Of a stretch of DNA of 64,000 nucleotides, positions 1 to 64,000 are shown piece by piece. The position numbers were made by a program, and so were the translations under genes. The stretch spans positions 11,935,318 through 11,999,317 of the forward strand of contig JAJEKV010000006.1 of the NCBI GenBank assembly GCA_021234155.1, written 5' to 3'. The notes below the pieces were generated by a model. It was not told the DNA's origin, searched no databases, and saw only the letters and a program-made list of their open reading frames with translations. Origin of the DNA: Isoetes taiwanensis (lineage: Eukaryota; Streptophyta; Lycopodiopsida; Isoetales; Isoetaceae). Position 1 is the stretch's first letter. Each line of letters starts with the position of its first letter.

Positions 1-1133
1 GTTAGCCAAAGCATTGTTGGCAACTGCATGCTCACCCCGAGCCTAGCCTTAGCTATCAAGAGAATAACCTTGCATAATGCACGATAAATCCTGGCCACAC
101 TATATTCTGTATGTCCTTCAAATAGCCATTGATCACATGGACCCACAATACCGGCCCACAGGACATTCACTAGAACTCTTTAGTACTTTGGCGATCTCTC
201 TTCACAGGGCCCTGATTTTACGCTTGAATGTGGTCCAACAAACCCATCTACCATTCACCCAAAGATGTTGCAAGGTTGTTATTCCACAATCCTTCGATTT
301 GATGAAGATACGTGGATGAGAGAGTGCCAATGGGAGACTCTCTCTCCCCCATATCTTGGCATTCCGCACAGGGTCAATCCACCGCCTCCCCCGGCGATCT
401 TGATAGGTGAACAGTGTTGCATATCTATCCAAGCTTGAGGATCTTTCTCATTACATGAATGCCCATGCCACCTTGAAGCTATAATACAAAAGCCCCACCA
501 TATCCGAAGCACGGGTTTTCCATGAGCTTACTCTACCGCATTTTAACTTAGGCCTCGGCCGGGAGTCCTGAAGCTGAATAATAAGAGAGCTTTTGCATCC
601 TAGTCCACCATCCCTTTTATCACGACAAAGCTCCCCCATTCCACTTTTACCATGCCCCCCAGATGAATTCTCTTATGATAACTTGCATTTGCTATATAGA
701 TCCCTTTCGCAACCATGACTAATGAAGAGTAGATATGAGAGGCAACTAGCACCGCATTAAGCCATCACACACGCCCGTGATAAGCCGTAGTTGCCTTAGA
801 GACTACAGTCCTACTTTTCTTTTCTCGAAGTTTGTCTAGTATAGTAGCCCCGCAGGCCCTTGAGAATCGCCGAAAAGCACAAGGGGAAGACCAAGAAGCT
901 TGATCATTCCTACCGCCACAATCAAAGCTCAAATTTATCTCGGGGCTTCCATAGAATCGCTGCGATTTATTTGCATTAAGGTTTACCCATATATGACCTC
1001 GCAAAGGATAAGGTGATCTCCGTAAATGAGTGAAACTGCTATCATCATATCTCGGCGAAACTTTAAAGGTATCATCAGCATATCGCATAATTGTTAGCTT
1101 TTTCGCATCTTCAAAGGAAAGTAAAACCTCCAA
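1..1133 (-). pseudogene. L1-like LINE ORF2 fragment (reverse transcriptase to C-terminus)
   Basis: A non-LTR retrotransposon polyprotein would copy its RNA at a nicked target; only the 3' half is present and it is broken. Reading leftwards, the first frame (1133-765) contains the RT catalytic motif YADDT (about 1082-1068), preceded by EDAKKLTIMR and followed by a NLNANKSQ stretch, as in plant L1 RTs (GLKVNLNKS). A second frame (639-451) has RDKRDGGLG (about 624-598), which matches the conserved GGLG block downstream of RT. A third frame (432-202) resembles the C-terminal W...FPRIF block. The pieces are in three frames in correct order, so several frameshifts are present. The endonuclease and 5' half are absent to the right, and the element may continue past the left edge. 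Family assignment is firm; exact ends are not. Confidence 0.75.
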
Positions 1134-2650
1134 ATTTCCTTCCTTCCATATCTTTCAGCTAAATCATTCTTGTTAATATTAGCGGGATTTTTTGGAGTGG
1201 CTTTTGAAGAGGGCATGAGGGTTTTACAAGAATCTATTTAAATATTACCATGCAAGAGAATAAATTATTACAATTTACTTCATTATTTACTCAAGACACC
1301 TTAGTGACTAATAAAAACGCGATGATAAATACCATAAAACAAGTGGAAATATAGTTGTAAAACATGCTGAGGCCTCGAGTCACATCTATGCAAAGCTACT
1401 TCTATTTCTATACATTTTATAAAGCATTCCATGGAGTGGGAGGAGCCACTAGCAAGAGGATTTCTACAAATTTCAGGGCAATGAGTTGCTATGTGATTGA
1501 TCCTCCACTAAATAGTTCGGCTTCAAGTCCTTAGTCATATGGACCAATATGTTCAACTACCAATACAAATACATTGCACATTTTGAGAACAAAACTAAAA
1601 CTTATATGTGATCTTTCTCCCATTGGCTTTTTGTTGTCAAGTGAAACATAACGCACGGTGGACTTATTACTTAACTTAGTTAATCTCAAAGATTGCATCT
1701 TCCAAATCATTGACAATTTTCCTGGCACCACCTTGCTTCATGCCCCACATGGTTCGGCCAGAATACCAATCTCTTTGGAGGCACTTCATATTCCCTTTTT
1801 ACAACATAGGCAAGCAAAGATCACAAAGAGTATAATGTATTTTGTATCGATGTACCAAACCTAATCCCTGCCACGCCAGGAGAATCTCTTGTCTGGGACG
1901 TATGGTTGCATATATCCTTCCTAAAGATAGTGTCCGATGGCTTCTCTCATAACTCCATATGCATCACTAAATTCTAGTATGCAAAGTGTTAACTACAATG
2001 CATATGCAATAAATTGAGATAGATTGGTATTTTAGTATTTGAGTTGCACTTGCCACATCGTTCCTATATCATCTATAATTCTATCCTATCTGCTCACTTT
2101 GATGCCACCATGCATCCAAGCTACCAATTTATATAATATTTTGAAAAGCTAATACTATCATAGCTCGTATATATCAAAATATTCAAATATGAACACCTCA
2201 TATATTAGCGTAAGAATACATTGCATGTTGATGCAAGACATTGTTCACTTGCTTGTTGATGCAAGATAGTATTGCACTACTATTATGGTATTTTTATGGG
2301 TACTATGACTTTAATAGTGGAGGTCATTTAGTTATTATCATATTAAAGATATGTTGACTCTTGGTGTCTATTCCGCCGTGAAAAAGCGCTACCTTTTCTA
2401 GTGTAAGCTAAAGGAACTTCATATATAAAACATTCACAAATTTTGAATAATGATATAAGAGAAAGCTTTTACCCGAAAATGAAAAAAGCACGCAAGAGAA
2501 AGGCTTATCTCTGAAAGAAGGCTTTTTTGTGTTCGATAGCATTTTTCTCTTCGATAGCTTGGCTCAACGGAAATGTCGCGAAACAAATTTGGTACTCATG
2601 CCTCAAACAAAGCGGCAAGATATTTAAAAAATCCTATTCTAGGGTCTTAG
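1134..2650. other. AT-rich non-coding stretch
   Basis: No coding frame resembling a known family is visible on either strand. The first 100 bases may be decayed LINE upstream sequence. Around 2,226-2,270 the phrase TTGATGCAAGA is duplicated. Nothing else is supported. Confidence 0.5.
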
Positions 2651-2654
2651 GCGT

Positions 2655-2815
2655 ACGGCCAAGACATGCTCAAAACAAGTAAAGAAGGTATTTTGAAACA
2701 AGTAATCCCAGCTCTGAAGCGCCACGGCACATGCTCAAACAGTAGCAAGATATGTTGCTAAAACTCGGGATCCTGTGCCTAGTGCTGCCACAAGCACATG
2801 CTCAACAGTATAAAA
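2655..2815. repeat. Three diverged direct repeats containing ACATGCTCAA
   Basis: ACATGCTCAA followed by an A/C-rich AGTA-like tail occurs near 2,664, 2,730 and 2,794, spaced about 64-66 bases apart. Copies two and three also share CACATGCTCAA(A)CAGTA. This looks like a decayed short tandem array. Confidence 0.5.
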
Positions 2816-3985
2816 TATTTTGGAATTTTGTCTCAAGTAGCTGGTGTTCTTGTTACCCTGCATCAGTGCACCTACATGTATTTATACGCATGTTAGAAAT
2901 TTTCGTATTCATTCTATTCATTGTTGGCTGAATATTGCCATAAGTAAGTTGTATCGTGCGGTTTTTGGAAATACTAATGTTCTTCGTGATTCTGGACACT
3001 TCTGGATTGTTTCTTTTCATGTTTTAGGTATGACCTAAGCCCATTGCGTATATTGCGTCTTGCACATTCTTTCTCCGACAAATTCCCAATGCTACTATCT
3101 TATTCTATGTAGAGAACATAAAGCCCTACCGCGATCATCGCATGCCGCGATGGTGGTGCTTACAAAAAGCGCCTTGCTCCATGATGTCGTTTCTATGTTT
3201 TTATATGCAGTCATTTCCCCGCACATATTTCTGAATAAGCTACCTTTCGTGTAAAATTATGCAGCGCTTTTCTCTCGACATAATGTAGGTTCAACATGCT
3301 ATTACTATGAATTACCATTATGTTCTTTTCAAGAATACTGTACTTATAAACGATGAGAGTTCGGTGACTATGTACTTAAGCACATTTCCATTGCGTTCTT
3401 ATGGCATGGCTCTTTAAATGTGAAAAGCAAAGAAGATATCCACTGATGTTTGGAAGTTTGAGGTAGTGCAATTAGCACAAATCTATACATATAAGGCAGC
3501 TAGTGCAAATCTACGTTGAGGAAAAATATTGCACACTAAAAAAAAATGGTATTTTAGTCAAGGGCATGGGGCTGATAAAGTGTGCAATAATATGTGAACC
3601 TTGATCAGCTAACCTTTTCTTTTGGAGCGTGCAGGACCATCAACCAATACTTGTACCCATGCCCTTCTTTATGCAGAAAAATGGAAGAACAAATACAAAA
3701 CTTAAAATATTACGTTTATCTATTATAAACCACCATTTGCACAATTAAGAATGCGCGTAAACATGCTATTTCATTTGTGCAGAAGCATGGTGCACCACAT
3801 TTGTTCAGTTTTAATGAATTTCCATTCTGAATGCAAACCTCTCGGGACTTGTTTGAGCGACAATCCGAGATGTAGGTTCATATCATTCCAGAGGTGCACA
3901 AAAATTGCAAATAAATCTATGCATCAAGTTACGAGGTCTGAAAATTAGAAGACACTCCATTTTGCACCTCGACACCGACTAACAT
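2816..3985. other. AT-rich non-coding stretch
   Basis: Only short open frames with no recognisable domain. No RNA gene, promoter or repeat could be supported by eye. Confidence 0.45.
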
Positions 3986-3988
3986 GCG

Positions 3989-4068
3989 TCATAAGGTTTA
4001 GGAAACCCCTTTTCATGACTATGCCTTTTATCATAAGGCTTAGGAAACCCTTTCATGACTATGCCTTT
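3989..4068 (+). repeat. Tandem duplication, about 42 bp unit
   Basis: TCATAAGG(T/C)TTAGGAAACCC followed by TTTCATGACTATGCCTTT is present twice in direct orientation (starts 3,989 and 4,031) with two or three differences. Two copies only. Confidence 0.8.
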
Positions 4069-7000
4069 GCGGATATAACCTCTCCACCATTCCTTTTTAT
4101 CAAAGCTTATCAACAAATACATAGTAGATCTAGGAAAGATAATATTTTCTCAGCTTAGCAAGATATCATCGGGAGATACATTTGCACATATCAAAGAAGA
4201 TCTACGCAAGATGCATTTACGCATCGCCGAAGATCTATGCAAAGAAATACGCTTCAAGATCTTTTAGCAATGAAATAATTATTTCATGTAGTAAGAGTGA
4301 CGCATAAAAGTTGTGAATAAAGGCTATATAATAGCATGGATTTGTCATCGTGGTAGTTCTTTCTCAATTATTATTTGCAAATATATAATGACAAAGGCCT
4401 ACCGCAACTTGACAATATAGCATTTAATCACAAGGGAATCTCATCACTATTTCCAATTCTTCAAAGATATTGGTGAATCTCATCCAGCCTTTTTACCATT
4501 CCAATTCTTCGCCTTGTTGAGTGCTGCCTTACCATTTCACCTCTTGATAAAGTTGAGTGCACACGCCAAAGAAGCTTTGAGATCGGGATGCAACAAAATA
4601 CCATGTTAGCGCATACAATTGACCAACCGGAATAAAAAGATCAAGCATGGTGCCATTTTCCCTTGAGATTTCGGGATGCAAATGTACCATCCTTAACAGC
4701 AGACAATTCTCGACCAATTGAACGAAAAGAAACAATGGAAAAACAAGAAAACAACTTTAAAACATTACCCTAACACCTAATGTATCACATCACAAGTTAA
4801 GCACTCTCTCAACAATATACTTGCTCATTTTGCCTTCAAGATACAAACTATATGACCGTGGGTACAACTAAAGGACATTCTTAACATATAGCCATATAAG
4901 TTTATATACTTTAGAATTGTACTTTTATCAGTCATAGCCATGTGTTTCTTACCTATATAATGTTGGAGTCCTCAATGTGGTGCTTTATGAAATGTAAATA
5001 CAGATATAGGTATACATTGAAGAGTCAACTCAAACACCTCAACCAACAAAACCCGCAGGCATTTCGCTTATAAATCGGGTTATATACGTAAAACCCTTCT
5101 AAACCCACATTAAAACCCTCCAAAATTTGCACTCAATATTAGCCAGTGATGAGTGAACAAGTAAGGAGCCGAAAGTGTGCTTAGTTCTTATCCTTCTTGT
5201 TTCAAACAAGAAACTTCTTGGAGCCAAAAGCATACGTGTGACTAGAAGAGGATTTCGAGTAGAGCTCTTAATGCTGCCAAAGATGAGCAAAATTTCTTTA
5301 CTAATCAAGAACAAAGCCCTAATGCATCCTCTAATGGAAAAATCACCAACACAGGAAAACTGGTCCGAATAGAGATGCCTGCTATCAATTATAGAAATCC
5401 ACAGATGTCAATAGGACCTTCAATATATCCCCACCAAATATACTCAGTGTTAATAAGAATGACAGCCCGGTGGATGACCGAGATTTGAATAGAGAGAGAT
5501 GATGGATCAAGAGAAAAGGAAGGAGACAAATCCCTTCCGAGATCGGCGGCTAATCCATTGATTAAGACCAGAATAAGCATAATAGAACCACATCAATCGA
5601 CGCAGGTAGTTCCAATGTAATGCAGCTTCACAGTTTCGTAATAAAATATAGAACCTTGCTATTGCAGCAGCTGCCTGCACTCCAAATTAAAAGCAACTCA
5701 ACTCTACTGCAAAGCATGGATCTTGAGGGGATGAGACTCATTCTCAATGAAGAAGATTTCGTGGAAAATAGCTTTTCAACAAGAAAATGCCCACACATCA
5801 GCTTGGGACCTCTAACCAAACAACAAATTGCGGAGGGGTAATCAGTGACCAATTTAAATATTTGGGTGAGATCTTCGGAGGAATGACTTGGAGGCTAGAG
5901 TATTTTATGAGAAAGCTCGGCATGCAATTCGAGGAAGTGGCTTCCATTGAAATGGAGTATTTGGAGCAAAGTGGAAATGAAATCGCCAGAAGAAGGAGGG
6001 CAAAGGAGAGCAAAATGCTCGCCTATGCAAATAGTAGCTAATATTAGATCCGACAGAGAGATCAAGGAGATGTGCTGTCAAAGCTAAGGAAGAGGGCAAT
6101 TTAAGAAGCAACACTAAACTGCAGATAACTGTGCTCTTTTAGAACTCCAAATCTAGCCATATCATACTCAATCATCAGAAGTTCTATTCCATCAACAAAT
6201 TGCCAGTAATCGCTCATTTGCCGTTTGCAGAGAGAACAAGGGAATGTCCCCCCTCTACAAGGGGGAACTAGATGGATTTAGTGATCTTTCGCGATAGGAG
6301 GAAGCCACGCTATTCCGGCAATAAACTATTTCCAATTCCGGGCAACCTAATGCAAGGTAAAGAGAGAGCCATACAAAAAACGCTCGCTAATGAAGTCACG
6401 CCTCGCTATCTTGAGCTACCAGTATCATAGAATTGATGATGACTCTGACATGTGGAACATGTGCTGATAGTGTATGAAAGCATATTCTCTGGGTCGGAGT
6501 CCATTCGCAGTGGCTTGGACTCATGATTGTTCTTGTTTTTGACATCGGGCATTGTCATCCTCGGCAAAAAAGCTTCGCCGCGGCTACATGACTTGCAAGT
6601 AGCTCTGAAGTGTGATGCATGCTAAGAGCGTGATTTGTCGCAGGCCTAATCACTGCGGCCTACATGTAACCGTGAGTTGCACCGCATGATTATGGTTATC
6701 TCATGGTCTTCACAGCTGTTTCATGATCGCTTCATTATTATCTCCGCTTGTCCACATGATCCGCTATGACATGTAGAGGTATCATCATATTTGGATGCAT
6801 TCGCAATGCTTGGCATTATATTCCTCATGATGCAATCTTGCCTTCAATGGCATATACTCATGTGAATAACGACAACATGTGTGGGTTCAGATCACACCCT
6901 AAGCAGTATAAAGCGTAAAATCTAGCGTTTGCAAAACAAATTGTCAGGGGTTAAAGAACTAGAAAATTTTAGGTAAACAGATCTGCTTCATAGATGAGTT

Positions 7001-9480
7001 CACTATCGGAACAAATTCTGCAGACATCTATAGCCATGGCAAAATAAGGAAGAATGATTCTGTCTTTGGGAAGACCATTTCCGGCGCATGATTACCGCCA
7101 CCAAAACCTTATTATAGAATCCTCTTGAATCCAGTCGACACTTTAACCATCTCGACAAAGACACACGTTTTTCCAGGATTTATCTAGAACTTGGCTTAGA
7201 TTTGAAAATACTATTCGTCAGATGTAACACTAAGATTTGGAGCCCTTGCCCACAAGCTCCATGAAAAAGAAACGCGGCTATGGTACCACTTTGAACGGAT
7301 ATGTAAACTCTAGGCTATATTTGCAAAACAATCATCAGGAAGTACAGGAATTAATCTTAAATCCACCCCTTAAGGGCAAAGCTCACCACTCACTGAGAAA
7401 GACTGAACTTTGGAATAGGAAAGATTTAAGGGATAACAATTTAGCCACCAGAAAATCCTCAATCTGGCAAAACATAAATTTAAGGAAAGATTGGGCTTAA
7501 GAATAGGCTTAGACGGGAATTTGAATATTCACAAACAATCTGCCAAACAATCAATTCAACCACGAAGATGTAAGCCAAAAGTTTAGCACAGGGTAAAGGA
7601 TAAGGATTTGGGCATCTTGAAGAGGCTGTCAATTTTTGGAGTACCAGGATGGGTCACACCGGCCACCGCTAAAGAAATGGTTTGGTCGCTCCAAATCCTC
7701 AAGCCACCAGCCAGTAGCAACATTGCGCACTACCGAATCATGCTTAGTGTTGATCCAAGATGCTCCTATTGTCGCCAATGTCACCCCTTATATAGCAAGG
7801 TTGGACCTTTTATAAAAGGTTACTACCTTTTTTATCTCATTTGAATTCATTAATTTTAGAATAAAGGTCAATGTCTATTTAAATGTATTCCAAAGGCCTT
7901 TAACTCACATTATTGTTTTAATCATTGGATAATTCAGCATAGATTTTAGATTCCCAGGTTTGGCATAAAATTTGACTTTCTTTCTCATTCTCTTGGTTCT
8001 ATAAATACCTCCGAAGAACGAATCACCACATATCGAAGTGCATACCTACAATAGCAAAACTATTTATTATTTATGCCAATAAACTGCTAAGGATTTTTAG
8101 TTTGGTATTTCTGGGAATCAAGTGGTTAGACTATGATTTTGATGCCGTGATGAAGTAGGTGCGGTATATTTTCGCATGTTTGCTGTTTTGTTCGCATTTT
8201 CTAAGGGTCTGGGGCTTTCTAATTTTAATGTGTTTCAAGTCCGTTGTTGGCTATTGTTCATGCTAAATTGTGTATGGATAGCTGCCACTAATTTGCTGGT
8301 GTCACTTCTCTCGTTTGCAAATCGCAAAGGCTACGCAAAGCCGCTAGATCGCCCAGCTTACACAAATTAAGGCCTGTGATCACAGAGGATAGTTTTCAGC
8401 CACCCACAAAGATAAGAGTGTATGCTAAGCAAACCAATCATGAGATTCAATGCCGTGCCTCTATCACAAAGCATTCTCATGGCAGAGTAGGCTAAGTGCA
8501 AAGGTTCTGAAGTGGGTCGCTTGCATAGTTCCCCGGAGCCTCAAAATAGGCCGATATCCCCTTTGCAAATCATTCCCTTCGCTTTAGCATATGATAAAAC
8601 CACAGCTTGTAAATGCCCCGGTCATGTCCATACCTTTCTCTGCTTTCTATTTCACGCTAACCTCAAAGGTTTTTAGCCTTTTTAATCGCTCTCCTTCGCT
8701 TCTTCTCTCAGCCCGACATTTGCCTCTAGAAACGCGGATCCCCGCCAAGCATGTCCCGCTATGGTGTTTTGAACAGTAGATTGGGGCCGTAATCCCATGG
8801 CTTAAGCCAGCGATGGCCATAGGTTGGATGGAAGCTTGGTTTTTATTTGTTTCTGGGCCGCACTACGGTTTTGAAAGGACCTTAGAAAGGCAAAAGACTT
8901 TTTCTGCCAAAAAGTTGTTAGCCATTGATTTAGTATGATGCTTTGGATATGCTGGAGATCAATGGCTCATATTCAATCTTAAAACAATTCCCATAAACCC
9001 TATAAAAATCATAATAAACACCAAATGGGCACAAGATTGATAAGATCTTATTAATTCTCACAAGAAGTTACTATTGGCCTATCTATGACATGTTTACTAA
9101 TTCTGAAATGGGAATATAGGATTAATTTTGAGAATTCAGAGTCCAATATGATTGCTGGAAGTATGTATGCATTGTTTGAGTTTTTATAGAAAGAAGTTCA
9201 GTTGGAAAGTTGCAAGTTAAGAATGAACAGAACCATAAGTTATGATAAATTGGAAGTTCATTTTGTATTGATGTAAGCTAATTATTTTGATCAAGTTAAA
9301 CTTTGTTACAAACATAATAAGCTCTCATTTTCGAGTTCAAAATCTAACAATAAATGAAGGAATACCTTTAGTTATGGCCTGGCTTTCAATGCATGATGGT
9401 ATTAGTGGTAAACTTTTACATCTTGAATGGAATTGTTTAATTGTATTTATACATTTGATTGTGTAACTCTGGATATAAAT
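4069..9480. other. Long AT-rich stretch without a recognisable gene
   Basis: Between 4,120 and 4,260 short AGATCT(A)-containing phrases recur irregularly. A frame at 5,787-6,041 would encode 84 residues with a charged, helix-like C-terminal half (ERS-type RRRRAKESK), and one at 7,237-7,500 encodes 87 basic residues; neither resembles a family I know, and both are short enough to be chance. No RNA gene is evident. Confidence 0.4.
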
Positions 9481-9485
9481 ATGAG

Positions 9486-9588
9486 TAAGGAGAGGGAAAG
9501 GGAAAGGGAAAAAGAAAAGGAAAGAAAAAAAAAAGAAAAGAAAGAAGAAAGAAGAAAGAAGAAAGAAGAAAGAAGAAAGAAGAAGATA
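9486..9588. repeat. Polypurine microsatellite (GGGAAA to GAAGAAA)
   Basis: About 100 bases contain almost only A and G on the plus strand, first as GGGAAA repeats and then as AGAAGAA-type repeats (AAGAAAG seen at least five times in a row). Mirror-repeat polypurine tracts of this kind can adopt triplex DNA; that is known chemistry, not something seen here. Confidence 0.9.
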
Positions 9589-10790
9589 TAAATACGAAAC
9601 GCGTCATTACAAATATTTGATAATTAAGTAGAGGGATATTTGATTATTATCACAAGAATTTGACGAAACATTTCTCTTTACCCTACCAGTGCAATTCAAA
9701 ATCCAAGTAATATAGGAATTCTCAAGATAATTTTTTACTCAACAATCCTCAAGGATAAGTAAGTTAATGTCACTATTAATTCAGGCAAGAATGTAAATAA
9801 ACCCTCGTGAAACCATTGAATGGGATGGCTAATTCAGCTTTAAAGAGCTTAAAACTATGACCCTCAAACAATAATGTAGAACAATTGTCTATGTGCTCCA
9901 TTTTGCTCTACTGATATGCTACCCCCGACCATTGCTAAGTGTTGGTATAAGAATAATACATTCCTATTCCACTGAATACTCCATTAGCTTTTGGCATTTG
10001 ATGTTGAAAGTATAAGGTGGTGTTATTCATCTCTGGATAGATGCAATCTATTAACACGCTTGGAACAAATTGATGTAACAACATCAAAAGTTTATTCAAA
10101 AATCTCATGATGCAAGGGCCTTGAAAGCACAAATACCCCAGGAGGCATGCGCATCAATATCAAAGCTCAAAAAATGAGATATCGATAAGACCTAATACCG
10201 CATATTTCTAACCCTTGAACGTATGCATAATAATAACAAGAAATCTATCGTATGGCGCCTTGAACATTTCTCTTTCCCCAAATCTTATTTTGTAAGTGGG
10301 CGATTTGTATATCTTTGGAATCCAAGAAAATATGACTTAATGGTGAAGAATTGGGTGGTTAGAACATTCTCATGTATCGATTTATGGATGTCACTTTTGT
10401 GTGCAATTTTAATTTGAGAACTAGGACTGGAACTCCCCGTCTTGCCCCACATCCTATGCCCATAGGATAGAAGAGGATTGAGGACATGTGTTTGTTTGAG
10501 CACATGGTCTCTCATGCGCCGCAGCTGTAGTTGATGAGAGACAAAACCTATGTGACATTTTCACATATGAACTATTGTTGCTGATGAGACCTTTTTTTCC
10601 ATATGGCAGTCACGTACATTCCTGGGTTCTCATCCATCCCTTCTTACCATTTATACTTGCTAATGGTCCTTATTAATAGCTATGTAGTCACATATTTAGA
10701 GTTAGACCAATGTTAAGCATACCCAACATGGTTGCTCACCATCTATTATTTAACTCAGCATTTTTGCCCGGCCAAATTCTAATTTCTCAA
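9589..10790. other. Non-coding stretch
   Basis: No supported gene or repeat. Small frames around 10,223-10,515 on both strands overlap each other and look like chance. Confidence 0.4.
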
Positions 10791-10792
10791 AG

Positions 10793-10925
10793 CAATATTC
10801 CAATAATGAAGAAAACCATAAACCAATTGAATATGGATAGCAAAGAATTTACCCCGCGAAAGTAACATTCCAATAATGAAGAGAACTATAAAACCAATTC
10901 GAATATGGATAGCAAAAGCAAACTA
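10793..10925 (+). repeat. Tandem duplication, about 72 bp unit
   Basis: The phrase ATTCCAATAATGAAGA followed by AACCATAAACCAATTGAATATGG-like sequence occurs at about 10,797 and again at 10,868 with small indels, then AGCAAA. Two direct copies. Confidence 0.8.
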
Positions 10926-13350
10926 ATACTTTATCTGCCAGCCCAAAAAATGCATATTTGATTCATCTTTTGCTGGCAAGGTAAACTTCTAAATTGCTCA
11001 AACAGTTTAGTCAATCAAAGATTTGTTAAGTAATGGTTTAAAAGCCATATTATGAAGAATGAATTCACCTCAAAACTTCAAACAAAATTAGACCTAATGC
11101 ATTTTGAGAGTCTATGTAGACTCAAAATGATACTTGAGATCCGAGACATTACTTGCAATATGCCATTACTTTAAGAACCAAAAACTAAAACTAAAACAAA
11201 CATGCCACATTTGTGTAAGCAAGTAGTTTGGTTATTTGATCCGACTGCGGTGCGTCGCCGCTACTTTGTTTTTCTCGCATTTGCAAACATCATTATTACC
11301 CCCAATCCACCAAAGATGTTGAACTAGTCATCACCAATTAATGATATTAACAAATGACGCAATCTTTACACGCACCCATCAAACCGTTAGCACCCTCACA
11401 AAACCCAACACATATAAGTATTCAAGACTCCAACCAAATAAATTTTTGTCTATAATACCCTGGCTACTAGAGTTCACATCAAATTTCTACAATTAATATC
11501 TAAAGGTTCTTCGTAGCATAGTAAGCAAATGGATCTATCATCGCTGTGTTTTGTCATGTGGTGATTATAACCATGGTCATGCAAAATGGACATGACGCCT
11601 AAAATTAGCCTTTTGGAACTCCCCGCTCAATGTGATTTTGATGCAAAGAAATCTCGCACTTTTGAATTGGAACCACAAAGAGATGACCTCGAGGCATGCC
11701 AATCGCACATGAACACATCTATAATACAGGCAAGGAGGAATACCAGTGTGTTTTGCTAGGTTACATTCTACCTAACGTTCAAAGAAAAGAAAGAAAAAAG
11801 AGGGCACTCAAACGTATTCTCAAACAACAAAATGAAGAATGATAACAGGATCTCTTTATATTTATAAAAGAGCAAACCGCTTTTGGCACGATCTATGCCA
11901 TTAACCTCATGGCAGATGACCGACGCTTATCCGTACCATCTCCTCTTTTTAAATTTAAGATTTTGCTTGTAAGCAATCTAAAACTACTGCAACTCTCGAT
12001 TCGCTAATGATCTCCTTAATAACCTTGAGCTAGATGGTCAACCGGCACTATCTTTTTATGATTGCTTTGCAAGTTTGCATCGCTAAGTGACATAAGACAA
12101 AAAATGTGGGCCTTGAAGCTCATACCGCAATATTCAAGACATGACGCGACTCCTCTTCTCGCTTCTAAATAAACTGCCATACCTTATCTTCTCCTCGCTT
12201 TGTTTATCCTAAAACTCTCCTCTCCCCGCCAATCGTTAAAACCTTCTGCTGGTAAAGAGGGATACAAAATCTTAGAACGACAATCAAAACCTTGACCGAC
12301 AATCAAAACCTTTACTGCATGACCTTAGGCCTCTCAATTCCATGATGGCTGTAAAATGAAAGAAGATGGGCCGGGCGAAACGTGAAAACGTACTCCAGCT
12401 TTTGGCAATGGGACGAAAGCAGTTTACTCAGCGTAGACTCCACATAAGTCTCATGACATGTAAATGGCCATGCTGTTATCTTCGCCACGCCACTTTTATA
12501 GAATGCATCCTAATGATGCTTGAGCCCCTACCAGGCGTATCAGGAAACCAAACCGTGAGCTTGTTTGAAAGCCACCATCACAAGCAGCTAAATTCTCTTT
12601 GTTAGTTCGAGAATAACCTTCAAGAATGGGGTCATTTAGGTCCATTGAGCTTCATCATCTTCACATGGACCTTGGTAAACGCGAGAAGATTTTTAACACA
12701 TTGTTTGATGCAACCCAGCTTCGCGTGACACCGCCGCTAAGATCGCCATCTCAAGCAGTTCCCGCCTGTGGTGGTAATTACCCCTGTAACTACCAAAAGC
12801 TTAGAGATTGAAGATTAAGGGTGCGGCCAGCGCCTTGTGCACAATAAAGAACTCGCTTCCTCTTCATACACTCTTCAATTTTAAAATTTGGGTTCTTTCT
12901 ATGATGATCTCAGCCCGATCATCAAGCCGTAAACATAGCTCTTCTCAAGCGCTTAAGCCTCCGCTTGCTATCCGCATAAATTCTGCTAATCCAAACGAGA
13001 TTTAGCAAAGACAAAGATGTAAATAGTTTCCACTTGGGCCTCAAAAGTTAAAGATTCTCATGCATCAAAGTATTAGAATAAAGGGCTAGACATGGAACTC
13101 CGTGATATCTCAAGGGATCTGCCATCGTGGCCAAATCCCGATATATCCACCACCTATTGCCATGCACGCCATCCATCCGTATTGATGGCATGGTTCTCGC
13201 CGCCATGCCCATTCATGGGGCAGGCGGATGCCATGGAGAGCAAAATGAAGTGATATCCCATGCTACTTCCTGCCATGCCAAATCAAGATAACGCAACCCC
13301 GCCAACCATACCGCAGCAGGCGACTTCAATCATTTGTTCCTCAGCATTCT
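10926..13350. other. Non-coding stretch, GC rising towards the MULE
   Basis: No recognised coding sequence. Frames at 12,366-12,605 and 12,626-12,811 show no domain. GCCATG-containing phrases recur between 13,130 and 13,270 without a clear period. Confidence 0.4.
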
Positions 13351-13493
13351 AAAATGGATAGTTCGAGCAAGATCGTTTCTCCCGCTTCGCCAGCCAGACA
13401 AATAAATGCTCCTCGCCTCGGGTTAAGAAATTCCCATTTGGATGAGAATTTCGTAATCCCTTCCACCTTATTTTCCCGATCCTTCCTTAGGAG

Positions 13494-15905
13494 ATGGCAC
13501 CGACGGATCGCATCCCGGGAGGTAGAGAGGGTAAGCTTTCAATTGTTGGTTTCTCAATTATTTTCTTGGAAGGAAAACTCCGTAGCAAGAAATCGGGCTC
13601 CTCAGATCTCCCATTCAAGATCCTCCCCGTGCCCACAGCTTTCAAGGAAGGATTTGGATATGGGAAATGGAAAATCACCACACTGTACTCCCAAATAGTG
13701 GCTCGCTGGGTCGCTCCTTGCCGCTATATTCCAACTAATAGAGTTTCAGACTTCATCAATGGGGAGCAAGTAATCATCCAGGTTCAATACTACATTTTAT
13801 AAGCAATGGTCTTTGGCCAAGAGAGAGTGATGCAAAAAAGAAGCGCTGGCCGACGAAACCTATCCAAGATCGTGGAGGTAAGTTGCTCACATCGGCCATA
13901 ACCCACCTCTTAAATTGCGGGTGGTAGTGGTGGTTAGTCATGGAAAGGAGGGAAATGTTTGAACTAAATGATGGTTATCGTACATATAGTTATTGCAATA
14001 CCAAGTCTGAATGAGACCTAGCAAAGGAGGTGCTGATCCACGTGGCCTTCGTGGTGGTTAATGGCCTTAGTTAGTAGTGTGGTCATAATGTGGACTTAGT
14101 TAGTAATAGTGGTTAATGGCCATATTATGCAAGTTAGTTAATGGCTTGTTGCTGTGGTATATATGTTTGAATGTTTCACAAGAATTGAAGTTTGGTTTTA
14201 TTATTGTTTTAGCTACCATCAGGCCAGTGGTCCAAAAAGACCTCGGTGAAGCAACGTGAAGAAGCACAAGACAACTAAAAGCTATGGTTGCCGGGTTAAA
14301 GAGGATGACCCATCATACTCAAAGAGATGAGAGGGCATGAGCATCAAGAGAGGGTGTAGGTGCCATTTCACCACGAAGCAATTGTATTTGAAACCCGAAT
14401 GCACCAAAACAACCTTTCAGATGGAACAAGCATTGATGTGGGAAGGCAAAGTAAGGGCGGTGTTAATGACCCTCAATGTGCCAAGACCGTACCTAAGTAG
14501 CTCCCTTGGTTATCAAAAGAAGAAAGATTGGGCCAGAATCGCTTCTGATATGTAATCACAATCTCACGAGGTATACAGCAAAGATGAAGAGCAATGGCTC
14601 TAAAGTGTAAGAGGATTGGATCCGGTCATTGTGAAGTAAATAGAGATCACCTTCACATGGATGAGATCTCTACAATTTGTCTAGGAAGATAGCATTGGAC
14701 ACGGATGTTATGATGAAAAGACGTTGGTTTAAGTGTAAGGATGTGGGTAGAATTGCAATTTCTCGAATCGTTGTTCTTGTACCAAGAAGGTGTACCATTT
14801 ACCTAGGATAATCACTCCTTTCAAATGAAGATTCTCTTGAACATGGTAAGAATAATGCCGTAGCAATGGACTCAACTTTCAAGACAAACCACCATTGCTA
14901 CACATGATGACCATGGAAATGGTGTACCTGCTCGTCTCGCCTAGCCAGTGTAAGAGGACATCCGACCTTGGCTCGCATTGAAGAATCACATCCATGGGTG
15001 TGGATCCCATCACTTGGCAACCCTCTTGTTTTATCATTGATGATGCCAGCGTAGATTTCAATGCATTGGAAAATGCCTGGGACTCTAATTCTAGAACAAC
15101 AATACAATTGTGCATTTGGCATGTGAGGAGAATTATTGGATGAAAATGCTATTGAAGCAGAAGAACAAGAAGGTTAGAGGGGAGATGTTTAAGGACCTCG
15201 CCACATAATGTATAACGACATGTGGAAGCCATGGAAGATTTGGTAAGGATTATGTGGAGGCTTGTGAGAGGGAAGCTTCTGAGGCTATCGATGAGTTCAA
15301 GGAGAAATACAAATCTGAAAAGGTGGTTGTTACACATGAATGTGCACTTGACTAAGAACACGACTCTGGATCATCACATAAAGAATCTATCCTCATACCA
15401 ACCAAGAGACAAATGCTCGCTTATGAGGCTTATCACAACCAAAACGAAGAGAAAGTTGTGGGTTTCAAGGCACGCCTGTGAGGTGGTGGAGGATTGATTG
15501 GTTGATCTATATGCTCACGCAACACACCTTTGCGACAGTTCAAGAAGGATGAGGGTTTCAGTGAATAAGAGATGCCGAGCACATAGTTGAGACAAAGAAT
15601 TATAGGGGCAGCCTGGTTGGTCTCCCCGATGAGGTCAAGATGGGTTGGAAACTCAAAGAAGGGAGGGTCAAGTGGAGTCAAAATATGGATGCTTGGGATG
15701 AAAGCCGAGAGGTCGCGGCTCCTACCTTGTGGACAATGACATGAGCACCGGTCATCTTCTTTGGGGTATGAAAGGTAACATCTGCAAACACTCAGTCAAA
15801 GTGGACCAAATGATGGCCAAGTATAGTAGGAGGACATTTTTAAGGTTTGTGGAATATTGCATGGTTCTCAAGTCAAGCAAGGCTTGAGAACTTGAGGGCA
15901 TTTGG
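13494..15905 (+). pseudogene. Mutator-like (MULE) transposase with SWIM finger, frameshifted
   Basis: A cut-and-paste transposase of the MULE superfamily, inactivated. The N-terminal part (about 13,690-13,877) holds CRYIPTNRVSDFINGE. It is followed by a probable intron, then KKHKTTKSYGCRV and SIKRGCRCHFTTKQLY (about 14,255-14,390). The DDE-type core shows AMDSTFKTNHH (14,863-14,895), then PSCFIIDD (about 15,021-15,044) and LCIWHVRR (15,108-15,130). Near the end WGMKGNICKHSVKV (15,763-15,804) is a SWIM zinc finger whose first cysteine pair is lost. Pieces are in all three plus frames, with many stops between them. This motif order is typical of ZSWIM/FAR1-related MULE transposases. The upstream start is uncertain (ATG at 13,494 or earlier) and I could not find terminal inverted repeats by eye. 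Confidence 0.8.
13878..14212 (+). other. Probable intron of the MULE transposase gene
   Basis: Exon 1 ends CGTGGAG, followed by the strong donor GTAAGT at 13,878. A pyrimidine-rich acceptor TTATTGTTTTAG ends at 14,212. Conserved MULE sequence lies on both sides and coding similarity is absent between. The intron contains several GGTTAATGGCC / GTTAGTTAATGG phrases at 14,055-14,150 that resemble the minisatellite unit found 2.5 kb downstream. Confidence 0.6.
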
Positions 15906-16595
15906 TGAGGCATACGATGATGGTTTTATTGAGCAATAGGCACCATCTAGTCCGGTAGGATACTCTTGCACATCAAGTACGAACGGAGGATTAAGTCAAT
16001 GGTGAGGAGAAGATCAGACCGAGATTTAAGTATCAGGAGGAGAAGACTTCCCCACCACAAGAATCGAGAGTAGCATAAATGCGAGCATGGCCCGCAGATT
16101 AGGGGAGAGACCATCTGCAGCCTGCAGGTTGCTTTGGAGGCGGCAGACCTCCTACCGAGCTTACTTTGAAGTTATTGAGAGATTGACCACTTGCAAGTTG
16201 GGACACCGCCGTCGCACCCGCCCACCCATCGCGTGGAGGATTTCAATGGAAAGCTGACTGTGAGGTGAGTTCCATTCAGGAGTGCTCAAGAGGCAAAAAG
16301 AAGTTTGTTGGTTCTAGTGTGTTTTCCTTCGAGTGAAGGGCACCTTCAAGAGCGAAGGTTGTGGCCAAACAAACTCATGTCTTTTATAACCCATGTGTCT
16401 TTATAAATGCAATGAAACTAACCTTGCCCTAAGAAAAATAAAAGTTGAAATTGCACATTTTCAGTTTTCTCTCGTGTATTTAACATCGCTTAGTGTTTAT
16501 TTAACAAACCGTTGGGTCAGATTAAGTTCATTTTGGTTAGTGTGTAATATTAATTCTTGGCCAAGCATTAACCAAATTAAAGGCTAATGTGTCCA
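15906..16595. other. Downstream flank of the MULE
   Basis: The first few hundred bases may be decayed transposase C-terminus. CTTTATAAATGCAATGAAAC at about 16,390-16,420 is A/T-rich like a plant 3' end, but no definite polyadenylation site can be set. No other gene is seen. Confidence 0.35.
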
Positions 16596-16599
16596 TGAG

Positions 16600-17080
16600 T
16601 CTTTGGCCACATTAAATCGAATTGGGGTTAATGTGGCCACATGAAGTCTTGGCCATTAACCCATTTTGGTTAATGGGCTATTCTGGCCACATTAACTCGA
16701 ATTGGGCTAATGTGGCCACATGAACCTTGGCCACATTACTCTAATCAGCTAATGTGGCTGCCATAAACTTCCCGGCCACATTAAATTGGGCTAATGTGGC
16801 CACATGAAGCCCTGGCCACTTTAACTAAATTGGGCTAATGTGGCCATGAAGTCTTAACATTTCACACATTAACTGGGAATTGTCATCAAAATATTACGAA
16901 GTGTTCGCCAAGCATTTACCAAATTGCTAATGTGTTCCACATGAAGTGTTGGCCACATTAACCTATTTGTTAATGTATTAGTGAACTTCTCACATTAATA
17001 CCTAGTTAATGGCCACATGAAGTCAGGCCACAACCAATTAGTTAATGTGGCCACATGAAGTCTTGGCCACATCTAATGTT
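16600..17080. repeat. Hairpin minisatellite array A (GGCCACATTAA...TTAATGTGGCC)
   Basis: Roughly ten degenerate units of about 45-50 bp. Each contains TGGCCACATTAA, a short AT-rich spacer (CTCGAATTGGG type), TTAATGTGGCCA and a linker ACATGAAG(T)CTTGG. The two arms are reverse complements, so each unit can fold as a hairpin. Unit length and linker drift along the array. Confidence 0.85.
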
Positions 17081-17084
17081 CAAT

Positions 17085-17350
17085 GGTTGGTTACCTGAAT
17101 AATGTTCAATGGTTGATATTCAATGTTCAATGTTCAATGTCTAATGGTTCAAATAGTTCACAATGTTCAATGAATAATGTTCAATGTTCAATGGTTCAAT
17201 GTTCAATGTTCAAATGGTTCAATGTTCAATGTTCAATGGTTCAATGTTCAATGCCTTCCAATGTTTCCAATGTTCAATGGTTAATGAATAATGTCTCTAA
17301 TGGTTCAATGTTCAATGTTCAATGGTTCAATGTTCAATGGTCTAACGGTT
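17085..17350. repeat. CAATGTT / CAATGGTT heptamer-octamer array
   Basis: About 260 bases are built almost entirely from CAATGTT (7 bp) and CAATGGTT (8 bp), with occasional AATAATGT and CTAATGG variants. It directly abuts hairpin array A. A 112-residue open frame passes through it only because the repeat lacks stops in one frame; it is not a gene. Confidence 0.9.
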
Positions 17351-19134
17351 CAATGGAATATAGCACCAAAGACCAAAGACTAACACCAAAGATCGTGAAA
17401 TTTCAAGAAATTTGCCTGTGAGGACTTCACATTTAAATGAATCATTTCTTTTCATAATTTAGCGTTCGTACCCCTGCAGGCTTGAATACATCGACACGCG
17501 GCGCATTTAAACTCGTGGTATCAATTCGCTGCTTCAGAACCCTAAACTCGCGGAATGCAAATTGGGTCCGGAATCCTAAAACCCTCGCGGAATTGCTTCT
17601 TTACGCTTATAAACGCCATAACATTTTGAAGTGAAGGTGAACCAAATTGAGTCAATCAAAATTTCACCAGAGCCTGTAAAATTCCTAGGGCTTTACATTC
17701 CAGCCGACCACAATTTACTTGAGCCGGAGCACCAAAGACCAAGACCATCACTCCAATCGATGTACCCAAAGACCGCCAGAGAGCCGTATAAAGAAATTGA
17801 AGCATCATTCACGCCAGGAGTGATGTCCTCCGGGATGATGACTCCTGGAGGACCCACAGTTGCTACTGGTTATGCCTTTCCTGTATTAAATTACATCATA
17901 GGTCGACCAGATGCACATGTATAGATCTTTTGTAATAAAGAAGTTTCGCTTTTCGACATGAAAAGTCTCAAATTGCTTACCAAAGAACTTTGAGTCATAA
18001 AAAAGTTTCAGCTTCTAGAGTAAAAGTTCATAGAATATAAAGTTCACCAAAAACCTAAAGTTCCATTCTATTTATTGTCAAATCGTTTCATCACATGTTT
18101 TATCTCTCAGACACAATTAAGTAACTCTTCGTAAAACCCATGTACATGAAATGATAACTGGCCAAGAACAAAATGTCGTTTTACTTGAGCCTTCCTCGCT
18201 TTCTTAGCACTCTGCATCTAGCCGCATTCTTTGTGCTCATACTGCTGTCTCCTCGCACTTGCCCAAACAACATCAACAGAGGGTCTCCGCCTAAACTTGC
18301 AACCGCACTTTGTCAACCATTCCGGACTGACCAAGACAATTCAAGACAATTCATGGAATCACACCAATGTTTCAACGAAGTCAATTTACAAACGCAATTT
18401 GCTCTTGAACTGGCTCCTCAGGCTCCTCAAAGAATCGCTCCCTATTAACCTTCCAATTGGGTGAACCGGATCAACCCTATATCAACATCGGGCCTCAGTC
18501 CCTACCGGCCTCCTCAGGCTTAACTTGCTCCTCGTGATTCTCCCGCCTCCCCAAGCCGCCGCCTCCACAACCAAATTTACGCCATCTCTTCAAATGCTCC
18601 TCCGGGCCCGGCCCCTCTTCCTCCCTTGCCACCCACAATCCTCAATCATTATGCAACACCATTTGTCCCTTTCTTCATCAAAAGCCCTTTCCCGGCCTCG
18701 ATTATCCACTTAATCGGGCCTGGGCTGCATGCTGGGTTGTTGGGCCTGGGCCACAACACCACTACGCCAAGCCTTCGAGCTTCCTCAGAAGATGGGATGC
18801 CCTGAATCGACCACCTTGGTTTTTGCCGCCCACCATCTTTAGATCCACCGCCGGCCGGTAGCTCTCCACATGGGAAGAGAGCTCCATCTCCAATCAATTG
18901 GCCGAATCCGACATATCCGACCCACTAGCCTCGGGCCGTAGTCATTTTCAAGATCCGATGCCATGATCGAATCATAGTCTGTTGCTTGAAGCCAAATCGT
19001 AAATCGGAGTTCTTATTTCTTCCCCAATTTTTGCCTAATGGTATTGTTTCCAATGGTTTGGACAGTGCATAGATTGCCACAGCTGGGCCAATTCTAAAAA
19101 ATTGCCCTCGACACCGCGGGACATTAATCATGGC
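17351..19134. other. Spacer between minisatellite arrays, with unassigned open frames
   Basis: GC-richer than its surroundings. An ATG-less frame at 17,631-17,924 has 97 residues, proline-rich with PGVMSSGMMTPGGPT. A frame starting with ATG at 18,173 (91 residues) begins with a hydrophobic stretch like a signal peptide (LAAFFVLILLS). Between 18,480 and 18,960 proline-rich sequence is readable in several frames, as if frameshifted. I recognise no family, so these may be remnants of a captured gene. Confidence 0.35.
18173..18448 (+). CDS. Hypothetical small frame with signal-peptide-like N-terminus
   Basis: Product not recognised. The frame starts MSFYLSLPRFLSTL and has a hydrophobic core at residues 15-26 (AAFFVLILLS) with a following SPRTCP, which looks like a secretory signal and cleavage region. 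The rest is hydrophilic and has no visible domain. It lies in the spacer between two minisatellite arrays, with no convincing promoter or neighbours in the same frame. It could be a chance frame, or the first exon of a decayed receptor or secreted-protein gene; the N-terminus is the only argument for either. Confidence 0.15.
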   Translation: MSFYLSLPRFLSTLHLAAFFVLILLSPRTCPNNINRGSPPKLATALCQPFRTDQDNSRQFMESHQCFNEVNLQTQFALELAPQAPQRIAPY

Positions 19135-20215
19135 TTATAAGAGGCCACATTAACCCATGCTTTTCATGGATGTATCACAAAGATTTTAAGTGCCACCATG
19201 ATAGAAAGTGTGGTGAAGCTACCTGTCAGCGCGCTTAATAACCCATCATGGGCACATTAAATCTACGGTCACATTAAACCATTTCTAAGCACGTGGCCAC
19301 ATAAATCCATGGCCATACATAATAACCCATGGCTACATTAAACTATTTGATTATCAGGCCACATAAACCCATGGCCACATTAACCAAACTCATGTTGTCA
19401 TCAACCTATTTCTTGCCACGCCGCCACATTAAACCATGGCCACATTAACCTGGCTTTTGGTTAATGGCCACATTAAGCCATGGTCATTATTAAACCATTC
19501 GTGTTGGAATGTGACCACATAAACCCATGGCCACATTAATTATTTTCTCTTGGCTAATGGGCCACATTGTAACCCATGGCCATTATCAATCCCATTTGGT
19601 TAATGTGGCCACATTGCCATGGCCATTATCACCATTTGGTTAATGTGGCCACATAAAGCCATGGCCACATTAACCCATGGTACATAAACTATTCGGAAGC
19701 TAATGTAATATTAACCCATGGCCACATTAACCTATTTGGTTAATGCCATTAACCCATGCACATTAAATCATTCGAAGTTAATGTGGCTACATAAACCCAT
19801 GGCCACATTAACTCCATTTTGGTTAATGGCCATATTGTCCCATGGCCACATCAACCCATTTTGGTTAATGTGGCTATTAGCCATGGCCACACACCGGGTG
19901 GTCACATTACCATTCTCCGCCAATGTGGCCACATTAACCATGGCCACACATTAACTCATTTTGTTACCGTGGTTATTGCCGGCCATGGCCACACGGGTTA
20001 ACCCCATGGCCACATTGGTTCATTTTCCGGTTAATGTGGCCACATAAACCCATGGCCACATTAACTCATTTTTGGTTAATGTGGCCACATTGGCCATGGC
20101 CACATTAACCCATGCGCCACATTAAACCCATTCGTTAATGTGTGACCACTTTAGCCTATGGCCACATTAACCCAAAGTATTAGCCTCATGGTCACTTTAG
20201 CCAAAATTCAATTCA
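19135..20215. repeat. Hairpin minisatellite array C (CCCATGGCCACATTAACC...GGTTAATGTGGCC)
   Basis: About 1.08 kb of degenerate units near 43-45 bp: TGGCCACATTAACC, spacer CATTT or CATTTT, GGTTAATGTGGCCA, linker CATAAACCCA. The arms are perfect reverse complements over up to 14 bases, and CCATGG and TGGCCA are themselves palindromic. It uses the same arm sequence as array A but a different linker (AAACCCA instead of GAAGTCT), so the two arrays amplified separately. Short frames rich in HINPFWLMAT-type repeats inside it are artefacts. Confidence 0.9.
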
Positions 20216-21035
20216 ATAAGAATGTAATATAATATATTTCAGTTGCACACATAAGGCTAATGGTAATTCAATCTAAACAATTTCCTGCTGGTCGTCTGCA
20301 TGGCCTCCGCCCTGACACCTCGGGACGAATACTGTGCATGTATATGGATTCCCACCACAACATGTGGTCGAGGACTTCAAACACTTGCATCCCACCCCCG
20401 CATCACATCTCATGAGCTTTTCCTCCAACCTAGCGTGTTGTCTCATGGCTAGCTTTAACAAAATAGGGGCTTCGTGGTGTTGCCCTCGCCACAGGTGTCC
20501 AAGGCCAAAGTTATTTCTTCATGGCGAATGCCTCTCGCCTTGATAACGCTAAGATTTTCAATTCAGCTATCATTACCCAGTCTGGCTTCACTTACTATTG
20601 TCATCATCTATGTAATGCCGGGCCTGGGTTGAATTTGATCTCACCTTTCTCCACTCTCAGATAAATAAAACGGTACCTACAATCGTGATCACAACAAAAA
20701 TAAAATACCGAATTCATATGAAGGAAAACACAGATGCTCACTTGTAAATGTGTGGACGTCAGTTATCCCTGGCAAGAAGTGTTCCAACGTCCTCAAGCTC
20801 ATTTATGTACTACAATATCTTCAATAGTGAACATTGTAGATCAGACCAACAAGTTGTTGCCTCGTCCTCACCATATCTTCGATTCCTCTTTGATTCAATC
20901 AATTGAAACCCAATGAATTGGCTTTCTAAACCCCAACCCACGACAACTAATAGCACCCCATAGCCCTGATCGCTGTAGTAGCCGCTATACAGTAGACGCT
21001 AAGTACAATGCAAATCATAGTCATAATTCTAATTC
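20216..21035. other. Unassigned stretch right of array C
   Basis: A moderately GC-rich part (20,270-20,560) is open in several overlapping frames on both strands but resembles no family. The remainder is AT-rich and featureless. Confidence 0.4.
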
Positions 21036-21085
21036 TATGGCCACATTAACCACTACGAGATAATGTGGTTGCCATTAACCGCGGT
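21036..21085. repeat. Isolated hairpin-minisatellite unit
   Basis: TGGCCACATTAACC, then TAATGTGG and CCATTAACCGCGG. This is a single copy of the unit found in arrays A and C, about 0.8 kb beyond the end of array C. A CGCCACATTAACCG phrase near 21,508 may be another trace. Confidence 0.7.
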
Positions 21086-21239
21086 TCCACGTGGTGCATT
21101 ACGTGGCAACAAAGGGCTAATTCGGGCCGGTATCCAATCGGCACATACCGCTGAAGCGGGACAAAGCGATGGAAGTGGAGCGCAGATGTATACACGATTC
21201 TATTGAATGGGGCAGTGGCTGGCAGCTCAAGGACTTCGC

Positions 21240-21430
21240 AGTATGGCTGGCGTTGCGTTAATGGGATGGATGTAGTATGGGAAGATGAGATAATCATCTC
21301 CTCGCATGGCATCCCAGGCTCGCCAAGTGACTTCTGCAGGTATGGTTGGCATTGCAGTTAATGGGGGATGGATGCGCTGTGCATGTGCCAGCATGAGATA
21401 TCCATCTCCTGCATGGCATCCCCGCCCCAT
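21240..21430 (+). repeat. Tandem duplication, about 99 bp unit
   Basis: TATGG(C/T)TGGC(G/A)TTGC, GTTAATGGG and GGATGGATG, followed 40 bases later by ATCATCTCCT(C)GCATGGCATCCC, occurs at 21,242 and again at 21,341. Two copies with moderate divergence. Confidence 0.8.
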
Positions 21431-23755
21431 GAATGCGAACCCATGGCTATCAACAATGGATCGGCTTACGCGGCATCGTGACGGCGCAGTCGACATTCTT
21501 ATTTCTCGCCACATTAACCGATCCCGTACCGAGATATATACGGAAAGCCCTCGACATCGCAGCACGATCCGAGCTCCCGCATAAATATATAAGTAAACCC
21601 ATATTCAGAGTGGTTGCCACTTGAGTGGCCTGGGACTCCAAAGAAAGAACGTCCTCGGCCAAGACCGCCCAGCCAGACATGCACCTGACGGCCCCCGGCT
21701 TCCCAACCCCAATGCTCTGGTTTCCCAGCCATGGTGGAATGTAGACGCGCGACCACGTAGGAAAAGAAAATAAGGAGAAACGTAAAATGGTCCGAAAATT
21801 AACGCGGTCCACCGGAGCTTCTCAGCCGATTTGGAATATTAGGGAACTCATTTTTCAAACAAAAATCACATCACAAGAGAAAGTAGGGGATAAATAACAC
21901 CCATATCAAAGAGGTTCAACTTCTTTGCCATAACTTATAGGGACATTTTACTTATTATGAACATAGTGATACTATTCTCACATGATTATCTTCCTTTGTC
22001 AAAGCATTTGGTCTCGCCCTAGTCCAAAAATAAATATATGTCTTAGAGGTGCCTAGAATCAGATGAATGTAAGGTCGTTGGAGGCAAAGATCCAACAAAG
22101 CAATGTGTATGATGTGGTGTGATGCGTCGTGTCAGAGGATGGTAACATGGAGTGACGTACAACACTTCGCGGGCCCAAAACTAATTGACTAGATTGTCGT
22201 TTGAGAGGACATTTTTGTTGCATTGTTAAGCTGGAATATATTCTAACTCACATATGTCACATGATTTACGTGAGTAGGTTTATTGTATATGGTACTACAA
22301 CATTGTTACAAATAGATATTTTAAGTTACTAAGATAAGACTAAGACCAAACAACTTCTACCTCACAAATGTCACTTGATTTTTGTCAGTTAATTACTTAG
22401 TAGTTTCAACATCATACCATACTGGCATCATCACGTAGGACATATAACAGTTCATTTCCTCATGCACACTACACACGATGAGGCTCACCAAGGTGAGCTC
22501 ATGTTGTCTTTTAGTTGTATATGGTAATTCTGTATGAATATTTTGAGCTTTGATATTTGGACTCAAGAATAGATTTTGTTTTTTGTTTTTTGTTTTTTTT
22601 TTTTTTTGTTGGATACACTTGGCAGTCACCCACTTCAATCCCCATGTAGTAAATGGGTTTTTGCACCTTCAGGTGGCTGCTACCCAATGCCAATGAACCA
22701 CCTGGCTATAGGCGACAAGTCTACTTTATTGTTTTTAAGGCATCAAGGGCCACATAAAGGTTTGGACCCATTAGCAGTTTAAGGTCTTACCATTGGCCCA
22801 AGGGTGCATGCGTGGTAGATGATGTTTGGAGTCAACGTTGTGCTTCCTTTTCTATTTCTAATTGAAGTGATATTTTATGCCTCTTGCCTAATATTGGTAA
22901 GGTCTCATGTCTTCATGGATGTTAATACCCCCCCCTCCCCTTGTCCCATACACACCAAAACTCTTGAAATTCTTGTTGATTATGAATAGCTACTGAAAAT
23001 GCAAAGGGATCATTAGAGAGCAAAACATCTTGTAATAGAGAACAGAATGGGGGAAGCCAATCATGCTACACCCATGACTGAAGAATTTGGGAGTGTTGGA
23101 TTCTTCAGTCATAGGGGCAGCAAGAATGGCTGATCCCATTTTGTTCTTCAATGTCAAGCAAAGATAAGCAGATTCTACTAGTTTCTGCAAGGCGACTTGT
23201 CATTCTTGATAAGAGTGGCCCAAGAATCTCCAGGAATGGTGACCCGCTTTGCTTGACATTCTGATAGTTATCACACACGTATACATATCCCCATGTATCT
23301 AAGTAGATAAGGAAGTCGAATGGTAACCAATAGGGTGCTTGTGATCACGTTAGTTTTTTGGATGCCAATTCTAACAATGATTCGCATGCCACGAAGCAGT
23401 TTATATCTTGTGGCTAATAAACAACATGCTAAAGAATTTCCTGTCATTCCTTGTGGCTTAAGAAATGCTTAGATTGATATCTATGGCACATTTAGGGGTC
23501 CCATCTGGGGAATACAGACGAAACCCTTTCTCCCCCAAAGTATCTTACATTGTATTTATGTACGTTTACCGAATGAGGTTAAGTAGAAAAAGCAATCTGA
23601 GGACCCAGCCAAGGGAATTTAGATCTAGAGAGGGCAAAAAGCCCAAGCCTTGCAAGATATCTTTTTTTTTAATAACTTTTCATTTGGTCAAAAAGTTATG
23701 CCATTTCTCCATGGAAGGTGACTTAATCACCTAGATACTTTGAAGCTGCGTGTTT
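21431..23755. other. Non-coding stretch with a T/G-rich low-complexity run
   Basis: Between 22,573 and 22,612 there are T-runs interrupted by single G residues. Two similar phrases, CTAACTCACATATGTCAC (22,242) and CTACCTCACAAATGTCAC (22,358), hint at a weak 110 bp duplication. The frame at 21,450-21,812 (minus) is open for 120 residues in GC-richer DNA but shows no domain. Confidence 0.4.
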
Positions 23756-23930
23756 TTGCAAATTTTGTGACTCACAATTTGATTAGGTAAAGGAACTTAG
23801 AACATTATGATGTGGTTAATGTTTAGACATAACAAGTGCATTTTTTATGCAAATTTAGTGACTCACAATTTGATAAGGTGAAGGAACTTGAACACTATGA
23901 TGTGGTTAATGTTTAGACATAACAGCTGTG
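23756..23930 (+). repeat. Tandem duplication, about 91 bp unit
   Basis: GTGACTCACAATTTGAT and ATGATGTGGTTAATGTTTAG occur in the same order at 23,767 and 23,858. The copies differ mainly by small indels. Confidence 0.85.
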
Positions 23931-24139
23931 TGTCGTATTGTATAGGGAATAATTCCTTTGGAGAAGTAGAGTGTATAAGTAGACAATAGATAGTACTTTT
24001 TACGTCATAACATCATACATGAGAGAACAAGTTGAGTAGATGCAAATTTGGAAGTTGCATAATATCTCTAGACAGCATATGCTTCAGGCACAGGCAATGC
24101 GTAAGGACACAACGATATTTTACTCAAACTAACGAGCTC

Positions 24140-24350
24140 GGAGAGGGGGGGGGGGCACAAGACACAATGTCCATGGATCAAGTGGCAAGGATATTGAAAA
24201 AAAAAGAAAAAAAAAACACACACACACACAATGTCCATGGATCGTGGCAAAGATATTAAAAAAAAAAAAGGGCACAAGGGGGCCATGGTCCATCCAAGGA
24301 AATAAAGAAAACACCATGGTCCAAGTTGCAAGGAGATAAAAAAAAAGGGT
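24140..24350 (+). repeat. Low-complexity block: G-run, CA repeat and CCATGG/A-run minisatellite
   Basis: A run of ten or more G residues near 24,144 is followed by about four irregular units of the form (CAATGT)CCATGG(A/T)C..., AAG(G/T)..., GATA, then a run of 8-12 A. An (AC) repeat lies at 24,215-24,230. Unit length is about 45-60 bp. Confidence 0.8.
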
Positions 24351-24469
24351 GGAAAAAAATATCCCACTTTTTGTAGGTTCAATGAATGGTGGAGGTTAAA
24401 ATAAGGAAGGGGATGAGGAAAAAAAAGCAAGCCTAAAAATACACTAGTTTCTTTCTCCGAGTATTTCAT

Positions 24470-25140
24470 GGACATGGCCAAAAGAGCACACTACACTGTG
24501 TTGCGCAGCAGAGGAGCCCTGCCACATCTTGGAGTTGCTGGGGTCCTCCGTTGGATCATCCCCATTCTGCCGGATTCACACATTTGTACAGATTTCCATT
24601 TGGGAGGTGAAAATCAGGCTGCCAGTCTCCATCGATCAGACTGTCTTTTCTTCTGTCCTTTTTTCGCAGCAATTATTGATTTTTCTCGCCCTTTTTCACC
24701 CACCTTCCCGAGCCCTGGCTATGGCGGACAGAGCTCTTCTGCTCCTCAAGGACTCCCAAGTCCGACAATGAATCCGCCTTGTTTTCAGCCGTAAAGGGCT
24801 TCTCCTTGCTTTTGCGCCTGAATGCCTAAGTGGGTTTCTTCTCTTACACGGCTCTTTTGGGTTCATGCACCGTGCCTTCCGAGTCGAAGAAGCCGGCAAG
24901 CATACCCCTCGTTTTTTCGCACATTCAAAACAAAGGAGGACCAAATCCCCTTCTCGGCCGGACACTCTGTTTCTCAGGAACCCGCAATAGGGCTTCCTTC
25001 TTTCTAATCCCTGCTTCCTTCGTTCTAATCCCTTCTCTCAAGCTCTTCTTTTTTTGCTAATTCAGAAGAAATATCTCGTTTTTCTCCTTCAGACGCCGGA
25101 TTTGATTAACCTACTGTTTCAGGGCTTGATCAAAGGTTAG
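24470..25140 (+). promoter_or_regulatory. GC-richer segment, possible promoter and 5' leader of the 25.4 kb gene
   Basis: This segment is clearly less AT-rich than its surroundings and pyrimidine-rich on the plus strand from 24,640 to 25,100 (TTCTTTTTTTGC, TTTCTCCTTCAG), as plant 5' leaders often are. A short frame ATGGCGGACAGAG... at 24,721-24,771 ends after 16 residues and could be an upstream ORF. GCTTGATCAAAG followed by GTTAGTGAAG near 25,130 could be an exon end with a donor. Assignment as a leader is inference from position. Confidence 0.3.
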
Positions 25141-25366
25141 TGAAGCAGGCAAAACATTCTTATTTGTGACTAGGTTATACATGGCAGTGACATTTCCTCA
25201 TATTTCTCCATGGTTTTGGGGAAGAGCAAATAACACTGGAATAGGGTCCTCTCAAGAGGCAAATATAAATTCACACAAGGCCAAACATTGCCATTAGGCC
25301 GAGAACTCTAATTGTAAATTGGCTTGAAGATAAGCAACAACTTTGAAAGATAGAGTAGGATACACA

Positions 25367-25716
25367 GGCTCGCCCTAAACGAGCTGTAGCCAGAAAACCA
25401 CGCAGGGCTTCGAGGAAATGGACAGAAAAACAGGTCGATACAGAGTTTGACATGGTTGTAGTACCTCCTGATGGGTGCTGCATGTCTGGTTCTGAATCTG
25501 ATGACTCAGACTGGTCTGTGGGCTGGTTTGAACCCCATTCCTCTGATTTTTCTGATTCTGAAGATAATTTTGCAGTCTTGGTGCCTTGCTATGGCTCTTC
25601 CTCTCCTCGTCTTGCGCAGAACAACTTTGGAAATTCAAAATTTCTGGCAGATGATCCTAGGTCTCCTGTATTAACTACCATGCTGTCTAACCTCGCTCGG
25701 CGAAGAACTGTGGCTG
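25367..25716 (+). CDS. Acidic serine-rich protein exon, plant gene candidate
   Basis: Function unknown. The frame is open from a possible acceptor (ACACAG at about 25,361-25,366) to a possible donor CTG|GTAAAT at 25,716/25,717; without splicing it runs to a TAG at 25,779-25,781. It starts with a basic segment (ARPKRAVARKPRRASRKW), then VDTEFDMVVVPPDGC. A compact acidic block follows, with SESDDSDWSVGWFEPH, SSDFSDSEDNF and AVLVPCYG. The W-rich SDWSVGWFEPH / LVPCYG pair gives the look of a conserved motif rather than chance sequence, and codon use is even with no stop over about 140 codons. A basic N-terminus plus acidic core would suit a nuclear protein. The exon phase and the rest of the gene are not resolved. 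It may be an intact exon of an otherwise unrecognised gene. Confidence 0.5.
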
Positions 25717-28700
25717 GTAAATTCTCAGACTCCTCTTTTGTCGTAGCATTTTCTCGTCCTTCAATCATTTTTCTGAAGTAGCATTGTGGTTCAATGCATG
25801 TGGACGCATTCAGCCAGTAAAAGTATGGCATCTGTGAGATATTTGTTTGGTTTGATTATGATGTGGTGTAAGAGATGGCCCTTGTGCTGTAAATTCATGA
25901 CCTTCTGTGCCTATTTCTGTGTTAACTTGCCTTCATATTTAGCCTATTTCTCCCATCATGTCCTTTATCTGTGTTCAATTGTGTGAACAGAAATGGTTAT
26001 TCTCTGTCATACTCTGGGAGTTAACTGTTCTTAATAGCATTGAAGCACCCATGGCCATCCTTGAAAGTAAATTTTGAAAGCTTAACTGTTTTGGAAAGCT
26101 AAGTGTGGCACGTTTTGTGCAACCAGCATATCCATGGTTAGCATCTTCATGGTTTGCGTCTGTCCAGCTTTTCACCATGTTCTTGGAGATATGGAGTTTT
26201 CTTCCTGGCATTATGCAAGATGAACTTGTCTTGTTGTGGTTGTTTCATGGGGAACCACCATTTCCACATTTTCCATTTCGGCTACTGTTTCCAGACCAAA
26301 GATCCCAAGTTGAGCAAATGGCTGGCCCCACTCAGTAATTGTTCGAAAGGAACGGCCTTGTGGCTATTAGATGTATAATCTGAATCTCTACATATGACAA
26401 AATGCAATCATATTTTAAGCCGAGTCTTTGAAAAAGCCATCACCTCCAAACAGTGTGGTGAAAATTGTCTTGAAAAGATGAGATCGGGGTGGGAATTTGA
26501 CTTTATTGGGGTGGGGAAATATAGCAACTTAGCCTGATAGGACAGTTAAACAAGTCACATAGACCATACATTGTCTTTGATTATCATGATGCCTAAGATT
26601 TGTGTGTTGCGGTTAAAGCTTCTGCACACTTCAGCCATTGCTTTCTTATCGAAGTGGATCTTTGTGTTCTTTCCTCAGTCTCCTGAATATATCTCTTTAA
26701 GATGGCTATATGGTGTATAGACTGAAGATTGATTGAGGCCCCGACACTGGGTCTGTATTCTAGATTCTTGTATATATGGATATTTCTGTGGCACCAAATA
26801 AAATTTTTGGAATGTGTCAAGTCGATCATTCTTGTATATATATTTACTTGCTCGCTTTACAAAGACTTCTGTACAAAGTGCTTAGATTGCTGGGAAGCTC
26901 GTTGAGATTGCCGAAGTCTGTTGTCCGAGTATGTTGTTTTGGTAGATAGGAAAAGGCAAACAACTGGCCGGACCGATGATATTTTGTGAAGCAGAAGGTT
27001 TGATTTATTGGTATTCCTGGACATTTTCGGGATTGGCAAAATCTGTGGCTCGGAAACAATTGAACAGAAGGTATTGTAATTTTAAAGTGGAATAGTATTT
27101 GGTTATGCAAGATTATATGAATTGGAAATATACTTATGCAGACTTCTGTAAATGGAATGATGGCCTTTACTCACATCCAACAGTCATTAAAGAATTTTGC
27201 ATGTTGTTATTTATGTATGTAATTGCATTGGAAACATATAATAATATAGAATAACAGAGTACTGCTAAAACAGAGATTGAAAGTTGTGTGAAGCTTTTGT
27301 GGTCCAAACATGTCCATAGGATCATAAATTGTTTGCGTTTCATTGCATTTGATAGATTCAGTGCTTTCCAGTTGACTCTGATCAAGCAAAACTTGAGGAT
27401 ATCAACCCGCACTTTAGCCTCTCAACTAATGTATATTATTATTTTGTAATCATGCCAGAAAAATAAGTGGTTTCTTATAAGTCACAAAAACAAGTTTTGA
27501 GAAAGCTTTAGAATTTTATCTTTACTGCCAAGGTTGTTATCATTTAAAGAATGACAAAAGTTAACAGTAAATTTCATCTCCAGTATAGCAAAGAGATATG
27601 GAAGACTATGGCAGATCTTCCTTATACCCGACTGTCTCATTTATCAACCACGGTCGTTTTGAAACCCTCAAACAAACCACACAAGGCCGGATCAACGAAT
27701 TTTTTCGAGTGTCGTGTTAGCCACACTCAGGGAAAACACACTGAGTTTTTATTTCATGTTGGTTCAAACATCACCATGGTTGTTAAATAAGATGCTCGTT
27801 TTATATTTGCCTCTGCCACATTTGCACTTCTCACATTTTTGACTAAAAGTACTCTTTTGATTTTATAGAAGGGAACTAAAGCGACATTTTAAAAGTGAAA
27901 ATGGATGTGCATGCATGACATGTTGCCACACGTGTGACTCCAAGAACATCAAGGAATACCTCGTTTATCACTCCTAAAGTGAAAAACAAAACAAAAAGCT
28001 GCATCAAAACAAGTGTCACTAGAATACAAGTTTGATTAAAGAAAGGATTGCTACTTTGTTCAAACCCTCCTAAAATCAGAAAAGAAAAATCATCAAGGTG
28101 TTCTGTCTTCAAAGCATGCATGGTGTGGAGTGTACTACTTGGTTATAGTTGTTGGGTAAGGAGTTTGCCTTGTTTCATTCGGCTTTCATTGTCGATATCT
28201 TAACCTTTTTTAAAATTATTGTTGGTATAAAAATGAAATGTAGTTTGTCATAAACACACGCCCAAGCCCTGCTAATTTGGGACCAGTAGGGGTTCTATTT
28301 TAAAGTTGATTTTCTAAGGTCCTGGGCGTGGCTCAACGCCCACCAGTAGGATTAGTTCTCTCCTCGCATGGATGCTATGCTGATGTAAATATGTGGTTTT
28401 GCTAGAAAGTCATCGGGTCAGTGCTCTCCGGGCAGATACTTGTGGGTAATAATTTGATCTCGCAAGTCGCTTAATCTGGCCGAATGTCTCTAGATCCCGC
28501 TTCTTCCCTAACCGCTTTGCAAAACATGGAGGATGCTCTGGGCTTGATAAACAAAATGGTTTTTCTTTATTCTATATCCCCGAGTGTGGCAAATGCCTAT
28601 AATCGAGCCGAACATGTATTATTGAGTATTAATTGCGCCTCTTCTATAACAGAGTGCATGCCCCTAGCGAGTGTTTTTGAATTGTTTTTTCTCGGACCAA

Positions 28701-28860
28701 ACCGGCTCTGGCTTGACCCCTCATGGACATAGGTCAAGGATACTATGGAAGGCAATGGGACAAAACAGATGTAATTTGGATATGGTTTGGAATTACTCCT
28801 CTTTGAAACAAGAGCTTAGATTCTTATTCTTTTCCGGGGTGTGTGCTTCTAAGCAATGCA
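25717..28860. other. Possible introns or 3' region of the 25.4 kb gene, then AT-rich DNA
   Basis: No second exon could be fixed. Sequence at 26,100-26,400 is less AT-rich but has no long matching frame. From 26,400 to 28,860 there are only short frames without domains. Confidence 0.35.
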
Positions 28861-28861
28861 G

Positions 28862-28965
28862 CAAATTTTTGTTCAATTCACCCAATCGAATAAGGATCAA
28901 TGCCTTAATTAAAACCATTTTAAATATGATTATTTAATGAAGAACTCGCTCAAGTTAGCTAAGAG
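28862..28965 (+). repeat. Partial copy of the repeat flanking the hAT transposase
   Basis: AATTTTTGTTCAATTCACCCAA, GAATAAGGATCAATGC and ATTAAAACC matches the right half of the repeat at 31,925-32,345 (TTTTTGATTGATTCACCCAACTGAATAAGGATCAACGC). It is followed by a related GATTATTTAATGAAGAACTC phrase. Confidence 0.7.
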
Positions 28966-28971
28966 CTATAA

Positions 28972-29430
28972 TTTTTTTTGAGGATAAGAAGTAGACTTTT
29001 TATTGGTTTTGGGAGAACAATACAGTTGCCACAAGGGGTGGAGAGTATCCATCTCCATAAAATGAGATGAGGACAGTGAGAGCTTCCTCTGCTATGATGA
29101 AGAGGAATCATTGCTACAAAATGGAGTGAGACAGAGTAAGACCCAATCCAAAACGCGCCTGCAACCGAAACTAAGTCTGATGTCCTTTGCGGATCATTCT
29201 TGGGGAAATGATCCTCAAACCTCGTCAGATGGTACCGAACTGGCTTCGATGCCGCCGCATTCGGCCGAAATGTCCTGCTTATTCCTCACGTACACTAGTC
29301 AGGCTGAGCCCCTTTCTGCCCAAGAAGATGTAGGCCCCGACCAAAGAAGAGGGAAAATAAAAACAAATTATGATAAATCAAAGTTAATGTGTCTATTCAA
29401 GATAAAGGTTAATACAATATATTTGTGGCC
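28972..29430 (-). mobile_element. Retroposed 3' end (poly-A tail, AATAAA), minus orientation
   Basis: An 8-base T-run at 28,972-28,979 starts the segment, which on the minus strand reads as a poly-A tail. The minus strand has AATAAA at 29,004-28,999, about 20 bases before the tail, then AGTCTACTTCTTATCCTC. The upstream 400 bases (to the right) are GC-richer than their flank. This is the layout of a LINE or retrocopy 3' end; the source is not identified. The frame at 29,111-29,434 on the plus strand is probably spurious. Confidence 0.5.
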
Positions 29431-29479
29431 CTAAGAATCTATCTTAAGTTGTTTATCTCAGGAACAATCGGTTCTCATT

Positions 29480-29765
29480 TTGCTGGAGAAGCTGGGATGG
29501 CCAAAACAATTCTTCCAGATCCAGATTTGCTTGCTAAAGTTTGGCTTTTGGTGCCATACTAATTTTTGAGAAGTTCAGACAACCGGTTTGGTCGAGATTC
29601 ACTGAATAATAGTTCCTTCAAGCTATCTCCTTTCCTATTCTTGAACTTTCTAATATGTGCCTTCAGTTGTTTCAATTGGTATCAAAGTCAAAATTTCCTA
29701 TACTTCCTGAGGTAATCTAGGGAGGTCTCAAAGAATCAAAGGAAATTGGAAGATCTTAGGAATCC
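29480..29765 (+). mobile_element. Degenerate LTR end, tRNA-Met-type primer-binding site and leader
   Basis: TTGGTATCAAAGTC at 29,676-29,689 resembles the plant iMet primer-binding site (TGGTATCAGAGC) and is preceded by TTCA, fitting an LTR terminating in CA at about 29,674. The bases to the left (GATGGCCAAAACAATT ... TTTGGCTTTTGGTG) recur at 37,400, and the leader to the right (ATCAAAGGAAATTG ... GAATCC) recurs at 39,370. No second LTR or coding region could be assigned. Confidence 0.5.
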
Positions 29766-30421
29766 CGAGGGAGCCGGGTGGCGCGTTTTCACACGCCTTC
29801 TTTTCACGCTGTTCCGCCTCAATAACAGCATATAATTATGCCAAATGTCTGAATAATTCCATATACACATCCTTATATCTAGGAGGAGTAGTGACCCATA
29901 TTTTTCTTCTTCGATGATGTTCTCTCCGGCTAGTTCTCTCGTGGCCAACGTGTTGAAACTATCGCACACCGCTTCAGGCGATCATCTTACTACTTGCTTG
30001 GGTGTGTGGTTGTTCACTCTTTTCTGCAAGTGGTGGTCTCTCATCAGCCATGAGATCCTACTTGCACTTTATCCCTGCTTTTCAGCCCAATCCTACGTGT
30101 TTTAGCATTTCATCTCGCTTTCTAGTTGGATTTTGTGGTCTATCCCAAGCAGGCTTACTTTCAGGTATTTCCGGTGCACACATCTCCTGGACGTTGAAAT
30201 TTCTCCACAGCTCAACAAGATCACCAAAGCTTACCTGCTCATCTCACCGATGATAAAAAGAGATAATCTATGACGTGATTTACTTGTTCTTCCTATGTAC
30301 AGATCTGTTTTGCCTAGTTGCCTTCAAACGCATCCACTTGTGGCCTTATCTGTCCTGCACTGTGGCCTTTGTTCCTTGTCAATAAAAAGAGTCTCTGGCT
30401 TCAAAAAAAAAAAAAAAAAAA
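29766..30421 (+). mobile_element. Retrocopy or LINE 3' end with AATAAA and poly-A tail
   Basis: AATAAA at 30,381-30,386 is followed 17 bases later by 19 consecutive A (30,403-30,421). An A-tail of this length in genomic DNA directly after a signal indicates reverse transcription of a polyadenylated RNA. The 5' boundary is unknown; the body contains only short frames (29,914-30,105; 30,002-30,253) without a domain. Confidence 0.55.
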
Positions 30422-30931
30422 GTTTCTAATTGTCATCCCTAATGTTAAAAATTGCGTTTCGAAAAACATAAGAAAAACAAAAGAAATGTTTCAAACTAAC
30501 GTATATATGTATAGCAAACCCAAATATATTCATTTTTTATACCTACTAATAATTTTAAAAAAAATTATCGATCACCAATCGAGAAATGACTTCCGAATTT
30601 GTAATCAAGCATAATGCATTACGTTTCATATCGAATCAAAAGGTCACTTTTAGGAGTTCCCCGCCCACGCTATTAATTGTATGGTTGGGGGTGTAATGGG
30701 CCATATGGTTCATAGGATATTGCCATGTGGCAATATATATATCATATCCACATATTGGCGCAATGGCAACATAACGGGTTCTAATGGTTGTGCCCCGTGA
30801 TACAACCTTTACTTAAGCACGTCTACATGTCGCTGCCCATATATTAGTAATGTATAAAGATAATATAATAGATATATTTATATCGTATATTTGCGGGAAT
30901 GTCACACATATCATGGACTTATACTTTTCCT
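30422..30931. other. AT-rich stretch with a perfect short hairpin
   Basis: ATATTGCCA (30,717-30,725) and TGGCAATAT (30,728-30,736) form a 9-bp stem with a 2-base loop, just beyond the 3' end of the hAT transposase remnant. No gene is seen. Confidence 0.5.
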
Positions 30932-31915
30932 CTAATAAGCTTCCCATTTCAACATAATTTGGTCCCTTATCAACATGTATGCCAAATAAGGATGTGTTAC
31001 TGATGCACGGATAGCATCGAGAAACACCCGCACTACATTTTGTGGCTCAATTTTTTTAATGATTTCACTCATCTTTTCAAACAATAACTCGTCTGTAACA
31101 GTCATACATGTACCGTTCATGTCCAATGACTTCTTGTAGATTGTTGCGAAAGATATCATAACATTATAAAGACCTCGCTTTCTGATATCAATACATCCAT
31201 CTATCAGGGTGCATCCATACCGAGTGCATTTCTTTTCAATTTGAGACATCACAAGAGTTACTTCATTTTAGGTGGATGGAATTAATTTTCTTGTAAGTGT
31301 CTTGACCATGGACCCGAGGTCTTTGTACCTATTTGAGACAATGCCCCTACCATTTTCTTCCAACTAGGAGCGTCCAAAATTCTAAATAGAAGATTACATT
31401 CAATAAGCATTTTACCAGCTTCCAATTCTGCCATTTGTATCCATTTCTCTTGCCAACGTATTTGAGATTTAGTGAGCGTTGTTTGCCTCATGGTCATTTG
31501 CGTAGGGGAGATTTCTTGCTCAAAATTTTCATGAATAATGCAACCTGAACTTGTTGCAATATCATCACTTCATCCTCCTGCTCTCTTTCTCTTTTGTCCT
31601 GCTAGTAGATGTGTAGGAGGAACGGAAGCAAGTGAAGTCGAATCTATGTTGGTTGATATTTCTTGCTCCACCAAATGTTATCCTTTTTTTATTATGGTCT
31701 CCTCCTTCATTTTCGGTGGTGGATTTGGGCACTTCTTGATTCCTTTGTCCTTGACGCCCATTAAATGTGCTTTCGATTTACCAATTACTCCTGTGGATGA
31801 AATGCCACAAAAATTGCGAGTGAAGTGTCTATTGCTGCTGCCTCTATGTAGCCCCAAAACTTCATGTGTTTCTAGGCATGCTTTTTCCCATAAGTTTGCT
31901 TGGTTTTTTTAAGGC
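30932..31915 (-). pseudogene. hAT-superfamily transposase, BED finger plus DUF659 region, truncated
   Basis: A DNA transposase of the hAT superfamily, N-terminal half only. Reading leftwards, WEKACLETHE (tryptophan at 31,890) leads into a BED-type zinc finger with NFCGIS, SKAHLMGVKDKGIKKC (to about 31,728). A linker with AGQKRKRAGG follows. Then comes the region usually annotated DUF659: IECNLLFRILDAPSWKKMVGAL (about 31,400-31,340), YGCTLIDGCIDIRKRG and PQNVVRVFLDAI (about 31,050). Expected cysteine and tryptophan positions are partly changed (the second asparagine-rich block after VFLD is lost), and at least two frameshifts or stops are present. The C-terminal dimerisation domain is missing. 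Upstream it borders a 350 bp repeat that may be the element's own 5' non-coding region. Confidence 0.75.
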
Positions 31916-31924
31916 AAGTTAGTT

Positions 31925-32345
31925 TTGCTGATAACCATTTATTCAACAAGAAAAAGCCTTGCCTATAGGCATCTCTAAATTCTTAAACAAGTTAATCAAT
32001 CAAGACATCTTTGTTTTATGAATTATATATTTAAGAACCGACGAGGACAATATGAGAACAGAGAACTTTTGATTTCCTTCCAATTTCAATATAAGACAAC
32101 AAAATACAAAAACTGCTAAGGAATTAGAATTAATTTATTAATTGTTACATACCATCTTGTACTTTTAGTCAAAGTGCCTTTCTCGGTCGGATTCTCCTTT
32201 GTTCTGAATTTTTGATTGATTCACCCAACTGAATAAGGATCAACGCTCAAAATTAAACCTACCTCAATCTTAAAGTGGATTATGAATGAAGGAATTCAAG
32301 CTCATATAAAGAGTTGTAATCATATGAGTGGTTTCATATAACTAA
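31925..32345 (+). repeat. Dispersed repeat adjoining the hAT transposase
   Basis: About 350 bp match the reverse complement of 55,390-55,820: shared phrases include TTATTCAACAAG, AAGCCTTGCCTATA, AAATTCTTAAACAAGTTAA, GAGGACAATATGAGAA, AATACAAAAAC, GATTCTCCTTTGTTCTGAA and GAATAAG(G)ATCAA. A third, partial copy is at 28,862. Because it begins within ten bases of the transposase start, it may be the 5' non-coding part of that element. Confidence 0.8.
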
Positions 32346-34825
32346 GAGAATCGATATTGCAAAAAGAGATGAGACCGTCAGAACCACCCAGTGCAGTGGT
32401 GTTCCTCGAAAATTGATAGGTTTATTTCAAAGAATATTTCTTTATTCATTTTCAAAGTGTCATGAGGACCGCCATTATTATTTTGCCCTTCGTGACACCC
32501 CAGTCTTCATCTCTACTTGGCCATGGCGGGCAATGGGCCATCTCACGACTACGGGTATCACTGGCTTGATTTATGCTCGCCTCGGGCGACTATGGCGTAC
32601 CGCCATGGTTATGGCACTGCAGTCCGGGTTATTTTGGCAACAACTACCGGATACAGGGTCAGCAGTACCCAATGTGTTTGAATATGCCTTCCGTTTATTT
32701 ATTTTCCTCCTTGCTTTACCACACATTCACAGAGGCCGCTTCAACGCTTTTCGTTATTATCTTTCGCTAAAAACTCGGTTTTGGCGCTCTTTTCATGCAT
32801 TATTTGTATCATTCGTCCATATCTAAAGATCGCCAGGTTTGCTCTCGTAATCAGAACCGTGATTTTCCTTCGCTATGCTTGATGATGCATACTTTGGCAA
32901 CAACCGCTTTGTATTTTGTTGCCAGCGGATAATCTTACTCCGCGAGCATAGATTTAATCTGGAAGGAACAAATTCCCTTCTCGCTGTAATTCTGGAAGAT
33001 TCAAGGTCCAAGTCAGATATCAATGCATTCGCCCTGCTTGTTTTGATTCTCTATTGATTTAGCTGTGAATGGAGCAACCCACAAAAATGCAATCGAAACC
33101 AATGCAACCTTAAGAAAGAAGAAAAACAAAAATCTGGCTGGGCGGATTTGGGGTCTCGTAAAATGGCCTCTCATCACCATTCCACGCCATATTCCGCCTT
33201 TTTCCCATGCCACCTAGGGATACCAAAATCTCATCATTATGGAAGATTTACTTGGAATATTCTCCTATCAGGTGACTATGACCATGAAGCACATGTACGA
33301 ATTCGTTGGTTGTCGACAGTCGATGCAACATGTGGCGCTTCTAAAAGCCACTTGCATTATAGCACATACCAAGAACTCATGGCGTTTTGGTTTGTCGATA
33401 CCAAGCTTAAGTGGTCAATGGACCCCTGCGCTTATTTTCATTTATAGGAGGCCATGGTTGCTGTTAAGCTTCCCGCCTTTCCACATTTCAAAATTTGAAT
33501 GTGTAGGTCAAGCTTCCCCATCGACTTCATTTCTACGCAATGTATACTAGCGGGTGGTTCATATGAAGAAGTTTAGGCCCTCCAATGAAGTTCTAAGTGA
33601 ACAAGACCGACAGATTCAACACAGACTCCACGAAGTTGATCTCGGTCAGACGCCCAAAATCTGGTCGACCTTTCGCCTCACCCCAAGTTCAAGCAGTGTT
33701 TTAAGCCAGTCATCTACATGAACCCAAAGATTAACTAGATCTTTACTCATCCCAACATGTGCTTCCCCTACACCGAATTTTGAATCTAAGGTTTAATGTA
33801 TAAAAGCATGGATTGTAGGAGAATGGACTTTCGACATGCACGCTGCAAATTTCAAAACGAGGTTATATTTGGGGACGTCGCATTACCTATTTAATCAGTC
33901 ACATTAAATTGTAAAATCTTCATTTCGCTACTGCGGCGATCCAATGCGATGGAAGCTCCAAGTAAAATGATGTGTGGATAAGATCCAACTCGACTCACGA
34001 ATATGCTCCATTTCATCAAGAAAAAGAGGTCTAAAAAATAAGAACTTAGACTCCTCGACGGTTGTGGTCTCAGTAGCTCAAAAAGTGCTGACATCTCAAG
34101 TGATGGCGCTTTATATCCATCGATCCGCTGAGTGGCAAGAAACCGCGGCCTCAGGACGCCTGCCTAGTCCGGACCTTGTGGTGACTTGTGAACTCCGCCT
34201 CCTAGGATATTGTGAGAGATTGAGAGAGGATGAGCATTCTAATCAATGATGTGCCCTTGAGATGAGAGCTGCCTCGATAAGGAAGGGAAATGTCCGTGAA
34301 GATGCTAATAAATGACACAGTACTTTGCAATGTGAAGGGTTTATACATTCTTGAAGTACAAAGGTTATGGTGTTTGTAAGTGTTTAGATAACGCTTTCAA
34401 TACAAGAAGGCTGACTATCTTAATAATAGACCTTTTAAACTCTATTGCTATTTAAATTATAGCAAAAATGAGTCTTGAAACCTTAAGTAGTAGAAGAACT
34501 CTTTGACTAGTTATCCATTTGATGACCATTTTTAAGAAAATATGATATGTGACATTCTTATAGCAACATTCATAAAATTTAAGCAGAACATTGTGCTGTC
34601 AAAGCCACTTAAAGAGGGATCATATGATGCGAATCTTCATGCGCAAGTAATCGTATATAAGAAATTACCGTGATCCTTAAGAAAAATAGAAACACAAATA
34701 TTCAAATTTTTACAACTTAGCTTAAACAAATAGTATTTTAATAAACCAACACTTTTATATACTAACACTTTACACTTTAAATAAGATATTTCTTTCTTTC
34801 CTTTTGATTAAAAGCTATTTTTTCA
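32346..34825. other. Unassigned stretch with several open frames
   Basis: Frames of 137 residues (32,413-32,826), 99 residues (33,148-33,447) and 103 residues (33,239-33,550) overlap and show no domain; the first is rich in aromatic residues (IFLLALPHIHRGRF) but lacks regular membrane spans. They may be remnants of a decayed element. From 34,250 on the sequence is AT-rich and featureless. Confidence 0.35.
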
Positions 34826-34830
34826 AGATG

Positions 34831-35475
34831 GATCACACCAAGTTTAATAATATATATGTAAAAAAGGGACACACCAATTCTGATGGTGTGATCCACTTTC
34901 ATTTGTCAAATTAAAATTAAACACAAGTACTCATTCCTATTTGTATTCAAAATGTTTTACCAATTTTAAGTACATAAGTCATTATCCCTTTCAAAGAGCA
35001 TTATTTTTCAAGCATGATCACACCGTTTTAATAAGACATATGTAAAACAAAATTTGAACACACCACCCTGATCGTGTGATCCATTTCTTATTTGTTGTCA
35101 AATTAAAATTAAACACAAGTACCTTCTCATTTAACGCTACCACCCCAAGTTATTAGTCCTTTCAGCAGTTATTATCTTTTAAGTAAAGGATCACACTGGC
35201 GCATCCTATTCGCATCTAAAATACTTTACCAACTCTAAGACATAAAGTTATTAAATTTTCAAAAAGAAACACTTTATCAATAAACGAAGTTATCAAGACA
35301 TCCATTACCTTAACTTCAACAAATAATATTAAGGGCTTCTTTTATTGTAAAATATGGAATCAAAGCGCACTCTACTATGTATAGAAGTCATGTTTTTTCA
35401 AAGATCACACCCGTCGCACTTTATGCTTTCAAAAGGTCAGAACATACTAAATTGCAGACAGGGGTGTGATCCACT
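34831..35475 (+). repeat. Repeated inverted motif GATCACACC ... GGTGTGATC
   Basis: GATCACACC (34,831; 35,016; 35,403) is each time followed 55-60 bases later by GGTGTGATCC or CGTGTGATCC (34,885; 35,073; 35,463), and then in the first two by CA-TTT-GTCAAATTAAAATTAAACACAAGTAC. A left arm alone lies at 35,189 and a right arm alone at about 36,200. Units are direct repeats of roughly 185-190 bp carrying a 9-bp inverted pair. Confidence 0.8.
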
Positions 35476-37384
35476 TTCAGTTTGTTGTCATCAACACTAA
35501 GTCCTCATCAATAGTCTCTCATTCAGATATATAAAATACGTGATCATTCCAAGTTATATTGCTTTATTAACTAAACTTTTCAAAGAGTATCCCAAAGCAA
35601 AAATACAAACACATAATCAATGTTCAACATTTCATCAACAACCAAAGCCTTTATTAAATAAGATTTTTACGTTATTTTATCAAACCTAACAATGTTTCCA
35701 TACGTGACACTTTGAGTTAACCGATCCAAAGGCTCACGAAGCGACGCTCTCGAGCTTTGCGGTCGCAAGATTAAGAACACCCTGAATTGAGCAAATATTT
35801 GGTAGCTCCATTTCTTTCAACAACCCCGGATGCACGCCTTATCAAACACTTTCACTGCGCGACACCATTCTCATAAGGCTTGCACACCGCTAAACGAGGT
35901 CAGTGGGACGACTTTCAAGCTCCTTGGCCTCCCACAATTTTACATAACGTAAAACTAGATGCCCATTGTCCTCAATGTATATCTTGAAAAGCATGTCTCT
36001 ATGTCCATATGTTAGACAACAACGATGCCAAAGAATGCTTTTCCTAGTCCCAACCGACATATCCGATATAAATATAGCCCAAAGAAAAATATTTGATCTG
36101 GAGAATATAAATCAAGAAGAGGGAAGAAAAGAAGCAAGGTGATCACATGATGCCGAAAATTTCACTACACATTTGGTATAGTGTATATGCATTTCGCATG
36201 GTGTGATCCATGTATTATCGAGGGTGTGCAATTTGTAAAACATCCTCCTCTTCAAACCCCTTCCTCCCTTTTGTTTTTGCAATATACTATCCATAGCATT
36301 TATTTTAACCCTATAGCCTACCTATTCATTATGCATTTAATGTCGCCTCCCAAGCGATGTAACCTATACAGTCATCCTTCGTTAAGGATAAGCATTCCTC
36401 ACCCACAAGCCTATGGATAGATATCCTTCCACCGGCCATGCCTTCTTTATTGTTTTGTGGTGATGAATCCTGTATAAATGTAGGAGTACTAGAAGCAATG
36501 ATGGATGCAATTAGAGATACAAAGGACGGCCGTTGAATTGTAAGAGAAATGAATGGCAGGAGCAACATTGAAGGAGAATGGGGAAGAGTCGAAAGTAGGA
36601 AAACTTCGTAATGAAAATTTGCAGTAAAACATGGCATAACGACGCTTGCTTGTCCGGGCACATCGCCTCGCACAAGCAGCCGTTAACTCTATGTCGTACC
36701 AAAACACGTATTACACTAGGTTGAGACGATTCCAAATGAAGGCTTGAGGATGCACGTGAAGGGCGCGAATATGAACAATGGAAATCTTGGTGCCAAAAAT
36801 TCTGGAAAAGTGGTTGCGCATGGGGCATGCAATGAAAGCAGCCATTTGGTCCGATAATGATTGAAACGTCATTAATGGTCGGTAACGAACGCACAAACAT
36901 GTCCCAAGGAAAATCTCAGCCAGCTGTGGACGCTGCCAAGCCTCCTCTCTATCTACAACTAATAACGACTTTGAAACATCATTGAATTGCATCCAAGATA
37001 AGGGCCACATTTTGAGACCCTGCAAACCGCACGAAGACCGGAATCCCACCCACGGTGGATCACGCAAGGGTAACCCACTCTAAAATAGGGAGCCTCTCAA
37101 GTGAAACCCTCTCCTACCCAGGTTCCTTGAAGACAAAACCTGTGAAAATGGAAGTCCCAATGCAAACTAAGCCTCGAATGTCGAACTGCCGAGATCCTGT
37201 ATTCCCATCAACAATAGAGTTCTCGCCGGCAGAAGATGCATCCGACCAAAAGTAACAGACAGCTCACATTGTAGAAAAATATAGGTTTAAAAAAAATTAT
37301 GGACAAGAAAAGATTAGACGATTTATTTTAGAATGCTGATATAATATCTTAAGAAATCTTTATTTACTTTAAATAATTTATTCG
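35476..37384. other. Unassigned stretch with overlapping minus-strand frames
   Basis: Minus-strand frames at 37,067-36,711 (118 residues) and 36,900-36,511 (129 residues) overlap in different phases, as a frameshifted gene would. The DNA there is GC-richer than the flanks. No domain is recognised, so they are not called as genes. Confidence 0.35.
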
Positions 37385-37390
37385 CTTATT

Positions 37391-37510
37391 GAATAAGCTT
37401 AGATGGCCAAAACAATTTAGACCCGACGGCTCTCATAAGTTTTGGCTTTTGGTGTCATACCATTTTGAGAAGCTCGGGCGACCCATTGGGTGAAGAAATT
37501 CACCAACACA
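37391..37510 (+). mobile_element. LTR fragment of the 29.5 kb retroelement family
   Basis: AGATGGCCAAAACAATT, then GTTTTGGCTTTTGGTGTCATACCATTTTGAGAAG and a GAAATTCACC end match 29,500-29,615 with moderate divergence and a few indels. Similarity stops abruptly at about 37,510. Confidence 0.65.
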
Positions 37511-39240
37511 AGACGGCGCGAAAGCAAATTTTGTTCGGACGGTGCAAAGGCCACATTGTATAGGCAGATATTCTACCAAAAGTTACCAGGTGTTAAAAAT
37601 ACCCCAATGTTGAAACGAGTGTTTCCACCGCATGTATCCAAATAGATGAATGCAATCCACACATATCCTATAGCATGATTGAAGATCTACTTCAACAAAT
37701 TACAAAAAACACCGCATTTCTAGTTGTGTACATTAATGTAGATTATGAAAGAGCAAAGCAAGTGAAGATGCCTAAGTGCTAATTTTGTGGAACTCAAACA
37801 TCCATAGTTGGAGAAGGCAAAAACATTTTGTATAGACATGGCTTTATTATACAATATTGGAAACCAGGCGTTCCATTAAGGAATGCAGCCTGGTGGCCGT
37901 ACAAAAAGTACCAGGGATCAAGTCTCCCAATTCATGTTGTAACCTCCTATCCATATCCCTGCCAACATCATTTTTCACTATATCAAGGTCCAAAACTTTC
38001 CTCAGACTTAAATTAAGAACATCCATCTTATGATGCGCCCGCCTGCTAGAACACAAATTCCCATGTAAACTCAAATTTATAATAAATTTCAAAAGGTTTA
38101 GCAAAGAAAAGTTGTATTGAATTTTTGTGTATACATATCTATCAAAAGTAATATGTACACTCGAATAAAATATAAGAAAAGCTTCAAAGAAGCTCATGAG
38201 TTGTAGAACATAGAGTTAAAAGCCCAAAGAACTCCTTTTGTGAATTGTAAAACGTAGTTAGATGTCCTCAAGGTCCCGAATTTACAAGAAATACGCAAGA
38301 AGAGCCACCAGAGACATAATATGGGCAAAATTCCAACGCTTTTTAGATACACAAAAGTGGAGGAAGTTAAGTCAATGGAACATTTTCCTTTTTATAAAAC
38401 ATGAACACTTATCATCAACCATAGTCTAGTGGTTGATAGCAAGTTAATGATTGAATCTGACCACGCAGTTAATACCGAATCATAGTAGTAAACTACTCTG
38501 TACAAAACACATTACACCATCAATATGCTAGGGGCTAGGCCGGACATGTGCAACTTGGGAGCTCACATGAACCACTTCAAAAATTTATTGCTGCAAGAAC
38601 TTGGCCCCAGCATCTAATGTAAATCTATGAAGGCCCATTCGATTGAAACAACTCCTAAAAGAAACCCAATTTGAACCCTTCTAGGGTGGTCTTGCTTGAG
38701 GAGAAATCTGGCGCAATATAGGTTGATAAGGTGGCGCCTTTTTGGGATGTGTTGTTGTTTTAGTGGGCGATAAGAAATTACACCTTCAACCTAGGAGGAA
38801 CTTCACTTGACAATCATGTAGTAACAGCAGTCCCTCCCCGAATAATAACCATGCCTTAGAGGCCTGAACTCATGAAGTGGTTTATGCATCCCGCTGTGTA
38901 CCGACCACCATTTTTCCTAACCCCAATCTAATGGAGGAGAACAATATGGGTTTTGCCTTACGAGATCCCTGGGCGTACCCATGGCATTCTAGCTTAGCAT
39001 TCTACGATGCGCTCCCTAACTCACTGTGATTGAGACACCGAAATGGCTATCTACCAATCATAAGCAATTTCTGCTACTCTGCCTTGAAAAGGAAAGCGGC
39101 AACCCCACTCAACCCGAGGGCTTACCTGTGATGAAGAAGGCAATAGAAATTAATCAAGTTCACCAAATTGCTATGTCATTTGTATGAAAGAATAAAAAGA
39201 ATCAGTAATTCTTCCTACAAATGATTATAGTGGCGTTTAG
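37511..39240. other. Non-coding stretch
   Basis: No recognised gene. The frames at 37,847-38,197 and 37,828-38,016 lie on opposite strands and have no domain. The stretch may be part of a decayed retroelement between the LTR pieces at 37.4 and 39.3 kb. Confidence 0.35.
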
Positions 39241-39435
39241 ATACAGTTCCTCCAATCTGTCCTTTCCCGGCCTTAGTTTCTAATACAGCCTCACTTAATT
39301 GATAACAAAATTAGAATTCCTATAAAAATCTAACATTTTTCCTGGGATGATGTAACCCCGGAGGGAATATATGGAGACCCCCAGCAATCAAAGGAAATTG
39401 AAAGATCTCATGAATCCTCGAGGGAGAATTTTAGA
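39241..39435 (+). mobile_element. Second LTR-end/leader copy of the 29.5 kb retroelement family
   Basis: CAGTTCCTCCAATCTGTCC..., TTTCTAATA, AATTGATAACAAAATT (degenerate primer-binding site) and ATCAAAGGAAATTGAAAGATCT...GAATCC(T)CGAGGGAG align in order with 29,610-29,765. Orientation is the same. Confidence 0.6.
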
Positions 39436-42400
39436 TACAAGCCACACCATCTTGGTTCAAACAAGGTGTCAAGACATCTAGCCTGCCGGGTTCTTATGGC
39501 CTTAGAGAGGGTGAAGTGGCTAAATCATTTGTCAAAAAGTCATGTTTCTTTAATCAATCAAAATTCCTCATACTAAAATGGGGAATAATTGATACCATGA
39601 CTTCATGGGTATTATCCCAAGAAATCTTTGGTGCTCGGCATGGAACAAGTGCATTGCAAAAGCATAAAGACAAGTCTAATAGAGCAGAATGGAAATACAA
39701 TGTTTTGTTGAAGATGGAAATGAGAGCAGCTTTCCCCATTACCGAAAATCGCCACTAACCTGATGCACTTTATCAACATTATTTAATGTTTCAAAGCGAT
39801 AGAAAGCTAGTAATAACGACCTCATCGAGGCATTCTAACCAGACAAGAACCGTAATAAAGCTAGGGCTCAGAGAGTTTCCTCGACTACTTATTTGCGACA
39901 TGGGGATTATCCATTTTACAATTGATCGACGATTTAAAATGGCATTGGGTGCTCCACATCTTCACAGATTGAAAGTATTCTCAACTTTGCACCAAAGAAT
40001 CTCGGCAGTTGAACCTTTATCGTAGTTCTGAGGGTGGAGTTAGGGGTGAGGTTGGAGCCCCGTTACGTAATCATACTAATTTGATAGTTAATCATAAGCA
40101 ATCAATGCATTAGAAGAACAAGGTGGTAAATTAAACAATGGATCCTGGGACCTGTCAATTGCACAATTTAGAATGCGCCTTGGCCATGAGAAGGTAATCA
40201 AAGAAGGCCAGCTACAGGCTCTCAATGGTCTCGCATGACTAAAGATGGGCGCCTGGCCCCTAATTGACTAACACCGGCCATGGATGGTTTGAACTTCAAG
40301 CTCCTAATACACGATATTTGAACAGAAAAGCTATAAATTGCAAGAACACACTTGCATAACGTCTCGCCTTCACTTTGCGAGACCTCTGGCAGAAATTGGA
40401 GCATGCCAGATTGAAATGGAAAGGTAAGATTCGTTGTTCCATTTGAAAGAAGTGCGCTCAAAGTACTTTATTCTCAAATGTGGTGATACTTGTTCTCTGA
40501 ATCCATTTCTTTTGTGAATCCATTCCCTTTGTGACGACACTTCCAATTCATCTCCTACAATTGAGCAACATTTTGCTCAAGAAGCTATGGAATGCCATAT
40601 ATGTAATATAAAGGCTACATTCATTTCCCTTTTCGCCTCCTTACAAGCCAAAGATATCTTCACTGTACTTTGAAAATACTGTCAATCACGCCCCTCAAAC
40701 TATTGTCAAATTTAAGCGATTTACATGGTTTGCAACAAGAGATGTAGAAATTATGCCCTAAAATAGAAACTTTTATCATGTTGTAACACACACATAGTAT
40801 AGAGAACCACATCAACAGTAAGTTTAACTACATATCATTTACCTTTCACGATGCTACTGCTTCCTGTTTCACATGATCGTGATATTCAACAATAGCATTA
40901 CGTATAACATCAAAATATGGAGATCGTGAAACGGATCTCCAAAGTTTGAAGTCAGCTTCCTCAAGAAGCGCGATACCGCAAAACATTAATGCAAATTTAG
41001 TTGTCTAACACAATTGTGCACCCTAAAATGATAAGCAAAACAATGAAATGAACTAGAACATACACGACTAGAACAAAGTCATCCAAACATTCACCGCTGA
41101 GGGCTGTGGCACCACCGCTATATCATAATGGCATCAAGATATCACTTTCAATAAGGAAAAGTCGAGGGCCAGTACAAAGGCAACTCACCAAATGAAACAC
41201 CACTAATGCAAAAGTGGTGAAGCTCCTCGTGATTCCGGAGTAAACCTCCAAAGAATCAAGTAGGATAGCAGTAAAGAACTGCTAATTGAAATTTCCTCGT
41301 TATTAAAGGATAATGCTAATCTTCAAGTTAGGATTATGGAGGCAATCATATAAGGACTCTGGTTTCACAATATCAAAATCTTTTCCTTCAACAGTATGAG
41401 AGAGAATGTGTCCCTCACAATAGTTTTAATCCGGACAAATGGAATAAGAAGAAAACAAGTGCATAATTGAAGGCAAGACCAGCATTGTGCCACCAACAAC
41501 CAACCATCAACTGTATAACCCAAGGCTTTGCTAAGGAATCAAGGAATATAGTGCAAACAAATATCATGGTAAGGAGGTCATATGGGTTCCCTGAATGGGA
41601 CTGGCAAGGAAATCATAACTGTTGTTAACTGTACGTCTGAATACTAAAAAGAAATGATGCCATTGGTTTGTACCTTTCCAACGATCAATGGCATGGGAAC
41701 AAGGCCCGTGTAAAGTATTTGCATTCCGCCCAAACATAGAAACCCGCAATGGTTGCCGCGATATTTGTGGTGTATTGTAAAGGATATGCTGTACATAACT
41801 CCACCACCATTCACTTATTTTTAATTAACGTACAGAAACGTTTTAAATTGAAAAATAATCTTTAATGATCATTGCATGATTTTACTAGCAATGATTCTTT
41901 AACAAAATGTTTGTAGTAGAACAATCTTTCGAAAGATAATAAGTACACAGAGACCACACTTTAGCCACGCCGGGCGACATCCCTTTAGATCGTCCCACCA
42001 GATTCCATGAGGTGTCTGCATCCCGCATCAAAAGGTAATTCAAGGTGCTTCTAAATCAAACTATTTTCCCAATCCAAAAGGAATTAATGGAAGTCTCCTA
42101 AGCGAAATATGTAAGACTAATACACAAATACCTACTTCACAAATATTACTTCTACAAAAATATTACAGCCAATTGAAATGGCTTAAGAGGTTCAAGAATG
42201 ACTGATCGTCACATCTTGTAAGATCCTTTCTTAATAGTTTATCATTTAGTTTGTTTTGGAGTCTAGCTAGTTATTCAGAGAATTGAACTGCGTGACTCAG
42301 GATGTAGAGCCAGGTAGCAAATAAAATTTCCTTTGAGTTTTGTTGGAGGTATCCCGTTTACATTAAAGAGTCACATCAATGGTATGCGTACAAGCATCAA

Positions 42401-42545
42401 AGATATCCGCGTTTTGGGTTTTGTTGTATCGCATTAGAGAAACTCTTCGTTTAAGATGCAAGAAAATATGTCGTAACAATAAATATAGATTCAAAGATAT
42501 TTCTTAAAACTTGTGAGATGTCTAAACATTTCTTACTACTCCAGA
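39436..42545. other. Non-coding stretch
   Basis: No coding family recognised. Short frames at 39,516-39,758 and 39,786-40,025 lack domains; the first lies immediately downstream of a retroelement leader and could be decayed gag, but nothing in it confirms this. Confidence 0.35.
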
Positions 42546-42547
42546 TG

Positions 42548-42665
42548 ATCCCGCTTTTTCACTTTGTCTTGACCGTGATGATGTCTTGGCTTGTTGACTT
42601 TGTCTCACTCATGATGATGTTCGCTTGCTGACTTTGTCTTTGACTTCGTGATGATGTACTTGAAC
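42548..42665 (+). repeat. Three imperfect tandem units containing GACTTTGTCT and TGATGATGT
   Basis: (C/G)ACTTTGTCTT or GACTTTGTCTC followed by (C/T)(A/C)(T/G)TGATGATGT and CTTG occurs three times between 42,557 and 42,662, with unit length about 36-40 bp. Confidence 0.75.
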
Positions 42666-45600
42666 TGTAAGGGAAGGTCAAGGTCACCACCAGCGTGTAT
42701 TTTCACTGCTGTTGTTGTCATGGATGGTTCAAATCGCTGCAGGTCAAAAAGCGCATGATGGAAATTGGTGAAGGAAGTTGATCCTATATCACGTTATTTG
42801 GGATATGTCGGTGGGCTTGAGATTTTTTTTTAAGTTTTAAATACTTATAATCCTCGCAAGGAACTTAAGATGGTTATTCTTTCCACGAGCTTGGGGCCAA
42901 CGTAAGGCAACGTTTTTGCGTCACTGATGGATCAAGTTAGCGACCCCTCCTTGTTTTTACCTTTTATGCACCATATAGAATGTGAGCAGCAATATGTTGG
43001 CCATTATTGCACCAAACCGAATCAATCAGTGATACCATCAACGATTGTCTAAACGGCCCACCAAGAAACCCAACCTGAATATGTCTTCAAACTCTAAAGA
43101 AGACAATGTTCTGTGCAAATTTAATTAGCATGCCTTTCATTCTCAGATTGCAAGGCGGCTTGGCGCTGAGTTTCACCCCGACCTTATCATTTGCTCTTCC
43201 CTTGATGAACAAGCAGTCTCTCGTGATCCACAACGTTATCCCCATATTGCCCAGCTCCCTGAAAGCGGAACTATGTGAATGGGTAATGTATAACTTGCTA
43301 TTTTATCACGTGGCTAGTACATCCCAAAGCTCTAAGAGTCTCCCACATTGGCGATACCGGTGGAGGCGGCAGCGCCCTACTAATGATACAAAAAGGCCTT
43401 TTACAAGAACATGAAGAGCTAGCCCCAAGCAAATCATATCAATTTCGAGGTATATTCGCAGAAACGAACGAGCAATAGAAACAGAAGAAACAACACTAAT
43501 ATAGAAACATATGAAGTTATGAATTTGTAAACGCTAACACACCTATTGTCTGGCCATTCTCAACATATTTTAGAATATGCTCTTCCCAAGATTAATGTCA
43601 CGCCCTCGTAACTCCATGCACGTACCACCAAAATTTGATCGAAAGCTATCTATTTTGATGCGCACTAAAGATATTTTCATTGCGCCCACAAAAAGCTACC
43701 GCCGATTAACCTTGACAAACAACACCGAGACACTAAGTCGATGGTAGCGCACTACGACCGGCTTCCTGCAAACCTTCGCAAAAGACCATCGATTCCGTGG
43801 ACAAAATAGATAAAGAATTATGGTGCTTCCATTAGTTTTAAAGACATCTATATTGGCAATGTTTAGTACATCTATCTGGGTCAAGAAGCTACACCAAAAG
43901 CTTTAACTAATAAACATCTGGGGATTTATTCAACACGTGGTTTGTGACAAAAATACTATGGTAGCAAACTCATAGAATTCTGGCCAAAGCGCTTCAGACA
44001 AAACCAGAGAAAATAACGCGGCGCTCGAAGGTAGATACTTTGGCTCACATCACATTCCGCGGGACAAAACAGACAAAGAAATTATGTGTAAATAGTAAAA
44101 TGTTGTAGCCAGTATATTTAATAACAAAATTGTTTGACTGTCATTTTACAACATCTAGCATGTTCTGAGACTGGAAACTTTTAAACCCCAGATTTCGCCT
44201 GCTGCTACAGATTTTGCAAAACATAAGAAGAAACTATATACATCTTCTCAGAACAATTTACAACGACTTTGACAAAACATAAGGAAAACTATAAGTCAAT
44301 GCAAGGCTAGTTACTTCTAAAACCTCGTGGATTGGATCAATAAAGGTGTAAGAGATGAAAACTTTCATCTGCGCATAGCGCCTTAGCACACCATCCCTGC
44401 GGATGCTGCCTACTCATGTTGAGATAATAATCATCAAATGTGCACGATCAAATTCCAAAGGGCCCCATCGCCTCCTCATAGCAGCAAGCCTCCTCGCCTC
44501 CACATTTTAAATCAGAGACCTTTTATAAAGTACATGCTCGACATCTCAGCTAAGCCTTTTGCAACTTTGTTCTTCGCTTAGATTCTTTATCAACAACAGA
44601 CGCACTACCAATATATTTCAAATGAAGAGAACTCCAAAACCCAAAACATCACTATGATAAGATGTCCAAGATGAAGATACACCTAAAAGAAGATATCCTG
44701 CTATGCCAATCATGTAAGTCCAATCGTAAACAAGCATTGTGGCCTCGGGGCTATGATATATTTGAATAAAAATAGCAATCTTTAGCAAAGAATAGCCTTT
44801 TAATACTTTAGGAAAAGTAACACCCAATCGTGATGATATGACTATTATTAATACATCAGCCCCGCCTTTGCCATCCAAAATCAACAAGTTTCTAGCTCTA
44901 AATCAAGATTCAATGTAATATTGAACTCCTTGAAGTCCCAGAACATTACCTAAACATCTGACTAATAAATGGTAAGCACCAAACCATCATGTAAGAAAAG
45001 GCCACCACAATATGTTGTCTAGTTCTGTTAAAATGGCTTCTAACATGTCCAAATGCCTTCTAATTGTTCATGGTAGCAACCCTCGTGACAGTGCCCCGTA
45101 GTTTGAGCCTTTGCCCCTAGCTACGCATGGTATTAACCATATCAAAGATTAAGCATGTATTATGTAACCAGCACTCTAGATTTTATTAGAGGTGAGATGC
45201 TCATGCAATAAGTTAAAACACAAGATAAGTAAGGTGTTCAACAAGGTAGCTAATGTACTAAATTCATTTGAAACATAAACATGGAAAGTTGACAACTTCT
45301 TTGGTTTGATTGGCAAGATATACTACCTTCTGCTGTGAACCAAAACATTTTGGGCATGGTCCCTTAATATTGTCCGGAAGTTTTCCTTTCCATCTAACGT
45401 ACTACCCCGTTACATAGATCACATAGCATTTTGCCATGACCATAACACTTTGTACATAATTTCGATGCAAAGACATGCATTATTAGTCAATGGACCAGCC
45501 AAAAACAACTCTCAATTTTACCTCGAGGATGAGGACTTGCGAAAAAATCACATTTTGAGTCGCTTTTAAGCCTAAAAGCCGCAAAATGAGTGTCATTCCC

Positions 45601-46077
45601 GGCCCAATTGGGAAGAGCTGGAGTCTTGCTTGGTCTGTGGATTTCATTTTAAAATTTTCCCCTTTGCAATCAAATACCTGAACCTCGATTGAACCTCGAT
45701 TGAACAAATTATAATCGATGAACAACACAGAGTGTTTAATTTATGCAGCAAACATCCTTACCAAGATCGGGCAATACATTCAGAAAGCGTAAGAAGATGA
45801 GCATTGTTGACACCACATCGTTGTTTTATTTTGCAACCTGAATGTTCCGCTATCAATCCATAGAAAACTGAAAAAAACTGTCAGATCTTGCATAGAACAC
45901 ATAGAACACATGCCCACGGTGCCGGTTAGCCAGTTTCCACACCAGCTGCCCAGCAACAATAGCGACCGCCAGTTTACAGGCAAGAGGAAGTTTGTAGCAG
46001 TCACCAGCATATCCTAAGTATATTCCAGCATATACTTAAGATATGCCACAAACCCACATAAAGGAGGGTTTGCCCCC
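42666..46077. other. Mostly AT-rich stretch left of the interrupted gene
   Basis: A frame at 43,125-43,280 (RRLGAEFHPDL ... RDPQRYPHIAQLPES) is open but isolated. Minus frames at 44,887-44,618 (89 residues) and 45,728-45,483 (81 residues, containing ARLQLFPIGPG) have no confirmed family. They could be exons of a gene on the same strand as the PHD-like gene, but no splice chain could be built. Confidence 0.3.
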
Positions 46078-46204
46078 CTAGGGGCAACCAAAAAAAAAAG
46101 AAAAAAAACCAAGGGATGCCACGTTTTTGTTCTTATCAGCTTTGAAGGAATCCGCTCTGCTCAGTCGAATGCTCTTCCCATTCCAGCGAGCTTTGCTCTC
46201 ACAC
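46078..46204 (-). pseudogene. Separated 3' end of the PHD-like gene (beyond the copia insertion)
   Basis: If the element (46,210-50,899) and one copy of the 5-bp target are ignored, the minus-strand frame of exon 2 continues from GCGGCTAT into GTGTGAGAGC without a stop. It reads CESKARWNGKSIRLSRADSF and KADKNKN, then enters a T/A-run (46,108-46,090) and reaches a TAG at 46,080-46,078. About 40 codons are thus open beyond the junction. The poly-phenylalanine end before the stop suggests that the true stop was lost or that the run has changed length. The continuity of frame is seen; that this was the native C-terminus is inferred. Confidence 0.4.
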
Positions 46205-46209
46205 ATAGC
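46205..46209. other. Target-site duplication, left copy (ATAGC)
   Basis: ATAGC immediately precedes the 5' LTR and is repeated exactly at 50,900-50,904 after the 3' LTR. A 5-bp duplication is the standard length for copia integrases. Confidence 0.9.
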
Positions 46210-46457
46210 TGTGAGAAATCATAACGAATATAGGTCTAATTAAGTTTAACTTCTATATTTGTCATCTTCTGATATTGTTAGTAGTGGCTATTTATGACAT
46301 ACAACAGTCATGATATTTCTATTGATATGAGCCTATAAAAGAACAAGTCTCGGATGCCAAAAATGCACCAAGCCATCCTGAGCATTTTGTACTCCGTTTT
46401 GTATTCAAAGATTCTCCTTGTAATCTGTTGCATACATCTCTATTTCAAATTCTCACA
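46210..46457 (+). repeat. 5' LTR of the copia element
   Basis: 248 bp, TG...CA termini. CCTATAAAAG at 46,332-46,341 is a TATA box, so U3 covers roughly the first 150 bases. It has 15-16 bases (CTCGGATGCCAAAAAT) that are missing from the 3' copy. Confidence 0.93.
46334..46340 (+). promoter_or_regulatory. TATA box of the 5' LTR
   Basis: TATAAAA, conserved in the 3' LTR at 50,791-50,797. Position in the middle of the LTR fits the U3/R promoter of a small copia LTR. Confidence 0.7.
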
Positions 46458-46475
46458 GGTTATGGGCCCACTCAT
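46458..46475 (+). other. Degenerate primer-binding site
   Basis: GGTTATGGGCCCA directly follows the LTR. It resembles the iMet site TGGTATCAGAGCCCA only if a base is inserted and two are missing, so the match is partial. Confidence 0.4.
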
Positions 46476-46609
46476 GTTTTTAGCTGCGTGAAGTTGTTCT
46501 TGCTTTCCGGAAAATTGTTGAGCTATTCTTGTCTTCCGGGAAATCGCTGGGTTATCTATTTTTTCTCGCTATTCTTCCCCGCCATATTGCCATGGATTCG
46601 TTGTCGCTA

Positions 46610-49600
46610 ATGGTACGCTTTACTCAAAGTGATTGGCGATGTTGCCACGCTTTAGTGGTAACAATTTTCAAATGTGGAAATGGCGAATGCGATGATATTA
46701 GAAGATAAGCAAGTTTGGGATGTTGTGTCCGATATTACAACATCCACCATTGCATCTCAGTATCTTCTCATCTTCTCGATCTCGATTCCGAGGCACCAAA
46801 TGCGGTGCCCGTGTCGGTTCCGCCTCCAAAGTCCGATCTCTTGAAAGATTCGTAAGGCAAGACTTGTTATTTGTGCAAGTCTTGATGATACACCATGTTC
46901 GTTAAAGGAGCTCGAATCGCAAAATGAGATGTGGCAAGTTCTCGCTCAAACATTATGAATCTCGCATCGCCGGAATCGCTTGGCATTACGCAAACGACTT
47001 CATGATCCGCGATCTTCAAGAAGGGGAGATGTCATGAAGCATATCCGCACCATGAAGGAGCCGATTGATGATTTATGTGCTACTGGGTCTACTATCACAG
47101 AAGATGAAAAAGTCTGCATTCTATTGAATAGCCTTCCAAAAACTTTTGAAGGCCTTGTCATCAATCTTGAAGGGCGCCTTGCAGATTACACATTTGAATC
47201 TGCTATGGAGCGGGTCAAGAATGAAGCTTTACGTCAAGATCGGGCACCTGACTCAAAGTCCTCTGATACTTTAATGATTGCTGATCTCAGGGTCACTCCT
47301 ATGAAGGATTCAGTCAAGAAAGATTCTCCAAAGAAAGGCAAGTTTGACCGAAATAAGGTTACTTGTTACGGAATGTTAGAAGAATGGGCATCTTGCCCGG
47401 ATTGTCGTGGCACCGCACCCATATCCAAAGGGGAGACAAAGATCACCGCAATAGAGGAAGCAAGTCCAAGAATTGAAGAAGAACAAGATGAAACTCATGA
47501 TTATCTTTTGTCATTGCAAATTCTTGATGTAAAGCAACATGATTATTTACGGTACATTGACTGAGCAACATCCCATATGTCTCCTTATCAAGAGTCATTC
47601 ATCACATATGAAACTCGCAATTCTCCGCAGTGGTGGTTCGGGGGGATAATCGTCATCAAAATGCGGTTGGTGTTGGAAATGTGGTCATTCATTTCCAACA
47701 TGGAGTCAAAAAGGTCATAAGGGGAGTAATTCATCCCCGGACTGTAAAACTTGGTGTCCGTAAGTAAAATTACGTCTTTGGTCTTCAAGTTGTTTTTCTT
47801 CATAACTCCCCGCCAGTGTTGAATGCTAACCGAGGAAGATCTTGCTTGTCGGGCGGAAGAACAGGAATCGTACGGGTTACAAAATCAAAAGCCCGTTCTC
47901 TCAAACTGTGTTTTGCCATTACCAAACCCTCGACAAGCATAGTCCGTGGCATTATCGTCTTGGGCACATTGGTGCGACGCTTGCATATGCTTATTCATCA
48001 AGGTCGGCTTGAAGTCTCCACCGTTCTCGATCCCGCAATGCGTCTCCGTCTCCAAAGCAAGACCACTTTCGAAGCTCCTTTCCAAGATCCGACTCTCATC
48101 CGATAGGAAATTGCAACTCCACGACACCTGATCTAGTTGGCCCCATTAAACCCAAGACTTTAAATGGAGCTCGGTATGTACTAACAGCCTAGATGATTTC
48201 AGCGAAAACTCTTCATCTCTCTTCTCAAACTCCAAAGGGGAGACCAAGCAATGCAAGAATCGGACTTTCAAAGGAAATGGAGAGGCAATCCAACATACAA
48301 TTGTAGCCATCGAAGTGATGGTGGAGGAGAATTCGCTCAAATGCATTCAATGATTTCTCACATCCAATGGAATTCAACATCAACCGCTCTCGCCTCAAAC
48401 CTCCAGAGCGTAATGGCGAGCGTAAAGGGCCAATAGGACTCTCATTGAGACAAAGAAGAACTCTATTATTGGCTATGGAGGTTCCAGCTCATTTTTGGGG
48501 AGAAGCAATGAACACTGCAGCATATCTGATCAATCGATCTCCACATAAGGCAATTCAGAATCAAGTACCAGAAGAGGTTTGGTCTGGATCCAATGTCTCA
48601 TACAAACATTTCAAAGTCTTTGGTTGTAGGTCTTTCGTGCATGTTGCTAATCATCCAAAACTTGCTCCCAAGACAAAAGAATGCATGTTTATAGGGTACT
48701 GCACCAACAGGAAAGCCTATAGATTCTTTGATATTGAAAAAGGGAAGCTTGTCATCTCCTGCCATGCCACCTTTAACGAGTATGAATCATGCTCTTTATC
48801 TCGATCAGCAGGTACGTTATCAAGTTTTGTAATTCTTGATGAAATTGCAGAATCTATACTGGCCAGCCTCTCAGCCCGAACCCCCGTGTCTCGATCATGT
48901 CGCCTCGTGACCTGCATAAGTCCCTTCATCAAGTCCCTGTCCTACAACTGATACATCTGAGCCTTGGTCCATAGATGAATCCCCTGTTGAACCAGCATTG
49001 CCTATTCCTGTTTCCACCTTGCTTATCCCCGCTTCCACTTTCGGCCTATTCGAAATCGTGAGACCACCGCGACCAAAGATTATACATTCATGGCTTCCAA
49101 AACCCAATGAACCACAAAGTTATCAAGAGGCTATTGAAGGGCCTTTTACATCAATGGATTGTAGCCATGCAAAGAAGAAATGAATTCCATTCAAGAAGCC
49201 GAGACTTGGATCCTTGTTCCACGACCAACAACTCTCGGCATGTAGTTGGATCAAGATGGGTATTTAAACCGAAATTTAACGAAGATGGAAGCATTGCAAG
49301 ATTCAAGGCCGATTGGTAGCCGAGGTTTTCTCTCGACGATTGGTGGAATTGATTATGCGAGACGTTTGCACCAATGTAGCAAGAATGGTTTTACGTAGGT
49401 GATCCTTGCATATCGCGACACTAAATCATTTCTTTGTACATCGATGGACGTTACTAATGCATTTCTTCATGGTACTGAAAGAGGAAGTTTTCTTGGAGCA
49501 GCCAGAAGGTTTCAGCAAGGGACACAATCAGGAGATGGTATGTAAGCTAAATAAAGCACTGTATGGTCTGAAGCAGGCACCTCGGGCTTGGTATGAAAGA

Positions 49601-50650
49601 TTACATGACACCTTGATTCAGCTCAAGTTTCAGCAAAGCATCAATGATGCAAGTGTTTACTTCAGGCATGGTTCTCAACCTTTGATTGTCCTTTGTTATG
49701 TTGATGACCCGTTGATTGTAGCAAAGCAGATGACTAAGATCTTAAAAAACTCAAGGCTCAACTCAATCGGTTCAAGATGAAAGATCTTGGACAAGTTCAT
49801 TACTTCCTTGGCCTGTAGATTCATTATGATCAAACTCTTGGCTCTATGCATATCAACCAATCTAAGTACCTCAGGGATCTATTATCTCACACCAATATGC
49901 TTGCATGTAACCCCAGCTACAACCCCTCTTGACCCCGGTCTTGCTATGCTTCCTATCCGATCCAGTTGTTCCTCTCCCTCGCTTATCATGATCAATATCG
50001 CCAAATTGTTGGGACCATAAATTTTGTTTTATTCCCACTAGACTGATCTAGCCTTAGCCTTTGCAAACTAAGTCAATTTCAGAATCATCCAAAGGGGACT
50101 CATTGCAATTCATTAAAGAGATGTCCGAGATACCTTGCGGTACATATAATCATGGGATACATTATCGGGCGGGGGGAAAATCGAAATTATGGGCTCTTGT
50201 GACTCAGATAAGGGTGAGATCGGCCTGATCGAAAAATCAACATCCGGTTATGTGTTTGGCCGGCGTGGAGTGCAATTAGTCGGGCGACGGGCGAAAATGT
50301 GTGGCTCAATCAACAAATGTAAGTCGAAAGTACATATCACGGTAAAAATGCATGCAATGAGGCGCTTTGGTTACATAGGTTTGCCACGCACTACAAATCA
50401 CCGGGTCGTAATGCTTTGGACATTATGGTTGATAATCAAGGGGCTATAGCAAGATATCCCACAATCCAAAGAATGCATAAGAGAATGAAACACATTGATA
50501 TCGTGTATCATATGATCGAGATTTGGTGGAAAGTGGACTCATCAAATTACACTATTGTCCAACCCTAAGACAACATTGCAGATATGCTAACCAAGGCCTT
50601 GCCACAGCTGAACCAAGGTCTCAACTTCGACAAGAATTCAATTACCTGAT
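46610..50650 (+). pseudogene. copia gag-pol polyprotein, multiply frameshifted
   Basis: Gag (from ATG at 46,610): SGNNFQMWKWRMR, EDKQVWDVVS, then the UBN2-type block DVMKHIRTMKEPIDDL and LNSLPKTFEGLV (about 47,030-47,170). The CCHC knuckle after KVTCYG is ruined (about 47,360-47,410). Protease: the active-site region reads RYID-stop-ATSHMSPY (about 47,550), where DSGA would be expected. Integrase: SDGGGEF (about 48,320), RNGERK, AHFWGEAMNTAAYLINRSP (48,490-48,545) and KVFGCRSFVH. RT: VVGSRWVFKPK (about 49,240), KEEVFLEQPEGF, LYGLKQAPRAWY (49,559-49,594), YVDD (49,697-49,708). RNase H: STSGYVF (about 50,230), DNQGAIA, MKHIDI, DNIADMLTKALP (50,570-50,610). At least ten frame changes or stops are present. 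Domain order gives copia, not gypsy. Confidence 0.9.
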
Positions 50651-50654
50651 CTAT

Positions 50655-50667
50655 ATTCGAGTGGGGG
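50655..50667 (+). other. Polypurine tract before the 3' LTR
   Basis: CGAGTGGGGG lies directly upstream of the TGTGAG start of the 3' LTR, the expected place for plus-strand priming. Confidence 0.75.
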
Positions 50668-50899
50668 TGTGAGAAATCGTAACGAATATAGGTCTAATTA
50701 AGTTTAACTTCTATATTTGTCATCTTCTGATATTGTTAGTAGTGGCTATTTATGACTACAACAGTCATGATATTTCTGTTGGTATGAGCCTATAAAAGAA
50801 CAAGTCGCACCAAGCCATCCTGAGCATTTTGTACTCCGTTTTGTATTCAAAGATTCTCCTTGTAATCTGTTGCATACATCTCTATTTCAAATTCTCACA
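50668..50899 (+). repeat. 3' LTR of the copia element
   Basis: 232 bp, same termini as the 5' LTR. Differences seen: A/G at the tenth base region (AATCGTAACG versus AATCATAACG), CTGTTGGTATG versus CTATTGATATG, loss of AT in GACATACAAC, and the 15-16 base gap after AACAAGTC. Confidence 0.93.
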
Positions 50900-50904
50900 A
50901 TAGC
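50900..50904. other. Target-site duplication, right copy (ATAGC)
   Basis: Exact match of the left copy, directly after the terminal CA of the 3' LTR. Confidence 0.9.
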
Positions 50905-51219
50905 CGCATGGCGGGGCAATAGAATGCCTTGGCTTTTCGCCGAATCGAGCCTGATTTTTTCGTTCAATCCGCAGCGCTGCCATTTGGGCACTTGTACACG
51001 AGTTTGTGGCGATGGCGGAGGCGGGTCCTGTGCATTTTTTTGCAGCTTGAATCCGACTATGCCACTTCCAAAAGAAACTCTAAACCATTGCTGTAATGCA
51101 AATCGGTTTCTTCGCCATAGCCCTTTCTTTTGTCCTTGCTATTCTTCCCAGCATTCTCCTCTTCAAATAAACACCAATCGCAGATCCATCGATTTGAACC
51201 CATTTCCGGATATGATTTG
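50900..51219 (-). CDS. PHD-like zinc-finger gene, exon 2, interrupted by copia
   Basis: This exon encodes the last part of a PHD-like finger plus a low-complexity basic tail. Reading leftwards from the acceptor AG at 51,221-51,220 it gives KSYPEMGSNRWICDWC, whose CDWC supplies the final two zinc ligands, then LFEEENAGKNSKDKRKGYG. Just upstream of that acceptor the same frame reads CMHCS, resembling the usual H-x-YCS ligand; if the true acceptor lay further up, the seventh ligand would be kept, whereas use of 51,221 loses it. One T appears to be missing in a homopolymer near 51,070; with the frame shift accepted, DPPPPSPQTRVQVPKW and QGILLPRHAA follow to the element's edge. The downstream exon part lies at 46,204-46,078. 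Chromatin-reader function is the family's general role and is not proven here. Confidence 0.6.
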
Positions 51220-51798
51220 CTGCAATGCATGCACAAAATCCAGCCCACCCATTTGCTCTTTTTGCATATGCTTCAATAACGCTCCTAATCAGTGGTAGAA
51301 TTCATAAGAAAAACTGAGAGTAACCCGAAAGCAAGAAGGGGCCTTCGGCCTGTATGAAATTTAGTCTCCTTGAAGCTTAACCTGCAAAATCAGATCTAAG
51401 GGAAGGGATTCGATTCTTCTGGGTCGGAATCCTTTTGCTATAGTCGTGCTGGGTCTATTTTCTACCAGAGCCCATCATCTGAAGCTTGCTCTGTTCCAAA
51501 TCTGGCATAGACAGCCTTCCAATTTGCTTCTTCAACCGTGACTGCTCTGGACTGCCCTGTTTAGGATGCCATCTACACAATTGGACAAAATCCGACCCTA
51601 ATGTTCTATCAGATCTAAGATTAACTGATCTGTCTTTTGCCTAGTTCTTCCTTCTGTCAGAAACCGACATCATTGAAACTTTTAACCTGAAAACAAAATA
51701 AAAACACAGAAGATTAAAAGACAAGCCGATTTGGCCATGCCAAGCCGACTGCAAGGATAGTTTTAATTCTTAACAAAATCAAGAATGAATCCACATAC
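51220..51798 (-). other. Intron of the PHD-like gene
   Basis: The minus strand has donor GTATGT directly after CAACATAT (51,798 downwards) and an acceptor GCATTGCAG ending at 51,220. Splicing joins AT|C in phase. Length is 579 bases. It is AT-rich with no coding similarity. Confidence 0.6.
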
Positions 51799-51956
51799 AT
51801 ATGTTGCAAGCGATGGATGCATTTCTTGCACCGAAAAAGCTCGCTTTCAAAACCCACGACCCCGCACATACTGCATTCTTGGGCCTCTAGAATACCTGCT
51901 CCACCGCCATAGCCGAGCTTCTCTTCATCCGCCATAGCTGATCTTCTCTCTTCCAC
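51799..51956 (-). CDS. PHD-like zinc-finger gene, exon 1
   Basis: The start ATG at 51,956 (MEERRSAMADEEK; an internal methionine at residue 8 is an alternative). After a glycine-rich linker (LGYGGGAGI) comes ECSMCGVVGFESELFRCKKC, with cysteines at residues 28, 31, 43 and 46 as the first four zinc ligands, then HRLQH with His52. This CxxC-VGF-LFRC-xxC-HRxQH pattern is that of a plant-specific group of short proteins annotated as RING/FYVE/PHD superfamily. The exon ends at a GTATGT donor. It has no frameshift, unlike the surrounding mobile elements, which supports a real host gene. The gene reads towards the copia insertion. Confidence 0.7.
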
Positions 51957-52124
51957 CCAGCACCCAATTCCCGCTCCTCACTAAGAAAATTGTTGCTTCA
52001 ATCGAATTTTAGTGTCTTATTCTATTGCGGCCACGATTTTTCTCCAACCCAAATTCCCATTTGCTCCTTAAACACATGGAGCACAAGAAAAATCTCTGCA
52101 AAATATGCTTGAAGATCGAAAGAA
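51957..52124 (-). promoter_or_regulatory. Likely upstream region of the PHD-like gene
   Basis: The sequence directly right of the start codon lacks frames related to the gene. I see no unambiguous TATA box at a fixed distance; the call rests on position only. Confidence 0.25.
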
Positions 52125-52290
52125 TTGGAAGCAAAGTCTGGATTGCCCCATTGCTTGGAATATGCATACTTTGCTCAATATGGGTTTCTTCAATATGCAG
52201 GGATTATTTGCTTGGAAGCAAAGTCTGGAGTCCTCAATATTTTTGTGCTTGCCGGCTCTGCGCATTCATCCTTGAAGCGAGGTCTGGCTA
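52125..52290 (+). repeat. Direct repeats GGAAGCAAAGTCTGG
   Basis: GGAAGCAAAGTCTGG occurs at 52,127 and 52,214, with a variant TGAAGCGAGGTCTGG at 52,273. CTTGGAA and CAATATG phrases recur between them. The array lies just upstream of the PHD-like gene. Confidence 0.7.
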
Positions 52291-52858
52291 TGGGGAATCT
52301 GGGTCTGTCCTAGATTGACTGATCATTTGGAAGGGGGAGGTAACCTCTACTTTTCTACTTCTAAAATGACATGGGATTCTGCCTTATCGATTGCAAATTG
52401 TGCTTCAAACTAGATGCATGAAGACAAGCTTGATATAAATATCAAAGTTTAAAAGTGCACCTTATGAAGACCATAGAAAGAGCACATTCGCCAAAAACAC
52501 TATGGGAAAGAGTGAAGCTTCCACGAAGTTATTTAAAGGCTCTGGATATTATTGATAAATACTTGGTATATAGCAGCAACCCTTCCCTTTATTTTTGTTC
52601 TTAATGTATGATTCTGTCTGTCCATTGCCAAATTTCTAATGGACGTTGTGCAGCAATTTTGGCCAAAGTTACTTGTGCACAAAAACAAGCAGCGGTTAAC
52701 AAAAATGATACAGTATCTGGTTAACAAAAATGACCAGTATCTTATTAGATAGCGAAAGCTGGAATTGAAAATGATGTTTCTGGATTCATAGCTTTCTTTT
52801 AACGCCTCTGTTTTATGCAGTGGCAACTAAATAGATTGTCTCTCCCACTAAGTCCCTC
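52291..52858. other. Non-coding stretch
   Basis: A short duplication is visible at 52,690-52,745 (GGTTAACAAAAATGA...CAGTATCT twice). No gene is recognised. Confidence 0.45.
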
Positions 52859-52859
52859 G

Positions 52860-52900
52860 TCTCCCTCCCTCCCTCCCTCCCTCCCTCCCTCTCTCTCTCA
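52860..52900 (+). repeat. (CCCT)n to (CT)n microsatellite
   Basis: About seven CCCT units, then CTCTCTCT. The surrounding sequence shows no gene. Confidence 0.95.
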
Positions 52901-53269
52901 CATTGATTCAATATGTTGGGAAGATCCTCCATTCTATCACGAATCCAATATCATCCTTGAACTGGCATTAGCCTTGGTTTTCGTTTACAACAGCATCTCG
53001 GCTGACAAGATTATCTGTTGCAACATCTGTTGCCTATGTTGGTTCCAGGAGCTTGGTCCAATAACTTGAGTTGCTTAGTGCAATAACCCCAACGGATGTA
53101 TAACATAGACGAACAACATTTAGAATGGATAATGTAGTAATTTCTTTTTATAAAAATAGCCATTAAAATCAGCAGCTAGTTGTGTAAGTTCTGGCATCCG
53201 TTGGGGGGAGGGAAGAATGCCACGGCGGCCTTGGCCAGCCACACGCTTTTTGTAGTTATAATTTAGCTT

Positions 53270-53460
53270 GAAGAGTAGACAATGGTATTAAGTGCCCATT
53301 AGCAATGTATCATGAAATTCAGCTTGAAGAGTTCACAATAGTATTGAGTGCCCATTAGCAATAGTATCATTTTAAAGAGTCTCCACTAAGTTTTTTTTTT
53401 TGTGCCCATTAGCAGTAGTATCATGTTAAAGAGTCTGCACTGGTAGCTTTTTTTTGTATT
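53270..53460 (+). repeat. Tandem units around TGCCCATTAGCA(A/G)TAGTATCAT
   Basis: The core TGCCCATTAGCA lies at about 53,293, 53,349 and 53,403. The first two copies share AGCTTGAAGAGT upstream; the last two share TTAAAGAGTCT(C/G)CACT downstream and a T-run. Unit length is about 55-60 bp. Confidence 0.85.
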
Positions 53461-53843
53461 GTAGCATTCGTTTGGGTATGAATGATGAAAGTATTTGGTT
53501 CTAAGCATATACCATACTAATGCATACCTTTAAAAGCCTTTAAATAGGGCACAAATAGATATAAATCTCAATCAGAAATGCATTTATAATAGTATAGAAG
53601 ATTGTATGTCTTTCAGGGTTTTGATATTCCTCCTGCAGTTGTTCTCCAGGACGCACAAGCTAGAATTGTTAAGGCCTACCATTGCTCTTTGCTTACTTCT
53701 GCCAAGCGATAGTTGATATTTGAGTTCCATTGGAGTGTGTTGTCTTATGCATAGGCTGGTGGTTCTACTCAATGGATCATGATTATCCCCTGATATTTTA
53801 TTCCAGCCCGTGCATTTGTATCTGGCTTTTGGCTTGGAGTTTC

Positions 53844-53871
53844 AATAAAGTTTGACGTCCTTAAAAAAAAA
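53844..53871 (+). terminator. AATAAA followed by short A-run
   Basis: AATAAA at 53,844-53,849, TTTGACGTCCTT, then nine A (53,863-53,871). It could be a transcript end or the scar of a retroposed RNA. No clear gene lies upstream. Confidence 0.35.
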
Positions 53872-54104
53872 TTATAATAGCACAAATTTTGGGTCGAGAT
53901 CCAATGTGATTCACATTGAAGAGGTTTTTCAAGCAACTCAAGCAATATATGAAAACCTTGCACCTCGTCATTGGTGCTTCTCAAATTTATGATTCTTCTT
54001 TGAGTGAGTTTGCATTGTTTCTCCATAATCGGAGCACAATACATGTGTAGCATGACTTTATTTTTGAAGTGTTAGAATGCCCTACAGAATCAGACAACTC
54101 TTCT
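53872..54104. other. Non-coding stretch
   Basis: Nothing recognisable. Confidence 0.4.
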
Positions 54105-54250
54105 AGGTTAAGGTTCGATACTTGTGCAATGCTAGTATAACTCTTCTAGAAGCCAATTAAGGTTCCACACTTGTGCGATGTTGGTAATGAATACAAAAGA
54201 GCCAATTAAGGTTCCATACTTGTGCGATGTTGGTAATGAACACAAAAGAG
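54105..54250 (+). repeat. Tandem array, 49 bp unit
   Basis: GCCAATTAAGGTTCC(A)-ACTTGTGCGATGTTGGTAATGAA-ACAAAAGA is present at 54,152 and 54,201 with only two differences. A diverged copy (TTAAGGTTCGATACTTGTGCAATG) precedes it at about 54,107. The near identity of the last two implies a recent duplication. Confidence 0.9.
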
Positions 54251-54438
54251 CCAAAGAAAAACCTACCAAGATCAAAATGCTCGAAGACTTGCGAGTTGTT
54301 GATATGTCGGTCTTCTTGTTATTATATCATCATTATGATACCTATAAACAATAGCATAGAAGCTAGTAAGAAGATGTATACTAAGTAACGAAGTCGAGGA
54401 GTTCAAGAACATACATCTACAAAGAAAGAACATTATTA

Positions 54439-54660
54439 GGTAAAGCTTCAAAGCCATGCATATCTATTCCAGCTATGGCCTGATGTTTGAACAATTTACT
54501 TACGTACAATACTTAGCTGCCAAGGATATTTAAATATTGCACAATAACTTTTGGCACTGCTGCACTTACTCGAGGAGACCTGCACAGAAACATCTTAAAC
54601 TTAAGTACATAGTTGTTTAAAATGTCTTTGACACCTTTAAAGCTCATGTAAACATTAGAT
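54439..54660 (+). repeat. Long direct duplication, copy 1
   Basis: GGTAAAGCTT(C/A)AAAGCC, ATATCTAT, TATGGCCTGA-GTTT, AAACATCTT, AAGTACATAGTT and TTGACACCTTTAAAGCTCATG are all found again at 55,098-55,330 in the same order. Divergence is of the order of one base in four or five plus indels. Confidence 0.8.
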
Positions 54661-55097
54661 ACTATCCTTATGTACCTTGCACTTAAGCTGCAAACATAAA
54701 GCATGGAAAACTCATTCCTATATTCAAGAATGAGAATCCTTCCGAAAGGATCCTCCATGATGTCACCATGCATATAAAATGCTAGAGCACTATATCTGCG
54801 AAATGTAAAAAAGAAACAATTCCATTTGTATGACATTGAGCTAATTCGTGATGAAGTGCAACGGACAATCAAAAGATACAAAACAGGATGCTTTATGTGT
54901 TGTTCAAGTTCCTACAGCACCAAGTCTTAAAAGCCTTTCAAAAGTAAAACACAAATGTATTTGTTGTACTCAACATGCTTCAAAGGACAATGTGTTATAC
55001 CATATCTAGATTGGATTGATGCTATGTTGAGTGCACTTGTACTATACGCAATGTCTTCATGTGCTGTTAAATTCCTAAAACACCTATTTTGTCATTG

Positions 55098-55330
55098 GGT
55101 AAAGCTTAAAAGCCTTTCATATCTATGCCAATTGTGGCCTGAGGTTTAAACAACCTACTTTCCTCTCTATCAGTTCCCCAATTGCTAACATCCTTAAATG
55201 TTGCACGTTAATTTCTGATACTGCTACACTTTTACTTAAGATGACTTGCATATAAACATCTTGGTCTTAAGAAGTACATAGTTTCTTAAAATATCTCTGA
55301 CACCTTTTGAAGCTCATGCAAATATTATAT
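55098..55330 (+). repeat. Long direct duplication, copy 2
   Basis: Copy of 54,439-54,660, offset about 659 bases. The minus-strand frame at 54,881-54,513 (122 residues, MSFKGVKDILNNYVLKFKMFL) has a short counterpart here (CMSFKRCQRYFKKL), which means the duplicated sequence was perhaps once coding; I recognise no family. Confidence 0.8.
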
Positions 55331-55389
55331 GCATTCAAGTTCTGCTTCGGCTGCAGGGCTTCCATTTCGGCAGCTTTTAGCTTGGGAAC

Positions 55390-55820
55390 GACAGTTCTCT
55401 TCATCATAACAGAGAGCTCTTCATAACTATTACAGTTCTTCATAACATAGCAGTTCTTCATTCATAAGCATACTTAAGATTGAGAATGGGTTTAATTAAG
55501 AGCATTGATGCTTATTCAATTGGATGAATTGATCAAAAATTCAGAACAAAGGAGAATCTGACCAAGAAAAGCATTTCGTCTAAAACTACAAGACGATATG
55601 TAACAAGTCATATTATCAATTCTAATTCCTTATCTGTTTTTGTATTTTATTGTCTTATAATTTGGAAGAAAATCAGAAGTTCTTTATTCTCATATTGTCC
55701 TCGTATTTTTGGTTTCCAATATATAATTCATATATCAAATATGTTGTCTTGGTTGGTTAACTTGTTTAAGAATTTACAATGCATATAGGCAAGGCTTTTC
55801 TTGTTGAATGAATAGTTATG
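55390..55820 (-). repeat. Inverted copy of the hAT-adjacent repeat
   Basis: The reverse complement matches 31,925-32,345 across about 340 bp. Its left end adds short GTTCTTCATAAC-type repeats (55,385-55,465). No transposase follows on the side where one would be expected, so this copy is a non-coding derivative. Confidence 0.8.
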
Positions 55821-56383
55821 AATAAACTGACTTGTCTTAACACTAGACTCGACACATGATGTACCAGAAAAGGTGCATTTGCACTGTTCGCTTTAACATT
55901 CATATAAAACCAAAGGTTCAATAATCAGTCAAACCCTTCTTACATGATAATATATGGCAGTCAAGTTGCATGGAAAAAATACCTAAAAATTTATTGGTTC
56001 CTGTTTATGAGAATTACGCTTCGGTAAACCCAAGGGGGTCAAATCTGTTTTGCTTCATATTTAGATAAAGTAAAACTGTCTCGGTAATAAGATTTTTATG
56101 TTTTTTTTTCATTATTTTTGTATTTTTCTTCACGAGTTAGAATATCTAGCATAATAACAGGGGGTTCACATAGTATAATTATACGATTTTTCAATAAGGT
56201 TTTCTTATCTGCCTTTTTGAGAACCGCCCTGTGCGCCTAGGCCCTGACGGCCTGGAGGTCATGCTCGTGTAGCTTCCTATCAGGAGTAAACAGCAAGATA
56301 CAAAAGCGTGGACTTTGCATCTCAGATAATCAGATTCCGCTCAGTTTTCCAGCTACGCCCGAGCTTGTCATCTGGCATGTCGG
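55821..56383. other. Non-coding stretch with a trace of the 62-63 kb repeat
   Basis: TAGCATAATAACAGGGGGTTC near 56,149 is the same phrase that begins each unit of the tandem repeat at 62.3-63.3 kb. Nothing else is recognised. Confidence 0.45.
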
Positions 56384-56775
56384 CCATAGGTACCGGGTTT
56401 TAGCTTCCTTTGAATTATCTTAGACTGTTTTGTGCCCATGGTCGTTCAACACGATACTTCCCTAGCTTTGATTCTCGTCTAACTAGAATAGAGTTTTGAG
56501 TTCCCACAGCCCAGTTCGTTGGCTCGGGTTTATATTGAATCGCCTTGACCACCGCTTTTTTGTTTGGGAAATCATAACTTTCCATAGGTACGGGTTTTAG
56601 CTTCCTTCAATTATCTCGACTGCTTTTGTGCCTAGGGTTGTTCAACGGGCTACTTCCCTAGTGTTGATTTTTGTCTATCTAGAATAGAGGCTTTGAGTTC
56701 CAAATGTTCCCGGTTGGTTAGTAACATTTTGCAATCAGCCGATCACATGCGTTTGTTTGAGAAATCATAACAGCG
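56384..56775 (+). repeat. Tandem duplication, about 198 bp unit
   Basis: CCATAGGTACCGGGTTTTAGC, AATTATCTTAGACTG, GTTCAAC, TACTTCCCTAG, CTAGAATAGAG and TTTGAGTTCC, ending GGGAAATCATAAC, is found from 56,384 and again from 56,582 with small changes. Confidence 0.85.
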
Positions 56776-56964
56776 TCTCCATCAAGCCCCCATATCCCAT
56801 GGCTAAGCGTGGTCAACGTCGCCATAACTTTACTGGGGCAAAGCTACTGCGTGTCACATGGCTTGAACACTTCCAGCTTTTAGAATTTGATCTAATAAAT
56901 TAGCACGCCTCACTTCAAGCACGGGTTCTTCGCTCTTGCCCTCAAACAAAACCGGCATTTCCTT

Positions 56965-57498
56965 TTGGACACCTTTTGCGAAAAGCATCTCTTGCGTGCC
57001 CGATCATTTCCTTGGGCCGGTAAGCTCTATTCCGTGATCTTCGAATCGCTTTACTCCGCCATCTTGGAAGCAAGTACCTCGCAGTCATCTCCCTCCTCTT
57101 GCCCAAAATTCTATACTGATGCCCAAACCCAGACCCTAGTGAGCGCATGTATGGCGCATGTAGTGGAAACAGAGGCTTGTGGGACTACCGATGTGAAGGT
57201 GATTGATAAAAATCATGATGCCACACAAGAGCAAGCACAGGAGCACAGTCCCATGCAAGAGGATCTTAGGAACACGGCAGACCGGCAGAAGCTTGAATTT
57301 GCTTGGGCAGCGGTGAAGCCGAAGCTTGAATTTGGCGCCATGATTGTCGGTAAGTTGCCAGAGGCAAGTCCTATCGGCGGTACTTCGATCGATGTAGTCC
57401 GTGGAAGTCACCGAAGACACCCGATTCGGAGGATCTCTCTTCACACGAGATCGCATATTATGCGAGAGGCTATATTCAAAGGCCCGCCATGGTTTTGA
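56965..57498 (+). CDS. Hypothetical protein frame, 177 residues
   Basis: One of the longest uninterrupted frames in the window, in locally GC-richer DNA. It starts MDTFCEKHLLRARSF and has a glutamine- and glutamate-rich middle (DATQEQAQEHSPMQEDL, residues about 84-100). A direct repeat KLEFAWAAVKPKLEFGAMI occurs at about 110-128, and it ends in an arginine-rich part. No signal peptide, membrane span or zinc motif is visible, and no family is recognised. It lies directly after a 198 bp tandem duplication. It could be an exon, a captured gene piece in an element, or chance in GC-rich DNA. Confidence 0.25.
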   Translation: MDTFCEKHLLRARSFPWAGKLYSVIFESLYSAILEASTSQSSPSSCPKFYTDAQTQTLVSACMAHVVETEACGTTDVKVIDKNHDATQEQAQEHSPMQEDLRNTADRQKLEFAWAAVKPKLEFGAMIVGKLPEASPIGGTSIDVVRGSHRRHPIRRISLHTRSHIMREAIFKGPPWF

Positions 57499-57960
57499 GA
57501 TCTCATTTTGTCCCAGTAAGGGGTTGGAGCCACATCGAGGCCAATAAGAGAAGAGATCCAGTGTATTTTATTCCGCTGCAGAAGAATCAGTTCGAACCGC
57601 ACGGACTCTACTATAACTGTTTTGAACAAAAAAGATGGAAGGGATCACCTTCTCCGTGAAAGACACCCATTGTTATATCTTTTGGGTAAATATATAAGAG
57701 GAAAAACCATATTTTTAAAGGTTAACCATATGGCTTGTATTGAAATACATCATAACCATATATCACTTGAAAGATTTTCATTCTCGGGAGCTTTCCTTTC
57801 ATGCGAGAGCTATAGGGAAAAAAGCAGAAATGAAGTTGGGCATTAATTGCGGTTTGATGTATACTCATTCTATTGGAGGAGGCTTATGGGGACAAGGATC
57901 GTCGCCCGAGACCGGTGGCCTCAGAACCCATGGTTTGGTTATGTTTAGCTCATATACATG
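57499..57960. other. Unassigned stretch
   Basis: Small overlapping frames on the plus strand (57,622-57,846; 57,740-58,027) without domains. Confidence 0.35.
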
Positions 57961-58136
57961 TGTTTGCACACTTATTATCATTTCTGTTATGTTTTGTCAT
58001 GTTCATATTTTTTCTTTGTCACGGTGATCGGGCTTATGCCCCATCTTTTGTATTTATCTGATGTATTGTGACCGTCTCATAGGCCAGTTGGCCTCCGTGG
58101 ACGTTAAAATATACTTCCTTCCTTCCTTCCTTCCTT
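57961..58136 (+). repeat. (TTCC)n microsatellite, possible LINE-type tail
   Basis: Six TTCC units lie at 58,112-58,136. Just before them, ATAGGCCAGTTGGCCTCCGTGGACGTTAAAATATAC and a pyrimidine-rich segment with GGCTTATGCCCC resemble the short-palindrome 3' ends of plant non-LTR elements. That reading is tentative; the microsatellite is certain. Confidence 0.6.
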
Positions 58137-58777
58137 ATGATTTAGTTATCGTATTTCATGGACATACTAATAAGTATATCTAGAGGGTGCATACTCTGGG
58201 CAATGAGTTTCGTGCAACTTTTTAATAGTTAACACCCATATATTCATGGCATGCAAGAGACGAGTTGTGTGCTTTAGGGTTAGAGAAAGGTGACTTTATG
58301 GTGGTTTTTCAGACTATGAATAAAAAATTTCCATTGCAAATTGAAAAGGATGCCTTGCTGGACTGAGGCCGGCGTTCAGATGAAGACAAGGGTTTTAGCA
58401 CCCGACAAGGGGAGTCATAGTGTTTTTGAACAAGATACTACATGGCTTGTGCTTTTGCTTATATTTTCGGATCTCAATCAGACGAGGGGTATTTGTGGAT
58501 CTGGCATAAGTAGAGGATACTATGGAGATGAATCAGGCTGGAGTATGCTTTCTAAATATTTTTGGCTTTGATGGGTCTGAAATTTCTTGAAATAAATGAT
58601 GCAAATCAAGCAGATGATAGCCGATTTCTCCTAGAGACTTGCCATCGATTTTGTAATTTCAAGCTTTTTAAATATCTGCCAACAGTAGTAGATCAAGTCT
58701 TTAGGCCAAGAATATTCAGGTTAGTACACGCAATGTCATCGATTCGCGTAGCGGATTGACATTTTTGCACAAGACGA
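58137..58777. other. Non-coding stretch
   Basis: Frames at 58,341-58,571 and 58,562-58,759 lack domains. Nothing else is seen. Confidence 0.35.
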
Positions 58778-58904
58778 GCATGCATGCGTCGTATGCATGC
58801 ATCGCATGCATTTTTAGGCCGTTCATCAGGTTGGGGGATCGCTATTTATTGCAGAGTTCTTCATCGACGTTTCATCGGCGCTTTCTCATCTCTCAGAAGT
58901 ATCC
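58778..58904 (+). promoter_or_regulatory. Promoter-like segment with clustered CATGCATG (RY-type) motifs
   Basis: CATGCATGC (58,779), ATGCATGC (58,793) and GCATGCAT (58,804) lie within 34 bases. CTATTTATT at 58,842-58,850 could be a TATA box, about 55 bases before ATG at 58,905. In seed-plant genes RY motifs bind B3-domain factors; that these work so here is inference. Confidence 0.4.
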
Positions 58905-59246
58905 ATGGCTCCCACCCTCCTCCCCTTAAAATTGTTATTATATGTTCATATTTGTTATAATTGTCGCGTGGCACGCGTGACCAGCCCCTCGCTTTTTCGA
59001 GGCGTAAATGTTATTTTTTGTCGTGTGGCACGCGTGACCAGCCCCTCGCTTTTCGAGGTTTTTTCTCGATTGGTTTTTTTGTTTGTGTTGTGCAGGTCCA
59101 GAGGTGATGCACGACTTCGGTATTCTCTGTGGAGCGTGGGTTTTTTTTTTGTGGGAACGTTTAGCAGCCCTGCGTTGTCCAAGCCCCTTGCCGAGATTTT
59201 ATCGCTAGGGTTTTTCCTCGAAAACCCGAAAGGGCGGGGTTTTTAA
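58905..59246 (+). CDS. Hypothetical frame downstream of the RY cluster
   Basis: The frame begins MAPTLLPLKLLLYVHI, a hydrophobic N-terminus, in a fair start context (CCATGGCT). It then runs through two copies of a 56 bp repeat, so the protein contains RVARVTSPSLF twice. The remainder is phenylalanine- and leucine-rich and reads like untranslated sequence; TCGCTAGGGTTTTTC near 59,205 is of a kind common in plant 5' leaders. No family is recognised. A short first exon ending before the repeats is possible. Confidence 0.2.
   Translation: MAPTLLPLKLLLYVHICYNCRVARVTSPSLFRGVNVIFCRVARVTSPSLFEVFSRLVFLFVLCRSRGDARLRYSLWSVGFFFVGTFSSPALSKPLAEILSLGFFLENPKGRGF
58963..59070 (+). repeat. Tandem duplication, 56 bp unit with CACGCGTG
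   Basis: GTCG(C/T)GTGGCACGCGTGACC and AGCCCCTCGCTTTT(T)CGAGG occurs at 58,963 and 59,019, nearly identical. Each copy holds the palindrome CACGCGTG and a CTCG...CGAGG stem. Confidence 0.9.
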
Positions 59247-61505
59247 TCCCGGCGATAAGCTCTTGGCAGGTACACTAGCCAACATCTGTAACACACAATT
59301 TTATTTGGGGTCTAGGTGTTATAATTGGATATTCCCTATGTTTTTCATTTTTTGGGTAGCCTGCGATGTGCAGCTAACCACCCTATACCATTGTAGCAAA
59401 ACTGCCGAGATGAATGAAAAGCCTATCTATCGGGATGTTGTTGGTTTCATCGCGAAATCGCAAGAATGGCATAAGAATGGCCCCATGTTTCCTTAATCTC
59501 CAGCTATGAAGAATGTAGCTTCCAGTTTTAAAGCTTCATGGACCAATTATGATCCTTCTTAAGGGCTGGTAGGTTCTGCCGTCTAGAGGAGTTTATATTG
59601 CCCTCCCGAAAAATTCCATCCTCTGACATTTCTTTGTACTAAATAGGATATAGATATCATATCTACCATAGTATATGACATGCAGGTCATGGAAAACATT
59701 GGGTTCTAGCTGCATAACTATAGGTTATAGCTGGAGCTATAAATCGGAGCTATAAATCAAGTAGAAAATCTAGGATAGTAAGTTCTATTTTTTGTCGCTT
59801 ACATGTAGTTGCTGAAAGAGCAAATTAAAGGAGCTCCACTTCTTGTTTTCATTTGGGAAGACGAAAATGTAGTATATTATGACTGGCTTGTTGGAACTAT
59901 GGATGCATGATGACAAACTTGTTATATCGTACATATGGTGATGTTTTGATACTGGTTTGTTCTACAAGCAATAGCAACAAATGACCTCTACTTTGTTTGT
60001 CGAAATCGGCTTTGCAAAAATTGCCCACTCTACTAAAAAGCACAATGGTCTCTGCTTGTGATCTGTGTTGCCGCTTCCCTAATGTTGCCCTTTCCTCATG
60101 GTTGATAACATCCCTTTGGGACAATCATTCATTTACACTACCATTTCTTAATGTATAGTCACTTTTAATTTACACTTGCATTACTATTTTCTTATGTATA
60201 GCCACAATTGTTTCTTTTTCATGCAACTAACCATGAGAAGGATGGCAAGAAACAAACACGGTGCGAGCTCATCAGCATGAATAGGGATGGTGCAGGTAAA
60301 AGGCATCGCATAGGGGATGAATCAGCATGTACATTCATGTCAAACATATCAATAACATGTTTTCAACACGTATAATATCATTAGAAATGTTTTCTACTTT
60401 GTTTATCAATCCCTACACAATTCCCAGGGTCTCCAATGGGCCAATTTTTTTTTTGAATAAACACAAACCATTACATCCAACATTTTAAAATAAAATTCCC
60501 CCTGAAACCTCCTTTGGTTTGGATGCATATTCGCACGGAGAGTGATGTAGTGCAGTGAGAGCTGTTGGATAGGCATATTCACGACTTATTTTTTGATTTG
60601 GATTTTCTTTTATTTTTCCATTTACAAACGACTGATAACTTATGTCAATGTAAGAGTAAAATGATTCAAAGTCATCCTCTAAAAAATCATACTATGAAAG
60701 GTTACCATGATATGGAATCACCTCAAAAACAACACGTAAAAAAAGCATAGTGTTTGTTCTCAAGAAATCAAAAAACGTTTGTATACTTGAGACCATTTAT
60801 TTATAAAATTAAGAACTCCCTCGTATTAATCGATTTCAGTTTCAATTGCGGGATATAAACACCTCATGAGCTATTATACTCATTAAAAATAATCAATGCT
60901 CATGATCTTGAGGTTTAGAGTAAACTTTCTAGTGTCCATTCCAAGTTATCTGTTAAATTACGCATTCCATGGATTTCATAAACCTATGCATTGAATATGG
61001 TGAACTCAAAACTTGTATTTTCAAACTTCTCAAGTTGTTGAAGCAATACAAAAGAATGAAGAACAAATATAAAAAAGCTATAACTATGAAAAATAAAGGT
61101 AGACTGCTACGTCTGTTTCCTATTGCTGGTCCACATGGTTTGGGATCATCCAAAAAGCCAGAATATCCTCATCTTAATTGGTTTTAAACTCGTCTTAAGA
61201 ATTTATAAGTCCCATGTATAGTACTCTATTTGAAAAAATTAGTTGGTTGCTAGAATTGCACTATGTAATGGTAATGCTGAAGCACAAGCAAATTGAACCT
61301 ATATGAATCTGCATTCACCCTTTCCAAAATTATGTTAGAGAAAGTAGAAAATCACCATATCATTGTATAAGTGACGAATAAAGAATAAAAAGAATTGGTA
61401 ATGATAATTAGAGAGATTTACTTCTATACTTGATTTGTCTAATTGTGGACTATAATGATCCATTCCTATCTATATTCAAGTCTTACATATAGTAGTATGT
61501 TATTT
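59247..61505. other. Non-coding stretch with a T-run
   Basis: A T-run of about ten near 60,447, followed by GAATAAACACAAACC, could be the start of another minus-strand retroelement tail. Short TAGCTGGAGCTATAAATC(G/A) duplications lie at 59,725-59,760. No gene is recognised. Confidence 0.4.
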
Positions 61506-61950
61506 TTAACATCAAATTGGAGATCTATGTTGCCAATGAAGCTTAAATTCATAAAAATTATAGTCTATCATGAAAGACAAGCTAAAGTTACTATTATTAT
61601 ACCTAAAATAGGAACTCTTAAGCAGCAAATACATGTCCTAAGTTTATGATAGTAAAAAATAGGAGATTTCATCGTGTGTTTTGCACTAAGATAACACAAA
61701 CTATATTTTGAACTTCTATCACATGTTTTGTCAATCATGAGTTTAAAAAGAATGTTATCTTGTTTTAAAATATGGCAAGCCTAACTACAAACCAGAAATG
61801 GCCCATGTCTACTTTAAATCAAATCTTGTACATAACGTGTTACTTTAACATGAAATTCAAAGTCTATGTTGCCATGGAAGGGTCACATTCATAAAAAAAT
61901 ATTGCCTATAATAAAGGATGAGTTTTTGTACTATTACCTTAACTAAACTC
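61506..61950 (+). repeat. Diverged direct duplication, offset about 339 bp
   Basis: ACATCAAATTGGAGATCTATGTTGCCAATGAAG, TTCATAAAAATTATAGTCTAT and ACTATTATTATACCT at 61,508-61,605 match ACATGAAATTCAAAGTCTATGTTGCCATGGAAG..., TTCATAAAAAAATATTGCCTAT and ACTATTACCTT at 61,848-61,945. Confidence 0.7.
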
Positions 61951-62325
61951 TAATTTTGTGTACTGGCAACCACTTCTAAATATAAAGAATACATGGTTAT
62001 TCACTATATTTAAGTTGATAAAATTCTTTATTATGTAGATATAAGTGGAGTGTGTCATTTATTGCCCTTAGAAAGCTTATATATGAGTTTATTTAAACTA
62101 CTTTAGTTCTATTTTTGTCCTGGATTCTGTGTCGAATCTTCTTTCATGAAAATTGAGATCAACATGACTTATGGACACTTTAAAAAATTATTGGATCATA
62201 GCTCTTAGAGTTGACAAGCTATGGCCGCAAGTGTTACGTCAAAACTTATTATAATAAAGGAGAAACAATTCAAAACCTCAAACAGCTTTTTTGAGCTAAA
62301 TATGGTTTGCCGACTTCATATGTAG
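61951..62325. other. AT-rich stretch
   Basis: No gene or repeat supported. Confidence 0.4.
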
Positions 62326-63315
62326 CATAATAACATGGGGGTTCTAGGGGGATTTGATATGGATGTAAAAATGACCATTTCCTGAAACCATACACCATAT
62401 ATCCCTAAAACAATTGAATGGGTTGTTATAAAAAAAAATATAGATTCAAGATAGAAAATAATCACATTAGCTCACTGAATATATTGGTTAAAGTAATCTT
62501 ATTAGGACATTGAGTTATTTTGATAGAGGTTCGAGCCCCCATATTTCATATTCTAAAATCTTATTCAAAGCCATATAGGGGTTCGATATTCTCTCAAAAC
62601 CTTAGGCGAACTCGTATTTTATATTTCAAAATCATAGGTGCCTCTAATCATAAATGACCATAAGCGAAACGAGAGGTGTCCAGAGGTCCCAACGTATGAT
62701 CTGGGCCATAGGATCGACGGATCTAATGACTGTGGTAGTCCAGGGTGCTCCTCGTTTAGAAATATGTAGCACAATAACAGGGGGTTCCAGGAGGATTTGA
62801 TATGGATGTAAAAAAGGATTTGATATGGATGTAAAAATGACAATCTTGAAACAATAGACTATATATCCCTAAAATCATTGAATGGGTTGTTATAAAAAAA
62901 AAACATAGATTCAAGGTAGAAAATAGTCACATTAGCTCACTGGGTATATTGGTTAAAGTAGTCTTATTAGGACATTGAGTTATTTTGGTAGAGGTTTGAG
63001 CCCCCGTATTTCATATTCTAAAATCTTTGGCAAAGTTGTATAGAGGTTTGATATTCTCTCAAAACCTTAGGCGAACTCGTATTTCATATTTCAACCATAA
63101 GCGAAACGAAAGATGCCCAGAGGTCCCAACATACGATCTGGGCCGTAGAATTGACGGATCTAACGACTGTGGTAGTCCAGGGTGCATCTTGTTTAGAATA
63201 TGTAGTACAATAACAGGGGGTTCTAGGAGGATTTGATATGGATGTAAAAAAGGATTTGATATGGATGTAAAAATGACAATCCTAAAATCATAGACCATAT
63301 ATCGCTAAAACCATT
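62326..63315 (+). repeat. Tandem repeat, about 440 bp unit, with tRNA-like (SINE-like) segment
   Basis: Units start with TAG(C/T)A(C/T)AATAACAGGGGGTTC at 62,326, 62,767 and 63,206 (the last is partial). Inside the two full units is TTAGCTCACTG-ATATTGGTTAAAGTA (62,467; 62,932), and about 60 bases later AGAGGTTCGAGCCCCC or AGAGGTTTGAGCCCCC (62,525; 62,990). These resemble the A box (TAGCTCAGTTGG) and B box (GGTTCGANTCC) of a tRNA. An extra 21-base duplication (GGATTTGATATGGATGTAAAA twice) marks units two and three. Each copy is too diverged for a functional tRNA. Confidence 0.8.
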
Positions 63316-63323
63316 GAATGGGG

Positions 63324-64000
63324 TTTTTTTTTTTTTTTTTTTTTTTGAGAGTAAGAGTAAATTTTTCCATTAATCAAGAAACACAGTACATAGATCTGCT
63401 TTGATCAGCAGATTAAAGCATATCAAAGATCTTTATACATAAACGTCCATCAAAATGTTGAGATGTGTAGTGTGAAGAGTATGTAGCAGAAATTAGACCC
63501 TGAGGTGATGTGAATTGGTCAAAAGGTACTTGTTGAGTAGAAATAGTCTTCCAAAAATGAGATAGTCTTCAAAAATGTGTGGAGATCGCGACCCCAACCA
63601 GTAATTAATGTTAAAACCTGAAAGTAACATCAACCAAAATTCTGCAAGATTAGGAGATACCATTGAGCAATTAATGTCTTAGCGTACTTTGGATTGGAAG
63701 TCGATAGAAGGATGAGGCTAACGGTCCGAAATGAAAGGGAGTCAAGCTTAGAGTTGAAGAAGGCATAGAAAGAGTCACAGATCCAAAGGTGTAACTACCA
63801 AGAATTCAGCCGGCAAAGAATGCTATCCATGCAAGATAGGTCGATACTGAAAACAAAGCAAGGAACCAAAACAAATCAACAGCCAAAGTGTAGCCTCGGA
63901 GGTCCTAATCTTGAGAATTGTTCCTCGGTCATGTATCTATGGTACATGGAGAGAAGTCAAACATAGTGTAGACTTGCACCACTTCTCTGGGCAGAACATT
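63324..64000 (-). mobile_element. Retroelement 3' region with long T-run (poly-A on minus strand)
   Basis: Twenty-three T at 63,324-63,346, followed by GAGAGTAAGAGTAAATTTTTCCATTAATC. The same layout (T-run, GAGGATAAGAAGTAGACTTTTTATTGG) occurs at 28,972. On the minus strand this is a 3' untranslated end with poly-A tail, entering the window from the right. No coding part is reached before base 64,000. It inserted directly at the end of the 440 bp tandem repeat. Confidence 0.6.

What the first reader, a model, noticed from the sequence alone, without database searches (positions are those of the whole stretch)
16600..20215. Minisatellite domain whose units are themselves hairpins
Two arrays share arms TGGCCACATTAACC and GGTTAATGTGGCCA but have different linkers (GAAGTCT versus AAACCCA). 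Every unit is an inverted repeat, so the 1 kb array C is a chain of potential cruciforms. Arrays of palindromic units are unusual because they are unstable; independent amplification of the same arm in two places suggests that the arm itself promotes amplification. I do not recognise it as a named satellite.
Basis: seen in the sequence. Interest (0 to 1): 0.75.

Follow-up and report, generated by a model that had tools for sequence, protein, structure and literature searches.

The report
Transposon-end motif arrayed inside its transposon
The odd hairpin-like repeats are many copies of a 14-letter sequence that also sits near both ends of an old jumping gene in this plant genome, and they look like clustered docking sites for a protein that the jumping gene encodes.

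Summary
The arrays are real, but not a free-standing minisatellite. They lie inside a Mutator-like DNA transposon (MULE; window about 13094-21549), a decayed copy of a family with at least about 40 dispersed loci in this 1.66 Gb plant genome. The family has terminal inverted repeats (TIRs) of about 250 bp, 9-10 bp target-site duplications, a MULE transposase and, in other copies, a convergent Ulp1-type exon. The array arm GGTTAATGTGGCCA is exactly TIR positions 29-42. It fills noncoding parts of the element; none was found in the transposase frames of the two copies scanned. Arrays sit in the same two places in 27 of 28 and 23 of 23 regions read. Twelve of 14 related elements carry arrays behind the transposase too, built on different 14-15-mers; in all ten elements whose left end was recognised, a homologous 14-mer starts at TIR position 29. 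Arms vary less than linkers, and changes are not compensated across the dyad, so the site sequence rather than a hairpin seems conserved. Best reading: clustered binding sites for an element-encoded protein, most like VANC anti-silencing targets in Arabidopsis VANDAL MULEs, but in a TIR-bearing clade where the array motif is also the end motif. Binding is inferred, not shown.

The parts
13094..21549 (+). Decayed copy of a TIR-bearing Mutator-like element (MULE) that contains both arrays; right edge accurate to about 5 bp
   Evidence: Sharp shared boundary at 41 of 42 ends examined (20 left and 20 right ends of other copies plus the window's two). On the right the alignment ends at 21544, extended by eye to 21549. 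No TSD found for this copy.
13094..13319 (+). Left TIR as far as it still aligns to right ends of the family; its motif copy is eroded in this copy
21310..21549 (-). Right TIR (inner limit approximate), 61% identical to the left TIR in this copy over the first 120 positions
21506..21519 (-). TIR copy of the motif (1 mismatch), near the right terminus
   Evidence: exact in 35 of 39 ends of other copies
14639..16352 (+). Decayed MULE transposase coding region
   Evidence: tblastn with the open frame of copy C919a: E 1.9e-54; that frame matches Pfam MULE PF10551 E 5.2e-18
16582..17053 (.). Array A: motif sites just 3' of the transposase region, both orientations
17101..17339 (+). Array B: (AATGTTC)n-like repeat; also found after array A in 5 of 27 other copies scanned
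17360..19120 (.). Middle part, partly shared with other copies. In others it holds an Ulp1-type exon on the strand opposite to the transposase; no such remnant was detected in this window
19142..20202 (.). Array C: 37 motif sites (up to 3 mismatches), 30 of them on the minus strand, mostly direct 16-17 bp repeats with some inverted pairs
20225..21310 (+). Right non-repeat part of the element, conserved in many copies
21038..21051 (-). Isolated exact motif copy between array C and the right TIR

Best explanation
The arrays are internal clusters of the 14-bp motif that also lies 29 bp inside each end of a Mutator-like transposon. Shown from sequence: one transposon family with TIRs, TSDs and a MULE transposase; the motif identical in TIRs and arrays; clusters in noncoding parts (upstream of the transposase frame, just downstream of it, and near the right end); unit number differing between copies; arrays of family-specific motifs in related elements. 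Inferred: the motif is a site bound by a protein that the element encodes. Most likely this is the convergent Ulp1-type gene product acting as a VANC-like anti-silencing factor, and/or the transposase itself. High site density would load the protein on the element's noncoding DNA, as motif density is reported to matter for VANC21 on VANDAL21. The array would then keep the element from being silenced, or help its ends be recognised. Tandem and inverted duplication, such as slippage or unequal exchange, supplies new sites, and selection keeps the 14-mer while linkers drift.
For: Element: array flanks recur as ordered left and right blocks at about 40 loci, a lower bound because only 40 of 266 and 40 of 104 candidates were scored; sharp ends and TIR at 41 of 42 ends; perfect 9-10 bp TSD in 11 of 14 copies with both ends held, against 1 of 182 mispaired flanks; MULE domain E 5.2e-18; transposase codon periodicity. 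Motif: exact at TIR 29-42 in 35 of 39 ends, mean column conservation 0.993 versus 0.782 over the aligned end region. Arrays: at least 15 sites at position A in 27 of 28 regions and at least 17 at position C in 23 of 23, shuffles 0-0.6 (overlapping inverted sites counted apart); none in the transposase frames of two copies scanned. Arms vary less than linkers in 17 of 17 copies with at least 8 in-register units; the linker-anchored control is weaker. Relatives: arrays 3' of the transposase in 12 of 14; a homologous motif at TIR position 29 in all 10 elements (this family and nine relatives) with a recognised left end; own-family TIR/array mismatch mean 1.4 versus 3.3 across families in the 8 with both. 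Convergent Ulp1 exon. Precedent: VANC21 (PMC5735166) and Ulp1-bearing VANC genes (PMC13317346).
Against: No binding, methylation or expression data. No DUF1985 (a VANC domain) was found: Pfam scans of middle open frames were negative, and the genome search was uninformative because its controls did not ring either. The Ulp1 evidence is one C-terminal exon just above the Pfam cut-off in this family (21.2 versus 20.7 bits). VANDALs are described as having degenerate TIRs (PMC10398659), unlike this clade. The C1025 TIR motif matches the C1075 array better than its own (0 versus 2 mismatches), and C1040 differs from its own array at 4 of 14 positions. In the linker-anchored control the left arm (0.795) is only slightly above the linkers (0.72-0.76). 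The TIR motif is not the only conserved end stretch: its 14-column window ranks 6 of 248 and the 28 bp outside it average 0.957. Two relatives (C1050, C1060) showed no array in the stretch read, although both have a homologous 14-mer at TIR position 29.
Confidence: 0.6

Rival explanations
1. Transposase-only sites: the arrays are extra transposase-binding sites, as in Galileo or foldback-type elements. They help synapsis, or titrate transposase and so restrain transposition, with no anti-silencing role.
For: A homologous motif starts at TIR position 29 in 10 of 10 recognised left ends, including two relatives in which no array was seen. Mu TIRs contain a MURA-binding motif (PMC3310237 passage; its position was not compared). 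Galileo tandem repeats contain functional secondary binding sites (PMC3688188 passages). MULE Muta1 has subterminal tandem repeats (PMC5225508 passages).
Against: Array A is not subterminal on the left: it is about 3.5 kb from the left end, behind the gene. The spread over noncoding parts, including a small cluster upstream of the transposase frame, is closer to the VANC pattern.
Confidence: 0.25
2. Passive minisatellite: a TIR fragment was copied inside the element (for example by gap repair) and expanded by slippage, with no function.
For: Unit number varies widely (up to 30 in-register units among copies). A second unrelated array (B) sits beside A in 6 of 28 regions scanned.
Against: Sequence-diverged motifs are arrayed at the same place in 12 of 14 relatives. 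Arms are conserved over linkers within copies (weaker). TIR and array motifs change together across five families (only 2 of 120 permutations, the true one included, are as good).
Confidence: 0.13
3. Hairpin function: the inverted units are kept for cruciforms or for hairpin RNA that yields small RNAs.
For: Strong predicted folding (z -11.5 as RNA over 19440-20190; z -5 to -6 for three single units as DNA).
Against: Only 5 of 303 altered dyad pairs remain complementary (1.6 expected). Array C is mostly one orientation. In relatives C974, C1040 and C1025 all array sites point one way, while C1075 is mixed, 12 and 103, so the inverted layout is not a clade-wide feature.
Confidence: 0.05
4. Assembly artefact.
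For: None.
Against: Same arrays at the same element positions in copies on many contigs.
Confidence: 0.005

Closest known systems
VANDAL21/VANDAL6 MULEs of Arabidopsis with VANC target-motif arrays (PMC5735166, PMC10398659; passages seen)
   Same: MULE transposase; a short motif (9 bp there, 14 bp here) accumulated as changing tandem repeats in noncoding regions; motif differs between related families
   Different: Here long TIRs are present and carry the same motif; motif longer and often in inverted pairs; no DUF1985 detected; binding not tested
Kaonashi (KI-MULE / KIU) Ulp1-carrying MULEs (PMC2528002, PMC13317346; passages seen)
   Same: Ulp1-type protease domain on the strand opposite to the transposase
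   Different: KI-MULEs are described as non-TIR; here only a C-terminal Ulp1 exon was recognised
Foldback-type MULEs: Tm1, Muta1, and FARE as cited there (PMC3169594, PMC5225508; passages seen)
   Same: MULE-superfamily transposase with short repeated motifs; 8-9 bp TSD in Tm1 and Muta1
   Different: Their repeats make up much of the TIR itself; here the TIR is not tandem and the arrays are internal
Galileo long TIRs with several transposase sites (PMC3688188; passages seen)
   Same: Repeats containing copies of the end-binding site
   Different: P-superfamily element of Drosophila; sites within TIRs
MULEs with tandem TIRs (PMC3310237; passages seen)
   Same: Extra copies of TIR sequence inside MULEs
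   Different: Whole TIRs duplicated, not tens of copies of one 14-mer
CACTA (En/Spm) subterminal TnpA motifs (recalled; only a sentence on TnpA and demethylation seen in PMC10398659)
   Same: Many direct and inverted copies of a short element-protein site
   Different: Different superfamily; the terminus here is GGAA[C/G]TCCG with 9-10 bp TSDs

Membership tests
Mutator-like element (MULE) | MULE transposase domain | tested here: met
   PF10551 E 5.2e-18 in copy C919a; window remnant tblastn E 1.9e-54
Mutator-like element (MULE) | 9-11 bp target-site duplication | tested here: met
   Perfect 9-10 bp in 11 of 14 copies; 1 of 182 mispaired. Not found for the window copy, C932 and C1103
Mutator-like element (MULE) | Long TIRs (100-500 bp) | tested here: met
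   Left ends of C908 and C919c align to most right ends over about 252 bp; the window's left end over up to 226 bp
VANDAL / VANC anti-silencing MULEs | Short motif in tandem arrays in noncoding regions, concentrated in the family | tested here: met
VANDAL / VANC anti-silencing MULEs | Motif differs between related families | tested here: met
VANDAL / VANC anti-silencing MULEs | Encodes VANC (DUF1985) | tested here: inconclusive
   No Pfam hit in the middle open frames scanned; genome search had no ringing control
VANDAL / VANC anti-silencing MULEs | Degenerate or absent TIRs | tested here: not met
   TIRs of about 250 bp
VANDAL / VANC anti-silencing MULEs | Protein binds the motif and causes loss of methylation | not testable with these tools
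   No protein-DNA or methylation data
Kaonashi-type Ulp1 MULE | Ulp1 peptidase domain opposite to the transposase | tested here: met
   PF02902 over cut-off in 3 of 3 exons scanned. By reading (150 of 428 candidates scored), the exon lies on the opposite strand at all 25 family loci where both are listed. Not detected in the window copy
Kaonashi-type Ulp1 MULE | Non-TIR element | tested here: not met
   TIRs of about 250 bp
Foldback transposon | TIR built of short tandem repeats | tested here: not met
   TIR consensus shows no tandem repeat structure (by eye) and the motif once, at 29-42; arrays internal
CACTA transposon | CACTA/G terminus and 3-bp TSD | tested here: not met
   GGAA[C/G]TCCG terminus, 9-10 bp TSD
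Catalogued satellite | Match to a named satellite | not testable with these tools
   No eukaryotic repeat library on hand

The most novel reading that the evidence does not exclude
One 14-bp site does two jobs in this clade: at the ends it marks the transposon for its own machinery, and in dense internal arrays it recruits the same, or a co-evolving, element-encoded Ulp1-linked protein that keeps the element unsilenced. End recognition and anti-silencing would be tied to a single fast-evolving code, a TIR-bearing counterpart, possibly ancestral, of the VANDAL/VANC system. The two relatives with the end motif but no array seen would then show the state before the arrays arose, or after their loss.
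Probability: 0.3. Interest if true: 0.75.

Novelty: new variant of a known kind. Interest (0 to 1): 0.55.

Why it matters
The finding turns an unexplained minisatellite into a set of predicted protein sites with a built-in comparative experiment: several related MULE families in one genome, each with its own version of the motif in its ends and its arrays. How transposons evade host silencing, and how such systems change specificity, is an active question; this clade offers paired site variants and paired proteins. It also warns that tandem repeats annotated as minisatellites in plant genomes may be regulatory parts of transposons. If end motif and array motif prove to be read by one protein, that would link transposition and anti-silencing directly.

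Tried and rejected
Free-standing satellite: rejected. By my reading of the matches that one search lists (the list is cut; 400 in all), the clusters fall on or next to loci of the element, except one on C357 that I did not match to a listed copy.

LTR-retrotransposon 3' tandem repeats, Helitron and CACTA: considered from memory, dropped once TIRs, 9-10 bp TSDs and the MULE domain appeared.

Foldback element: rejected as a class because the TIR is not tandem.

Second coding gene in the middle: codon-phase counts were weak there against a clear transposase control, and Pfam scans of middle frames gave nothing over cut-off. The Ulp1 signature was first seen by eye in relatives and then confirmed.

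DUF1985 genome search: no match, but none of the 14 controls rang either, so uninformative.

The first arm-versus-linker count could be flattered by anchoring on arms; the linker-anchored control gives smaller differences. Both are reported. In one search, 11 of 28 array-A regions were dropped because they had fewer than 8 in-register units. One search stopped on an error and was rerun.

TIR length: the 262-column consensus is partly set by how much was cut out; one search measured left-right similarity directly (about 250 bp), and the report uses that.

In one search the C1040 row was off by one base; recomputed. TIR starts of relatives were set by eye from the terminus.

Literature: the two primary papers on VANC mobilisation (EMBO J 2013) and Mu-like co-evolution (EMBO J 2022) are not held. 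I know them only through citing passages, so I cannot say whether they report motif copies in termini. Ten text searches listed no paper that I saw describing TIR-motif arrays inside a TIR-bearing MULE; that is not proof of absence.
Full report
What was checked. The window is G000:C1067:11935318-11999317 in a 1.66 Gb assembly. Light-harvesting protein matches (PF00504, 66 matches, best 5.1e-49) show a photosynthetic organism, so I call it a plant; the species is unknown. The arrays are real and far beyond chance, but 'every unit is an inverted repeat' is only partly true: array C has 30 sites one way and 7 the other.

The arrays belong to a transposon. The 17-mer GGTTAATGTGGCCACAT occurs 400 times in the genome, against 0 for the same letters read backwards, in clusters. 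Sequence to the left (14600-16500) and right (20230-22200) of the arrays recurs at about 40 loci each (43 and 69 match rows; only 40 of 266 and 40 of 104 candidates were scored, so these are lower bounds). Twenty left and 20 right outer edges were fetched. With the window's two, 41 of 42 ends gave a common start (C1028 left gave none), and left and right ends align to each other in inverted orientation, over about 250 bp in the longest comparisons. The shared terminus reads GGAA[C/G]TCCGTATATCTCAAGCGGGATCTGGTTAATGTGGCCAG in most copies. Perfect 9-10 bp target-site duplications flank 11 of 14 copies with both ends held (control 1 of 182 mispaired flanks); the window copy, C932 and C1103 gave none. 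An open frame of copy C919a matches the MULE transposase domain (E 5.2e-18), and the window carries its decayed relative at 14639-16352 (E 1.9e-54). The element therefore is a Mutator-like element and the window holds an old copy: its left part is 76-81% identical to seven others compared, while some of those are 91-95% identical to each other.

The arm is the end motif. GGTTAATGTGGCCA is positions 29-42 of the TIR, exact in 35 of 39 ends, the window's two excluded. The whole outer 45 bp is well conserved, so the motif is part of a conserved end and not its only conserved stretch: its 14-column window ranks 6 of 248. Among regions examined, position A had 15 or more sites in 27 of 28 (the exception, C1047, had 3) and position C 17 or more in 23 of 23; single-base shuffles gave 0 to 0.6 (up to 3 mismatches, overlapping inverted sites counted apart). 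Twenty of the A regions and 20 of the C regions were picked by their flanks, not by motif content; among those 20 A regions the figure is 19 of 20. No site lies in the transposase frames of the two copies scanned, while a small same-strand cluster lies upstream of the transposase in three of three copies looked at (C908, C413, C919c).

What is conserved. In 17 copies with at least 8 units in a 44-bp register (306 units; 11 of 28 regions dropped), the arms are 96% consensus and the two linkers 80%; arms exceed linkers in all 17. Because units were found by their arms, I repeated this anchoring on the linker alone (355 units): right arm 0.915, left arm 0.795, loop 0.721; anchored on arms (391 units) loop 0.739, linker 0.756. 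The effect is smaller, and slight for the left arm. Of 303 dyad pairs with a change, only 5 stay complementary (1.6 expected). The hairpin folds well on paper, yet nothing shows it is what is kept.

Relatives give the strongest test. If the arrays are copies of a bound end motif, related elements with changed ends should carry changed arrays. The transposase search listed relatives at 51-78% identity (74 of 2576 candidates scored). I read 14 of them: five as 10-kb stretches and nine as pieces. Twelve have arrays just 3' of the transposase. Ten of these are built on clearly homologous 14-mers: GGTGTTTCTGG[C/A]CA, GGTATTTCTGGCCA, GGTTAATCAGGACA, GGTTTATC[C/T]GGACA; two more diverged ones (GGTTAACCTAGACA, GGTTCAAACATGACA) I read from the repeat unit by eye. 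C1050 and C1060 showed none; C1050 has a reverse-transcriptase frame there and only 2.5 kb of C1060 was read. A left terminus could be recognised in this family and nine relatives (starts set by eye), and in all ten a homologous 14-mer starts at position 29; C1050 and C1060 are among them (GGTAAACCCGGGCA), so the end motif occurs without arrays in view. In the eight elements with both, TIR and array motifs differ by 1.4 positions within a family and 3.3 between families; with one representative for each of five families, 2 of 120 assignments, the true one included, do as well as the true one for all eight choices of representatives. Against the pattern, the C1025 TIR motif fits the C1075 array better than its own, and C1040 differs from its own at 4 positions.

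A second gene. A short exon with the Ulp1 protease signature lies in the middle of other copies and relatives, over the Pfam cut-off in 3 of 3 tested (21.2, 23.8 and 28.1 bits against 20.7). Comparing by reading, it is on the strand opposite to the transposase at all 25 family loci where both are listed. No remnant was detected in the window, and no DUF1985 domain in the frames tested (genome search uninformative).

How it most likely works. In Arabidopsis VANDAL MULEs, VANC proteins bind short motifs that build up as changing tandem repeats in noncoding regions, with motif density important, and remove DNA methylation from the element (passages of PMC5735166, and PMC10398659). Some VANC genes carry an Ulp1 domain (passage of PMC13317346). 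The anatomy here matches this: noncoding arrays, one motif per family, turnover of unit number, Ulp1-type gene. It differs in having long TIRs that carry the same motif, whereas VANDALs are described with degenerate TIRs. I therefore infer that the arrays are docking sites for an element-encoded protein, the Ulp1-type product and/or the transposase. Transposase-only sites, as shown for Galileo (passages of PMC3688188), remain a fair rival. Neither binding nor anti-silencing was tested.

Verdict. Not a new satellite and not primarily a hairpin story, but a clear case of a transposon's end motif amplified inside it, seen in most of the MULE relatives read: a new variant of a known kind.

Noticed in passing
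window 46210-50899: Copia-like LTR element with near-identical LTR pieces (99-100%) and gag-, integrase- and RT-like frames named by eye, probably a recent insertion.
   Followed up: no
window 62430-63327: Tandem duplication of about 440-465 bp, pieces 89-92% identical.
   Followed up: no
window 32136-32259 and 55489-55612: A 124-nt inverted repeat, 85% complementary, 23 kb apart; possibly two copies of a small transposon.
   Followed up: no
window 17101-17339: Array B, an (AATGTTC)n-like repeat next to array A that recurs in C1099, C1080, C969, C1028 and C919a (5 of 27 other copies scanned); unrelated to the 14-mer.
   Followed up: partly
L116 (C1033:1445965-1448464) and L108 (C1033:1330227-1332726): Two distant MULE relatives carry still more diverged arrays: period 22 with about 100 copies (GGTTCAAACATGACA) and period 26 with about 53 copies (GGTTAACCTAGACA).
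   Followed up: partly
C1084, C1028, C1093, C1099 copies: Left and right parts that I take for single family copies lie about 20-36 kb apart, so some copies are very long or hold nested insertions.
   Followed up: no
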